From positions 733,188 through 797,187 of the forward strand of contig ML769385.1 of the NCBI GenBank assembly GCA_009733575.1: 64,000 nt of DNA, written 5' to 3'. The position numbers and the translations under genes are program-made. The number at the start of each line of letters is the position of its first letter. Position 1 is the first letter of the stretch. Source of the stretch: Gymnopus androsaceus JB14 (taxonomy: Eukaryota > Basidiomycota > Agaricomycetes > Agaricales > Omphalotaceae). Shown in pieces: positions 1-64,000 of this stretch. The notes under the pieces were generated by a model. That model was not told where the DNA came from. It ran no database searches and was given only the letters and a program-made list of their open reading frames with translations.

Positions 1-982
1 TGCATACTATCATTCACTAGAGATACATCGTAGTCGGACATGAGCCTTGATTTTGGGTCAGTCGAAAGCTTAGAATAAAGAGATTCGCTCTCGTACAGTC
101 GCATAACGTCAGTTTCGATTCTACGTTTGCTTTGGCCTGCGTAGATAACAGAAGGATGTTAGTTTGAAAGCATTTAGGCTATAACAAAACTTATCATATC
201 GAGAATTGAACGGAGGGGACAGCAGTAAATCTGAGTGGTAGAAGGTAGTTAAGGATAAGAAAGGCGCCCTTAAATAGACCTCGGTTCCGTGTGCCGACAA
301 ATGTTTCTTTCCCGCACCAGGCGGAATTCCGCCATGTTTTCATTGATAACTACTCAAAAATACGAATATTCCTCGAAAATGCACAAAATATCATCGTCTG
401 AACAAGGATATGGTCGTGCTCCACCTCCGCTACTAGTCAGACTATGGCCGGAACCTTCATGGCCTAGTCCCCCAGTAACTGCTCTCCACCCCAAGTTAAC
501 GGCTGTCAGGTATATCGATGAATTTCCGGGCTACCAGGGAATGAGAAGGAGCTTACCGATCCAGAGAAGCCCAAACCCGATTATCAGTGCCATCTCTTCT
601 TGCATCTCACTCATAAGGTATCCAGGTCCTTCTCCATGTCCTTCTCCACGCCGATGGTTCATGGCAATTCTATAAGATATTATGTGCCTGTTCGTCCTGA
701 TTTTTTAGTTCCGTCACTTACAAGAGCATGAAAGCTGATACTCCAAGGATAGCCACAGAGGTCTGGGTTAGATGCAAAGCATCTGTACGGAATAAGTCTT
801 GAGCGAAGCTACATAACGCATACGAGACCCACATTGCGAATTCAACAGTTTTGTTGCCAGATGCCCAAGGACAAGAGCAATACCAACTAGGGAAACAAGT
901 TCAATCGATTTCCAGCGACAGGCGCAAGTTATCACTCACTACAGACCGTCGAACGGATAGGATGATCACGAAATAAGGGCAT
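1..982 (-). CDS. MARVEL-like four-helix membrane protein A (partial, runs off left edge)
   Basis: Multi-exon minus-strand gene, unrecognised beyond its fold class. I start it at the ATG of 982 (MPLFRDHPIRS), followed after a GT-AG intron by a first membrane helix (GIALVLGHLATKLL). Next come a second helix (TSVAILGVSAFMLLIA), a Gly/Glu-rich loop and a third helix (MALIIGFGLLWIAV). A Gly/Ser-rich loop and a weaker fourth hydrophobic stretch near 200-240 precede a charged tail exon at 1-136 (RRIETDVMRLYESESLYSK) that continues beyond the window. Helix order and the short N terminus match the two genes upstream, which are better MARVEL candidates. MARVEL proteins sit in membranes and shape membrane domains; the role here is unknown. 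The join between helices 1 and 2 is uncertain: a 41 nt intron (donor GTATGC) or a one-base frame break both fit. Confidence 0.6.
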
Positions 983-1233
983 ATTTAGAGGATAGATGGG
1001 GGGATAATTGTCCTATTATTGCGCTAAACAATGAGGCAGAGCATTCCACACGACACGACTATAACGCGAGGCATCCACGATTTTTGATCAACGGCTAACG
1101 AAATGAAAGGTTATTTCCCCAACACATGTCAAACTTCATACAGACAATGGTTAAAAACGAGCATGCATTGGTAAAATCTATAATAGATATGTCAAAACTA
1201 GATGAAGCAGTCGTGTAAAATGTCCATGGATAA

Positions 1234-2330
1234 TCAAACGGGAATCTGTGTAACGGTTGGGCCGTTTGCAGATGGTTGAATCACAATCGATTGACCGGGC
1301 TGCTGAGCACCAGGCTGAACGTATCCATATGGAGCGTATCCCTGATAGTAAGGGAATTGTACCATCGGTTGTGTCGTCCTGTTGTAATATCCCGGAAATT
1401 CGCCATACCAGCCAAGTTCTGTCGATATCGAGTGAGAATCAGTGTGAAGATGCATAAGCCAAGTTCTATTACCTTGGACAGGCTCATTCCAAATGTTCCA
1501 TCGCCCGAATCTCTGCGCTTGAGTTATAAGCTGCAAGAGAATGATGAATGCAAAAGAGCAGAGTACGAAAAACCATCCAGCTCATAGCCTGTAAGAGATA
1601 TCATCCATGAGCTTGTTGTATGCATGCAACAGAAATAATATCATCCCTGGATGACCTTCATTTCATAGCAGTATGATCGACCGGATACTAAAGCACAGAT
1701 ATTAGACGCGATGGGAATGGGCAAGTAGATGGATCAAAGCTCACTGCTTCCATTTTTTGTTGCCGTACGCTGGCCACCAAGGGCATCACACTGAATACTT
1801 CCAATAATATCACTGAAGCGAGAGAAATATCGGAATATGAGCGGAGACTGAACGGTTTTGAACTGACGTGGACCATGACCCCATCGCCAGCCAAATTGCC
1901 CACAGCACAAACAGGACTATAGCTTCAATTCGCGGTTGAGACCATTGTAACCTGTTCAAAGATGTGATCAGGAAATATCTGGACAGAGGGCATCTCGCAC
2001 GTTGACAGTAAGATGAAGAGCGTGAGTGACGGGACTACAAGCGCAAAAATCGTGAAACCCGCTGTGCATTTTCAGTGCATGTCGTTGAAGATTCTCAAGG
2101 AAAACATACCATGGAGTGATGGTAGAAAGATGGCTGCAAAATGTGCAGCCAGACCCAATACTGTGCCTACGTAGTAGTTGGTTTTAGATGGATGGATGAG
2201 GGGGAACTAGAGCGGTGAAACCTGAAAGCAAACACACAGAGACTTTGCATGATCAGTGCGTCGATCCCTTGAAAGTTTGCGGCTACTCACTGAAGAAAGT
2301 AAGTCGGTAGTTGGCAAAGCGTACGGTCAT
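1234..2330 (-). CDS. MARVEL-domain membrane protein B
   Basis: Start ATG at 2330 (MTVRFANYRLTFF), stop TGA at 1234. Exons give four hydrophobic segments: TVLGLAAHFAAIFL, FALVVPSLTLFILL, IVLFVLWAIWLAMGSW and VLCSFAFIILLQLI. A Cys-containing extracellular loop lies before helix 4, and the cytosolic tail is rich in Tyr, Pro and Gln (YYQGYAPYGYVQPGAQQPG). The pattern of short N terminus, helices 2 and 3 close together and a long loop before helix 4 is that of small fungal MARVEL proteins. It is a divergent paralogue of the gene at 2641-3840, in the same orientation. Around 1568-1572 a run of five T (minus strand) puts helix 4 out of frame with the preceding exon; four T would give a continuous helix. 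Exon borders are inferred by eye. Confidence 0.65.
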
Positions 2331-2640
2331 AACTCGTAATAGTCTTTAAAGTGGATGGGTGTCGCGGGCAGGATGTAACAGAAAAAAAAGCTAATTATAA
2401 TGAAACTCGGCCCAGACGGCCAGAGTTTTGAACAGCTTTGAACCATATCAACACGTGTTCGCGCCTAGACGTCAAGCGCGCGACGCGCGCGCCGAGCAGA
2501 GGAGAACCTGCAACCAGCACATGTATATTCCACTATTTACTCTAAGTTATTTACAATGATGACAAGTACATAAAACCCAAAAACGCGTAGCAAGATAGAT
2601 AGCATCATGAACTCATATCCCATTAATTAAGTAGCAGCTA
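2331..2640. other. Spacer between MARVEL genes B and C, with CpG-rich patch
   Basis: Upstream region of gene B and downstream region of gene C. It contains a dense GC/CpG patch at about 2463-2499 with overlapping GCGCGC and ACGCG words plus one GACGTC, in otherwise AT-rich surroundings. No open reading frame of interest. ACGCG is the core of the fungal MCB cell-cycle element; whether it acts here is only a guess. Confidence 0.4.
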
Positions 2641-3840
2641 CTACCGTCTATTCGGATTCCTCATAGCTCCATTGTCAAATGACTCGGTTGTTGAATCGAG
2701 AAGAGAAGAGCCAGAGGATTGGGGCTCGTGTTTCGGTGCAGTGTATTTGTGGTTCATTTGCGATTGATAAATCTTCGCTGGATATCGTGTCGGTTCCCGT
2801 CTGTCTCGCTGGGAGTGAGATTGACCACGAGAATGGCCACGAGAATGTCCGCGGGACTGGCTTCGATGGCGTGTATGACTCCTGGAAGGTTTCTCGGTGT
2901 ATTCTGCGGCTGCGTTTCCAGTAGGGAGGATACCACTTCGAGAACGCTTGTTATGGTCTCTCCGTTTACTGTATTCGTTGAACCAAGCGCATGATGTGAC
3001 TGGTCCGTACCACATATGCTCGTCGCCCTTGCGATGTCTCCGGAGTGCAAGGAAGAATAAGCCAAACGCGAAGATGAGAACTGATAGGGGCATATAAGTA
3101 ACGCCGCAGAAGAATCACGGCAGACGACGTACGCAACGAGGCGTTGACCAATGAAAAGGCGTTAAGTACGCGGTACATTGCTTGGTACTGCTCGGTGTGG
3201 ACTGAACGGAGAGGTTAATGAATGGAAATAATCGCGGAAAAGGTCGAGCACGTACAGCTAGCAGAAGAGGCATCTAGGACTTCAGTAGAAGTGGCGGAGG
3301 CAAAACATTCAACGTCCGCGGATTGGGAATCGGATGAAGCCAAGTAAACTCCCAGTGCTGCAAGTGACGATGAGAAGATATCTCAAAGGAGAGTTTCAGG
3401 TTCCTCACCCAACCAGAAGATACCAGCTAGAGCAAGAGAGGACAGTTCCATTCTAGTTGAGATTGGGTTGCGATCACGGAAAAGGAAGCTGAAGCCCAAT
3501 CTTTGAATAGATATTAGCATCGCAGAGATAGATAAGGATGAACAGGACTTGCAAAAGAATGATAATCAAAAGACTGGCGCTACCGACGAACAGTGCGAAT
3601 GGCACAAAACGAGCTTAAGGACAAAGGTTTAAGAAGCAGCACAACTTGGGACAGGCGTTTGCTACTCACTGAGGTCTGACGAGGCCAATACTGCTTCAAA
3701 GTGACCAGCCATTGCTAGGCAGATCACGGAGAACAAAAGGGCAGCAACTATGGAAGAGAGCTTCAATGAATGAAGACAATAAATGCATAGTAAGACGTAC
3801 GATAAATTCCGCCACGGATACTGTTAAACAGAGAAGGCAT
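2641..3840 (-). CDS. MARVEL-domain membrane protein C
   Basis: Start ATG at 3840 (MPSLFNSIRGGIY), stop TAG at 2641, about seven exons with GT-AG introns of about 50 nt. Helix 1 (YLAALLFSVICLAMAGHF), helix 2 (FALFVGSASLLIIILLQVLF), a short loop (RDRNPISTRMELSS), helix 3 (LALAGIFWLALGVYLAS), a Ser/Thr-rich loop with one Cys and helix 4 (LLIFAFGLFFLALRRHRK) give the MARVEL layout. The C-terminal tail carries repeated HSRG/RSQSRG blocks, an RS-like basic region that could bind lipids or be phosphorylated. The intron between helices 2 and 3 has a non-consensus GTTCAT donor but keeps the frame. Third of three same-strand MARVEL-like genes, so an old local duplication is likely. Confidence 0.7.
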
Positions 3841-4363
3841 GCGGGATTTCTTCTTGGAGGTCAAAGGATGGGTGGAGGATTTGGAATCATTGCGTCTTAT
3901 ATCGGAGGACCTCATGATAAACCGTTAGAAATTTTTCGTACACGAGGCAAACATGAACAAGAGGGCAGTTTCGATGGAAGGTGAGCACGCTGTGCTGAAT
4001 GAACGTGAATGTATCGGTCCAAAGGGTGTCGCAAAAGGAAGAGAAGCCGGGTCAAGTAGAAATCGTCAGAGGATGGTGACAATTTGCTGCCAACCACAGC
4101 GCTAACGAAAATTTTCTTCCGCTTCAATCTATTTTGGTCGTCTACATAAGCGCCTGATCTCGATCATGATCGATTACTTTAAATAGCCGCCGGGACTTTT
4201 CTCAGTATTATATTTACTGTAGAAGACTATATATAAGCGTAGACTAATCAACGGAGGCGTCGTTTTCGTCGCTGCTCCTGGGAGAAACGCACAAGGTTTA
4301 GGAGGACACGGGCGCAGCCCTGAAATAGAACCCTGCACAACGACCACCAACTCCATGTCGTTC
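3841..4363. other. Intergenic region, nothing clear
   Basis: Lies 5' of MARVEL gene C and 3' of acetoacetyl-CoA synthetase. It holds two short minus-strand open frames (around 3912-4127 and 4174-4356) without recognisable sequence or codon structure, and an AT-rich TATATAAG word near 4229. I see no gene in it. Confidence 0.5.
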
Positions 4364-7231
4364 TCAATTTGTCAAACACTCGTTGCGAAGCACAACCCCA
4401 ATTTCCGCATAAAATTTAAGGCATTGCGGGTTCATAAGTGTAGCGGGGTTCACACTGGTGAGAGGAGCACCATTGATGATCTTCATTCAGCAATGATTAG
4501 TTAGCGATACAAGGAGATATTTAGTTGTTGAACATCAGTACCTTCTTTACAAGCACCTCGACACGTTTTCCGTTGAGAGTATAAGGGATTTCTTGTACCT
4601 GTACAATCTAATGATGCAACGTTCAAAGCAGTCACCGACATGTACTCATCACTCACCTTGCTTGGGACATGTCGAGGAGTTCGCTTTTGCCGTATCTGAG
4701 TCCGGACAGCATCTATCAAAGTAGGTGACAGTTCTTGGTCTTCGAAGAGTTTGACGAAAAGAATAACCCGTTCGTCCACACCATTGTCAATACTTTGGCC
4801 AATTGCTATACAATCCTCGATGGAATCAGCAAAGCAACTGTCAATTACTTCGTAGATTTCTGCGGAGCCAAAGCGCACTCCGCCAGGATTTCTGTGATAG
4901 GTTGAGCGGGAGATGCTTTGAGCAAAGCGGATAAACGCACAAGACTCCATCCGAACGTCCAAGCATAATGACTCCTCCGGCATTCCCTTCTTTCGATTGG
5001 GTGATGAGAACGTGATCTCCGTGGTCTAGAGAAATAGAGTTCTACATGCAGATCCCAAAGATTTGGAGATGCAACTCACACCAAACGCCATTGGATCCGG
5101 AGAAATAAGCATCCTGGAATCTCAATTGAGCGGCTTTCACTGCTTCTTCTGTACCAAATCCAGGCAAGGGCCAGAATCCGAGTGGCATACAAGGGAATGG
5201 TTTTACACAAACAAGCTCTCCTTCAATACCAGGAGGATTTACAATTCCTTGTGGATTATAAGATTCAACGGCCATTCCTAGCATGCGACATTGGATCTCT
5301 CCCCTGAAGACAGGCAGCGCGCTGTTCATTCCTATAAGAAACGTCGCGTGAGATTCAATGCCACGCGTAACGTTAGAAAGAGAACATTCCTGCGAAAAGG
5401 GAACATATGTCTGTTCCACCTGAATGAGACGTTGATATCAGTTACTAGAATCTTGAAGTTGATGGGAAGAATTTCTTCACCCGTGATAGATCCTAGCAAG
5501 ATATTCGGATGAATATGCTCGTATACATAGTCAAACAGCGGTGCTGCGAGCGGAGATCCAGTGGAATAAATGTGTCGTAAACTGTGGAGAGAATGATGTT
5601 CCCGAGGCCTATATTTTTTCTGTGTATATAGGGGGTTAGTTTACATATGTTCAGAACGGGGTAGATACATACCGAGAGCTGATCAATGTATTTGGCGCTG
5701 GTTCCAAATATTGTAATCTCTAATTGGTCTACAAGATTCCACAGGAATGCTGGATCCCGCAAAGGGGAACCATCTAGGGTAAAATGTTATGAGAAAGCAG
5801 TCCGACAAAACCATCAAACAGCTTACCGTATAACACCAGGGTACAGCCCGAGGCCAAACCACTGACAAGAAAATTCCACATCATCCATCCGCTGTGAAGA
5901 GCGGCATTAGAAAGGGTTCGCCGGACATGACGGCGGAAATAATACGGACGTTGTAGTGTAATAAAAAAACACATCATCCGATTGAAGGTCGGCGCAGATG
6001 GAAAGCTCCTTTCGAGATTGTAGAAGCATACCACCTGCTCTGTGTACTATTGGTCTGGAGATACGATTATTAGCGCCAAGCGGAAAGTAGCATGAGAATA
6101 CCTACTTTGGGCGACCTAGATGATAGGCATTCGATCCATGCTCGAAGTAAAGTAAAAAATAGAGTACTCACCTGTGGTACCTGAACTAAAAAGAATCCAT
6201 AAAGGGTCGTTGAAAGACCCGCGGTGCCAGTTTATTTCGCCTTCTTCAGAGCGTCCAAGCTTTGTGTCCTGGCCTTGGCGTACAAACGCGTCCCAATCGA
6301 TCCAATCACTCTCCCATCCAGCTCGTTCGGTTCCCTGAAGGCCAGTGGTTACGACAACAATCTTTGGCTTGGTTGGAACTACTTTATTCAGCCCAGATAA
6401 GAGAGACTTTAATTTGGAGGTATGGTTGTGCACTTTGGCGTTGTATCTGAAAGTAATCAGTATTTGAAGCAATTGGTGGGATAATACACATACACCACAG
6501 CATCTACACTGAAAATAAATTTGGGCTGTACTTGTTCGAACCTGATAGGAAAAAAAGGTAAGGTTGAGATTAGGTATGCCAAGGGCCAAGGCTTACCGTT
6601 CTAGAACACCTTCTGGTCCAAAATCGGAGGAAGTGCTGCACCATATACCTCCGACAGCTATTGATGCAAGGAAGACGGCTGTATTTTCGATGCAGTTCGA
6701 CGAATAGCTTCCAACGCGATCCCCAGGCCTGACACCATGATGCAGCATAGCAGATACCAGATCAGCTACTAAAGTATACAATTCGGCATAGGTGCAACGT
6801 TTCAGAGGAGTGGAGTATTCTGAGGTAGGTTCCGCTGTCGATGGAAGAGAGAGTTCAGTTTCGCGCACTTAACAAGAGATACTCATGAACTGAGTACTGT
6901 CTTACTGACTGGCTTGTACGAGCGCAATTTTTTCTGAAGATCGGTGCTGTAACATGTTTTCAGCAAAATTCAGCCTTGCTTCATCAAACCAAGCGACATT
7001 TTCGTTTGGTTTAGCATTACTGTCGACGACATGGTCTCCCTTTGAGCCGATGATACCAGTTTCGTTCCACACAGCATCCCAGAACTGGTCGATGGATGCA
7101 GTAGACCAGTGGTAAAGGTCGGAATAAGAGGCTAATGAGAGTCCATATTTTGCATTGATCCGATTGAGAAAGCGATGAGTTGCAGTGCTTGAGCTGGAAG
7201 GCAGGTATAATGGGGAAGCCAAGGTAGACAT
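4364..7231 (-). CDS. Acetoacetyl-CoA synthetase
   Basis: Adenylate-forming enzyme that activates acetoacetate to acetoacetyl-CoA with ATP, normally cytosolic, feeding sterol and lipid synthesis. The N-terminal family block is clear (FWDAVWNETGI, then WFDEARLNFAENML). The AMP-binding fold includes the glycine loop WILFSSGTTG, GWMMWNFLVSGLASG, the GELVCVKPFPCMPLGFWP segment and NPGGVRFGSAEIY. The end reads PYTLNGKRVEV, then, after the last intron, KKIINGAP and NPATLMNP, as in the family. Start taken at the ATG of 7231 because the frame is closed just upstream and the product then begins like family members. Stop TGA at 4364. At least nine exons. It is divergently arranged with the small gene starting at 7644. 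Confidence 0.92.
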
Positions 7232-7643
7232 TGGAGAGATAGAAGACTTGGCGATAGTTGTTGGAGTGCTTCTTGTTCGGCCGCGTAATGCCAAGGATGG
7301 GCACCCGAGAAGTGAATTCAAGACTTATAGACAGCGAAAGAGAGATCGTGCTATTCAGGAAATATAGAGAATCGTTCGAGAATTATTTGCAGAAGAAAAG
7401 GGAATCCAGGAGACGACTCAATTGAGGGAAGAGTAACAAGTCACCGGAGCACGTGACAATAATCCCGAAATCCGAGTCATGATCATCAGTTGCTTATCTT
7501 TTTAACGCCGAATTGATCACACAATAAAAGAGCACACGTTCGAAGACCACTCAGGTTCTATAAAGCCGAATACAGCCTTAAACGCCTCTTGCTCTTTCCC
7601 ACTACCTCGGCCTACTTCATCTCCCCAATTTTTCTACTCGCAA
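7232..7643. promoter_or_regulatory. Divergent promoter region, AACS and orphan gene
   Basis: A 412 bp spacer between two head-to-head genes. It has a CACGTG E-box at about 7449-7454, a TGATCA pair and CT-rich tracts close to the right-hand start codon. No open frame worth calling. Confidence 0.4.
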
Positions 7644-8365
7644 ATGCTTCCCCAAAATTCTCCACGCGAAGAGTTGGTCGAGCGGATTTTTCCAGGCCAT
7701 TCGCCTGAAGCTGGTAAGTAAATTTGCCCCTCACCAACTTGAAACCTACATCTCATCGTTCCCTAGTTGCGTTCTCTCACATCGAGTCGTGAGTGGTTAT
7801 TGTGATAGTGGTATTATTTGCCACTCATTCGAGGAATTCATCTAGCAATTCTCATGACTGGAGCATTCACGACGTTGACGAAGCCCTGGTAGCATTGTAT
7901 GCGTCCTACACCGCCCTAAACCGCTATCTCATCGGGCATAATCTTTTCATACTGCCTTCCCGAGTTTCAGAGCTTGAGAGTGTCTTGTACGTGAGATATC
8001 TTACTGCTTCTAGCTTGATACTGATCTACTTGCAGAAGAAGATATGCTTATGATAGGTAAATAAAACCTTTGACATGTGTCGGCCGCGGATTCTAACGAT
8101 GCTATTAGCATTCATTCAAACTTGTCCCAATGCCGTTCTACATTAAAGACTGGGGGCTATTCTAGAGTGCGCCTTTATCTTTTCCCTTTTCGTGGCGGTT
8201 AATCAATGTGTGCCTTAGGTTTGCCATCTTGCTGAGAACTCGATTCGCGCTGTTCTGAAAACTGGCGACAATGCTTCGATCCTTCTTTCACTGCACCGCC
8301 GTCCTTCTAACGCCAACAACCACGAACGAAATGATTGTCCGACGCAGAGAATCAAGACAAATTGA
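7644..8365 (+). CDS. Small orphan protein
   Basis: Not recognised. Reading from ATG 7644 (MLPQNSPREELVERIFPG), good GT-AG introns link six exons: gtaagt at the first donor, gtgagt at the second, then gtacgt, gtaaat and gtgcgc. The frame stays open to TGA at 8363-8365, giving about 157 residues. The product is soluble, with a helical middle (DVDEALVALYASYTALNRYL) and a polar C-terminal half. There are no membrane segments, signal peptide or metal motifs. The consistent phasing of five introns is the main evidence that it is real. It shares a promoter region with acetoacetyl-CoA synthetase; function unknown. Confidence 0.55.
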
Positions 8366-8677
8366 TACTTACGACTTACGCGTCCCGCTCTTTCTTGATA
8401 TTTCATGGGTTTTCTTGCTGTCGCCACCTCATCATCATTTGTAAACTCCCCCCCAGCCCAATCGCTACTTATTCTCAGTATGTAAATAGTTAGTTCCTGT
8501 AACCTTGTACCTGCCTTGTACTATAACTTGTGTACTTCGCGATTTCTCTTCCTCGCGTGTTTTTGGCGCGTGACATTGTACGAACGTGCGTGTGACCGTG
8601 GCTTGGGCTTGCGGCCCGTTATTCCGTTGCCAATTGCGGCGTTCTGCCAGTTGACTCTTGACTTGAACGTATGTAGG
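8366..8677. other. Intergenic region
   Basis: 3' flank of the orphan gene and promoter of the endopolyphosphatase. It contains a run of eight C near 8449-8456 and pyrimidine-rich stretches. No gene seen. Confidence 0.4.
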
Positions 8678-11230
8678 ATGCTGGCCGCCTTTCTTTGCAC
8701 TCTAGCTCTACTCGCCTCTCAATCCCAATCAACACCAGTCCAAAAGGTGCTCGAAATTCCGACGCCAGAGGCCAGCACGTAGCTTTCTTCTCATTCCCTC
8801 GGTTCCAATCTAATAAAAATGCACTATAGAACCGAGGCCACTTCATGGGCGCTTTCTCCATATAACAGATCTTCATCCTGATCCATTCTATGTCCCTGGT
8901 ACCTCTACCGCTAGAGCATGCCATAGAAAAATACCCAAGAAAAAGAAGAACCGTGCTGGTTACTACGGCACACCTTATGCGTTCGTTCCCCGCAAGTTCT
9001 GCAGTCGAATCCTCACTCATATCGGTCACAGGGAATGTGACTCTCCTCTACGGCTGACAAACTACACTTTGGACTTTTTAGAGAAGAATTGGGCCGGAGA
9101 AATTGACTTTGTAGTTTGTGCGTGTTGTATTACCTTCCGTTTGCGCTCATTACTAAACGATAAGCAGGGACAGGGGATAATGCACGGTAGGTATTGAATG
9201 TCTGCTGTTCGATTTAGCTACTCAGGCCTCGATCCAAACAGACACGACGATGACAACAAGCTTCCCCGAACACCGAAAGAGATATATGATCTGAACCGTG
9301 CCGTAGCGAAGAAGATGAATAGTGTTTTCGCGAGTAAAGGCATTCCGGTCATACCAAGTCTTGGTGAGCACAGTTCTGATCCTGTCTCGATGCCGCTGCT
9401 TATGAGTGTTTGCAAGGAAACAACGATATATGGCGTTAGTAGTTCATCTCTGTATACCGTTCATTCTCCGTACTTGATCATCTATTTCTAGCTCATGTGC
9501 GGACGGACTTTTTACCTTGCATATACCTAATTCTGACAAACGTGTCGTTCAGAACATTCTTACCCCAGGTGATCATCTTGCTGCATTTCGCGCAAGTTGT
9601 ACTAATATATCACTCTCAGGTCCTAATGGCATAACAAATGAATTCTCCTTGTAGGTGCCTTCTTTGGGTTTGCTTCCTTATACTAACCGTATTTAGGATA
9701 TGGCAGTCATTTATTCCATTCCAGTATCATCAAGTCTTTCAAAGAGGGGCCTATTATGCAGTTGAGGTAGTGCCAAATGCACTTGCTGTGATAAGTCTCA
9801 ATACGCTTTATTTCTATGATTCCAATAAAGGTGTGTATGTTGCGATTTCCAAAGACTGTTCTGATTTTCTCTCCAGCTGTCGGTGGTTGCAGTTTCAATG
9901 AACCTGACGACCCCGGAAACCTTGAACTTGACTGGCTTGAAGTCCAGCTCAAGATTTTCCGAGACCGCGGTATGCAGGTAAGTACTTCCGAATATGGGGT
10001 GCAACTTGTGGCTCATCTTTGTAGGTTTGGCTGACGGGTATGTTCATGCCCCTGGCTACCATCGGACCATTGATGTTTTTCCAGGTCATGTCCCGCCTTC
10101 AAGTTCGAATTATTTCCCTGAATGTGTAGGTGTTGCTGTAGTGGGAAATGTGCATCTCCTAAAAGTCGCGTCTTTAGTATGTGCGATATGCCGATCTGGC
10201 GTTGAAGTTTCAGGATACGGGTTTGTTTTATATTCGGCTTACTTGCTGTTTGACTGCTCTAATGGCTTCAAGCAGTCGTCGGACATCTGTATGGAGTAGG
10301 TTTCTTTCCTTGGCCTGCTTAAAGCCCTTCTGACCCACAGTTTCGAACAGCATATGAACGCAGATCATGTACGTCTGTCTCTTTCTACAGTTGATCAAGA
10401 TTCTGGTGGAATGACTGATGAGGTCCCTAGTTTTTCTATGTTGAAGCGGCGGATCTAGAGTTGGACAAGGACAGCCCAGTCAATGCCTTGAAGAAGGGCA
10501 GAGATCTTTATAAGTCACTCCTGCAAGAATTTGCTCTGCTTCCGAAATCCAAAAAGATTGATCTCGACGAGTATGCGATCATCAATGTGGGCCCTTCCGT
10601 CGTGCCGAATCCTCTCCCCACGTTCCGAATCTTCACTTATAACATCACGGGAGTTGATGATGCAGTGGTCGACGGCAGTCCAGTTCAGCAGATGGATACA
10701 CCGAAAGAGCGCTTGCCCAAGGGAAGCAAAGCGTCTCAATGTGAAGAAGAGCGGTATCGGGACACTTGGAAATGTAAACTAGAATTCAACCCGCCGTCAG
10801 ACCCGAATGCTCCTTCCCGTTCCTCGAAACTTTGGACTCCGTTGGGGTATGCTCAGGTAAGGTTGATGATGTCTCATCATTCTGTTAATTAAAACATTCC
10901 ACTCGACAACAGTATTTTATTCCGAAGCTCGAGGATGCCGATAAAGCAAATCATCCGCGTTTCAAACTTGAATACACGACATTTCCCGCTGCGATGCTTC
11001 GGCCTGCCAAAGGGCAGAATGAGACGGAGTTTCGATATCCCATCCCTCTCAAAAATCTGCCCAAATCGATACGGAAAGGAGAAGTGAAGAACAAGTATTT
11101 TCCGTATGAAATGAAGGATTTGACTGTAGGTTCTTGGATGGATTTGGCGAGAAAATTGGGTGACATGTCGTCCTCCAACTCGACCCATCTCCGGAAAAAA
11201 TTTCGGCAATTCATGTATCTCGAACTGTAA
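8678..11230 (+). CDS. PPN1: Endopolyphosphatase (metallophosphoesterase, Ppn1-like)
   Basis: Vacuolar enzyme that cleaves inorganic polyphosphate internally. Eighteen exons, some only 6-20 codons, can be chained in frame from ATG 8678 to TAA 11228-11230. Metallophosphoesterase signatures appear in order: DLHPDPFY, CHRKIPKKKKNRAGYYGTP, VWTGDNARHD, GNNDIWPHN, GHVPPS and GHMNADHFFY. The first exon encodes a hydrophobic N terminus (MLAAFLCTLALLASQSQS), a signal peptide or signal anchor, which suits delivery to the vacuole. The C-terminal part (YFIPKLED through QFMYLEL) matches family length. No frame breaks were met in any exon. Start chosen because it begins the hydrophobic leader directly. Confidence 0.93.
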
Positions 11231-11619
11231 CTGTAGCAGATTCTATGAAGTTTGAAGTTTGACCCTTTTTTGGCACTAAGGAGTTAATAAATTATTTAAA
11301 TAAAATAATAATGACACGACACGTGAGAATGCTTTGCCTCTATTTGCAAAGATAGCACCGCATTTTCGTCGTCGACCTCTCTTAAGTGTTTCCAAGACGA
11401 CAACTAAGTATACTGTCTTTGATCTGGTTACCAGCGAAATTCCGTTAAACCCTCGAGTCGACCCGTATCTCTAATCGGCCGGTGCCAGTTAGCGTTCTCT
11501 GGAACGTTTGGATTCTTTTTCTATCTCTTCTCTTTCCACCACCAAGTCCCTCCTTTTTCCTGCTCAGCTTTGCCCATCTTCGGCTGGTCCGTTCCAATAA
11601 ACCTTTCGTTAATTCCAAC
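11231..11619. other. Intergenic region, RFX gene promoter
   Basis: AT-rich terminator-like stretch right after the endopolyphosphatase stop (about 11285-11312), a CACGTG E-box at about 11319-11324, and CT-rich tracts leading into the RFX start codon. No open frame that I support. Confidence 0.4.
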
Positions 11620-14607
11620 ATGGCTGCAGTGAACATGCAGATGATGCAAGCCAACATGCCTCTTGATTTTCTTCCTCTTCACTCCCATTCTCGGTCAGAC
11701 TCGGTCTCCTCTTCTTCTACCCATTCGTCTTCTTCCCGCCCCCAATCCGCGCATGGTATTCCCAGAATGGGAATGGGTCCTTCTCCAGAAGATATTTATC
11801 GTGCTACTTATCACCTCGGTCAACATAATAACTTGCTTCACGGTGACCCTGTGTGTATCTTTCGTTTTCTCTGCTCTTCTCTTTATTGATCTTTTGTTCT
11901 AGCCAAATCATAATATCACCAATCCTGCTCTCAAGAACACTCTCCGTCCTAGTCATCTCCGTGCCCGGGTCCAGGCTTCCCCCTATCCTCGAGACACAGA
12001 CAGTGTTCATTCTTCCTCGAGCGAAACCGAAGACATTGCAATGTTCCTCGGTTCTGCTCCAGAGTATCATCACAACATGAACATGTATGGTGGTCAACCG
12101 CACACGATGGCTCCTAGTCAAGATGCAATTCATGCAGCTGGAGCTTTTGGCAGGATGACTCTCAACAATGACCAGGCTTTGGAAAAACTGGCTGCCAACG
12201 TCCGTGCAGCTACAACTACTAGTGCTTCAGATAGGGCTAAGCAGATTTTTGTCCAAGCATGGTGCGTCTTGTACTGTTCTCATATGATTTGATAAGCCTC
12301 AGTCTTCATCCAGGCTTACTGCCAACTATGCGCCATATCCCGATGGTAATGTTCCTCGACAAGGTCTCTACTTTTCGTACCGTCGAGTGTGTGACCAATA
12401 CGGGATCCCTCACATAAACACGGCCACCTTGGGAAAAGCCATTCGATTATGTTTTCCGACGATCAAAACTCGCCGTCTTGGGGTTAGAGGAAACAGCAAA
12501 TATCACTGTAAGTGGGATTGTTCATCATGAATCACACAGAATTCTCATCAAAACTCTGATGTTATAGATTGTGGTATACGTCCCGCTACTTCGGCGGAGG
12601 CCGAATGGCTCCAGGATTATATACATAAATCCAACAATCATGCGGGACAGCCTTCAGTAAACGCTGCCCGTCAGGCGCAGGACCAATCAGAGGCCTCTCA
12701 TCGAAGTGAGGATCGATCGGATGAAGATGAAGACGACGCAGACTCTGAAGGACTTCCTTCTGCTGGTGCATCCAAGAGAAATTCCCTCACGCTCTCGGGC
12801 GATACGAAACAACCAGTTTTCTCTCAGGACTTGAGTGATAAAACACCCACTGCCGCCACTTTGCTCCAACAGGCTCAGTCTGCTCACCGCCCTCCGGGCA
12901 GCTTCCCTCCACAAGCTTCCATTCGCAGACATCCCCAGGCCGATTCTACCCTCAGTGTCACATCCCAATCTCCTCCTTCAAGTGGCTCTGTCGAATATCT
13001 CGCCTCTTCGCAGACTGTCTCTGTACGCCAATTCCCTCAGTTCCCATCGATTGAAGAGGCTGTGGGCGCCAATTCCACTTCGCCTCATAGTATTGCGGCA
13101 AGGCAAGTGTGGGGGTGGTTCCAAGATCATCTTGATCTCTTGCTGGAAAACGTTAGATTGTTCCGTTTTGATCAATTCGAGATCAATCTCAGAACGATTC
13201 TGGTCCAGCTTGGGCGGTAACCATCGGGAAATCGTCCATGCTCCCGCCATTGCTGGCCTTATGGCCAAGGCGGATGCAATCGTATACGATGTAAGTATTA
13301 ACTTTTCCAATTTCTCTTGTATCTTAAACTCAAACTTAAACTTTTTGCAGGAAATCTTGGAGATTTTGCGCTCTCAAATGCTTTCTCCCATCCCTTCGGG
13401 ATCGTTGGCTAATCTTCGACAATTTGCGAACAAAATGGAAAAGATATTGCTAGTGGCTTTAAATGATTACGGCAACACTTTTGTGGAACCGAAGGTGGAA
13501 CTGGGGGCAAGATTTGGACATCTCGTCTGTAAGTGATTTACCCATTCTAGGGTTGTTCAGCAATCCGCTCAAACTTCTGCTAGTGCGATTTTTGGACATC
13601 TATCAAGTCACTCAGGCCTTAAACACGGTTCTTACCAACCAGAAGCAGTTGTCTGAGATGCGAAGGTCCTGGCAAAAGGTGGATTTTGAATCTGTTAGGA
13701 ACCAATCTGCGCTGGTGTGTAACTGCCGTCATGAGGATTTGGTGCAGCTGTTGGAAGTCGAGTTTGTGACTCTGATGGACAGCCTTCCCAAAGAGCAGCG
13801 AGCCTGTGCGAGAAGTCATGAGTTGGGCAGACAAATGCTGCGAGAGGTTGATGGGCAGCAGTCGTGCGGGTCATGGTGGTGAGGAAAGGAGTACTATGAG
13901 CTCGCGGAGCGTCCTTATTCGTTGGGGTTATGTTACAAGTCAGGTTATGAGGGACTTGGTAAGCCATCTAGTCACCATACGCCTCCATACTTTGATTCAA
14001 ACCGGATTTCCACAGACGATCCGAAGTGACCCAGCTTTCGGGGCCTTTCAAATTTTGAAACTGTTTTTGGAGTAAGTACCTCAAGTGCCTTTTACACTCG
14101 TTTGTGCTCATCGCGATTCCTATGCTTAGCGATTGGATCGCAGTCAACGTACTACGAAGTGTGGCCCTTTCAACAAATTCAGTCGCTGCATCGGTTGAGC
14201 CGGTGATGCAACAACAATTCTTTTCATTGTCGCCAATGGTTGGGCAAGAGAGTTTCAATACGATGGACGTAAGGCCACAACATCTTATGGCTAATACCCC
14301 CACGACGTCTAGCATGCTCGCTGCTCTCCAAAACGATCCTTTCCCGGCAGGTTCCTTAGATCCATCTGCGTCATCCTTTAATTCCGACGCCTATGGATCT
14401 CTTTCTTACATGGATACTTCTTCGTCTCAGGAGAACCCTTTACCAAACGTCCCAGCCGATCTTTCTTTTCCTGATTTCTCAAGCTCTGGAAACGGCTTCG
14501 ATGTTCCGGGTACGTTCTCTCAAGACATGGGGATGGCTGCATCTGCGACACCCGGCAGCGAACCAGAACATACCAGCGATTCGGAAGGGGTGGTGAAAAC
14601 AGAGTAG
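11620..14607 (+). CDS. RFX-family winged-helix transcription factor (reading frame broken twice)
   Basis: Nuclear DNA-binding regulator of the Rfx1/Crt1/Sak1 family, often a repressor of DNA-damage or cell-cycle genes in fungi. Ser-rich N terminus from ATG 11620. The RFX winged helix lies at about 12310-12560: YRRVCDQYGI, INTATLGKAIRLCFP, KTRRLGVRGNSKYHYCGI. The conserved extended domain follows (HREIVHAPAIAGLMAKADAI, LANLRQFANKMEKILLVAL, SRSVLIRWGYVTSQVMRDL, DDWIAVNVLRSVALSTNS), then an acidic Ser-rich tail ending TAG 14605-14607. Two places change frame inside conserved blocks, near 13195-13197 and 13798-13801, each needing one base less. No intron with usable splice sites explains either. 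Sequence errors or a decaying allele are both possible. Confidence 0.9.
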
Positions 14608-15005
14608 ATGAAGCGCACATACGTATGTAGACTGCTCTTTTGGATTTTCTTTTCCTTGTCTATGCTTTGGGTCGTTGTGTTGCGATTATTACCTTAAATT
14701 CTAATAACTTTTCGACTTACTTATCTGCTTTTGCGATTTTGTTTTGCTTCTTGCGATCCCTGAACTCGATTTACCCTGTATTTCATACCTCCTGCTCCCC
14801 AATCATACCTCGTCGGTACGCTCTTTAATCTGTAGTTTGTTAACTATATGAAAATTGTCTTTCAAAGTTTGCGATGCCACCATCACAGCATCTGTTAGTA
14901 AGTTAATAGTAACGCTTTTTAGATCTTCGAAATCAGAACATAGTTTACACACGCCGCTATATATCACGTCAGCCAGTTCTTTGGCTCTTTACTATTACTA
15001 AACCG
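14608..15005 (+). promoter_or_regulatory. RFX 3' flank and AMPK beta promoter
   Basis: The stretch holds the 3' end of the RFX transcript (T-rich) and the promoter of the next gene. A TATATAT word at 14958-14964 sits 42-48 bp before the AMPK beta start codon. No other feature seen. Confidence 0.4.
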
Positions 15006-16583
15006 ATGGGCAATAATAACTCCAAGCCACTTCCTACGCCGAGCTCCAGTGGCAACAGACCCGTGTCCCAAACCAAAAAGCTGCCCAGAGGGCGTTCTCT
15101 GGATCTCCCTGATCTCATGCAGCCTGGCACACAGTACCAAACGCGATCGCAGCCCTTGGAAATACCCACTAGATCAACAGAGAATTCGAGAAATGAATTC
15201 CGTCAACCACAGCCTAATCATGAACTCGACAAGAGGCTCGGTAAACGCGTTCAGAGACAAGCTGATGTTGAAACCCCAGCTGCTTCAGCTTCACCATCCG
15301 ATACCTTCCTTCCAACTGCTCCGGCTCCAACGAGGAATGCAACTGCAACTTCAATTCTTGAAGAGGGTTCAAATATTATTCGCTCATCGATACCGATGCT
15401 CCTTCACTTGACACATACTGCTGCAATCCCAGAAAAAATCGAACCTGTTCCTGGGCACAGGCACATCGAGCAAAAGATCTACTGGCGAGGGGGCGGGTCT
15501 TCTGTTGTTCTCACTTCCGACAGTGCAAGTGTTCAGACAATAATGGATAGAGAGTAAGTTGTGAATTTTTGTTTTTCGTTTCCTTATCTCATCTCTCGCC
15601 TACTAGATCCCTTACGACATTCTCGACCACAGTACCCTTCTTACCGGGCACCCATGATGTCCGTTTTACAGTCGATGGCGAGTTGCGCATAGCAGACGAC
15701 CTCCAAAGTGCTGTTAATGATCAAGGCATCCTCGTCAACTACATCATTGTAGACTCTCAGGACCACACCACTTCTCCTGCTCGAACCCACTCCCCTCCGA
15801 CGATTGTCAATTCCCAGACTGCCTTTGAGGGCGGCATTTTTGCCAATCTCGCTCAACTCAGTCTTGGACGTAGTTTCTGGAGTGGAAGCTCAGATGCTGA
15901 TGGTCACGATCCAGACTCTTCTGATGCCTTTGCTCATTATGCCCCGCAATGGACGACGGAAATTCCCTTGGAGCTCATACAAGCTGCGAAGGAAGAAGAG
16001 GTGTATGTAGCTTATGCTGATGCCTTTGCTCAGCAAAACGAGATGCGCCATCGTTCTGGGGATACTCGACATGTCGAGCAAGGGTTTGTGCCATTGCCGA
16101 ATATCCCTCCTGCTCCGTGCCTCCCCAGATATCTTGAAAAAGTCATTCTGAAATCAAAATCTTGCTCAGTCGGTGCAAGGCTCGCATGACCGACGCAGGG
16201 ACAGAGAGAAGCAGAGTATGCGGGACAAAGACAGGGCCGGGGATAGAGAGTCTAAGAATGTGCATCTCACAAACTCTTGTTTCTTAGGTGGTCCATTACC
16301 GGTGACCACTGCCAGTGGTACGGATGTTACCAATGGTGCTAGACTTTCGTATGAACGGATGGTTCCTGTCATGGAGGCCTTAGAGGAACCGCCGTCCTCT
16401 AGTGAAGCTGCTGCATTGAACCTCGCTGCCATTTCCGACGACTCTTCTGTACTCACTGTTCCATCTCATGCCGTGCTCAATCATCTCAGCACAAGCGCGA
16501 TCAAGGACGGCGTTCTTGCTGTCGCGACTACAGTGAGATACAAACAGAAGTATGGCACCCTGATCTATTTCAAGAGCGCTTAG
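15006..16583 (+). CDS. SNF1/AMP-activated protein kinase beta subunit
   Basis: Scaffold subunit of the SNF1/AMPK energy-sensing kinase. The start MGNNNSKP fits an N-myristoylation signal. After a disordered region comes a CBM48-type glycogen-binding module (QKIYWRGGGSSVVLTS, then across an intron FLPGTHDVRFTVDGEL). The C-terminal ASC domain reads WTTEIPLELIQ, PPAPCLPRYLEKVIL and finally LTVPSHAVLNHLSTSAIKDG plus VRYKQKYGTLIYFKSA, ending TAG at 16581-16583. Between the two parts of the ASC domain sits a DR/ER-rich insert. The frame slips by one base near 16161-16166, just after the EKVIL block; no usable intron spans it. Stop, length and both domains otherwise match the family. Confidence 0.9.
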
Positions 16584-16977
16584 ACGGTGGACGTTGTTCT
16601 TTTCTTGCTTGCTGTGACCGAACTATGCATTTCTCTGCACTTTAGACCCGTCTCGGTGATCTGTCGACTGATAGTTCTCTTTCTTCGCCTTGTACAGTAT
16701 CTATTGATTTTGGCGACCTCCTTATACCATTTTATTTATGTAGCATATAGAATTCCATACTTTTGTACCTCTACAGTGACATTTTATAGAGAAAGTTGTT
16801 TTTTTTTTTCGTTCACTCAGGTCAGACTTGCAATTCTACCGGATTCAACACAGCGACAAGGAGTGTACATAATTTTGAGGTATAAAAGGAAGTGAAAGAG
16901 TAGTATGTGAACAACATGCCATGTTTTTTTCCATGCGTAAATCCAGCCATGCGAAGAAACCCCCTCAATCCATAACC
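16584..16977. other. Convergent 3' flanks (AMPK beta / BFR1)
   Basis: Shared 3' region of two converging genes. It contains a run of about 13 T at 16798-16810. Nothing coding is supported; a short plus-strand open frame here is rich in hydrophobic codons from the T-rich composition. Confidence 0.4.
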
Positions 16978-18751
16978 TCACGACTCGGATGCAACTTCAG
17001 TCTCATTGACAACCTCAAGCTTGTCAACTACTTCGTCGCTTGGCACTGCAAGCGATGTGGGCCCAGTCGCGCTGGGAGTGGGAGCTGGGTCTGAGGGTAA
17101 CTCACCTCCGCCGTTTGGAGGGGTCACATCGTCGACAGATTCGGGAGACTTGACGTCTTTGCTTAAGCCAGTGAGTCGTTGAATCTCAGCCTCGGCTTTA
17201 GCAATGTTCGCCGCTGTCTGGCGGGCCTGGTTGGCCTCGAACCACTCCTTTTTCGTTTTGAGATTTTCAACGACGCGGGGGATATCCGCGCTCGATGTAG
17301 GAGGAGGGATGGAGAAGTTGAGAAGGGCAGAAAGGGTGGCGAAGGGAAGGTTGAGCTGTGAGGAGCTCTCGGCCGTACCGTTGGGCTTTGGTGCGGTTTT
17401 CTTTCCCTTGCCCTTTCCTTTACCGACAAAGTACGCGTCGTCGTCATCCCCCTTCTTTTTCCGCACAACCGAGCCTTCCGGCGCCCCTTCGACCTTTCGC
17501 AGCTCCAGCTTGGCAACACCGGCCAACTCCTGCTTCTCAAGCAGGGGTGTGCTCTTCAATGTGACGTTTCCGCTTGTATTTCCGGACAAGGAGTCGATGA
17601 GGGTTTGACAATCCTCAATCTGTGCCTGGTACGCTGGTGCCTCCGCCTCTTCCCTCAACCGTTCCGCGGTCTCCGTCTTTTTCTGCAGTTCCTCTGCAGC
17701 CCTTTGAGTACGAATTCTCTCCTGTCGACGGGTTCGGTCCTCGTTAACCTTGGTCCAGTAACGATCATTTGCCTCGCGGAAGTTCTGAGTAGACTCGCGC
17801 CTCTCGTTGTACAGAACGTTGGCCTGAGCCTGCAGGGCGTCCCGCTCCTCAAAGAGTTTTGACCGGTTGGAGTACAAAGCGTCCTCCTCCTTTTTCAACT
17901 CATCAAGCTGCTCCTTAATCTTGTTGTACCGCTCCGACGTCGCTATAGCTTCAGGATCGCTGAGCTGCTTCCTGAGCTCATCGACAGCGGCGCGGTCAGC
18001 GTCGATGGAGTCTTGATCGCTTTGGAAGGCATCGAGAGTGCGACGGTTACGCTTGCACGAAGTAATTTCGGCGAGAGCACGTTTTTCGTCGGCGAGTTTT
18101 AGGCTTCCAGAGTCGACTTGCTTTTCCAAATTCCTGTGAGAATGATACTTGAGGATCATGAAGGAAAGAGAATGTAGAGTACATACTTGATATGTGCGTC
18201 GAGCTCAGCTACGGATTTGAAGGGAATTTTGGACTTGGCGGCCTGCAAGTCCTTGACCTGTGAAGAGGTTAGATGAGAAACAAGCGAACAGAATGAATGT
18301 ATACCTTCTTCCGGATAGACTCATCATAAGCGTTTACCTGTTCCATAACTTTGGTCCTAGAAGCCTTGTTCGTGGACTGCTTTCCACGAATCTCGTCGAG
18401 TTCAGCTTTCAGGGCATTCCGTCGCTCATTCCCAGCTCCGCCCTTGGTAGCGATAGAAATTTTCTCCTTTACAGTCGACTAGAGAACTTATGAGTTGTAG
18501 AGTACTTCGACGCTGGAATGAAATTGACGTACAATTTTAACCTGAAGAGCATCGATTTCGCCTTTGATTCTTTCCTGTTCAGCGTCGTAGAGTTTCTTGT
18601 CTGGCTTACCGCCAGTGAGAACCTCGGGCGTGTCCTTCTTTTCGCTGGCAGCAACCGAAACCGGAGTAGTAGTACCGTTTGTAGAGGCTGCAGAAGGTTT
18701 TCCTTTAGCTGCAGAACCGTTAGCAGGCTTGGACTTTGCAGCAGGAGCCAT
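16978..18751 (-). CDS. BFR1: Bfr1-like nuclear segregation / mRNP protein
   Basis: Coiled-coil protein of the Bfr1 family, which in yeast binds mRNPs at the ER and affects secretion and chromosome segregation. Start ATG 18751 (MAPAAKSKPANGS) after a basic Ala/Lys-rich leader; stop TGA at 16978. Conserved stretches include DKKLYDAEQERIKGEIDAL and, after three short introns, long charged heptads such as RYNKIKEQLDELKKEEDALY and NDRYWTKVNEDRTRRQERIR. The C-terminal quarter is Pro/Ser-rich with a KGKGKGKK patch. Length and the single long 3' exon agree with fungal homologues. Convergent with AMPK beta and followed upstream by NHP2 on the same strand. Confidence 0.88.
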
Positions 18752-18906
18752 TTACAGGGAGTAAGAGAGCGAAAGAATTAATGGGAACGATGAAGGTAAG
18801 AGCAAGAAATGTAATGCGTGAGATCATCCGACTTTGACACGTTAAGGAAGTAAAATAGCGGGCCGAGGACACAAATAAATTTTCACCAAGTCGAAACTAG
18901 GATTTA

Positions 18907-19639
18907 CTAAAATACAATCTGGGTATCCATTTTCTCTACCTCTCTGTAGCATTCGTCGTAGAGCTCCCTGTAATCATCATCCTTCTCCTCTGTGCCCTCT
19001 TTCCGTTTTGTCTTTTTCTTTTGGTCAGGACATATCATCACGCAGCTCGTCGGTCGCTTCGTTGAGCTTGCGAACCCTAGCTCCTCCTTGGATGTAACAA
19101 ATACGTATGGAATCTGAGCCTCTTCGCTGAGCACAGGTAAATGTGAAATGATGTCGATAGGGCTGATGTCGGCGGCAAGAATCAGCAGCCTGAAGCGAGC
19201 CAGTTATTGATCAGAAGAGCAAGGAGAAAAAAGCATATACGCACCCTTTTTCACCTTTGCGAATACCTTTTACGACTTCCTTGACGCCTCTCTTTACTTG
19301 ACGGGCTTTGGAAGCTACGCGAAAGAGTTAGAGACACGCGATAATACGAGGAATGCAGTCTACCTTTTTTGATAGTCTTGTTCAGTTTCTTTAACAGTTT
19401 CTTCTGCGCAAGAGGCTGGGCTAGCGGAGAAAGATCTTCAATCGGAATAACAACTTCTGCTCTTTCTTTTTTAGCCTTTTTTGGAGACTGTTGAATTATC
19501 AGTAACAAAAGGCAGTCACAAGACTTGGACAACGTGCCTTGCTGCTGCCATCTTCCATTTCTACATCTTCCCCGTCAGCACCATTCTCCTCAGCTTGCTT
19601 TCTCTTCTTGTCTTTTTTCTCGCTCTTGTCTCCGGCCAT
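18907..19639 (-). CDS. NHP2: H/ACA ribonucleoprotein subunit Nhp2
   Basis: L7Ae-family protein of H/ACA snoRNPs, which guide pseudouridylation in the nucleolus. Start ATG 19639 (MAGDKSEKKDKKRKQ), stop TAG at 18907. The order of segments is that of Nhp2: acidic/basic leader, LSPLAQPLAQKKLLKKLNK, KARQVKRGVKEVVKGIRKG, LILAADISPIDIISHLPVL, IPYVFVTSKEELG and a C-terminal tail. Five exons. The first intron (19537-19488) uses a GC donor, AAG|GCACGT; no GT donor nearby keeps the frame. Divergent from the PXB-PX gene with 137 bp between start codons. Confidence 0.9.
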
Positions 19640-19664
19640 GGGAATTGAAAAAGAAAAGAACTAG

Positions 19665-19672
19665 GCGCGCGC
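19665..19672. promoter_or_regulatory. GCGCGCGC element in divergent promoter
   Basis: An 8 bp CpG alternation 26-33 bp before the NHP2 start codon, within the 137 bp spacer shared with the PXB-PX gene. The same word sits at similar distance before two other minus-strand starts (31472-31479 and 47236-47242). A regulatory role is inferred from position only. Confidence 0.35.
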
Positions 19673-19776
19673 TAGTTGCATGCCGTGCCGCAGTATAATG
19701 TCATCGATAATTAGATTAGATTAGAGCTTGGTTAATAAGTGTCATCATCATCTTGTCCTCCTCATCGTCGACAGCG

Positions 19777-22700
19777 ATGACGGACACTTCTACACCGCCT
19801 ACTCGTCCACTTCGTCCGACTCGCACCGCGCCTCTTCCTCCAGACGTTTCCCCTGCAGAAATTCCTCGAACTTCGTCTCCCGAAAGCAAGCCTTTAGACC
19901 AAGATCCAGACCCTCATCCTGCTGAAGAGGTCCTTACGCCTCTTCGCGCACATTATCTCAAGAAATCTCTAATCCAGCTCGAATTCGAGCGTGAACTTGA
20001 TGATATCACTACCTCGGCTCCAAATAATGTTTCTACCTTTTCATACCTAGGTCCTCCCTTTAATCCTCCTCCAAAGGAGGCCCCACCCATCGATCTACCA
20101 TTTTTGCGATTCATGTTTCGACAGTTTGTTCTTACATTTCCCTTCATGGCTTCAGCACCCAGCAACTTTTATTCCGACAAGCTTCAACCCTTCATGGGCG
20201 CAATGTTCTCCCGTAATCTCACTGCTGGTTCTGTCTTTGACGACAGTGACGAGGGCGATCAATCGAGTACTCGATTGAGTGTCCTTGCACGTTTAGAACG
20301 GAACCTCTCGCTTTTTGTAGGGGCCGCCACGAAACTGGTCGAAGACGAGGAAGTTGTTCGTCTTAATCAGTCGGATCTTGATCACTTGGAAGACTTGGCG
20401 AAAAAGAGGGAGGCGCGGAATTTGAAGCACAAGGATATTTTCGAGGTGAATATTGTCAGTGTCAGGACTGTCGTTGACAAGGGCCGAGTCCGAAGTAGAG
20501 CCCATGAGGTCAGGACTTTCTCTCTCTCATTCTTTGGAATTATCTCAAATGCTCTTAGGAATTCATCATACGAACTCGGAGGTCCGACCAACAAGACTTG
20601 TTCGTTTCCAGAAGATATGGGGACTTTAAAACACTGGCCAATGAAGTCCGTGTCAAACATCATTCTCTGAAGACGTTAACCTGATGTCCAGAATGTATAT
20701 AGCTGCGGAAAGCACATCCCCAGGAAGATGTAAGCCCACCGCCTGCCAAGGATCGGACTACGGTCAATCTACCGTCTTCAACATCGCCCTTGAGTCCATC
20801 GTTCGCGCAGCAATCTTATGAAGCAGACTACCCGGAATCTCCTGCTTATCAGCACTCGAACAATCCTTCTCGGCTCGCGAGGGAGAAGAACCGCCTCACT
20901 TTGAGAGCTTATTTACATTCCTTGTTATCATCTCCTACAATTGCCTCTTCTCCAGTCCTGAGATCATTCCTCTTGTCAGGAACGACGTCTCTTAGCCAGG
21001 AAGAGTTGGAAGATGCTCAATGGCGGGAGGAGGCAGACCGGATGCGGGAGGAGGCACGAAAGAGGTTTGCGCGAGAGATTGCTTCTCGCGTCGACAGCCT
21101 TCGGGGTGCCGTGAAAGATATGAAGGGTGACATTATGGGCCCAGGCAAGTTTGCGTACGTGTTACTTACAAATTTAAAGCTCACATCGCTCATTGCAGAT
21201 GGACTCACGCATGTCTTTGCCACCATCAAGGAGACCCCCAACGTACGCGATCTTCCCCCCAATTACCACGCTGTCCTTGAGTGGGCTCGAATATCGTGAG
21301 CCCTCACTATTTCCTACATCTCATTTGTATACTGATTACACGTACGGATATGTTTAGGCTAGCTTCCACGGTGTTTCAACAGCTAGTCGCCTCGGATAAT
21401 TCTTCACAAACGTTCGCAAGCTTGAAGCGTCTTCATGGGTTAATGCCATATTTTATGATGAAAGCTGCACTCAAGATTAGCAATCCTATGGGCATGATTC
21501 GAAGTATGTATGTCACAATTTTGATAATTCAATCTACTTATTCTGCTGCTCAGCTCTCTTGGATCTATTTCTTGCGCAGCCTTTCGGAGGGAAAAGTCTG
21601 CTACAAAGGTCTCCGTCTCTATCATGTTTGGTGCTACAATCACTCAACATCTCTTAGGATGTTTACAGGATCTTTGACCGAGGAAGTTAAAGCACTCGAG
21701 GAAGATATCGAGGCTGTCAAAGCCAAGGTCGACGATCCCGTATTATGCGAGAAGATTAAGCGTTTTGTCGACGCTCCTAGGGAGATTCAAGATACTTTTA
21801 AAGCTGATGCTGGTGAGTCTTTTGCAGATCGTCCCGACATTCCCAGATCTGATCCGCCTTCTTAGTCGCCGAGAACCACAATCTCCTGACGGTCGTCTTA
21901 CGGTCGGGCGAAGAGCCTGTTCTCTCTAGGGCCCAGCTTCATCGAGTGGCCAAGGCGCATCGGGCACACGCGGCGTATATGAAGCATCGGGAGGCTTTGG
22001 ATGATTCAGACGATGATGATGGACCACAAGACGATGATGCTTGGTTGTATGAGGACTTGAAGGTGCTTGGACACCTGTACTCGCGCTTGAAGGACCGAGA
22101 GCAATTGATTGCATTGATTTTCGAAGTGAGTTGCTTTACCCGAAGCTGGGTCGCCGCTCAAACGACCTTTATGCTAGGGCTTTACCTCCGAGTTGCTGAA
22201 GGATATCATAACGATATTCTACTCCCCTCTAGCACAAGTTTACCGGGCGGCTAGTATAGCCGATTCTATTGGTGATCTTCAGAGCTTTATCAATGACCTT
22301 ATCAAGACGGTGGAGCAGAGCGAAGATTGTACGCATAGTAAAATTTGTTTTGTCGAATTGTTCTGACTGGTTGGTCGTCCACAGTGACTCAGGAGGATCC
22401 AAACCGTACCGTGCAAGCTTTCATTGACCTCATACAGCGACACGAGCAGTCTTTCTACAGCTTTGTTCACAAGGTGCATTCAAAGGGCGAGGGGCTGTTC
22501 GACAGTCTAATGCGCTGGATCGAGCTATTTCTCACCTACATGCGCGAAGGATTTGGCCAGCCACTCAGTCTCGAGTTTCTACTTCCTCACAAGGGCGCGG
22601 AAAGGGCAGAGATTTTAGCAGAAGTGGATAAGGTGGCTTTGTACCACTACAAGCTGAAACTTTTATATGAAGACAAGCTAAGACGGCGGTTTGGTCGAAG

Positions 22701-23533
22701 TCAAGCCCAAGGAGATGCGGACGCTGAAGATCAGGCAACGAAGGCGCTGGTTGATGGTGTGGTGGGAGAAATCAGCTTTGGGGATCTCATTCAAGGTGAT
22801 GCAGACGACTTGGCTGCCGAAGACGCAGATGAGGAAAGCGGTGAAGAAGACGAAGAGGAATATGAATCATCGAGTGAATACGAAACTGGTTCGTCAGAGA
22901 CGGACTCTGATAGTGAAGAAAGTGAAGAAGCTTCACCTCCACCTCCACCTCCACCCCCGAAATCTGCAACTAATGATCTACGACGTTCGCGTACATCCGC
23001 TACGCAGGCGCCTTCATCACGCTCTTCGAACACGAGAGCTGGTAGCCGGCCACCCGAAGTGCGCCGTCCTCGTCATGATTCATTCCCTTTGAAGACTTCA
23101 CGCTCGATGACTGCAATGAACCAACACCCTCGACACAGTCACGATATATCGAATGCTCCGCCCGTCCCCGCTCTACCTAGAAATCCTCATCTTATTGCTT
23201 TATCCAAACCACTACCACCTAGTCCCTCACCACATTCATCTACCGAACGCTTTGAACAACAACAGAACCATCTAGACCTTCCATAGACTCTAACTCTCGT
23301 CCAGAAAAAACGAAGAAGCGCAGGACGAAAGGCAAGCAGGTACTGAAACCACCAGAGTTGAGCGTGTATACCGACGTTGGTGCCAGTATTCAAAGAGATG
23401 GTGAGCCCTTTGTTTGCATTCACCTCCCTTCCGAGTATGACCCACTAAATGATGCATTTCAGATGCGCCCTCTTCTACGTCCACGACAGAGAACACGGAC
23501 TTTGACGCCTTCTCCTCCCCGCTCATGATTTAA
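19777..23533 (+). CDS. PXB-PX-DUF3818 lipid-binding protein
   Basis: Peripheral membrane protein of the fungal YPR097W (Lec1) type: PX-associated domain, PX phosphoinositide-binding domain, then a long DUF3818 helical domain. Start ATG 19777 (MTDTSTPPTRPLRP). The PXB part includes YLKKSLIQLEFERELDDI; the PX part, spread over several exons, reads FVSRRYGDFKTLANELRKAHP. DUF3818 blocks include DGLTHVFATIKETPNVRDLP, QRMFTGSL and DPNRTVQAFIDLIQRHEQSF. An acidic stretch and a Pro-rich tail follow. One intron (21145-21198) has a GC donor, CAG|GCAAGT, is 54 nt long and fully open, so retention would add 18 residues. Near 23268 the frame changes; a 65 nt intron with a weak GTCCCT donor or a one-base error would restore it to the end at TAA 23531-23533. 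Confidence 0.85.
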
Positions 23534-23755
23534 AGACTAATTTTGCGATGCGATGGGACTTGCAATTATGTATGATTTTGTATTCGTTACCGTGACGTTT
23601 TAAATTGCCCAGCTACTGCTATACATGTATCGTATAATATTGAATCTGGACCAGAATAGGATCGTGTACTTATGACTTGTATACGATCGGTCAAAGCGTA
23701 AGTGATCGCGCTCTTCCCAAACCATCTCGCGCTTCTGCCTCTTGCGACTTTGACC

Positions 23756-24424
23756 ATGTCGGCCTCGACTTCTATGGTGGGGATAACTTCCAACCATAAC
23801 AGCCAATCGATGACAATGCAAGCGGATCAGAATTCTATCCAATTATTCAAGCATAATATTCAGGTCATCCTTGAAAACGTGCTGAGCTTGCAGAATGTAG
23901 CGAGGAACACTTTGCTTGGAATGTGAGTACTCGTATCTGGAATCCGACGGTGTTTTAACAATGTAAAACTTGATACAGCCAAAATGCGTATCATCCAGGA
24001 AGCTCGCCTACTCAGACCGAAGGTTTGTTGTTCTTCCTTTTCAAATCTACCACAGGCGAATGTATTTTTGTATAGCCAACATCGTAGCTTTGAAGCAGAA
24101 TCTGGAAATACTTGCCGATCTGAGGTGCGTCTACGTTCGCATCCATTCGTTCCATCGACCGACGAAAACATGTCCAGCGTTCATACAGGCGTTGGAGCGC
24201 TCCCTTTACTTCCTTTCCCCCCCGTTCCAACACATACCCATCCAAATTCATTACACGACCCGTCATCTTCTGCAGAAGAAAGCGCAGTTCCTTCGGAAGC
24301 GCAAATGATAACTGACACGGATCGCTCCATTCAAATATTGTTCGAGAGATTAAAGAGGGTGCAGGAAAGTGCAGGGACTGTTGCAAATTTACTTCAAGCT
24401 CCTACAACTAACGTTACACAGTAA
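23756..24424 (+). CDS. Small coiled-coil protein, unknown
   Basis: Not identified with confidence. Four exons read from ATG 23756 (MSASTSMVGITSNHNSQ) to TAA 24422-24424, about 165 residues. Two helical stretches (LFKHNIQVILENVLSLQNV and IVALKQNLEILADL) flank a short loop; after a Pro/His-rich spacer comes a third helix (SIQILFERLKRVQESAGTV). The helix-loop-helix size and composition recall small Mediator-type subunits, but I see no diagnostic motif, so this is only a suggestion. Introns all have clean GT-AG ends. It converges on SPB4, with 25 bp between the two stop codons. Confidence 0.6.
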
Positions 24425-24449
24425 AAGTACTTGTAGTACTAAAAAGCAT

Positions 24450-26853
24450 CTATAAATCGCCAAACTCTGCATCGAAAGCTTTTCGAGAAATATCCCCTCT
24501 ACGCACTTTCTTCGCCATTCTCTCTTCTCTAGCGATTTCCGACCAGTCCTCCTCGTCATTACTATCCGCGACATCCTCGTCATCATTACGGGCACGTTTG
24601 AGATCCTTCTGAGCAACTTCAGATGTGGACTGGGTCTTTAACCATTGTTTCTTCCTCTTTTTCTTCTCTTTCCGTACTTCCCGTTCGTCTCGTTTTCCAG
24701 CCTTTTCACTCCATGAAGCGTTGGCTTTCTTCTGGTCTGCCCGCTGGATCCTCCGCTGTTCCTGTTCCTTTTCAATTTTCTCCGCAGATTTGGTTGCTAA
24801 AGTGGCAAGGCGTTTAGCCTCTTGTGCTTTATCGGCATATGCGTAGCTGGACCACTGTATTGTATTTGTTTCAATATGGACCCGATAGAGAGATATCAAG
24901 TAACTTACGTCGACATCAGCATCGCTCCATTGATCCTTGTTCACATCCTTGAGCTCTGGCATCTTCGGTAGGCGAAGTAACCCAAAGCTTTTAGCAAGAC
25001 CAACAATATCAAGGTCTTTGAGTCGGAAAATGTATGAAGCTTCGTGCTTTGAATAAGCCCGTATAAATGAGACGAAAGCTTTGGCGGACTGTAGGAAATT
25101 GATTGGCAAATCGATGCAAATTCACAATGAATTCATACCTGATCGTACAAAGTTCGATCCATCAGCAGCTTTTTCCTAATCTTTTCAAGGAAGACGACGG
25201 TATCGGAATCTTCAGGACGTGATACATCGTCTACATCCATCTCACCATCCTTGGAGAGATATCGATGCTTCTGTAGAGGTATTCTACGAACAGTCATAAA
25301 GTCTGGACGAGAAACGTTAACGGAAATCAAAAGTATTTGGTGACGATGAGACTGACCTACGTAGCCCACTTCCCGATCTACTAGGAGGGTATATGCACGC
25401 CCACTACGCCCTGCGCGCGCCGTACGACCACAGCGATGTGAGAAAACCTTTGGATCCGTAGGGGGGTCGTACTGAATGACAACATCTACGTGAGGTAGAT
25501 CGAGGCCCCGAGCAGCGACATCTGTGCAGAGAAGGATAGATGGAGAAGAGGGAGTGCAGATGGATGTGGAAAATGCATTTAATGCGCGTGTTCTAGCCGA
25601 TGGTGTTAAATGGCCATGAAGAGAATGTATGCTTGATCCAGAAGGAAGGACAACAGGTAAAATCTGATTGAAAGTTAATGCAAGATAACCGAGAGCTCGT
25701 AAGGACTCACATGGTAGAAATAGTCAACGCAGGCACCTGTTGCAAAGTAGACAATGAATTGGGAGGCCTGATGTTCCTTGATTTCATGAGATATTATGCG
25801 GGCCAGTTGAACGGTCTTTTCAGACGCTTCACAGGAAATGTAAAAGTTTTGCAGGCTAGGAAAATTGTGAATATGGATGCAAGGGAAAAAGATGATACAT
25901 ACTTGGCGGGTATTCGTCTTTCCTCTATTACCTGGCTCTGTGGCTGCCCTTCGACTTTCGGCTGTTGTTTCTTTGATTGGACTTTGACGACGATACGCGC
26001 CGGATTTCTCAATCCCACCCGTACGAGTTCGGATATTGCATCGGCATCTGTCATAGTTGCGCTGAACAAACCAGTTCGGCGCTGTTTGGGCAGGTGAGTT
26101 AGGATTTTGGTCAAAGTCGCTTGGAATCCCAAGTCTAATAATCTGCTATCGTTAACGAAAGGAAGGCACAGTAGACTTGAGAGCATACCGATCAGCCTCG
26201 TCCAGGACAAGCACTTCGAGCTCTTTCACGTTAACCACGCTCCGTCCTCTTCCTAAGAGGAATTCTTCGATTCGGCCGGGTGTTCCAATAATTATATCAG
26301 CTCCCGAAGACAGGAATCGCTCTACATCTTGAGCAGGTGAAGACTGATTGGACGATACAAGAAGTAGAGGAGGTGGGTGTTCAAGTGAAGGTGTCTCATC
26401 CGGATCTTCAGTGGTCTGCAGCACAGGTTGGGCAGAAAGGAATGTAGCGAATATGCCGTGAATCTGAGTCGCCAGTTCTCTGAGACTTGCTGTAAAGATC
26501 CAAGAGTCAAAAAGAAGTGGAGTGCGCACACCTTGTAGGAGTAATTATCAGTGCTCCAATGTCATTTTTGCGCAGTTTGCTCTCTCTTCTAATGAGTTTT
26601 TCAAGCACTGGAATCACAAAAGCCAGTGTTTTTCCTGATCCAGTCACAGCTTCTACTACAACATCTTTATGCTTCATGAATAGAGGAATTGTTGAAGCCT
26701 GAACAGGTGTCATTTTTGTATGGCCCAAGGATTCTATAACGTCCAAACTAAGCTTGGGATTACTTTCAAGTGAGAAAATTCAAGGTAAGCAACGTACATC
26801 CATGGTGTTAGAGATATTGGCAGAGAATTGAAGCCCGCAAAAGCTGTCGACAT
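24450..26853 (-). CDS. SPB4: DEAD-box ATP-dependent rRNA helicase Spb4
   Basis: Nucleolar RNA helicase of the Spb4/DDX55 group, needed for 60S subunit maturation. Start ATG 26853; Q-motif region [12 protein letters not shown], Walker [13 protein letters not shown], motif Ib [15 protein letters not shown] box LVLDEADR, motif [14 protein letters not shown] and motif [18 protein letters not shown] are all present in order. The C-terminal Spb4-specific part includes [20 protein letters not shown] and [20 protein letters not shown], followed by a Lys/Arg-rich coiled tail ending FGDL at TAG 24450. About nine exons. Head-to-head with the RING E3 gene across 154 bp. Confidence 0.93.
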
Positions 26854-27007
26854 GAGCGGAAATTTTTGGAATCGGATCGAAGAGCCGAAGGATTGCCTCA
26901 CTCTGCCTCACCGATCGCGTGACCCTGATCATTCTTGGAGCTTCTAAAGGCTTCTGCAACTCATTCTCCTCATCCCAATCCAGTCCGATTCCTTTTAATA
27001 AATCGTC
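26854..27007. promoter_or_regulatory. Short divergent promoter SPB4 / RING E3
   Basis: Only 154 bp separate the two start codons, so both promoters must overlap. The stretch is mixed in composition, with a GATCGCGTGACC segment near its middle; no TATA box is obvious. Confidence 0.45.
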
Positions 27008-28688
27008 ATGTCTTCAAGGGAGCCTATGTGGTTTTGCCATCAAGTACGTCTGCGCTCTTATCCAGCATATTTACTTGGCTGAGTAATCCCTTCGGACCAG
27101 TGTAACGCAGAGATGCGACCTCTTCTGGTTAAAACCCTACACTTCTTTCAGTCATTTTCCTGTATTCAAGCTCTTTATCCAGGTCCCGGATCCAGTATGT
27201 GCCTCCTGCAACGGTTCTTTTGTAGAAAAGGTTCGCCACATATGCTGTAAGCGGACGCTGCGATGTTCAAAGACCTGCTACAGATAGAGGATCCCGAAGA
27301 TGACCCTCGAGAATTCCATCAAGGGGAACCATTAGAGGAGGACGCCGCGGTAGATCCTTTCCTTAGTACGCCATTACTGCTCGATGTTTCACCAGCGTCC
27401 TCATCCTTTGCCCAGTGCTTATGCAAGGTCTTATGAACCGTGGCATGTCCGAAGGAGGTCGGCCTTTATCTCCACGTAGTAGATCGCAGCCGGCAAATAA
27501 TTCATCGGTAGCTCCTACTCTGCTCGTATTTCTCCAAGTATTGACAGGTTTCAAAGTCGTTCTCGTTCCAAATCCGTGCCGGGACTGGCGGCCCCGCAAC
27601 TTTCACCGTGGGTGGACCCAGCACGCTTGGCGGCAACAGAAGAGGTCCAGATTCACCGGGAAGACCACCCAATATGACCGAGTACAATCTATCATCTCTC
27701 ACAGCTGCTTGACATTGATTTGGTCCTAGGTTTCTTCACAGAGGTGGGGATGATGCACCTGGTATTGGAGGACCGTTAATGGCTCAATATCTGATGGCTC
27801 TTCTTGGCCATCGGGGACCAAACTCTGATATATTTGGGCTTGGGGATGCAGCAGAACGCGGGAGGATGGGAGATTATGTTTTCAACCAGGAAGGTTCGTG
27901 TTCTCTATTCTAATGAGGAACGTTTCATGTTTAGATGGAATCGCAGCTTTGGATGAGATCATAACCAACTTGATGGAAAACTCGAATGCTTCTCGGCCGG
28001 TTCCAGCAACTGACGAGATAATAGATAAACTCCCTCGTGAAGTTTTGGAGACGGAATGTAAGTAGAGTGTTTCTTCCACTTGTCGGCTATTCACCTGCTA
28101 ACCAACTTTCAGCACCCATGCTTGAAAAGGATTGCGCCGTCTGCAAAGAACAATTCCAGCTAGGAACTGACGACCCCGATGAACAAATCGTCGTGTCATT
28201 ACCATGCGGTGAGGAAGTCTCTAACTATGCTCTAGTACACCTTCTAAACGGATTTTTCCTTTATATCAGGGCATCCATTCCATTCCCCTTGGTACGTCGG
28301 TCTTTTAACCAAACTCATCTGCTGAAGCCTAAGAAAATTTTCAAAGTATCCTTCCTTGGTTGAAGTCTTCTGGTACTTGTCCAGTATGCAGGTGGGTGAT
28401 TCTCAGCCTTGCTTCGAAGCCCAATCTCATTCTCCCAGACATCAACTTGTTCCTCAGCCTGAGCACCATCCTTTACCGCCTAGTGGATCCAGTCCTCCAG
28501 GAGGCAACCGCCCTTCACGGGCGGGTGGCGGTGGCGGGGCTGATGGAGGTTTCCTACAGTCCCTCTTCACTTCGATGGGAAGTGGCAACCCCAGGTCTTC
28601 TACTACTAGGCGTTCTTCCAATCCGTCCAATGGGCAGGGTGATGCAGAGCATCACCTTCCTGGAAGTTGGGACGATGAGCTCGATTAA
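27008..28688 (+). CDS. RING-H2 E3 ubiquitin ligase (RNF126/RNF115-like)
   Basis: Start ATG 27008. The first exons make an N-terminal zinc ribbon (FCHQCNAEMRPLL, then DPVCASCNGSFVEKIEDPED), the ubiquitin-binding module seen in RNF126/RNF115-type ligases. A disordered middle follows, then GPLMAQYLMALLGHRGPNSD. The RING-H2 finger lies over three exons: CAVCKEQF, VSLPCGHPFHSPCILPWL and CPVCR, with the C-x2-C, C-x-H-x2-H-x2-C and C-x2-C spacing. The tail is Pro/Gly-rich and ends GSWDDELD. Apparent frame changes near 27370-27410 and 27510-27550 disappear once introns of 50 and 40 nt are used. Predicted to transfer ubiquitin in the cytosol; substrates unknown. Confidence 0.88.
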
Positions 28689-29036
28689 GCAAGGAATCCA
28701 TAAGCATTGTATCACAACCATAAGGACCGTAAGGTAATTGTCATAGTTTCTCGTGTTTTGTTGTCTCGTAGCCTGTATTTCCCCACTGTGTATCTTAATT
28801 GAAGTTAATGCTTCTAGAAGGTGTTGGTGGTTTACATTATGCTTGAAAAATCGATTAATGATCAACATCAACTGCGAAATAATATACAACCCAACCCAAT
28901 ACTCTATCAAGTAGATTAAGCAAGAAAAATTCAAATTTCCAAGCAGTGGCTCCACGTCGCGCACCGCAAGTGCACACCCAAGCAGCCAACACTTGAAAGA
29001 AACCGGCTTCCTTGGAGATTCCATGAAGTGAATGGC
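28689..29036. other. Convergent 3' flanks (RING E3 / NDR kinase)
   Basis: Shared 3' region of two converging genes, AT-rich in the middle with a polyadenylation-like ATTATGCTTG stretch. No gene supported. Confidence 0.4.
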
Positions 29037-31451
<2,415 letters not shown>

Positions 31452-31928
31452 GAAGAGCCTTTTTCAAACAAGCGCGCGCTAATGCGCTTCTCTCCGTTCT
31501 GTCATTCCCGCAAGATTTCCGGGTTCAACGGGACACAGAATGAATGACCTATTGGACCAAACCTGCTATCTGCAACTGGTTTAAATAATACACGCTACCA
31601 AACTTGTACGTTTGTAAATACTTTCACGGAATACGTCCCTTTAACAACTTTATAAAATCAATAATAAGATGGCCAAGGTTTGCATTCATCGGCTTTCCTT
31701 TTACTTGTTCATCCGAAAATAATGCAATATTCGTACCACAAAGGGCAACAGAATCGCAAGGTTATCTGAATCCTGCCCTATGCTCATGGTCACCCGACAG
31801 CGAAATTCACATACACCAGCTGCAAGGTCATTCGATGATAAGCAACGAAATTGAAGTAAGTATAACTAAGACGGCAGGAGAAAGTATCCACAATATACTT
31901 AATCCACTGCCAACCTCGAAACGTCCTT
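31452..31928. other. Divergent intergenic region
   Basis: A 477 bp spacer between the NDR kinase and isochorismatase-like starts. Apart from the CpG element beside the kinase start it is AT-rich and holds only short open frames without supporting features. Confidence 0.4.
31472..31479. promoter_or_regulatory. GCGCGCGC element before NDR kinase
   Basis: CpG alternation 21-28 bp before the kinase start codon; see the matching elements at 19665-19672 and 47236-47242. Function inferred only from recurrence and distance. Confidence 0.35.
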
Positions 31929-33157
31929 ATGACCATGAAGCTACCTGCATTTTTGCTTGTGCTCACTGCTCTGTTGGCCCCTCACGTTTCCTCCCGTCAA
32001 GCCCATTCCAAACGACTAACCGGAGTGCCGAATAATCCAAATGTCCTCGGAAATGCCCTCAATTTTTGGACAAAGCTTGAAACTGGTGGATGGGATGTAA
32101 GTAACCTTTTTTTCCATCATCCATGTTAAACCCAGTTATTCGATACAGCTCACTCGTGGTGCTACATCTGGCTCGATCTCTCTCCCAATGCCTCAGAAAG
32201 GACCCATCCTAATTCAACCCAACGCAACAGCACTTGTCATCATTGACATGCAGAACTATTTTCTTCACGAAAGTTTGGGAGGAGATCCCCTCGGTCGTGC
32301 GATTGTCCGTGAGTCTGAACGTCATTCCAAGCTGACCATAAAGGAGTTCAACGATAAAAATTTACAGCGACGACGATTAACCTTTTGCGTGCATTCCGGG
32401 CAGCTGGTATGCCTGTCCTCTGGACAAATTGGGGAGTGACCGACTTTGATAGTAAGTTATTTATTTATTCGCCAAAGCATAGCAGGACTCTTGCTAATCT
32501 AACTAGTCATTAATATGCCCCCGTCCTTCATCCAGGGCTTTTCTTCCGATGATACGTCTTTGACATCGTTTGGGAGCGAAATGGGCACAGTGGTCGTACC
32601 CGAATCCGACCAATCCATCGCCGCAAACAGTACCACTCCTGGTCCAAACATCACTATCGACGCTGGACGGAAGCTTACACGGGGATCTTGGAATGCTCAA
32701 CCGTATGTCAATGAATTCCATTTTCGGGCACTTTTTTCTTATCAGTTTTACAGATGGGGAGATCTCTTCACAGAACAAACTGAAGGTGTCGCAAACGGTA
32801 CCGATTTTTATTTCAATAAAAGTAGGTGTTCTGTCTTCCCTTGAAAGCACAATAATCAACTACGTCCAGACCGCCTCTCCGGATTGTGGGGTCCTTCTAC
32901 GCCTCTGCAGACATTCCTTCAAGATAATAGCATGACGACGCTATTTTTTGGAGGGGTTAATATCGACCAATGTGTGCTCGGGACTCTTGCTCGATGCGTA
33001 TTACAAAAATTTCGACGTTGTGCTTGTGGACGACATATCAGCGACAACTTCTCCTTTGTTTGCAACGCAGATGGTCGATTACAACGTTGCTTTGGATGGC
33101 TGGCGAACGAATTCGACTGGTATATTGCCAGCGTTGATGAACGCTACCAAGGCCTAG
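31929..33157 (+). CDS. Secreted isochorismatase-family cysteine hydrolase
   Basis: Start ATG 31929 with a signal peptide (MTMKLPAFLLVLTALLAPHV). The isochorismatase fold is seen from ALVIIDMQNYFL (catalytic Asp) through GMPVLWTNWGVTDF, the Lys of FYFNKNRLSGLWGPS and the nucleophile Cys in GVNIDQCVLGTL, then AYYKNFDVVLVDDISATTSP. Known family members hydrolyse isochorismate or amide/ureide substrates; the substrate here cannot be told. Around 32981-32990, directly after the catalytic Cys block, the frame needs one base less to continue; no intron fits. The frame then runs to TAG 33155-33157. Secretion is unusual enough for the family to be worth noting. Confidence 0.85.
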
Positions 33158-33524
33158 TACTTTCATATAAACTTTCCATAGTTGTGAATACAAAAGTGGT
33201 AGCATTATTTTACAGCTATGTATCTTGCTTGAAAAATCGTAACGATATTATGTAGAAATAGTAAGTGCTATGTAAGTACCTGGGACAAGTTTTTTACGAG
33301 CTATTGCACAAAATGTAGGATAGTAACTGAAGGTATCAAGGAATGATACAAGGCAACTCCTATAGCTAAAAGCGAGCATAAGCGTAGCTGGAAATGTTAT
33401 CGTACATGGTAAAAATACACGCTCTGTAACCAATTTCCCGCCCATGGCGGTATGTACAAGGCCCTTGCGGAAGGCCTTTTGCATCTTTGAATGCGCGCAT
33501 GCAACCACTTCGGGTAGACGTATA
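33158..33524. other. Convergent 3' flanks
   Basis: Shared downstream region of the isochorismatase-like gene and the UIM protein. A minus-strand open frame overlapping this stretch is a shadow of the UIM gene's last exon. Nothing else seen. Confidence 0.4.
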
Positions 33525-34675
33525 TCAAGTTTGAACAAACTGGTTTTCAGACGTGGCCCATCTGTCATGAGAAGAAGCAGTGGGAGATGTGGTGGGGTTG
33601 TATGAGGGATGTAGCGGGAATTGGGTAGCATTGGTGGAGTATGGGATCGATGGTGATTGAGCACGCTGCGGAATGTAAACCGAAGCCTGAGACGGTCTGG
33701 CAGTAGTGAAGTGGTTATTGGGTGTGCTCCGGGATGGATGGGCATGAGGTTTATTTCTGTAATTGCGTATCAGTCATCTAGTATGGAACTCTTGTTCCAT
33801 AAAAAAACAACTCACAGCCGGGCGGGTACATGCGGGGAGGGGGAAGCATGCAATTGTGACGATACAGCAGAACTATGAAAATAGTTATTAGTTCGATTGA
33901 CACCCAGCGCTCAGAAAAATACTCACTTGTAAAACGAATTGGGATTGAAAGTATTATTCTGGCTCGAGTCAGAGTGGCTGGAACCAGCGCTGACTGGAGA
34001 AAAGCCTGAGCGACTGTAGGCCACAGAGCTATCGAAATTCAGCTGCGATACCGCTCTTGTGTGTGAGCCATTACGACTTGGAAAGGAATGGGATAACGGT
34101 GTAGAATCATTTTTCGGACCGGAAAAGTGATGCTGAGGCAAAGAGGACGAATTTGTGTACCTCGGTACCGTCGGCGAGTGAGAAGATGAAGGAGGAGGAG
34201 GGACGGTGGAAAACGCAGGCGGAGGGGAGGAAGATCCATGATCGCGGTTGTGAGGAGAAGTTGCAGTAATTCTTGACAAAGTCATCGTACTGCTTACATC
34301 CTCGGCTAAGTCTCCATGCCATTTAGGACGAGGTTTTGGAGGATTTGACACTGGAGACGAGCCGTAAGAATGAGAAGCAGACCTTGCATGAACTCGCAGA
34401 GGTTTGTTATCTGCAACTCCTGCACCCGGAGGCGCAGGCAGCCTGCGTACTGATCTCGGGTTTGCCGATGGCGGTGGATTTATTTGAGCAGCATAATTTC
34501 TAGTAGAAGCACATTCTCGGGCTCTTGAGCTAACTGCTGCGACCTCGGATCTACTCTCGTCTTCTTCTTCTCGTTCCTCGGCGATTAAGGATAACTCGAT
34601 AGCAGTGGCGATCTTTTTGTCGTAATCCTGCTCAGAATATGCTGGTGGTGGAGAACTTTCGCGGTAAAAATCCAT
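33525..34675 (-). CDS. Disordered Pro/Ser-rich protein with a UIM-like motif
   Basis: Three exons from ATG 34675 (MDFYRESSPPPAYSEQDYD) to TGA at 33525. Residues about 20-38 (DKKIATAIELSLIAEE) match a ubiquitin-interacting motif: acidic start, Ala, Leu/Ile positions, the invariant Ser and acidic end. PPPAYSE at the N terminus is close to a PPxY motif for WW-domain partners such as Rsp5-type E3 ligases. The rest is low-complexity Ser/Pro/His/Asn with no fold. A role as ubiquitin or arrestin-like adaptor is a guess from these motifs. Introns have clean GTGAGT donors. Confidence 0.7.
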
Positions 34676-34690
34676 AAAAGAGATCTGTGA

Positions 34691-34710
34691 AGGAAAGAAA
34701 GAAAGAAAGG
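34691..34710. repeat. (GAAA)n microsatellite
   Basis: Four to five GAAA units just upstream of the UIM-protein start codon, on the plus strand; may be a simple purine tract in the promoter. Confidence 0.6.
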
Positions 34711-34946
34711 GTGGTGGAAGAAACGAACAACCGAAGAAATTAACCAGCCGGGTGTGTCAGGCACAGCATAAGTATAAGAGCAACTCCGCGTAAGCCGGGC
34801 TTCTTGCTGCCTTTTCCGGAAATATTACATCGAGGTTATTCATCAATTATTCATCGTTAAATTTTTATCTCGAGTCTGGTCCAATGATTGCTCAGACAGA
34901 AGAAATGTTGGTAGTTCTGTGCTACGCCAGGACATGTACAGTTACA

Positions 34947-36261
34947 CTATGGAGCTGTAGCCTCAATCGGTACTGTCTTTCTCCCGTGGCGTATCGGACA
35001 GATTTCATGGAAGACCTTGCTTCTCAATATACCGGTTACAGCTATAGACAACGATAGCTTGTTAGGCGGCCTTGCTCCCTTGTGCTCTGCTGTCAGATGG
35101 CCTTCCATTGTGCTCCCGACAGAAAGCATTGTCCGTGAATGATACAACATACAGACATCTTGGCGCAATCTATGTGGACTAGGCCTTATCAATACAACCA
35201 GACATCAGAAAAAACAGCAATGACATTACTTACTGTATCATCTCATCCTCCTTTTCATTGGTCTTCCCAATTCATATCGGGAAAACACAGCTGGGTCAAA
35301 CCGAGATCATCTAATCTAGTCATGCGAACCAGCATTACAAGAGCATTGGCTGCGTCTTGGTCGCTAACCAACAAGGAAGATGCACCATTGAGTATTGCCC
35401 AAGATGCATCATCTATTTCCTCCGCAGTATGACCCCATGCAGCTTTTGTCGTGCGTGGATCACACTGGTTGAACGACGCTAGTATGAAACACATACTCGA
35501 GCCTAAAGAACAGAAAGTATGAAACGAAAATAATGGCTGTGATAAGGAATAGATCCGTACAGAGGCCACTTAACTCCTGCTCTCTCTCTAGTTCAGGTGG
35601 CGGATGTAAAGGCTTTGATGGGCCCATGTTCTTCGTTAGCTCTGCGTTGTCAGGCAGCACGTCTGCGACGTGATATAGCCTTTGACATGCAGGACATATC
35701 CGACTTGTAGCTCGACTCTTGTTATACCAGAGGATCTAAAACATGTTACATGAATTAGTTCTGGAATGAAAACAAGTTTCAAATACACGTACTAGAGCCA
35801 GCTCTTCTGGTAAGACTGTCTTTATCATCTCTAGAACCGCGTCTTGAGCAAATTCAGCACACAGCGGGTTTTCAAGTGCTGGGGGCTGCGAAAAAAAGCG
35901 CGACGCGAGAAACCCACGCATATTCGTTACCCTAGGCCCATTCCCTGGGTTGTATATGAACGGCTTTTGCAGGAGGATATGCGAGTAATCGTCCTCGGTA
36001 CAAGCCAGAGGTGGCTCGTAGATGTCATGAGCTTGTTCCACTGCTTGAAAGGAAACTGGATGGATGGATTGTTCGTCCCTGACATGAGAAATTGGAGCAT
36101 GGACAGGCGGTGATGAGGAAGAGTCGGAGGAATTAGAGGTATTCATGATTTGAATCAATAGACGCGTCTAGCGAAGGCTGAAATGAGGAAACAGTCTTTT
36201 TCTTCTTCTGCTCTTTGCCCCGAGATTTCCGTTTCTTCCTGCCATTCGAAGGGCCTGGCAT
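34947..36261 (-). CDS. Unknown protein with CxxC zinc-like pair
   Basis: Start ATG 36261 (MPGPSNGRKKRKSRGKEQ), a basic leader. The body has conserved-looking blocks: PRVTNMRGFLASRFFSQPPA, LCAEFAQDAVLEMIKTVLP, RICPACQRLYHV (a C-x2-C with downstream His), EEIDDASWAILNGASSLLVS and ALVMLVRMTRLDDLGL. The last exon continues past an in-frame TGA at 35257-35255 if one C is dropped near 35258-35261, and ends TAG 34947. The N-terminal leader also changes frame near 36146; the ATG there could instead be the true start. I do not recognise the family; it looks like an uncharacterised protein of agaricomycetes. Confidence 0.6.
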
Positions 36262-36524
36262 AGTAGTAAGGATGTGGTTCAAACAAACGTACCGTGGTAA
36301 CACCGTAACACTGTAACCGGCGCGCCAGAATATAATCATGACACCGTCATGCCACCGTTGTACAATCGTGACATTACTCGCTTCGTCATACTTACAAGTT
36401 TCAACGGTGAAAGGAACGGTATATAAAAATTAAGTAACAATCCTAGTCCAACCTGATATGTGCAGAGCTACGAAGTAACATTATTGGTGTATTAACCTAC
36501 TCCAACTCAATTCTATTCATGCCT

Positions 36525-38293
36525 TACGCAGACGACGGAGGCCAGTTTTCCTTGAAAACATACATATCTTCAGCTGGAGGGTTTAATTTCCCGAGTTTTC
36601 CAAGACGCTCATCTACGAGGCAGTTGAGCAGAATCTACAGGAATCGAGTTTGTAGATACTTACACGTAGGATCTGATTTCTCATGAACAAAATGCTTGAG
36701 CTGCCAGGTAGTACCGCCTGCTACCTCATCCTTCCGTCTCTGCCGCTGCTCGTTCTATAAAGCGCTAAGCACAGGACTACGCAAACAAAAGCGATGGCTC
36801 ACCTCAATCTTCGACTTCTCCCTACTAGCCATATCGAAATCGCCTTCCCGAATTCCCTTGGCGACAAGATTCCACAACTTTCTGGTTTCAAAGTCGCCCA
36901 TTTCACCAGAAGGCTCGCCACCGATAGCTGTAACCTCCTCCTTGGGCCCTGTAACGTTGTGGAACTCCAAGCCTGACTTGGATCCGCTTGAGAATTTACT
37001 GGTCGCATGCCAAGTTCCCTCGATAACATGGCTCCCAGAAGCTCCACCAGTACCAGGAGCAGGGTTTAATGTCGCCTTGAAGGAGTGTGATTTGCCAGAG
37101 AAGTAACCTTTGCCCTTGTATTCAATGTGGCAAACGTGGTACTTGCTCAATATCCAGGAAGACTCGGTCAGCTCAGTATATGGAGAGCCATACCTGCATC
37201 ATCAAGATTGAGTGAAGCCGGTTATCCACAGACAAGATATTGCGCACCACAAGCCATCTATCCGTAATTTGGGAAGAGTGATGAGGTATTCTACATTCTC
37301 TCCAGAAGGAAGTTTAACCGTCAGGGTTGCGTGGCCGATCTGCTTCACGATAATAGAGCCAGCTAAAACGAAGGTCAGACTAGAATCTCTGACTCGGACT
37401 AGACAACAAATACCACTAAATGAAGTCTTCTGCGCATTATGACCCACGAGCTTGATCCCCTTGCTCTTGTTCTCGATAGCATAGGCGGTGATAGGAGGGT
37501 GGTGCGAAACCTGCTCAACGAGAAGTTCGGTTTCTCCTCGACCATTGACGTCAGGCCATTTGCCGTAGAACAACCTGGAGTGGTACGATCAGCAAATTTA
37601 ACGAGATTTCATAATATAAGTGGGCTCACTCTCCGAGAACAGGATTCAATGGCCTACATCATTTAGTGACTTGACGGGAACACAGAAAACGGACACACTT
37701 CTTCTCCGATCCCATAGATTCATTTCTAGATGTGTATTGGCCTTTGAGAGTGCTCTAAAGTGAAAAGATGAAGTTGAAGATTGGCAGAACTTGCGAACAG
37801 CTTACAATAAACCATTTAACAACAGCAAGTGTTCTATCCTCCTCTGTCTTCTGATCGGCGATGGCAGCAAATAGCTCTGGACGCTCACACCAGTATGCTA
37901 GATATAATTGAGGGTACGGAAAACAGATCATGGATGAGAAACTGTCTCGTATTGATGAGACAACCCAAACACACCAGGAAATTCGGTCAACGATACAGGC
38001 GAGAGGATGAATGGAGGGCACTGAGCATCGATTATAGAGTTAGGAGATGCGAGGATAAAGGTGGAACGACTCACTGTCATCGACGACAAATCGCCTGATA
38101 CTGAAGCAATACTAAAGGATATGAAGCGCATTCAATATCTACACCAAAGTAAACTAAAACGCCTCACGCCTTCAGGAATGTGGCCCAAGAAGACCTCTGC
38201 GATACAGGGACGGCGCCCATCTATCGAATCGTTAGAATATCGTGAATATTGAATCGATGTAGGAGAAATCACTTCTCCAGTTTGTTCAGCCAT
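36525..38293 (-). CDS. Oxysterol-binding protein homologue (Osh4/Kes1-like)
   Basis: Soluble sterol/PI4P exchange protein of the short Osh type, acting at Golgi and ER membranes. Start ATG 38293 (MAEQTGEVISPTSIQYS). Domain blocks: PFILSPVSLTEFP, the family signature EQVSHHPPITAYAIENKSKG, YLITLPKLRIDGLW, YKGKGYFSGKSHSFKATL and a C-terminal part ending ENWPPSSA, TAA at 36525. No PH domain or ankyrin repeats precede the sterol-binding domain, consistent with the Osh4 class. About eleven exons, all with GT-AG introns of about 50 nt and no frame breaks noted. Confidence 0.92.
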
Positions 38294-38486
38294 TTCGTAA
38301 GTGAGAGTAAGAGGAAGAGTGGGGTTAAATCGTAAGATTCGTAACCGTGATGAGGGCTGAGCTACGTCAATGAATCACGTGGCTTATAGGGGCTCAGCCG
38401 CTGAGAACACCAACTAAAGCATACAGCAAAGTACTACTTATTTAACACATAACTTCGCATTCCCCAGCCTAACCTGCCGCGGATAA

Positions 38487-40375
38487 TTAAAAGTTCACTG
38501 CCTCAAGATTGGTTCCCTGGTCAAAGCTATTAGCATATCAGAAGCTCAGGCTATCAGAACGTACCAATTTCGGTAGACGAACGTATGCGTCAGTACCTAA
38601 AATGCAGTTCAGCCTACATAAAGAAACATCCAGATCAGATCATACTTACCATAGCCGTCTAGCGAGACCAATTCCAGCGAGCCGCCAAAATATCTGCATC
38701 CAAAGTTGCTCGCAAAAAAACAAAAACACGAATTAAACGGGGTCAACTCACGTTGCAAATATATTGCTCATAGGAAGCCCGATACCCATTCTAGCATGCT
38801 TCCCGACCCCAGCTTCCTTCTCCGGATCGGGTGGGCGGTTCCAGCTCTCAACTTGTTCGTGCACTGTAGCCCATATGCCATGTGAACTGGCAGTACGAAG
38901 CGACCCTAAACGAGAATGTTCCATTCGAGCACTATTCCGTTTATGGGAAAAGGAGAATAGATCAGACGGATGGTGGACTTGGTTTTGCAAAGCAAGCAAT
39001 CCCCCGCCTGCTAACGAAATGAGAATGCTTGACAGAATTGAGTAATATGAACTAGCCTTGATCAGATATCCGAATACCAACGGCATTATCTCCTGCTGCT
39101 ATGGTGGCTCTTATTGGAGGTAGTGGTTCAGAGTCCACTTGCTTTGCTCTTGTCGCTCGTATTGACTAGCATGCAAGATGTAAATCTTTGCGCAAAGGAA
39201 ATAAAATCGAACTCACATTCTTCAATAACTCAAAAACAATGTACCTGCATTAGTGTAAGCAACTAGAAATGAAAATAATCGAGCAACACACTCTAGATGC
39301 GCCCGTATATAGGAAAACTTCATATCATCCCCTTCAACGATAACCTCTACCGGGGCTTGGGTTCTTTCCGCGTTGGCAAGTTCCAGCGATTGGTGTTTGA
39401 GTAGACTTGCACACTTTTCAATGCTGGCCTTGACGTTCAATCCTGTGGTTATGATCCCTACATTTGGTTCGGAAGATTCCCAAGGCTTGTGTTTGCCTGC
39501 ATAGCTCTCTGATAGAGCAATGTGATGGTGAGCAAGGACGCGACGGGATATTCGAGAGACGAGCATTCGGCGCATGAAAGAATCAAGATCGTCTGGGGCT
39601 AGATACGGGGAAGATAATGACATTCCAAGAGACAGACTTGGAATCACGGTAGCACTAGGAGTCATATATATAAGTCCCTCGACTAGATTGAGAGCTGCCA
39701 AGCACGTACTGTTCGTCCAAAAGCGTTGTCAAAAACTGGCAAAAGGCTTCGTTCTCTTTTAGATTCGTTATTGGCGGATACTTCCTGAATCTGGTGTTCG
39801 ATCTTTAGCATTCGTGACGGAAACGCAAAGACGGACCAGTACTTCTCAAACGCAGACCAATACAGCTGTGAGATATTCTATGAGACTGACAAGGTTGGAG
39901 ACAATGGTTTACGAACCTCATAGACCTTTGCGACTCCTTCTTGAGTTACGACAATATACGGTAATTTCTGAAGATCTCGCAGGCGATGGGCTATTCGGAC
40001 AGGCAACTCGGTGCGAACATAGTTTGCGCTCTATGAAAGGGAGGTGAGTTGCGTTCGAGAAGGTATGAGACATGCCAACTTTGACCAAACGATCCTCGTC
40101 CATGGAGCGGCCAAAAAAGACCTATATCACAGTCATTTTGAGTTTAATTCTCAGATTCGGAAAGCCCACAAGTTGTCGCAGAGTCATCGGTTTTGGCTCC
40201 TTGGAAGCATAGACGTCCAATTGCTTGTTCTGATAGGAAATGAGTAAACTGGAGGAGCATTATTGTTAGATTCCTCAACTTGGTAAAAACTAAGGGCCGT
40301 TGATTCAAATCTTCGTGAGCATTTCATAAAGAAATGTGGTGTTTTTACACTGCAGCGAGTCGAGAGGCAGGACAT
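38487..40375 (-). CDS. Mitochondrial PDK/BCKDK-type protein kinase
   Basis: Histidine-kinase-like serine kinase that inhibits pyruvate or branched-chain 2-oxoacid dehydrogenase. Start ATG 40375 with an Arg/Ser-rich mitochondrial leader. Family blocks in order: MTLRQLVFFGRSMDEDRLVK, YVRTELPVRIAHRLRDLQKL, SAFEKYWSVF, FMRRMLVSRISRRVL, NVGIITTGLNVKASIEKCAS, N-box YIVFELLKNSIRA, GDNAVGIRISDQGGGL (G-box) and GIGLPMSNIFAT, YFGGSLELVSLDGYGTDAYV. Stop TAA 38487. The intron inside the G-box (39056-39008) has a GC donor; using the next GT would create a stop. Which dehydrogenase it regulates cannot be read from the sequence. Confidence 0.92.
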
Positions 40376-40474
40376 TGGGATGCGGAGATAGAGTATGACT
40401 ATGATTCATGTCCAAGTGTTATTGAGCGCCAAAATGACTCGCACAGAATTCAAACACATGTAGCGCACGCCAAA

Positions 40475-41523
40475 TCAAAGAATTCGTTCTGATTTCAATG
40501 CACCTATTATCAAATAGGCAGAACGCCTATCTCTGTCTACACCAGTCCAGTCTCCTCTGCGTTTTACAGGTATATCTTCGTCCCCGTATACAAAGATATC
40601 ATCACTGCCGCTGTTTTCTTTCTCCTTTGCTTCAGACACTTCCTTCTCAGCTTTCTCCTCCTCCTCTCGATCCCAGAGCACATCCTCCCACTGTGCATCA
40701 CTGATTGTTACGGCAACTGTCTCTGCGTCGGGAAGGTTGGGCAAAACAGAAGTCAGCAGGTTGGACAAAAGCTCCGAGGTTCCGTCAGCGCCTGGCCCAA
40801 CATTCAATCCTGGAAGTGGAAGGTATTCGGCCTGTTATGCGTGTTTAGTATGCAGATTTGTATGAGAAGAAGAAGATCGTAACCTCGAGAAGCATTCCTT
40901 TCGTTTCTCCACCAGTCATTGTCACAATGCCAGCCCGAACAACCCAATCTGTCCCGATACCAAAGACCTGACCCTCGATGATGAGTTGATGGCCAGATGT
41001 CTGACCTCTCGGAGCACCGCTGGTCGATACCTGTCGCATAGGAACCCATCGAGCTTTCAATTGGCCTAGAAGCTGCTCAAGAGCGCCAGGAGGATTCAGC
41101 GTTAAGAAGGTTGTCCGATAATGAGTAGGTTGAAAGTTTGGCGGGACAGTTTTGTCGGCGATTGCTTGGACAACATCGGCACGAGTGAGAGCCAGAGGAT
41201 CTTCAAGAAGAACAAAGACATTGTCGTACATTTGCAAGGTGGACATGGTACGTTCTGACGGTATCTGAAATCCAGGAGTTTGAGACAGCGTAGAACGATA
41301 GGATTTTACGGCCAGATTCCAAGGACCTTTTGGGATACCCTGTGAGCTGTATTAGTCCATCTCCAAGCCTTGGAGAGCAACAGGCTGACATTATGGTTTT
41401 CGAGTATATTTTTCCGTATAAGTTGCAAGCCATCTGTTGGCGCATTTATCCAGCGGGCTAGACTAATAGGTGTAAGAGTGTGTACTGTATATCGATGAAT
41501 AATACTCACCCAGTCAAACCCAT
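40475..41523 (-). CDS. MED20: Mediator subunit Med20 (Srb2)
   Basis: Head-module subunit of the Mediator complex, with a TBP-related fold. A short first exon (ATG 41523, MGLT) is followed by RWINAPTDGLQLIRKNI, then, across an intron with a clear TACTAATA-like branch site, GPWNLAVKSYRSTL. YDNVFVLLEDPLALTRADV, KARWVPMRQ, IEGQVFGIGTDWVVRAGIV and GMLLEAEYLPLPG complete the family pattern. An acidic tail ends at 40475. An apparent stop at 41322 is intronic in phase and not a defect. It shares an 86 bp divergent promoter with ORC4. Confidence 0.88.
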
Positions 41524-41609
41524 CTCGAAGTCGGGAAGAAAGAGTCACGAATCACAGCACGTGCATCGTGTCATTCGAGCGTGACCTGTTGTTCTTGTCC
41601 TTAACCTTC
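41524..41609. promoter_or_regulatory. 86 bp divergent promoter MED20 / ORC4
   Basis: Start codons of two essential nuclear genes lie head-to-head with 86 bp between them. The spacer contains CACGTGC near 41560 and no TATA box. Confidence 0.5.
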
Positions 41610-43659
41610 ATGCCGAAACGAAAAGCTCCCTCGAGTCCTATCGACGAATCTCCTTCAAAGCGTGTTACTCGCTCAAAAGGCCTGGCTCCTAGCCTTTCTC
41701 TGCCCAAAAGCTCGCCTCGGAAATCTCGAGTTGCGAAACAACCCACTCCAGAGGATGATTCTAGTGTACCAGACAGCGACGATGAACTTGATTTACTCGA
41801 GGAGGTGCCGACGACGCCCTCGAAAAAGCAGAAGAAGTTGGTTCAGATTGTAGAGCCGAACTCCAGTCGTTCTCGCGTGGAGCCCCAGGCTTCTCCGTCC
41901 AAAAAGCCGCGATTTGTATATGGTAAACGAGGCGACAACAGTCGCGCTTCACCTCGAAAAGTTGTGCAACTGGAAACTCCATCTCTTACCCCTCCTCCTC
42001 CTCCTCCTGCTATCGCTTCTCCTCAACGTTCCCCTTCTCGACGTGTCGTCCAAGGGAGTTCTACCTGAACATCTCCACGACTCTTTAGTCTGTCAAAAGC
42101 GCGCAGTCCTTGGCGCTTTGCAACATCCCCCGGCCACTGTACCGGGAGATAATGACGAGCATTCCACCAATGAGATTGCAGTCAAACAATTGGGTGATCT
42201 CTTGGATGGAACCGTAAATCGAGGCGAAGGAAATAGCTGTTTGTTGCTGGGTCCGCGAGGAAGCGGTAAAACTCTGGTGAGTAAGGTCTAATTGTACGCG
42301 CACTGGTATTGAATTTCGTTGCAGGCAGTCGAATCATGCATATCCAACCTAAAGGAAGCTCCCATCGTTATCCGACTCTCAGGTTGGGTTCAAACCAACG
42401 ATCGTCTTGCTATGCGAGAGATATCGCGCCAACTGAGCTCTCAAGTCTTGCCATCTCTTCTACCCGAAACTCCAGCAGACGTCTCGCCAGGGGACGACGA
42501 CGAGAACCCTTTCCTTGATACCCCTACCGAGAACACTGAATCAATAGAGCTTTCAGTCTCTCCTGCTCATATGCACACGCTGATTGCATGTATTCCTACC
42601 CTTGGTCGACCGACAATCATCGTTCTAGATGCATTTGACCTTTTTGCACAACACCCTCGTCAATCCTTGCTCTACTCTCTTCTCGACACCGTCCAAAGCT
42701 TGAGAGCAGGAGGCGGAAACAAGGGTCTAGCTGTCATAGGCATAACCACTCGCATTGACTCTATCGTACTGCTAGAGAAACGCGTCAAGAGTCGTTTCTC
42801 TGGACGTATGATCAGAACATCTGCTTTAAGCAGGGCTTCTTATTGGAAGGACATCGCCAGGTCAATGCTTTTACCCAACATTGCGCAGATGAAGTAGATG
42901 ATCAATTTAGCGAAGCTTGGAAATCAACTGTGGATGAATTTTTAGCAGATGCTAAGACCATTCGTCTCTTGGAAGAAGCATGCAGTATTGCTGGCGATGT
43001 CAGGCTACTCACCCGTATGCTCGTAGGTCTTCTGTTATTCTCAGCTGTATTTCTCAGCTGGTTAACCATTACCGGCAGATATCTCCCGTGTTGAATCTCA
43101 AACCCACCTCGCCCTGGTTGACGGCTGCCCAACTCGAGCACTCCGCCGAGACTCAGCGTATCCGACCAGAGTTTCTTTACCTTCACAGTACGTTTAGTTT
43201 CTTCAATATCTTGGTCACCGATATAAATCCTCTCGCAGATTACAACTATCCATCGCTCTGTCTTCTGATAGCATTCTACCAGGCCGAGGGTGATGGATAT
43301 CCTGCGCTTACATTTGAGATGCTTCACGACTATGTCCGTAACGCGATCCGTGTCTCGTTTTCTGCACCAGTACAGATAAATGGCGGTGGCATTGGTATGA
43401 CTAGATGCTCGAGGCCAGTGCTTTGGGCTGTAAGTACCCGTCTCATATTCTTTCTCTTGCTATTTACTGAATTGCTGTTCAGGCATTCGAGCAGCTGGTT
43501 TCAGCCCAGATCTTTGTTCCACTATCGGGATCGTCTATGGGCGTAGGCAAGGACTTTCACAAGTATCGGTGCTCGGTACATAGGGAAGATGTGAGAAAGA
43601 GTGTAGAGAAGAATGGAAACATGAGTCTGAATAGGTTCCTAAAACGTGTAACGAGCTAA
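41610..43659 (+). CDS. ORC4: Origin recognition complex subunit 4
   Basis: AAA+ subunit of the six-protein complex that marks replication origins. Start ATG 41610; a long basic Ser/Pro linker (SPSKRVTRSKG, SPRKSRV) precedes the AAA+ core. Core motifs: CQKRAVLGALQHP, Walker A LLLGPRGSGKTL, RLSGWVQTNDRLAMREI, Walker B IIVLDAFDLFAQ, GLAVIGITTRID (sensor) and VKSRFSGRMI. The C-terminal winged-helix part includes LCLLIAFYQAEGDGYPALTF and ends RFLKRVTS, TAA 43657-43659. Two frame breaks fall between conserved blocks: one extra base near 42050 and one missing near 42884. Neither is explained by an intron. Confidence 0.9.
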
Positions 43660-43865
43660 CTTCTACATTTTTAGATAGATAAATTTATAGTTACACTTAT
43701 GATTTTTCATTTCCACGTTACAATCATTTATATCAACACTAAAAGGACAGATTGATCTGATGGATCTAATCGGGACTTGATCAGCCCGACAACAATTGCG
43801 ACGCAACAGACTTTACAGCTTGCATTGTTACTTAGGATAATATACAGACGACATCGCTATTTGAT

Positions 43866-44549
43866 TTAGTTGTAGTCCACGATTTCTTCGTCGAGAACAA
43901 ACTCTTGAGGCTGGGAGTCAGCAAGAGCCTGCTGAGCCTGCTTCTTGGCTTCGCGCTTAGCCTTCTCCTTGTCAATGAAGTCGAGCTATGAACAAGTCAG
44001 GGACTAGACAATGAATGAAAACGCTGAGCCACTCACTCCTTTGGTCTCAACCTCACGGTCAACAAAAGCACCGACAAAGCCAGCGATAAGTTCCTTGGCC
44101 TTTGCGTGCGAGTCAGGTTGACCGTTGGCCGCACAGTGGTTCTCGTACGCCTTGGCAGCCTATCAAAGAAGATCGATTAGAGATCGCCCCCATCGATACA
44201 GAGAAAGAGTAACATACCTCGTAGGCAGCTGCACCGGAAATCAACTTGAGGAAAGAAGATTAGAAATCGTCGAGGATGATCTATCTTTGTCTACCTACCT
44301 CGTGGCTGACTTCGGCTATTAGACAAAGGCTTGAGCTCGTTCTTCAGAATGCATATGCAGGAATTAAATACCTTTGTGGGGAGCTTGCTGGAACTGGTCG
44401 TAAGCTTGAGCTTGGTCACTGTGAGTGAGCGAAGAGATGAGCAGATGAAGGAGAGACTTGACGCGATGAGGGGTACCTGTCGCTAGAGAACCAACCTGAA
44501 ATGGTCGTTAGTAAATGGAGAATCGATCTTTGAGAGTAGACTGACCCAT
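43866..44549 (-). CDS. CipC-like protein (DUF3759) 1
   Basis: Small helical protein of the CipC family, named from a concanamycin-induced Aspergillus protein and often stress- or host-induced in fungi; function unknown. The mature reading is MGWFSSDSDQAQAYDQ, then APHKAEVSHELISGAAAYEA, NGQPDSHAKAKELIAGFVGA, VDREVETKG and a Lys/Ala-rich end closing DEEIVDYN. The first exon is only 4 nt (ATGG) before a GT-AG intron. At least six introns cut a protein of about 118 residues. A TATA word lies 80-87 bp upstream of the start. Paralogue at 47407-47883. Confidence 0.88.
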
Positions 44550-45060
44550 ATTGTTATTGTTATGAAGAAATAAAGTGATAAAAGTGAGGTGATGAAGGTC
44601 TTGAAGAAAGTGCGCAGGTCCTGTCCCCCTTATATACCCCGAAAAGGAGTTTGCCGAAACCAAATATAAACTAAATACTTGTAGTCACTCTGAGTCTCGA
44701 ACGGTTGTCACTGCGATATGCATTTGATGCTAAGGTACATACATACAATTTTATGTGATGGTTCTGGTACAGTAACAGGTTGTACAACGATTCTTGGATT
44801 GTGAATGACTGAAATAAGGTTGGTTTCGAAAGAAAGTGATCCAGTGAAGAAAGAGAGAAGACGATAATGTGGATGTATGCCCCGCGAAGACGATAACGGA
44901 GAGCTAAGAAAGAACTTGAGAAACACGAAATACTGGAAAGATTGATCAACGGAATGCCAAAGGAGTGATTGTATTGTAAACTTGAGAAAGGGAAAAAAAG
45001 GAAAGCTCCGATAAAAGACAATGTATGTAAAGTGAGGCGGAATCTTAGCCAGCCTGAGGC
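44550..45060. other. Spacer, CipC-like 1 promoter
   Basis: Apart from the TATA/AGGGG promoter it contains GA-rich stretches around 44830-44900 and hydrophobic open frames on the minus strand (about 44671-45067) that reflect composition rather than a gene. It also takes in the 3' flank of the membrane protein gene ending at 45061. Confidence 0.4.
44629..44636 (-). promoter_or_regulatory. TATA box with adjacent AGGGG, CipC-like gene 1
   Basis: On the coding strand TATATAAG is followed directly by GGGGG, 80-87 bp before the start codon. AGGGG/CCCCT words flank it on both sides, resembling the yeast stress-response element; this suits a stress-induced gene but is inferred only from sequence. Confidence 0.45.
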
Positions 45061-47214
45061 TCACCAAGCCAGGCCCACGTCGACTTCCCTGGTATCAAAA
45101 GTTCAAAGATAAGCAACGTTATGATGGGGATATACGAAAGAGACTAACTGTTGTGCAACTTGAAGCTGCGCTTGTACCTGCTGCTCCTCTTCCAGCTCCT
45201 CATTAGTCTCAAGCAACGGCGCCAACAACATCCCATGCTCATACGCCCCAGGAATAACGGCGTCATACAGCATCGGATCATCGTACGCACTCATCCGGAA
45301 GGATTCCATCCTCACTGCGTCCAACTCCAACAGTCCCAGATCAACCTCCATAGAACGCGAAGCCACCATCGTCGTTTTCTTCAGAATAGACTTTGGGCTC
45401 ACTTTACGCTCTCCGCTATGAGCACTGGCAACTTCGGAGACCGCCTTTGATCTTGCTGACGCGTTAGAACTGACAGATTGAGGCCTAGCAGGCCTGCCAG
45501 ATTCTGCGCTGCTTCCCCTAGGAGGAGTAGGAATAGCGGGAATTTCTTCGTCTACTAGAACGGAAGAGTGTCGAGAATGATGAGATGATTTGGAGGAAGA
45601 TGATTGTGCCAACGCCGATCCTGACCCCGACTCGGCCGACCTGGAATGCTGGATCAATGCCTTGAAGCTATCATCCATAAACAGGCTATCATCCCACTGA
45701 CTCGTCTCCTCCACGAGCTCCTGAATGATCCCAAGCATCGCGTCCGCGTCGTCTACTTCCGATGTTCTAGGCGAAGATTCGAAGCCAGATCCAGTGACGA
45801 TATGTTGGGACATGAAACCAGAACTGGGGGCGGAAGATGGGGTTTGAGAGGCTCTACGATGAGCGAAGCGACTACGCTCCGTTTCGGATTCGATCTGCGA
45901 TATTCCACTGCCACCTTCAAGTCCCATCCCCCAACAAGACGGGTATCCAATGCCCAGATCAGCGTAATTTTGCTGCTTTTTATCGGATGCCTCGGTAGGA
46001 ATGGTAGAGAAAATCTCTTTCTGTGCGAGTTTATTTAAATTTGCTTGGGAAAGTTCAGGAAGCGTCACAATTCTGAGTGGAGAAGGACCGATGACAGGAC
46101 TCTTCCGACTGCGAACAGAAGGTGATCTCGTAGGCTTGGGTTTCATACGCGAAACAGATGTCTGCGAAAAGCGACGTGACGCTGTATCCGATACCATGTC
46201 AAAGGCTTGGTCCTGAGGATCTGAATCGGTATCGGTATCGCTGCTCGGTAGCTTGATTTTTGGAGACAACGCATATGGGAAAGAGATGTAGCTTCGTCCC
46301 TCGGCTGGAGCTAAACCTGGGAGGCCGGGAAGTGGAGACAACATTACTGAAGCCGGCAATGGAGGTAGAGGAGGGATACCCGAGCGATTAGATTTTGATA
46401 TCGTTCTAAAATGGGTCGAGGAAGGATAGGGCGAGCTCCGTTCAAAGTCAAGGAAAGAAGTATGACTTTTCGGTGAAAAAGGTAGAGGTGTGTCTGTATC
46501 TCTAGTCGAATCGATCATCCTGAGTCCCGGAGTAGATAAAGAATCTGAGCGACGGCTCTTGGAACTTTTAAGACTAGAGTGTCTCTTCCGGCGATCCTCA
46601 GAGTTGACTTGACGCGTTACAGGAAGAGAATGGCGCCGACTGGACGAATTGGTCTGTGCATCAGCAGGATAGGATGGCAGTGAAGCGTAGGAAGGAGGAG
46701 GACGCGACGTAGCGACTAGAGTGTTTGAAAAAGCGCGACTTGGGTAACTATCCGAGTTGGTCGAATAGTGACGAGTACTGCGGCCAAGTCCGCCAAACTC
46801 GCTGATAGAAAACCTCGAAGTACGATTCTGGCTGCGGCGAGACTGAAATTGAAGCTGATTCGAATAGATGGATGGCCCATCATAAAGAGTCTTTACGCTA
46901 GTCTCCCAAGAAGGCGATCCAAATAGGCCGACAAAAAAGGCAGCCTTACCAGGCTTAGCGAGCTTTTCGGAACTGTAAAAGAATGAAGTCACAGAGCGAT
47001 GCGAAGATTGAAGAGAACAATCGGAAATATTGTAGGAAACATGGAGGCGCCTGTATCTCATATACAGCAACTTGGCGATGACCAGGATAGTGACAGAAAG
47101 AGCGACGGCGAGCAAAGCTGCAAAAGAAGCAGCGCTGCTCGAAGAATTCAACACATTGATAGGATACGCTGAGACCAAGGGCATTAGAGGAAATAACAGA
47201 ATTATTGAGGACAT
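45061..47214 (-). CDS. Large single-pass membrane protein with disordered cytosolic domain
   Basis: Not identified. One exon of about 690 codons from ATG 47214, then probably a short last exon after a GTTAGT intron (EVDVGLAW, TGA 45061). The first 16 residues (MSSIILLFPLMPLVSA) are a signal peptide; after a dozen luminal residues a helix (FAALLAVALSVTILVIAKLL) crosses the membrane, followed by RYRR. The remaining 630 residues are Ser/Arg/Pro-rich, with scattered short blocks (SETERSRFAHRR, DVVDADAMLGIIQEL-like, VDLGLLELDAVRMESF). The long uninterrupted exon is unusual among these intron-rich neighbours. Its place between the two CipC-like genes and its topology suggest a surface or secretory-pathway protein with a signalling tail; that is a guess. 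Confidence 0.75.
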
Positions 47215-47235
47215 GACGGTAAGAGCGAGAGTTTA

Positions 47236-47242
47236 GCGCGCG
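47236..47242. promoter_or_regulatory. GCGCGCG element before membrane-protein gene
   Basis: CpG alternation 22-28 bp before the start codon at 47214; same word and spacing as at 19665-19672 and 31472-31479. Confidence 0.3.
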
Positions 47243-47406
47243 TCATATCTCAACATTGAAGTTGCTCGTGTGCAGCGATTATGGTCAACTTGGCGGCATA
47301 TTGTGAAGCTATTGTGTTAGTTACTCACAATGCAACATCGAGCCGTTTGGAGCATTTTATTTGTACATTCCGTTTGGTTCACACTACAATTTCGTCGCTA
47401 CATTAT

Positions 47407-47883
47407 TTAATAGTCCCCAGAGTCAGCAAGACCCTGCTCGGCCTGCTGCTTGGCCTGGTGCTTAGCCTTCTCCTTGTCAACATAGTCGAGCTATGAACCC
47501 AAGTTAAATATATAAGTATCAAGAAAATGCGCTGGCACTCACTCCCTTGGTCTCAACCATGCGGTCAATGAAGCCACCGGTGAGAGCAGCAATCATCTCC
47601 TTGGCCTCAGCGTGCGAGTCAGGCTTGCCATTTTCTGCGCAATGCTTCTCGTAGGCCTTGGCAGCCTATCGAACAACCGATTAGAAGTCGTCAGAAACAT
47701 GGATCAGCACCACATACCTCGTAGGATGCAGCACCAGCGAGCAATTCGTGACTTAGCTCAGCCTTGTGGGGCGCGTTGTTGACTTGGTCCCAAGCATTAG
47801 CCTGGTCACTATAAGGAGCGAATGAGCGGGTGAACGAAAGAACCGAGCGGATAAGGGTACCTGTCGCTAGAAAACCAACCCAT
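47407..47883 (-). CDS. CipC-like protein (DUF3759) 2
   Basis: Second CipC-family gene, same strand and about 3 kb from the first. Reading: MGWFSSDSD (uninterrupted in one exon), then NAPHKAELSHELLAGAASYE, NGKPDSHAEAKEMIAALTGG, RMVETKGLDYVDKEKAKHQA and the end GLADSGDY, TAA 47407. The tail is shorter than in paralogue 1. The introns after ATGG, after HK and after SHE that divide paralogue 1 are absent here, while those after GACAG and after the Tyr-Glu codon pair are shared. A TATAAAAG box lies 81-88 bp upstream. Confidence 0.88.
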
Positions 47884-48481
47884 ATTGTGTTATAAAAAGA
47901 GGTGAAGTGTGGTGAAAGTGTTGAAGAGAGGAAAGGTGAGAAACAACTGAGCTTCTGACCGACCTTTTATACCCAGATCGTCCCAGATCCAAAAATACCC
48001 ATGACGTCCTTCTTTCCGCCATCGATAGCGACTCGGCCTGGCTGTGTACATGGCTACAATCTCATCTCATCTCATAAATTGGCTTTAGCTTGTTCTTTCA
48101 GTGATATCATAGAAATTTAGCCCGAAATCATGATGGATGAGCTGGAGTGACTCTTTGAGCACGTTGACGCATAGAAACCCTCCTTTTCGGATTGAACTTG
48201 GCGGTTCTTTCTGTCTAATTTCACCGGCCTTCAAGATAAGGAAGGAAGTGATGATTGAATTTCGACAGGTCAGCTGCGTATTTATTGCGCGCAATCAAGC
48301 CATCGGTCGCTGCAGTAAGGTGATCAACATACAAACGATGGAAGCGATGGAACGATGGACTCGAGCTTTGGGGATTTGGAGCTGCACTAAGTAGTAAATA
48401 GGGGTGTGAATATATGAGCGTCATCGAGCCGATCATTTGACATGGCGCTCCTCTGCGCTCCTTCGGACCCAAACATCCAGA
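47884..48481. other. Divergent intergenic region
   Basis: 598 bp between CipC-like gene 2 and the lipase start. It holds the TATA box of the CipC gene, a short (CATCT)n tract at about 48058-48075, and overlapping short open frames on both strands that I do not support as genes. Confidence 0.4.
47964..47971 (-). promoter_or_regulatory. TATA box, CipC-like gene 2
   Basis: TATAAAAG on the coding strand, 81-88 bp before the start codon, the same spacing as the TATA box of paralogue 1, so the two promoters share architecture. Confidence 0.45.
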
Positions 48482-51400
48482 ATGGCAAATACCAAACGAC
48501 TGGCAGAACTCCTAGAAACAGACTATGTAGACGAATTGTAAGTCTTGTCTTAGATATTGTTTTGCTGTTATGACCATGTAGACTAGGCATATGCAAGCTT
48601 ACGCCGAAGCTTTGCGCAATGACGAGGTTCCCAACCCCGAAGTCACCTCACCATTACCTCCTGGTTCTCCAGCTATGAGCTATCACAGCGGCATCTCCAA
48701 TAAACGTTCGAGTCGAATATCAGCCTTGTCTGATTTTGCTCCAATAAACGTTCGAGTCAAGCGGTACGCGACTTGAACCTGTTCCCAAAAGCTGGTTGGC
48801 TGAAGTTTTGGTAGACGGAAGAAGAAGAAGGGTTCATCCTCTGGCCGGAAGCACGACTGGACTTTTCTTTTACTCCGATGGCCCCTACTGGTGAGCATCA
48901 CGCAACCAATTCATCTCATATCTTTCTAACGCGTCGGAATTCCAGTTTTTCATATTTCTCTTTATTGCTGTCGAATTTGGCCTCTATGTGCTTATCCGGC
49001 AGGTCGTGAACACAAAAGAATGGATTTTCTCATGTACGATAGGATCCTAGTCTATTCCGCTTCCAGAACACATCATAACGATAACATCAGGGCGCGGTCA
49101 GAAAGGTGTTTTGAGAAAACGTCTTCGTGGAGCACAGACCTATCAGGTACAGTTACAGCTTTGGCGGAGAATCGCGAAATTCATTTCATCCATTGTTCTA
49201 GGAATGGAAGGAACGCGCAAGCGAGTTGGACAGTTATCTACACTTTGATGAATGGAAGAAAATCGACGAAGACGCATTCTATGACTGGAAGCTCGTCAGG
49301 AAAGTGAAACGGTCTTTAAGGTCTTTGAGGGAAAAGAAGGATGCAAGGGGCATACGTGATGTGCTAGAAACGTGTATTCGAGCCAACTTTGCGGGTGTGG
49401 AATCACCGAGGTGAGCACGAGTTTATACCGGAACATACAACCAACTGAAATCTTTCATTCAGGCTGTATAGTGAAGTGAGTTCCAACTTTTATTCAGCGT
49501 TGCTTAGGTTCACTTACATAGCCCATGCGCAGACTTACCTTGGTACAAAAGACTTGATAGAGTCTTACTATGACGAACAGGAGAAAGCCCTTGAGTTTCT
49601 GCGTGAATCCCCGGATATAACCATCGAGGAAAAGAAAAGGCGTGTATACAGTCACACCGCCCTATTCGAAACTGACTGTATCCTCAAGGTTTTTTAAAAG
49701 TGCTAATACCAACTACGGCATCTCCGCGCTTTGTCTCTCTGGAGGCGCATCGTTTGGCTATTATCACTTTGGCGTGGTCAGAGCCTTCCTTGATGCAAAG
49801 AAACTCCTTCCTCGGGTTATAACAGGGACCAGTGCTGGAGGGTTGATAGCTGCACTTGTCTGTACTCGGACTGAGGAGGAGTTGAGAATTCTTCTAGTTC
49901 CTGATCTGGCTAACAGGATCACAGCCTGCGAGGAACCGTTCAAAGTCTGGGTAAAACGATTGTGGAAGGAAGGATCGCGTTTTGATTCAATACTGTGAGT
50001 GAAATAGACATACATACTTCGAAAATGATATCAGGAATCGAACTGACTGTTTACGATACAAGTTGGGCCAGGAAATGTGCATGGTTTACTCGAGGCTCAA
50101 TGACATTCAAAGAAGCATATCTTCGCACAGGCCGCGTCTTGAATATTTCCGGTATGTGCCAGTATGTGTTCAACGTTGCCTTTTGCTGATGCCCTGATTA
50201 TCTTTCAGTCATTCCAGCAGACAGACACAGGTATGATTGAAATCTCTCTGATGCGAATATCTTGACCTCAAGGTCGTTCTCCAAGTCCGACGAAATTGTT
50301 AAACTATCTCACTGCCCCAGACACTGTCATCTTGGACCGCTTTGTTAGCATCGGCGGCAGTTCCAGGCATTTTGAATCCTGTACCGTTGATGTCAAAACA
50401 AAGGGACGGCAGTCTTTGTGAGTGGAATTGGGGAAGCAAATTCAAAGATGGGTCGTTGAGAGTGAGCCGGAGGTTTCTTTGACCGACATGTTGGTACTGA
50501 CCCACAACGCTATCTTTTCTGATACTTCATTCTATTTCATATTTCTCCTGCGCAGTCAGATATCCCAATTCAGGCTCTAAACCTCTATTTCAATGGTGCG
50601 TTGGTGTTAATCTTACCACCTCCCCATGTTGACTTTAAAATAATTGGGCTAGTTACCCATCCGGTGGTTTCGCAGGTGCGTCTTTCTATTCTTCAATCGC
50701 CTTCTACTGACTTCTGTTCCTTTTCCTGGAGGTTAATCCACATATTCATATGTAGAGGAGAAATGCTGCTTGATTGACCTCTACTAACCTACATTTCCTC
50801 TAGGTTCTTCTTTGCACCCCGAGGTTCAGCTGGAAAACCCGTAGCTCATAGTCGGGGCAAAGGTATGACTTCCTGGCCTCAATACACACCACGTTTACAT
50901 ATGCTGAAACGCGATTCCTATTTCAGGTTGGAGGGGTAACTTTATTCTCTCCGCTGTGGAACAAGCCCTAAAGCACGAACTCACCAAAAACTTTAAAGGT
51001 GCATCCAGCTTTTCGGATACTTTGTCCTGTATCGCTAATCTCCGAATTATCACTAGTGATTCGTGATTTGGAACTTCTTCCCCAATTGCTAGGGCAAGAT
51101 TGGTCTTCAGTTTTTCTTCAGCGATTTGATGGTGCAGTCACGTAGGTTGTTTCGATTTGTTAAGGCTGGATCTCATAGCTGGATGCGTGCAGGATATGGC
51201 CAAGAACGAGGTTTTGGGATTGGATACGCATTTTGTCAGGACCCAGATCCGACTGAGCTGTCCCGAATGATTTCAGTCGGGCAGATCGTCACCTTTCCAA
51301 AGGTACGTCTGTACGACCAGGATTACAACAATACTATCTGTCTGATATTACGATATTTAGCTGCATATGATTGAAAATCGAGCTCGGATTGAGAGGCAGA

Positions 51401-51963
51401 TATTCCTTGGTCGCCAATCTGTTCGTCGAACATTGCAGACTTCCGGAAGACAAGCAAGTATGGAAAGTACTGCATTGCCAGCGCGACTGTCCACCACCCC
51501 TCCTCCTACAGGCACGGATCAACCCTTGTCAGTGGATACTGACGCAGAAGCTGCTTATGCCACTGGCTCGCGCAAGTTTTTCCGTCGCCGCCGTCAATCT
51601 TCTACCGGACAATTGACACCTCGACCGAGTGACGGCGGTCGGCTTAACTCCAAGAATCAGAATCCTTCCTCGGAACTTCCTCTAGATCCTGCATCTACAC
51701 ACGACCAGCGCACAGAACCTCTGCTGAACAAAATGACCAACGGGGATGACCTTCCATCGGGCTATATGTCGAGGCTACAGAAACCCTTTCCGATTGCGTT
51801 GCAATTCAAGGAAAGTGAGATGGATGAAGATGGATGGAGTAGCGAAAGCTCGTCTGATGATGACTTGGCGAAGGTAAATGACCATCACAGACATTCGATT
51901 CATTCGTCACTACCCCCAATTGAAGATGGGGATGAACTCGAACGAGATGAATGGTCTGGATAG
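48482..51963 (+). CDS. Patatin-type triacylglycerol lipase (Tgl3/4/5-like)
   Basis: Lipid-droplet lipase/acyltransferase. Start ATG 48482 (MANTKRLAELLETDYVDEL). A hydrophobic segment (FFIFLFIAVEFGLYVLIRQ) precedes the patatin domain, as in fungal Tgl proteins. Domain signatures: oxyanion loop LSGGASFGYYHFGVVRAFLD, nucleophile elbow VITGTSAGGLIAAL (GxSxG) and the catalytic Asp in QRDGSL. Between them run YEQ-rich helices (LIESYYDEQEKALEFLRESP) and ILNPVPLMSKQ. The tail after HMIENRARIERQIFL is long and disordered. About twenty exons. One extra base near 50332 breaks the frame between DTVI and WTALLASAAVPG. Stop TAG 51961-51963. Confidence 0.9.
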
Positions 51964-52134
51964 GAAGGTTTTAGCGACGTAGTAATGCATGTAGTTCTGT
52001 AATTTTAATATCACTGTATCTTGAAAATGTTTGTACTTGGTCGCGACGCGTTTCCACACGTGATGCGCGCTACCGAATGAGTCAGCAGGCCACAGGATCG
52101 CCATCTTCAGTGCTTTCATCTAACTTTGCCCACC

Positions 52135-53242
52135 ATGACGGATCGAGCCAGTCTGCTAGCTGAAGCAGTAGAACGAAGAATTAGCGCGCAAGAACCTCTA
52201 GGTTAGCAGGATTTATAGCTGCTATCATAGAATAACCCGGTCTAATCGTGCAAGAACCTCTAGGGCTAACACCCGCTCAGATGGCAGCTGAGCATGAACA
52301 GCGCCAACGTTTTAGGAGACTAATCGACCCGGGTTCTTTCAGAAATTTGTTTAATATTGAATTCTCCTAATCCAGGAGTATTAGGTATTTTACGGCCGAA
52401 TCCAGAAGCTCAGGCTGTAGAGTCGTTAAAGGTTAGCTTGTCAATTCTATCAGCTTGAAGTCTATTTGATGCAGTTTTTGAAGATTTTATTCAAGCTTTC
52501 GGAAAACCTGATACAAGAACCCGAGAATCCGAAGTTTCAGAGATTCAAGACAACCAATGCGTGGGTTTTGAATATTTGGCACTTTATATGGTATTAATCG
52601 GACCCACATAGTCAGATACAGAAACATATCATCAGTCCAAAGGGCACAGTTGAATATCTCAGAGAAGTGAGTGTACGTGGATAATTTGCTATCCTCAACT
52701 CATTTGTGGCGTCAGCTTGGTTTTCATCCAGAGGTTCGCCGAATTTCTATGTCTTTCTGTGTCAACTGCGTGCCTAATGAGAATGACTCTAATAGGTCGT
52801 AGATTGTGAGTGTCTAGCATAGCATAGCATCAGCCGCCATCCCCTCACACCACCCCATCCAGTCCAGCCATTTTTCGTGTTTAATCCGAAATTCCTATCC
52901 GATTTAAAGATCGGGAATGCCATGCTGAAGGAGTCACTGGATCTCCAGGACGAGAAGAAAGCTCGAGCGATGGTGGTGAAACAGACTGTTCAACAAGCCA
53001 GGGCAGAGGTGGTCCAGAAGGTACAACTAGCATTTATGGAAGATCGCAGAGCCAAGATGGAAGCGGATGAAAGGGAGAGAGAGTTGCGTGAGGCCCGTGC
53101 AGCTATTGCGGCACGGAAAGCAGCGCAGCAAAGCGAGAGTACCGAATCGGGCAACGATGTCGTAGCCGAGGATGATGACGGCGCGGAGGAGCACACTAAC
53201 GTTGTGGGATCAGCGCCTCCGCCATACGATGATGACCAGTGA
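52135..53242 (+). CDS. PUB-domain protein
   Basis: Start ATG 52135 (MTDRASLLAEAVERRISAQ), stop TGA 53240-53242. A leader LTPAQMAAEHEQRQRFRRLI is followed by a PUB domain, the p97/Cdc48-binding fold known from peptide N-glycanase and UBXD1: LKILFKLSENLIQEPENPKF, then HIISPKGTVEYLRELGFHPE and FNPKFLSDL. The C-terminal part is a long charged helix (ARAEVVQKVQLAFMEDRRAK) and an acidic tail ending PPPYDDDQ. Six or more introns; the first (52202-52263) is flanked by a 15 bp direct repeat. Likely a Cdc48 cofactor in ubiquitin-dependent protein handling; that is inference from the PUB fold. Confidence 0.8.
52188..52264 (+). repeat. Direct repeat flanking an intron
   Basis: GCAAGAACCTCTAGG occurs at 52188-52202 and again at 52250-52264, exactly 62 bp apart. 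The first copy ends on the 5' splice site and the second on the 3' splice site of the 62 nt first intron of the PUB-domain gene. The bases before each copy also resemble each other. Confidence 0.8.
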
Positions 53243-53399
53243 GTTCGCATTTAGTAGTTTAGCTTGGTATTTTCTCTTCACATGTGTAACATAACTTGTT
53301 CAAAAGTAAGCAGTATACGAAGGACAACGAATGTGTATCTTGCAGAATAGAGGATTAAATTTAAGATTAGGTACCGAAAGAAATCAATTCTTTGGCGTA

Positions 53400-56300
53400 T
53401 CACGGCCTAGACTGAGTCACTGAAGATGTACGACGTGGGGGCAAAACTGTGGGTAAAGCAGGCAAGCCTCCAGTAGGAGGAGGGGGAGGAGGAGGCATCG
53501 GGAACTCTTTCAGAGTCCTGAGTGAGAGTCGCGAGGAATGCGGTTCCGCTAATGAATTGAGTAATTAGCAAAATATCCACCCGAAAATATCAATCACTTA
53601 CTTTCTTCAAAAGCTCTTATTCTTTGTAGTACAACACTGTCTCTTTTTCGAGGCGCCAAAGGGGTGCTGATTGAAGGTGCTACAGGTCTTTGACCTACTG
53701 GAGCAGACCGCAGTGGACTCGCTTCTGCGACTGGAGCAAGACCACGATTACCTCGCATCGCAGTGGCGGAGGAAACCGCCCTTCTCAAGGGAGCTGGATT
53801 TGACAAGTCCAAATCTGAGGAAGAAGCTTGAGGCGCAATTGGCCCATTGCGCAACGACGTGCTTCGCATAGGCGGAGCGCTGGAAGGAGGTGCGACAGGC
53901 TCAAGGGTAGAGGCACGGAGGTTCGGTCGAGGAGGCAACCCAACGTGAGAACTAAGTGGTCGGGTGGCAATTGAACCAGACCTAGAGCGAGCAATAGGTC
54001 GGGATGGTTCGGGTGTGCGTGCACCTCGGGGTGATACAGGCGGCCGAGAAAAATTCCGCACTTCCAGGTTCAGTGAGAGGGTTTCAGAGGAGGGAGTACA
54101 CACTGCACCATCCGGGAATACTTCATCATGCAGACTACGGTGGGAACGATGCCCTCTGTGTGTTACAGCAATCTTCTTCGTGAACCCGCGTGTTTTGGGA
54201 AGCGTTCCGCTGGGTGTCGATACAAGACCGTCAGGGAAGACCTCAAAGTGAAGACTTTTGTGAGAGCGAACTGTCTTCAGTGCGGGCTGCATAGCTCTCT
54301 TGACAAGGTTAACCTTGGGCGGTGCGGCAGTGATGCCTCGAGAGGAGAGGAGAACCTTACGGAAAGGAACAGGATAGGGCATCAGAAATGGATATACCGC
54401 AGGATCTACAGAAGAGTGAGGTTGGCACAAGCCTGTAGGATTTGTAGTCTTACATAGATCAAAGATTGGGTAGCTCCATGCTAGTTTGACTACTTGCACA
54501 TCCGGAAGCCGTTCTCGCAAAACGGGAGGATGAACGTCGCCGGTAGGATAAGGCGTGACATGGGGATATACACCGGGGTCTAAAGACATATTTTCAGTCT
54601 GGAAAACGTGCTTTCAGGGCAAACTTACAGAGGTCAAAGATCGGGTAGCTCCATGCAAGTTTAAGCACTTGCACCTCTGGAAGCCGTTTTCGCAGAACCG
54701 TTGGGTAAATGTCGAAATCTGGGTAGCCGGAAGATCGACCCTTCGAGGTTCCGGGCTGAACAGCAGGGTCTGCACACTGTATGAGTATTATAAAGCAGAA
54801 CGTTTGATCATCGCAACCTACAAAGATCGAAGAAAGGGTAATGTACATCTTGAACCTGTTTGCGTAGGGTAGTCGGATAAATCTCAAAATCTGGATAGCC
54901 ACTAGCTTTCACGAGGCCTTTCGCAAGGGATCGGTTTTTCGCAGGATCTACACAATTGTATGAGCTTGACGAAGCAGAATATAGCCAAAATTATATACAA
55001 AGGTCGAAAAAAGGGTAATGCATTGCTGGCTTTGAGGACAATTGCTTGACAGAAGGGTACAGTTCAAACACCGGGTATCCGAATGAGCACCCGACATTAC
55101 TTGTAGGAGAGGGCACAGCAGGATCTAAACATGCATAAGGTTAATGCAATCCAGCGATACAACCTCAGGTACACTTACATAGGTCAAAGATCGGGTAATG
55201 TTTCATTCCCTGCACTTCCGAAAGCTGTTTTCGCAAGACGGGCGGATAAATGTCGAAATCTGGATACCCGCTAGATTTCACAAGCCTCTTAGCAAGTGAC
55301 TGATCCTTCATGGCTACTTTTGGATGAACAGCAGGGTCTACATAAATATATAAGCTCGGTGAGGCAGAAAGTGATCTCAGGTACTTACAAAGGTCGAAGA
55401 ACGGATACTGCACTGAAGGCTTCATCACAGATTTTGACGAGGACGACTGTTTAACTGAAGGATACAGTAAAAATGTTGGATATCCGAAAGAGTACCGGGG
55501 TAAAACAACTGCATTGCTAACAGGATAGGGCGCCGCGAAAGGGGTAGACCGCAGGATCTAAATAGCATAGCAATTTCAGTCCAGGGAGTTACATCGAATA
55601 AGCAGAACTTAAACTCACAAAGATCAAAGATCGGGTAGTTCCACACTAATTTAACCACTTGCACATCAGGAAGCCGTTTTCGCAAAACCGGTGGATAAAT
55701 GTCGAAGTCCGGGTAGCCACTAGTTTTCACAGTAATAGCTCCACTCTTCGTAGCTCCTGACTGGACAGCAGGGTCTGCAAATTGTTCAAAGTCATGAAGC
55801 AGGATGTAATCGTAGCAACCTACAAAGATCGAAGAAAGGATAATGCACGTCCCGAAGTTGTTTTTGTTGGGTAGATGGGTAAATGTCAAAATCTGGATAA
55901 CCACTAACTTTCACGAGTTCCTTAGCAAGTGATCGATTCTTCGTTGCTGCTTCAGTTTTTCCAGCAGGATCTGTACAATTGTATGAGCGTGATGAAGGAG
56001 AAAATCACTCAGATTAACTTACAGAGATCAAAGAAAGGGTAGTGCACTGAAGACTGGATAGCGGGCTTTGAGGACAACGATTTGACTGGAGCATAAATTG
56101 CAAACGTTGGATAGCCAAACGAGCGTCGGGTCAGAACAACATTATTGATAGGATAGGGCGTCGTGAATGGGTAAACCGCAGGATCTAAAGAGGGATTAGT
56201 AAGAAGCCAATATAAAAGCAGGAAGTCCTACAAAGGTCGAAGATTGGGTAGTTCCATGCTAGCTTAACCACTTGCACATCCGGAAGTCGTTTACGCAAGG

Positions 56301-58605
56301 CAGGCGGGTAAATTTCCAGGTTGGGATAACCATCAGCTTTCGCGAGTTTCTTAACAAGGGGTTGAGGCTCGGCGGGGTACAGATCAAAGTGTGGATACAC
56401 AGAAGGATCTATAATGTAACTCATCAGTAAAAACCTTTCATGGATTGAAGGGAGCAGAAGCATACAGATCTTCAATGAAGGATAAGCGCACGCAAGATGA
56501 ACTGATACCGGGGGAAGTCCTTGAACTGATTGCTGTTGTCCGGATGATGGATAGATGTTGAAGTCAGGATAACCACAAGAGCCCAGAGACTGCTCTGCAG
56601 TAGCCACAGAGGGATCTGTCATTCATGCTGGTGAGTAGATTTAAACCATAGTGAGGAGAAAGACTAACAAATATTAAATATGGGATACTCAGAAGTAACA
56701 CTCGAGGAAGGTATTTGGCTAGTAGCGAAGCTGTAAGGCCATGAATGGCCCCATGGTTTTGCAGTAGTGGAAGCACTGGCTGAGCTGTAGGGCCAGACCT
56801 GACCCCAAGGCATAGACGTAGCAGAACCACCGGCTAAAGTGTAGGGCCATACCTGACCCCAAGGCGTAGATGTAGTCAATGAATGCTGCTGCCAGTAGGG
56901 CCATCCCCAACCAGCACCTTCCCGGTAACATAAGATCATCAGAGTCAAAGGCTCGTTGTCCTGCGTCCGGAGTGTGAACATAGTAAGGCGTGGAGGGACT
57001 GGGGGGCCAAGAAGCAGGTCCCCACGATGTCGCTGTCATTGGAGTCGGGGGCGGACTGAAGATAGCGCGATCACCAATGTCGACTGAAGAAGCTCTGCTG
57101 AAACTCATCGGTGAGGCAGGGTATTCAGACGGAGGTCCCCACGACGTCGCGGTGCCAGGAGTAGGAGGGCAATCTTCGTACATTCGGTGGGCAATGTCCG
57201 GTGTTAATACGCGCTCCAAGCTGGGGACTGGTGATGGCAAAGTGTAATCCGAAGGACCAAACGATGTACAATCCGAGGGAGTCATACACACCGAGCTCTC
57301 CATACGACGTTCAAGATGAACGGATGGCAGACGATCCCACGACGCAACTGAACCATCTTCCCAGTCGTTTGGACCTAAGGAAGAGATTGACCATGTGAAA
57401 TCTTCCAAGTTAAGTTCCTCTTCCACTTCTGCGTCGGCAACATCATCCAAGGCCATACTAGTTGGGTAGATTGGCAGGTTCCAAGCTGGTTTGGCCTTTG
57501 ACCGCGAGGGCACTAGGTGTCAAGGAAGCACTAGCACGCCATGTGTTCACTCGTTTTTCGAGGTCTACGATCTTCGCAGTTTTCGGTTCCTCTTCTTGAA
57601 AAATCGGCGATAAAGCCTGAACTGAAGCAGAACGCTCCGGCGACGATGCCGATGTCTGATGAGTAGCCCTTGCCACCGCACGCAGTGAAGAGTCTAGTCG
57701 GTCCACTAATGACAATTTCCTTGGTACATGACGACTAGGGCGGCCAGACTGAGGAGACACGGATTCGCTATCGAGCTGGTCAAAGTTTATCTCGAGGTCT
57801 GTGGCCCTACTGTCCTCTCTATAGTGGGCTGCTACAGAGGGTGCGGCTGTAGAAAAGCCTACGGATGCTGGGACGTCTACGTGTTCTCTGTGAGCTGACG
57901 CAATCCAAGCTGAGTACCAACGAGCATGTCGTGTATCTATATCGAATTCCAATTTTCCAACGATAGGAACTCGCAACGAAGGGACAGATGGATCAAAGAC
58001 GTTACTCCAAATCATTTGCCAAGAATCATCGCTGATGCGAGGCATAGCAGTGATCCCATTCTCTGTAAAGTGAAAGTACAGACAGAGGCCTGTGATGCTC
58101 GGGAAATTGAACTCCTTCGCGATAGCCGCAAGCTGTCCGTACAACTACAAATATGTGTGAGAATTAGAACGGGACATTGTGAAAGTACACTTGCGGTAGG
58201 AAATAGAGGCATCAACATTCCCTGAGCCAAACGATGTCTCGGTCCCAGAGATAAGGTGTTACCCAGCTGACCGTGTTCATGAAGCAAAGTTGGAGGAGGA
58301 ATGACGACGACAAAAGATCTAGAGCTTCGCTGAACCGCTCTTTCCCGACTCTCCCGAAGACCTGAGCTGTGATATGCCAAACTTGACACTCTGCGAAAAC
58401 GAGCTCCTGCAGTCTCCGGGCTCTGGGAGCGATGTACAGGTTCCGCTTCTACATGCGGGTCCACTGGAACTCCACCTAAAACCGAAATGGTGGTCGGAAG
58501 AGCTGATCCCAGATGGTCGGACAATGTTTCCGGTGGGCTCAAGGGAATCCTTGGAAACTCGAAGGGAGAGGGTTTATGAAATGGTGACGCAGTGAGTCGA
58601 GACAT
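53400..58605 (-). CDS. Exon-repeat protein with YPxFDLYP modules
   Basis: Uncharacterised fungal protein of more than 1,000 residues. Start ATG 58605 (MSRLTASPFHKPSPFEF), stop TGA 53400. The N-terminal region (VVVIPPPTLLHEHGQLGN, LYGQLAAIAKEFNFPSITG, WQMIWSNVF, GKLEFDIDTRHARWYSAW) looks conserved and folded. A Ser/Pro-rich part with EDCPPTPGTATSWGPPSEYP and a second near-copy follows, then PWGxxWPY repeats, then eleven short exons built on YPxFDLYP motifs (56615-54454), and a Ser/Arg-rich tail. The first intron (58194-58145) has a GC donor. Three one-base breaks (near 57465, 56922, 55539) fall in homopolymers. No signal peptide or membrane segment seen. Function unknown; repetitive aromatic-Pro motifs suggest a binding scaffold. 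Confidence 0.8.
54454..56615 (-). repeat. Tandem array of eleven duplicated exons
   Basis: Exons on the minus strand: 56615-56466, 56408-56232, 56184-56023, 55970-55824, 55774-55619, 55557-55389, 55337-55179, 55124-54999, 54947-54822, 54769-54629 and 54579-54454. Lengths are 150, 177, 162, 147, 156, 169, 159, 126, 126, 141 and 126; only the 169 is not a multiple of three, by one base in a homopolymer. Every intron (47-61 nt) is phase 1: exons end in T and begin AT or AC. Three exon flavours cycle: A (YPAVYPF..PYP..SFGYPTF), B (KNRSLAK.LVK.SGYPDF) and C (SGYPDFDIYPPVLRKRLPDV). Confidence 0.9.
56720..56900 (-). repeat. PWGxxWPY coding repeats
   Basis: Just before the exon array, the same gene encodes successive copies of PWGQVWPY, PWGQVWPY and PWGHSWPY plus a degenerate GWGWPY, spaced by about 15-20 residues of Ser/Thr/Ala. 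The DNA of the first two copies is nearly identical (CCTTGGGGTCAGGT), a short tandem duplication. Confidence 0.8.
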
Positions 58606-59288
58606 TACACCAGGTAACAAAGGGCCGTAAAGAAAGGAAAGAGTGGAAAATGGTACAAGAACGAAACGAAGAGGGAGACAGCAAGCAAGCTCTGTCTAAA
58701 TTGGTGTCTTTAAGTGTAACATAACTTAGTGATTGGATCAGTCATGATGAGGCGGTAAACACCCACCCGAAACGACGATGATCTGGCAACGAATGAAACC
58801 TGCTGCCAAAACCAAGCCAGTATTCAATATTCTCAAGCGTCGTAAAAAGTAACTAGCGAGTATCGAAAGACCAGAGCCTACAGCAGTCGCGCAGCGCCGT
58901 GTAGTGCAAACGAAGTGGAAAAGAAAGAGAAAGCCGAGGGAGGAAACCGTAGCTAAGGCCCAATATATACTCGTGTGCATTCTGTGCAATGACGGCAAGC
59001 GTCAATGTGTGAAGATGAGTGATAGTACGGCTGCCGAACAAAGCCGTCCTCAAGCTCCAAGGATGTTCATTCCGACTACTGCTCATCCAAAGATTAGCTT
59101 CAAGAATGCTCAAGTCACTTACTGCTGCTCTGGTCAGCAAGATCGCAGCTAAAAGAGAAATGTGGGATCGGCCTCCCGTGGAAGTAAAAATTGGAAGATC
59201 ACAGTCAATTCTCTATGTCAACAACGATGGGAGTATAGAAAACCACATCTGATTGAATTTATGTGTTGAAGAAATATAAAGATGTAGA
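58606..59288. other. Gap without a supported gene
   Basis: 683 bp between the exon-repeat gene and the PPR-like gene. Several short open frames occur on both strands. On the minus strand there are good-looking splice signals (GTAAGT near 59124, TTTTAG near 59149) and an ATG giving MWFSILPSLLT at about 59252, so a very small intron-containing gene is possible, but I could not build a convincing protein. Confidence 0.3.
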
Positions 59289-60532
59289 CTATACCGTTGC
59301 AGGCTCAGTCTTGATATGCCCTGCCGCCACCCTCCATTGTGTCAACCAATTAATTTTCTCCAAGTCCTCCGTCTTTCTCAAATTACTTTCTATCCTTTGC
59401 AAACACCATTTCAACCATGTTTTCTCCTTCTCCAGCGCCGCAACACCCTTGTTTGCCCTCTCTTGTCTCTCAGAGAACTTGGGCGTTAGAGACCGTGTCC
59501 GTGCATGAGAAGAGATGGAATACAAGGAAGGGTCTGTGGAGGAGACGAGTTCGCGAAGGGATTCAATAAGGGCCTGGAACACTTGTTTGGAGGCCTGCAG
59601 AGTTTTGGTTTTCAAGGCTTGTGGTTTGGCAGGCACAGCAGATTTGGACGCAGGTGGTGGTTGCGTCGGATGAATTTTCCCTGCGAGTGCCCTGCACACC
59701 AAGCCAAGGCTGACTAGGTCGTCAGCAATCGGCGTCAAATTGTAAACCCGGTATAGCGCAACAGCAGTCATGACCTGCTCTAACGAGTGTTTCGTGTGAA
59801 GAGCGTGAAGAAGGTGTCGGGCTGCAGGCAGAGACAGCGGGACTTGGTATTTTGCATGGTCAGAGAACATATCCAAAGCAACTTGGGGGCAGGTTAGAGA
59901 TTCGGCGCGAGCTAGACAACTTTTATTGAGCTTGAAATTCAGGCGTGTAACGGTGAAGTAGACTCACTGACGACCATTTCACCCCATTGGGCTCCAAGAC
60001 CACCCTTATCCTTCTTGTCCCTATTTACATCTTTCCATTTGGGAGCCAGCTCGATAACTCGTCTGAGTTCATCCTCATTCTGGGCGAGATCCAAAAGATG
60101 TGTCCAGACCGTATATCTCATCGGTGGCAGCTTTTGTCGCTCTTTTCGGTTCGGATTAAGATGCGGAAGGACATTTTTATAGAGTTCTTCGAAGCGAGTA
60201 TGACGGACAACCGGTTTCAGACGCTTGCTGGGCGTGGGTTGTGGCGAAGTATTGCTCTCAGCAGGAGCAGAAGGAGTGGTATCAGGAATAGAAAGCAGAT
60301 CCTCTCCTAGGTCGTCAGAGAAAAGTTCTTCAATTTCGACTTTTACTTTCTTCTTTAAAGCTGGAAAAAGCTTAGTCGGAACTAGACGGAGACTGACGAA
60401 AAAAATAGACCCACCGACCGGAGAAGCGTGTAATGTTCTTCTTCCTAAATTGGAAGCAGTATACACGCTCCCAAATCCGCGTTTTGAGAGCGCAAAAAGA
60501 GGTTGACGCGCAACAACGATGCAGCTGGCCAT
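59289..60532 (-). CDS. Putative mitochondrial helical-repeat (PPR-like) protein
   Basis: Start ATG 60532 (MASCIVVARQPLFALSKRGF), a typical Arg/Ser-rich mitochondrial leader with hydrophobic residues and no acids; stop TAG 59289. After one intron with FALKKKVKVEIEELF reconstructed at the join, the body is a series of amphipathic helices: RHTRFEELYKNVLPHL, MRYTVWTHLLDLAQNEDEL, AARHLLHALHTKHSLEQVM, AVALYRVYNLTPIADDLVSL and KTWLKWCLQRIESNLRKTED. This resembles PPR/TPR-like fungal mitochondrial proteins for RNA handling or ribosome assembly, but no formal 35-residue repeat is certain. Three exons. Confidence 0.65.
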
Positions 60533-60594
60533 CGTCGAAAATTAGAAAGACTTGTGGATTATGTCATCTATTTAGCGCTCAGCGCGTCGATTAC

Positions 60595-60605
60595 AGCGTA
60601 TTTTA
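60595..60605 (-). promoter_or_regulatory. TAAAATACGCT motif upstream of PPR-like gene
   Basis: One copy, 63-73 bp before the start codon; three further (two exact, one with a single change) copies lie before the WD40 gene at 63371-63381, 63420-63430 and 63461-63471. Confidence 0.35.
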
Positions 60606-60817
60606 AGTGGCAGCTTCTCCTCTAGAGTCAGGACAATTCTCGTTTCCCTCTGTTTCTCCTTCTCCTTCTCCTCTCTCCGGAGCCAGTCCAAAGGAAATCG
60701 ATACCACATGAAAGTGATTCCAACTCAGTATCCACGTCCAGCGCCTTCAGGCGAAAGCGAGTAACTGTAGTTGCAGGTTAATAATTAGGAGTAAAAAAAA
60801 CACACCTAAATCGATTT

Positions 60818-61030
60818 TCAGGGTCCCATTTCTTCACAAGCTTCTCTCTGCAGGATCCACCGATAGGCACGTACAGGTGCTCCCAGATTCTTACTCAGGC
60901 GAGATCGTATAACGGCGTTCGCCTCCCATTGACTACCTCGTTGACACGGTGGAAAATCGTTGAAAGCACGACGACGGGGAAATCTAACCATCTGTGAGTA
61001 GGCTATACGGTACAGCGAGGTCATTGACAT
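60818..61030 (-). CDS. Possible small basic protein
   Basis: A 70-codon open frame from ATG 61030 (MSMTSLYRIAYSQMVRFPRR) with a basic N terminus resembling a mitochondrial leader and a mixed charged body (GSQWEANAVIRSRLSKNLGA), ending TGA at 60818. I recognise no family, and the frame has no introns or flanking context to support it. It may be chance. Confidence 0.2.
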   Translation of the reverse strand: MSMTSLYRIAYSQMVRFPRRRAFNDFPPCQRGSQWEANAVIRSRLSKNLGAPVRAYRWILQREACEEMGP

Positions 61031-61260
61031 GACGGTTCGATTTTCTCAAAAACCCGCCGAGGCCTACTCCCTTATGTTTATGACCATCAGTCGACAAATC
61101 CAAACTTGTCACTCAATATCAACGTTTCATCCAGCGTGTACTGAGGGCTGTCTTTCTCTAGATTCGGAATTATATACATCCTCTTTCTGTTGTGGAAATA
61201 GACATGGTGCAATCCAAGACAAGGGTAGTGTACAGGCAAAAAAGGCAAGAAAATCAAGAA

Positions 61261-63288
61261 TTATTGGTTTACACAGTCATCGGTTGCATTGGCATCATCT
61301 TCCGTGTTTATTGTGGATGCTCGAACCGAAGCAAGCAGCGTAACGAAATCCAACCTTCGGATACGAGACCGTAGGTGACTACGATGGAGATTCCTCTGCA
61401 TGATCGATTCGGCTATAGACATGCGAGAGTACTGACTCTCCCCAGTGGTAGGGGCAAATAACTGGGTTGGGAGAGATGCAAATAAGAACAGTAGAGAGTT
61501 GAACACGCATTGCTTACCTTGACCGTATGATCAATTCCAGAGACCGCAATCAAAGGTAGTTTTGGATGGCCTTCGACGACATTAACGACGGCGCCGTCTC
61601 CTTCGTATATACCATGTAGTTTAGAAGTGGACTTATGCCAGACAAAGAAGTTTCCATCGTCCGATCCCGAAGTAACAAACTCGTCGCGGGGCCCAAGGAA
61701 GTTGACTTGGAAGAGAATCTCAACGAAAGAAAATTTATGAGATATATAGATGACGCACCGTCTTTAACGGTTTCAACATTTCGGGCCCCAGTGTATCGTC
61801 GTCGAGGATTTACAACGGGAACCCGAGGATACAGCGCCTCCGGTTCTTCGCTTGGAGACTCATCAATGTCCTCGTCTTCCTCTTCCTGCTCCTCCTGCAG
61901 TCTGGTCAACAACTCGTCGATCTCCATGCCTTCACCAGATTCTTCCGTATTTGAAGATGAAGGCATCAAGTCGTCTACTTTGCGACGTTTAGAGTTTGGA
62001 GAAACTATATTTGAAGTAGGTGTGTCCCCGCTCTCCAAGTCGTCCAAGATCGAAAACAAATATACTCCTAGTCAAGTAGATGAGTCTCGCCATTCTGGTA
62101 CACGACACTACTTACCATCAGACGAATATGAAAGCAGTACCTGTGGAAACTATGCATATGGGAATAAGATTAGGGCAAGAGAATCGCATACCTCATGTCC
62201 ATTCTCCGACGAAATTCTAGCACCAGTAATATGTTCACCATAATACCTACGCCTGTTGCTGGTCCGTGGATAATTTCCGCGGCCAAAACGTCGAACGCAG
62301 GTAGTAAGTCCGTCTGCTTTCATGCCCCACTCATCTTGTAGATCACGGCCTGTAAATCGTCGATCGAAAAGATAGCCCTGTAAAGTATTAGGTTAAATGA
62401 GTTTATTCTATCCAGCGAATATAAAGGTATCTCACATAGGGCGAATCCCCAGCCACAACACAGTAAAAAGAAGACGTTGCAAGTGCTGAAAGTTCATGCC
62501 GAACCTGTATTATCGGGGCAGGGCAACCCGTTCGACAGGTATGTCTAACCCTAAGGTCGTGTTGGCGCACGGAACCGTCCTAGGATATGGTTAATAAAGC
62601 CTCTAGAGAAACGATAACACCTGCCTCTGACACCGTGAGGAACCGGTCAGGACTCTCTTCGGTTGCAATCCGCTTTACTCTATCTTCATGGCACCGCAGG
62701 GTATGTGTCCTAGAATGCAATGTACAGTACTCTTGCTATCAGACCGACAGCGGAAGCTCCATGGTCCTGGCCCACATCAAATATGCGTACTTGTCGATCT
62801 GCAGCTACAGTAGCTATCCGAGAGGAGTATGGAAGCATTTGCGCATTGAAGATATTGCCTGTGTGTCCTGTATGAATCGCCGTACGGCATACGAATGGAT
62901 AGGCTTCTTCCATCTCTGTTGAATCCATTCTCCAAATAAGAACACTGAGAGAAAGGTATAAGTATGAAGATCTCGGACTCAAACAACATACGTTGTATCA
63001 TCCCCCGCACTTAACAGTAGCTCCCCCTCACGAGCCCATTGCAAGGCGTTAACGCAACTTTCAAACCAAGCTTTCAAAACCTCGATTCAGATGTAAAGGA
63101 TTTCAGAATGCTAACCCAGCATGACCGTATTCCCTGTTGTCACCAAGAACCTTTACTCGGTCCCAAGTTTGTTCCAAAGATTTACCCAATCCTCGTTTTC
63201 GAAACTGGGCTGTACGCGTGAACAAGGGAGATGGCTGTCGATTCAGATACGACTGAATCGAGAAGGAGTCTGCGTAGCTAGAATTCAT
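61261..63288 (-). CDS. WD40-repeat protein, DCAF8-like
   Basis: Beta-propeller of the DCAF8/WDTC1 type, predicted substrate receptor of DDB1-CUL4 ubiquitin ligase. Start ATG 63288. Blades seen: GCVNALQWAREGELLLSAGD, VLIWRMDSTEMEEAYPFVC, GHTGNIFNAQMLPYSSRIAT, VAADRQVRIFDVG, DRFLTVSEDGTVRQHDLR, DSPYGYLFDRRFTGRD, then after an acidic insert (LTRLQEEQEEEDEDID) NFLGPRDEFVTSGSDDGNFF and HPKLPLIAVSGIDHTVKLFA. DR/DHDLR-type motifs for DDB1 contact are present in VRQHDLR. C-terminal RSRIRRLDFVTLLASVRAS ends at stop 61261. About ten exons, no frame break noted. Confidence 0.88.
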
Positions 63289-63926
63289 TGAGCCATATGT
63301 TGTTGTGGTTAGTCTTATGCTGTCTTATGCAATTAGCGGCGCTTATGGGATACTGTATCACGCGAACCTTAGCGTATTTTACAGTAGTCGCGATTTTGGC
63401 GATTTTCCTGTCCTATTATAGCGTATTTTAGACCAAAAAATTGCTTCCCTGTCCCAATAAAGCGTACTTTAGGTTGGCGCGTGCCAAGCGCTGAGCCGAA
63501 AAATATAAGGTATGTGGCCAAAGAAGCATGAAGCAAGAAGCACTATGAAGCGCTGAAGCGTTGAAGAACATGATCCAGTCTCTTGAAGTATGTACGAATG
63601 TAGAGTCTAGTAGTAGTAGTAGAACCCAGTTTCATTTTTTCCGAATTCACATGACCGTCCTGTCCGAAATAGTAGTACTACTAGTAATAATTAGCAGTGA
63701 GCACTTGAGGCTACTAGTACTTGAGGCACTTGGCCGGACAAGGGTAGGGTAGGTGGAGTTTCTGGGGCCTCGCTTATGGAGTTTATCGATGTCAGGTCGT
63801 GAATAATAAGTCATTCCAGAAGATTTAATATACAGGCATGGGCAGACGATGAAAGAGTTAAAAGACATGTATTGTACTAAAACGTTCAGTTCACTCAGCC
63901 CAAGTGGCTCCTTCTAATTCATTCGC
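63289..63926. promoter_or_regulatory. Spacer with repeated AGCGTATTTTA motif
   Basis: 638 bp between the WD40 gene and the protease. Copies of AGCGTATTTTA lie at 63371-63381 and 63420-63430, and AGCGTACTTTA at 63461-63471. A TAG trinucleotide run (about 63608-63622) and a near-palindrome TAGTAGTACTACTA (about 63669-63682) are also present. No gene seen. Confidence 0.4.
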
Positions 63927-64000
63927 CTACTTGGCCTTAGCGAAACCAACGGCATCCCTTCCAAGGTCATAGACAGTGTAGTATTTACGCAGGAAAACGT
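63927..64000 (-). CDS. Vacuolar aspartic protease C terminus (partial, Pep4-like)
   Basis: The last 24 codons of a gene that enters from the right edge: VFLRKYYTVYDLGRDAVGF then AKAK and TAG at 63927-63929. This is the characteristic end of saccharopepsin/proteinase A, where FLRKYYTVYDLGRDAVGFA closes the second pepsin lobe. Catalytic Asp residues lie outside the window. Confidence 0.85.
   Translation of the reverse strand, partial: VFLRKYYTVYDLGRDAVGFAKAK

What the first reader, a model, noticed from the sequence alone, without database searches (positions are those of the whole stretch)
54454..56615. Eleven phase-1 symmetric tandem exons, each rebuilding a YPxFDLYP motif across its splice junction
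Read directly: eleven exons of 126-177 nt, all multiples of three (one is 169, with an extra base in a homopolymer), separated by introns of 47-61 nt. Each exon ends with the T of a Tyr codon and the next begins AT or AC plus CC, so Tyr-Pro is always restored (YPIFDL|YPAV). Symmetric exons like this can be duplicated, deleted or skipped without a frameshift, so one gene could give many proteins. I do not know a described function for this family.
Basis: partly seen in the sequence, partly recalled or inferred. Interest (0 to 1): 0.9.

Follow-up and report, generated by a model that had tools for sequence, protein, structure and literature searches.

The report
Mushroom gene with exon-built motif array
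A fungus closest to mushroom-formers has one gene with eleven near-repeated exons whose predicted splice joints each rebuild a Tyr-Pro motif; traces of the same joint turn up in related mushrooms, and the number of motifs differs between species, which likely tunes how many partners a predicted disordered scaffold protein can hold.

Summary
On the minus strand, eleven phase-1/1 exons (126-177 nt; one, 169 nt, leaves frame) are separated by 47-61 nt introns, and all 12 junctions rebuild Tyr-Pro. They belong to one gene (53.4-58.6 kb) for a ~1,400-residue protein without Pfam match. The 120 listed homologues (108 named, all Agaricomycetes) carry 0-27 YPxxxLYP octamers, 1,681 in all against 1.45 by shuffling. 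Introns at equivalent places resemble each other and exon copies have dN/dS 0.07-0.28, so exon-plus-intron cassettes were duplicated and kept under selection. Twelve 'retained intron' scars in nine other predicted proteins put an intron at the same Tyr codon elsewhere in the class. A near-identical spliced 372-aa protein, probably from an RNA contig, supports two array junctions. Octamer number differs in 52 of 74 close pairs. AlphaFold gives a small folded head and a disordered array. Best reading: a disordered multivalent scaffold whose valence evolves by symmetric exon duplication. Many proteins by exon skipping is untested and less likely. Three frame changes leave this copy's integrity open. 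The partner is unknown; a Bro1/ALIX-type YPX3L docking array is the boldest testable option.

The parts
53400..58605 (-). Whole gene, predicted ATG 58605-58603 to TGA 53402-53400; protein of about 1,400 residues
   Evidence: tblastn with orthologues P0002, P0005, P0007; ORFs; stop
57900..58320 (-). Approximate extent of the conserved N-terminal folded domain (interrupted by one intron ending at 58145)
   Evidence: conserved columns; AlphaFold of orthologue P0038, residues ~91-230, 10-residue block pLDDT 60-97
56669..57460 (-). Linker with TPxTATSWGPP and PWGxVWPY repeats, ending in YPIFNI at the first array junction; frame changes near 57455 and near 56918
56466..56615 (-). Array exon E1 (150 nt, divergent)
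56232..56408 (-). Array exon E2 (177 nt, type A)
56023..56184 (-). Array exon E3 (162 nt, type B)
55824..55970 (-). Array exon E4 (147 nt, type C)
55619..55774 (-). Array exon E5 (156 nt, type A)
55389..55557 (-). Array exon E6 (169 nt, type B, leaves frame near its 5' end)
55179..55337 (-). Array exon E7 (159 nt, C/A mix)
54999..55124 (-). Array exon E8 (126 nt, type B)
54822..54947 (-). Array exon E9 (126 nt, type C)
54629..54769 (-). Array exon E10 (141 nt, type A)
   Evidence: 3' part and junction to E11 matched by P0243
54454..54579 (-). Array exon E11 (126 nt, type A)
   Evidence: both junctions matched by P0243
53602..54405 (-). Exon E12: last array piece, two HxSLHxEVFPDG repeats, conserved KRDSVVLQRIRAFEE stretch
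53400..53548 (-). Last exon with polyproline (PPPPPPP)

Best explanation
This is one fungal gene whose eleven symmetric phase-1 exons are duplicated copies of a few exon-plus-intron cassettes, each predicted splice joint rebuilding one YPxF(D/N/E)(L/I)YP-like motif, and the encoded protein is likely a disordered, multivalent scaffold whose number of binding motifs would change in evolution by gain or loss of whole exons. Shown by calls: exon phases, repeat types, intron similarity, purifying selection between copies, class-wide conservation, and varying octamer number in predicted proteins. Predicted: the array is disordered and the N-terminus folds as a small alpha/beta domain. Inferred: the folded head and short conserved elements place the protein, the Tyr-Pro octamers act as repeated short binding or self-association motifs, and valence is set by exon number rather than by regulated skipping. 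The partner is not known.
Confidence: 0.6

Rival explanations
1. Splicing diversifier: cells include or skip array exons in a regulated way, so that one gene makes many proteins.
For: Ten of 11 exons are symmetric and skippable in frame. Exon-skipping junctions in coding regions do occur in Schizophyllum commune: 1,527 in one count of PMC5034255 (passages).
Against: No isoform seen; P0243 shows canonical order for E10-E11-E12. The same paper gives exon skipping as 1% of coding-region events among its called transcripts. Introns of 47-61 nt suggest intron definition (established knowledge), which disfavours skipping. A duplicated symmetric array is symmetric whatever its splicing.
Confidence: 0.07
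2. ESCRT docking array: each YPxFD(L/I) is a YPX3L-type ligand for the V domain of a Bro1/Rim20 (ALIX-like) protein, so the array is a many-site dock for that adaptor.
For: Position 6 of the octamer is L in 52% and I in 46% of 1,681. ALIX binds YPX3L motifs such as YPLKSL in P2Y1, X being any residue (PMC4907476, passages).
Against: Strong constraint at position 4 (F 72%, L 21%) is not asked for by YPX3L, and the octamer pattern that I counted requires the following Tyr-Pro; Ile is nearly as common as Leu. Presence of a V domain in this genome could not be tested. No binding data.
Confidence: 0.1
3. Septal or polarity structural protein: the array is a cohesive disordered element at an Agaricomycete structure such as the septal pore cap.
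For: Named homologues are Agaricomycetes (108 named of 120, 21 named of 64; Tulasnella checked, the rest by recalled taxonomy); large disordered share; proteins with disordered regions take part in septal plugging in other fungi (PMC10023807, passages).
Against: No localisation evidence. The paper reports septal disordered regions biased to Arg and His and poor in Lys and Gly; the window array has R 3.2%, H 1.8%, K 6.4%, G 4.1%.
Confidence: 0.15
4. Decaying copy: in this strain the gene is a pseudogene with three frame changes, and the array is a relic.
For: Three frame changes without room for introns; none seen in the paralogue of the same genome against P0122.
Against: Exon copies keep dN/dS 0.07-0.28 (which would not detect recent loss); no other locus carries the array in the genome; the near-identical P0243 is open through the last exons, though it does not cover the changes. 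Assembly errors would look the same.
Confidence: 0.15

Closest known systems
Undescribed Agaricomycete 'hypothetical protein' family (e.g. Rhodocollybia butyracea BDP27DRAFT_1446230; named 'salivary gland secretion 1' in Lentinula edodes P0011 and Moniliophthora roreri P0014)
   Same: Same head, linker repeats and octamer array; 1,282 bits to P0001, 51% identity over 81%. The window gene is a member.
   Different: Array order and number differ; this copy has three frame changes.
Symmetric class 1-1 exon repeat genes such as tropoelastin and titin PEVK (recalled)
   Same: Many short same-phase exons, each adding a disordered peptide module; growth by exon duplication.
   Different: No homology claimed; here the intron cuts through the motif at a Tyr codon, and skipping is not shown.
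YPX3L / LYPXnL ligands of ALIX and Bro1 (PMC4907476, passages)
   Same: Core YP-X3-L is present in the octamers.
   Different: 22 copies in the window model, extra conserved Phe, Ile almost as often as Leu; binding untested.
Shorter paralogue family with a similar N-terminal domain (contig 6 locus L013; P0121-P0240)
   Same: Similar motif order in the head (PTLQAQLxAIAKEY...PILAKVEFDIDRRKAxWY).
   Different: No octamer in 120 of 120 listed members; lengths 419-746, a range bounded by the search's length filter.

Membership tests
Agaricomycete YPxFDLYP-array family | Conserved N-terminal domain with PRISDESW and GKIEFDIDxRxARWY | tested here: met
   tblastn 79% identity to P0005 over its residues 139-367
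Agaricomycete YPxFDLYP-array family | Tandem YPx[FL]x[LI]YP octamers in the C-terminal half | tested here: met
   22 octamers in the window model, two counted after an X at the E6 frame change; family counts (112 of 120 with five or more)
Agaricomycete YPxFDLYP-array family | Phase-1 intron inside the Tyr codon of the octamer | tested here: met
   12 of 12 window junctions; 12 clear scars in nine of 184 other proteins. DNA of orthologues was not available, so the feature is untested in most members.
Bro1/ALIX YPX3L ligand | YP-X3-L core | tested here: met
   Position 6: L 52%, I 46% of 1,681 octamers; strictly with Leu about half
Bro1/ALIX YPX3L ligand | A V-domain partner in the genome | not tested
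   The PF13949 search did not complete
Bro1/ALIX YPX3L ligand | Binding to the V domain | not testable with these tools
   Needs a binding assay
Septal pore disordered proteins (SPP/SPA type) | Large disordered region | tested here: met
   712 of 908 residues under pLDDT 50 in orthologue P0038
Septal pore disordered proteins (SPP/SPA type) | Arg/His-rich, Lys/Gly-poor disordered region | tested here: not met
   Window array R 3.2%, H 1.8%, K 6.4%, G 4.1%, no background set compared; bias as stated in PMC10023807 (passages)
Septal pore disordered proteins (SPP/SPA type) | Location at the septal pore | not testable with these tools
   Needs microscopy
Ubiquitin-like beta-grasp domain (N-terminal head) | Fold match to ubiquitin, PB1 or RA domains | tested here: inconclusive

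The most novel reading that the evidence does not exclude
Agaricomycetes evolved a splice-built ESCRT dock: a disordered protein with up to about 27 YPX3(L/I) sites that gathers Bro1/Rim20-type adaptors, where each junction site exists only if its intron is removed, so that exon gain and intron retention both set how many adaptors are held.
Probability: 0.07. Interest if true: 0.8.

Novelty: new variant of a known kind. Interest (0 to 1): 0.5.

Why it matters
It is a mushroom protein family, found across many Agaricomycete orders, without a Pfam match for the window protein and without a paper in the searches made here, in which one short Tyr-Pro motif has been multiplied (usually 5-27 copies) largely by exon duplication in the case studied. 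It offers a natural series for asking how motif number changes a disordered protein's behaviour, and a case where an intron position inside the motif can be followed across orders. It also flags a misleading database name and gene models with retained introns.

Tried and rejected
Chance repeats: rejected. Known domain: no Pfam hit at E up to 1 in three pieces of the protein (the pieces leave out parts of the linker, part of the array and about 30 residues before 57461); the profile of 66 orthologues found one weak PDB sequence, E 0.82, '4D2 (mutant T19D)', discounted. Snowball (SNB1) as the same gene: rejected; it is described with seven transmembrane helices and DUF6533 (PMC10949477, passages). 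Secreted 'salivary gland' protein: the phrase was held by three papers, on Drosophila, human and cockroach salivary glands by their abstracts (listing), and the predicted N-terminus does not look like a signal peptide (own reading, no predictor run). Explaining the frame changes as introns: the candidates would remove residues conserved in orthologues, so rejected near 57455 and 56918. Viral-contig scan for further DNA loci: 38 stretches matched a pattern, none a relative. SPB4 as an assembly-quality control: three frame searches gave aligned blocks in two frames but intron positions were not resolved; inconclusive. Second fold (paralogue P0165): low confidence, mean pLDDT 51.9, similar order of elements; not searched for folds. 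In the fold lists no family is excluded by its absence. Literature: searches; no listed title or abstract describes this family. Papers opened, passages only: PMC10949477, PMC10023807, PMC4907476, PMC5034255.

Rows dropped before counts: four of 16 scar matches (P0055, P0075, P0259, P0285) as ambiguous; window exons E6 and E12 left out of the best-match count; E6 left out of dN/dS, and 11 chosen exon pairs tested there, not all. Module counts use modules of 25-90 residues from 113 of 120 proteins. Only the best 120 of 236 and of 231 hits were visible. The query left out about 30 conserved residues before 57461, because I had then taken a candidate intron there. Alignment A1 used 66 of 120 homologues, A2 44 of 120.
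Full report
What is there. On the minus strand of 53.4-58.6 kb lies one gene. Scanning for its splice sites gives eleven internal exons between 56615 and 54454 of 150, 177, 162, 147, 156, 169, 159, 126, 126, 141 and 126 nt, and twelve GT...AG introns of 47-61 nt around them. All twelve joints have the same form: the exon ends in the T of a Tyr codon, the intron follows, and the next exon begins A(T/C)CC, so Tyr-Pro is rebuilt. Ten exons are multiples of three; E6 (169 nt) is not.

The gene. Orthologues align from an ATG at 58605 to the end of the protein; the stop is at 53402-53400. The predicted product has a conserved head, a linker with TPxTATSWGPP and PWGxVWPY repeats, the octamer array, two HxSLHxEVFPDG repeats, a conserved KRDSVVLQRIRAFEE stretch and a polyproline end. 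Three pieces gave no Pfam match at E up to 1. In its own 83.3-Mb assembly the array was found only here: 8 of 8 scored matches fall within the locus (the tool scores only its best candidates). The head has one weak second locus on contig 6 (two matches, E 0.039 and 0.227).

Relatives. A full-length search found 236 proteins, of which the best 120 are listed. By my count 108 of the 120 carry species names, all Agaricomycetes by recalled taxonomy; the best is Rhodocollybia butyracea (51% identity over 81%). A search with the array alone found 64 proteins, 21 of them named, again Agaricomycetes, among them Tulasnella and Ceratobasidium (Tulasnella checked as Cantharellales). The octamer YP...[LIVMF]YP occurs 1,681 times in the 120 proteins against 1.45 in shuffles; position 4 is F 72% or L 21%, position 5 D 44%, N 23% or E 13%, position 6 L 52% or I 46%. 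Octamers per protein: median 13.5, range 0-27, 112 of 120 with five or more. The eight with fewer are five Schizophyllum commune records, P0055, P0075 and P0107. A recurring larger unit is an 18-residue doublet of consensus like YPxFxLYPAVYPHFDIYP, 541 times in 111 of 120 proteins. In the window the intron sits inside this doublet, after its sixth residue.

The same joint in other species. If a T|GT...AG|AY intron is left in, Tyr-Pro becomes Cys-...-Asp-Pro. Scanning 184 proteins (120 plus 64) gave 16 candidate scars in 13; I keep 12 in nine that end in Asp-Pro followed two residues later by the expected Tyr-Pro. The scar needs Cys at that position: with an Asp-Pro end there are 13 with Cys against 0-3 for each other residue except Tyr, which is the intact motif (21). 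The implied introns are 48-57 nt, the same size as here. Named carriers are Lentinula, Favolaschia, Guyanagaster, Arthromyces and Amylocystis, i.e. Agaricales and Polyporales (recalled). P0298 carries four in a row and is closest, at 34.5%, to Phellinidium pouzarii (Hymenochaetales, recalled). This argues that the exon border inside the octamer is old and shared.

RNA-level support. P0243 (source jgi, contig of 1,324 nt) is identical to the spliced window model in 366 of 372 residues and runs without a break across I10 (49 nt, with a stop in frame), I11 (48 nt) and the last intron (53 nt). It is therefore a spliced product. Most simply it comes from a transcript contig, although a splicing-aware gene caller on genomic DNA cannot be excluded, since the genomic span of about 1.27 kb would also fit. 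All six differences lie in its first 98 residues, on the array side.

Fold. AlphaFold on orthologue P0038 with 66 sequences gives a confident region at about 90-228, a helix at 327-343 and pLDDT below 50 for 712 of 908 residues, nearly all of the array included. The head looks like a small alpha/beta, possibly beta-grasp, domain, but no Foldseek match has E of 0.001 or less and VIA Z stays at 7.7 or less with many tied types: inconclusive.

Mechanism. The best-supported part is evolutionary: symmetric exons let whole motif modules be gained and lost in frame. The functional part is inference: a folded head plus many short similar motifs in a disordered chain would work like other multivalent short-motif scaffolds (FG nucleoporins and the RNA polymerase II tail are recalled examples), so exon number would set valence. 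In S. commune exon skipping is reported as 1% of coding-region events and intron retention as the commonest; but a junction-based count in the same paper lists 1,527 exon-skipping events in coding regions, so the point is one of likelihood (PMC5034255, passages). In the window, retaining an intron meets a stop in 8 of 12 cases, shifts frame in 1 and stays open in 3 (I1, I6, I11), where it would replace the Tyr by Cys and destroy one octamer.

Partner. The octamer core fits YPX3L, the ALIX ligand (PMC4907476, passages). The fit is formal only; the extra constraint at position 4 points to something more. The genome search for a V domain did not complete in six tries.

Caveats. Three frame changes, near 57455, near 56918 and in E6, cannot be explained by introns without losing conserved residues. 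They may be assembly errors or real damage; the contig 6 paralogue shows none against P0122. The window model's count of 22 octamers reads past E6 with an X, two of the 22 lying after it.

Noticed in passing
window 57450-57465, 56910-56925, 55389-55557: Three frame changes relative to orthologues that no intron explains; assembly error or damaged allele.
   Followed up: partly
window 58145-58194: The first intron fits the orthologue alignment (FPT then M/LYGQL) best with a GC-AG donor (GCAAGT) rather than the GT donor two codons on; inferred from the alignment end at 58195.
   Followed up: no
window 56670-57190: The same protein has two further short repeat kinds before the array: TPxTATSWGPP and PWGxVWPY.
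   Followed up: no
L013:2023-4109 (own genome, contig 6): Paralogue with a similar head but no array; an ORF about 2 kb away looks like a chitin synthase (own reading of L013:6275-6694).
   Followed up: partly
P0105 and P0116 (Schizophyllum commune records): Predicted proteins differ by 59 residues in length, with a stretch holding one doublet missing from P0105 at an array joint: strain difference or annotation.
   Followed up: no
P0243 against window 53400-54668: All six amino-acid differences fall in the array-side first 98 residues, none in the remaining 274.
   Followed up: no
P0119, P0242, P0257, P0272 C-termini: These four members from outside the Agaricales (recalled) end in an (A/S)KLDxxK(F/Y)-like motif that the window protein lacks.
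   Followed up: no
P0001 and P0107: Two homologue records list Pfam domains (PF19063; PF17681 and PF04130), possibly fused gene models.
   Followed up: no
window 24400-27400 and 19720-23283: Neighbours include an SPB4-like rRNA helicase (minus) and a PX-associated-domain protein (plus).
   Followed up: no
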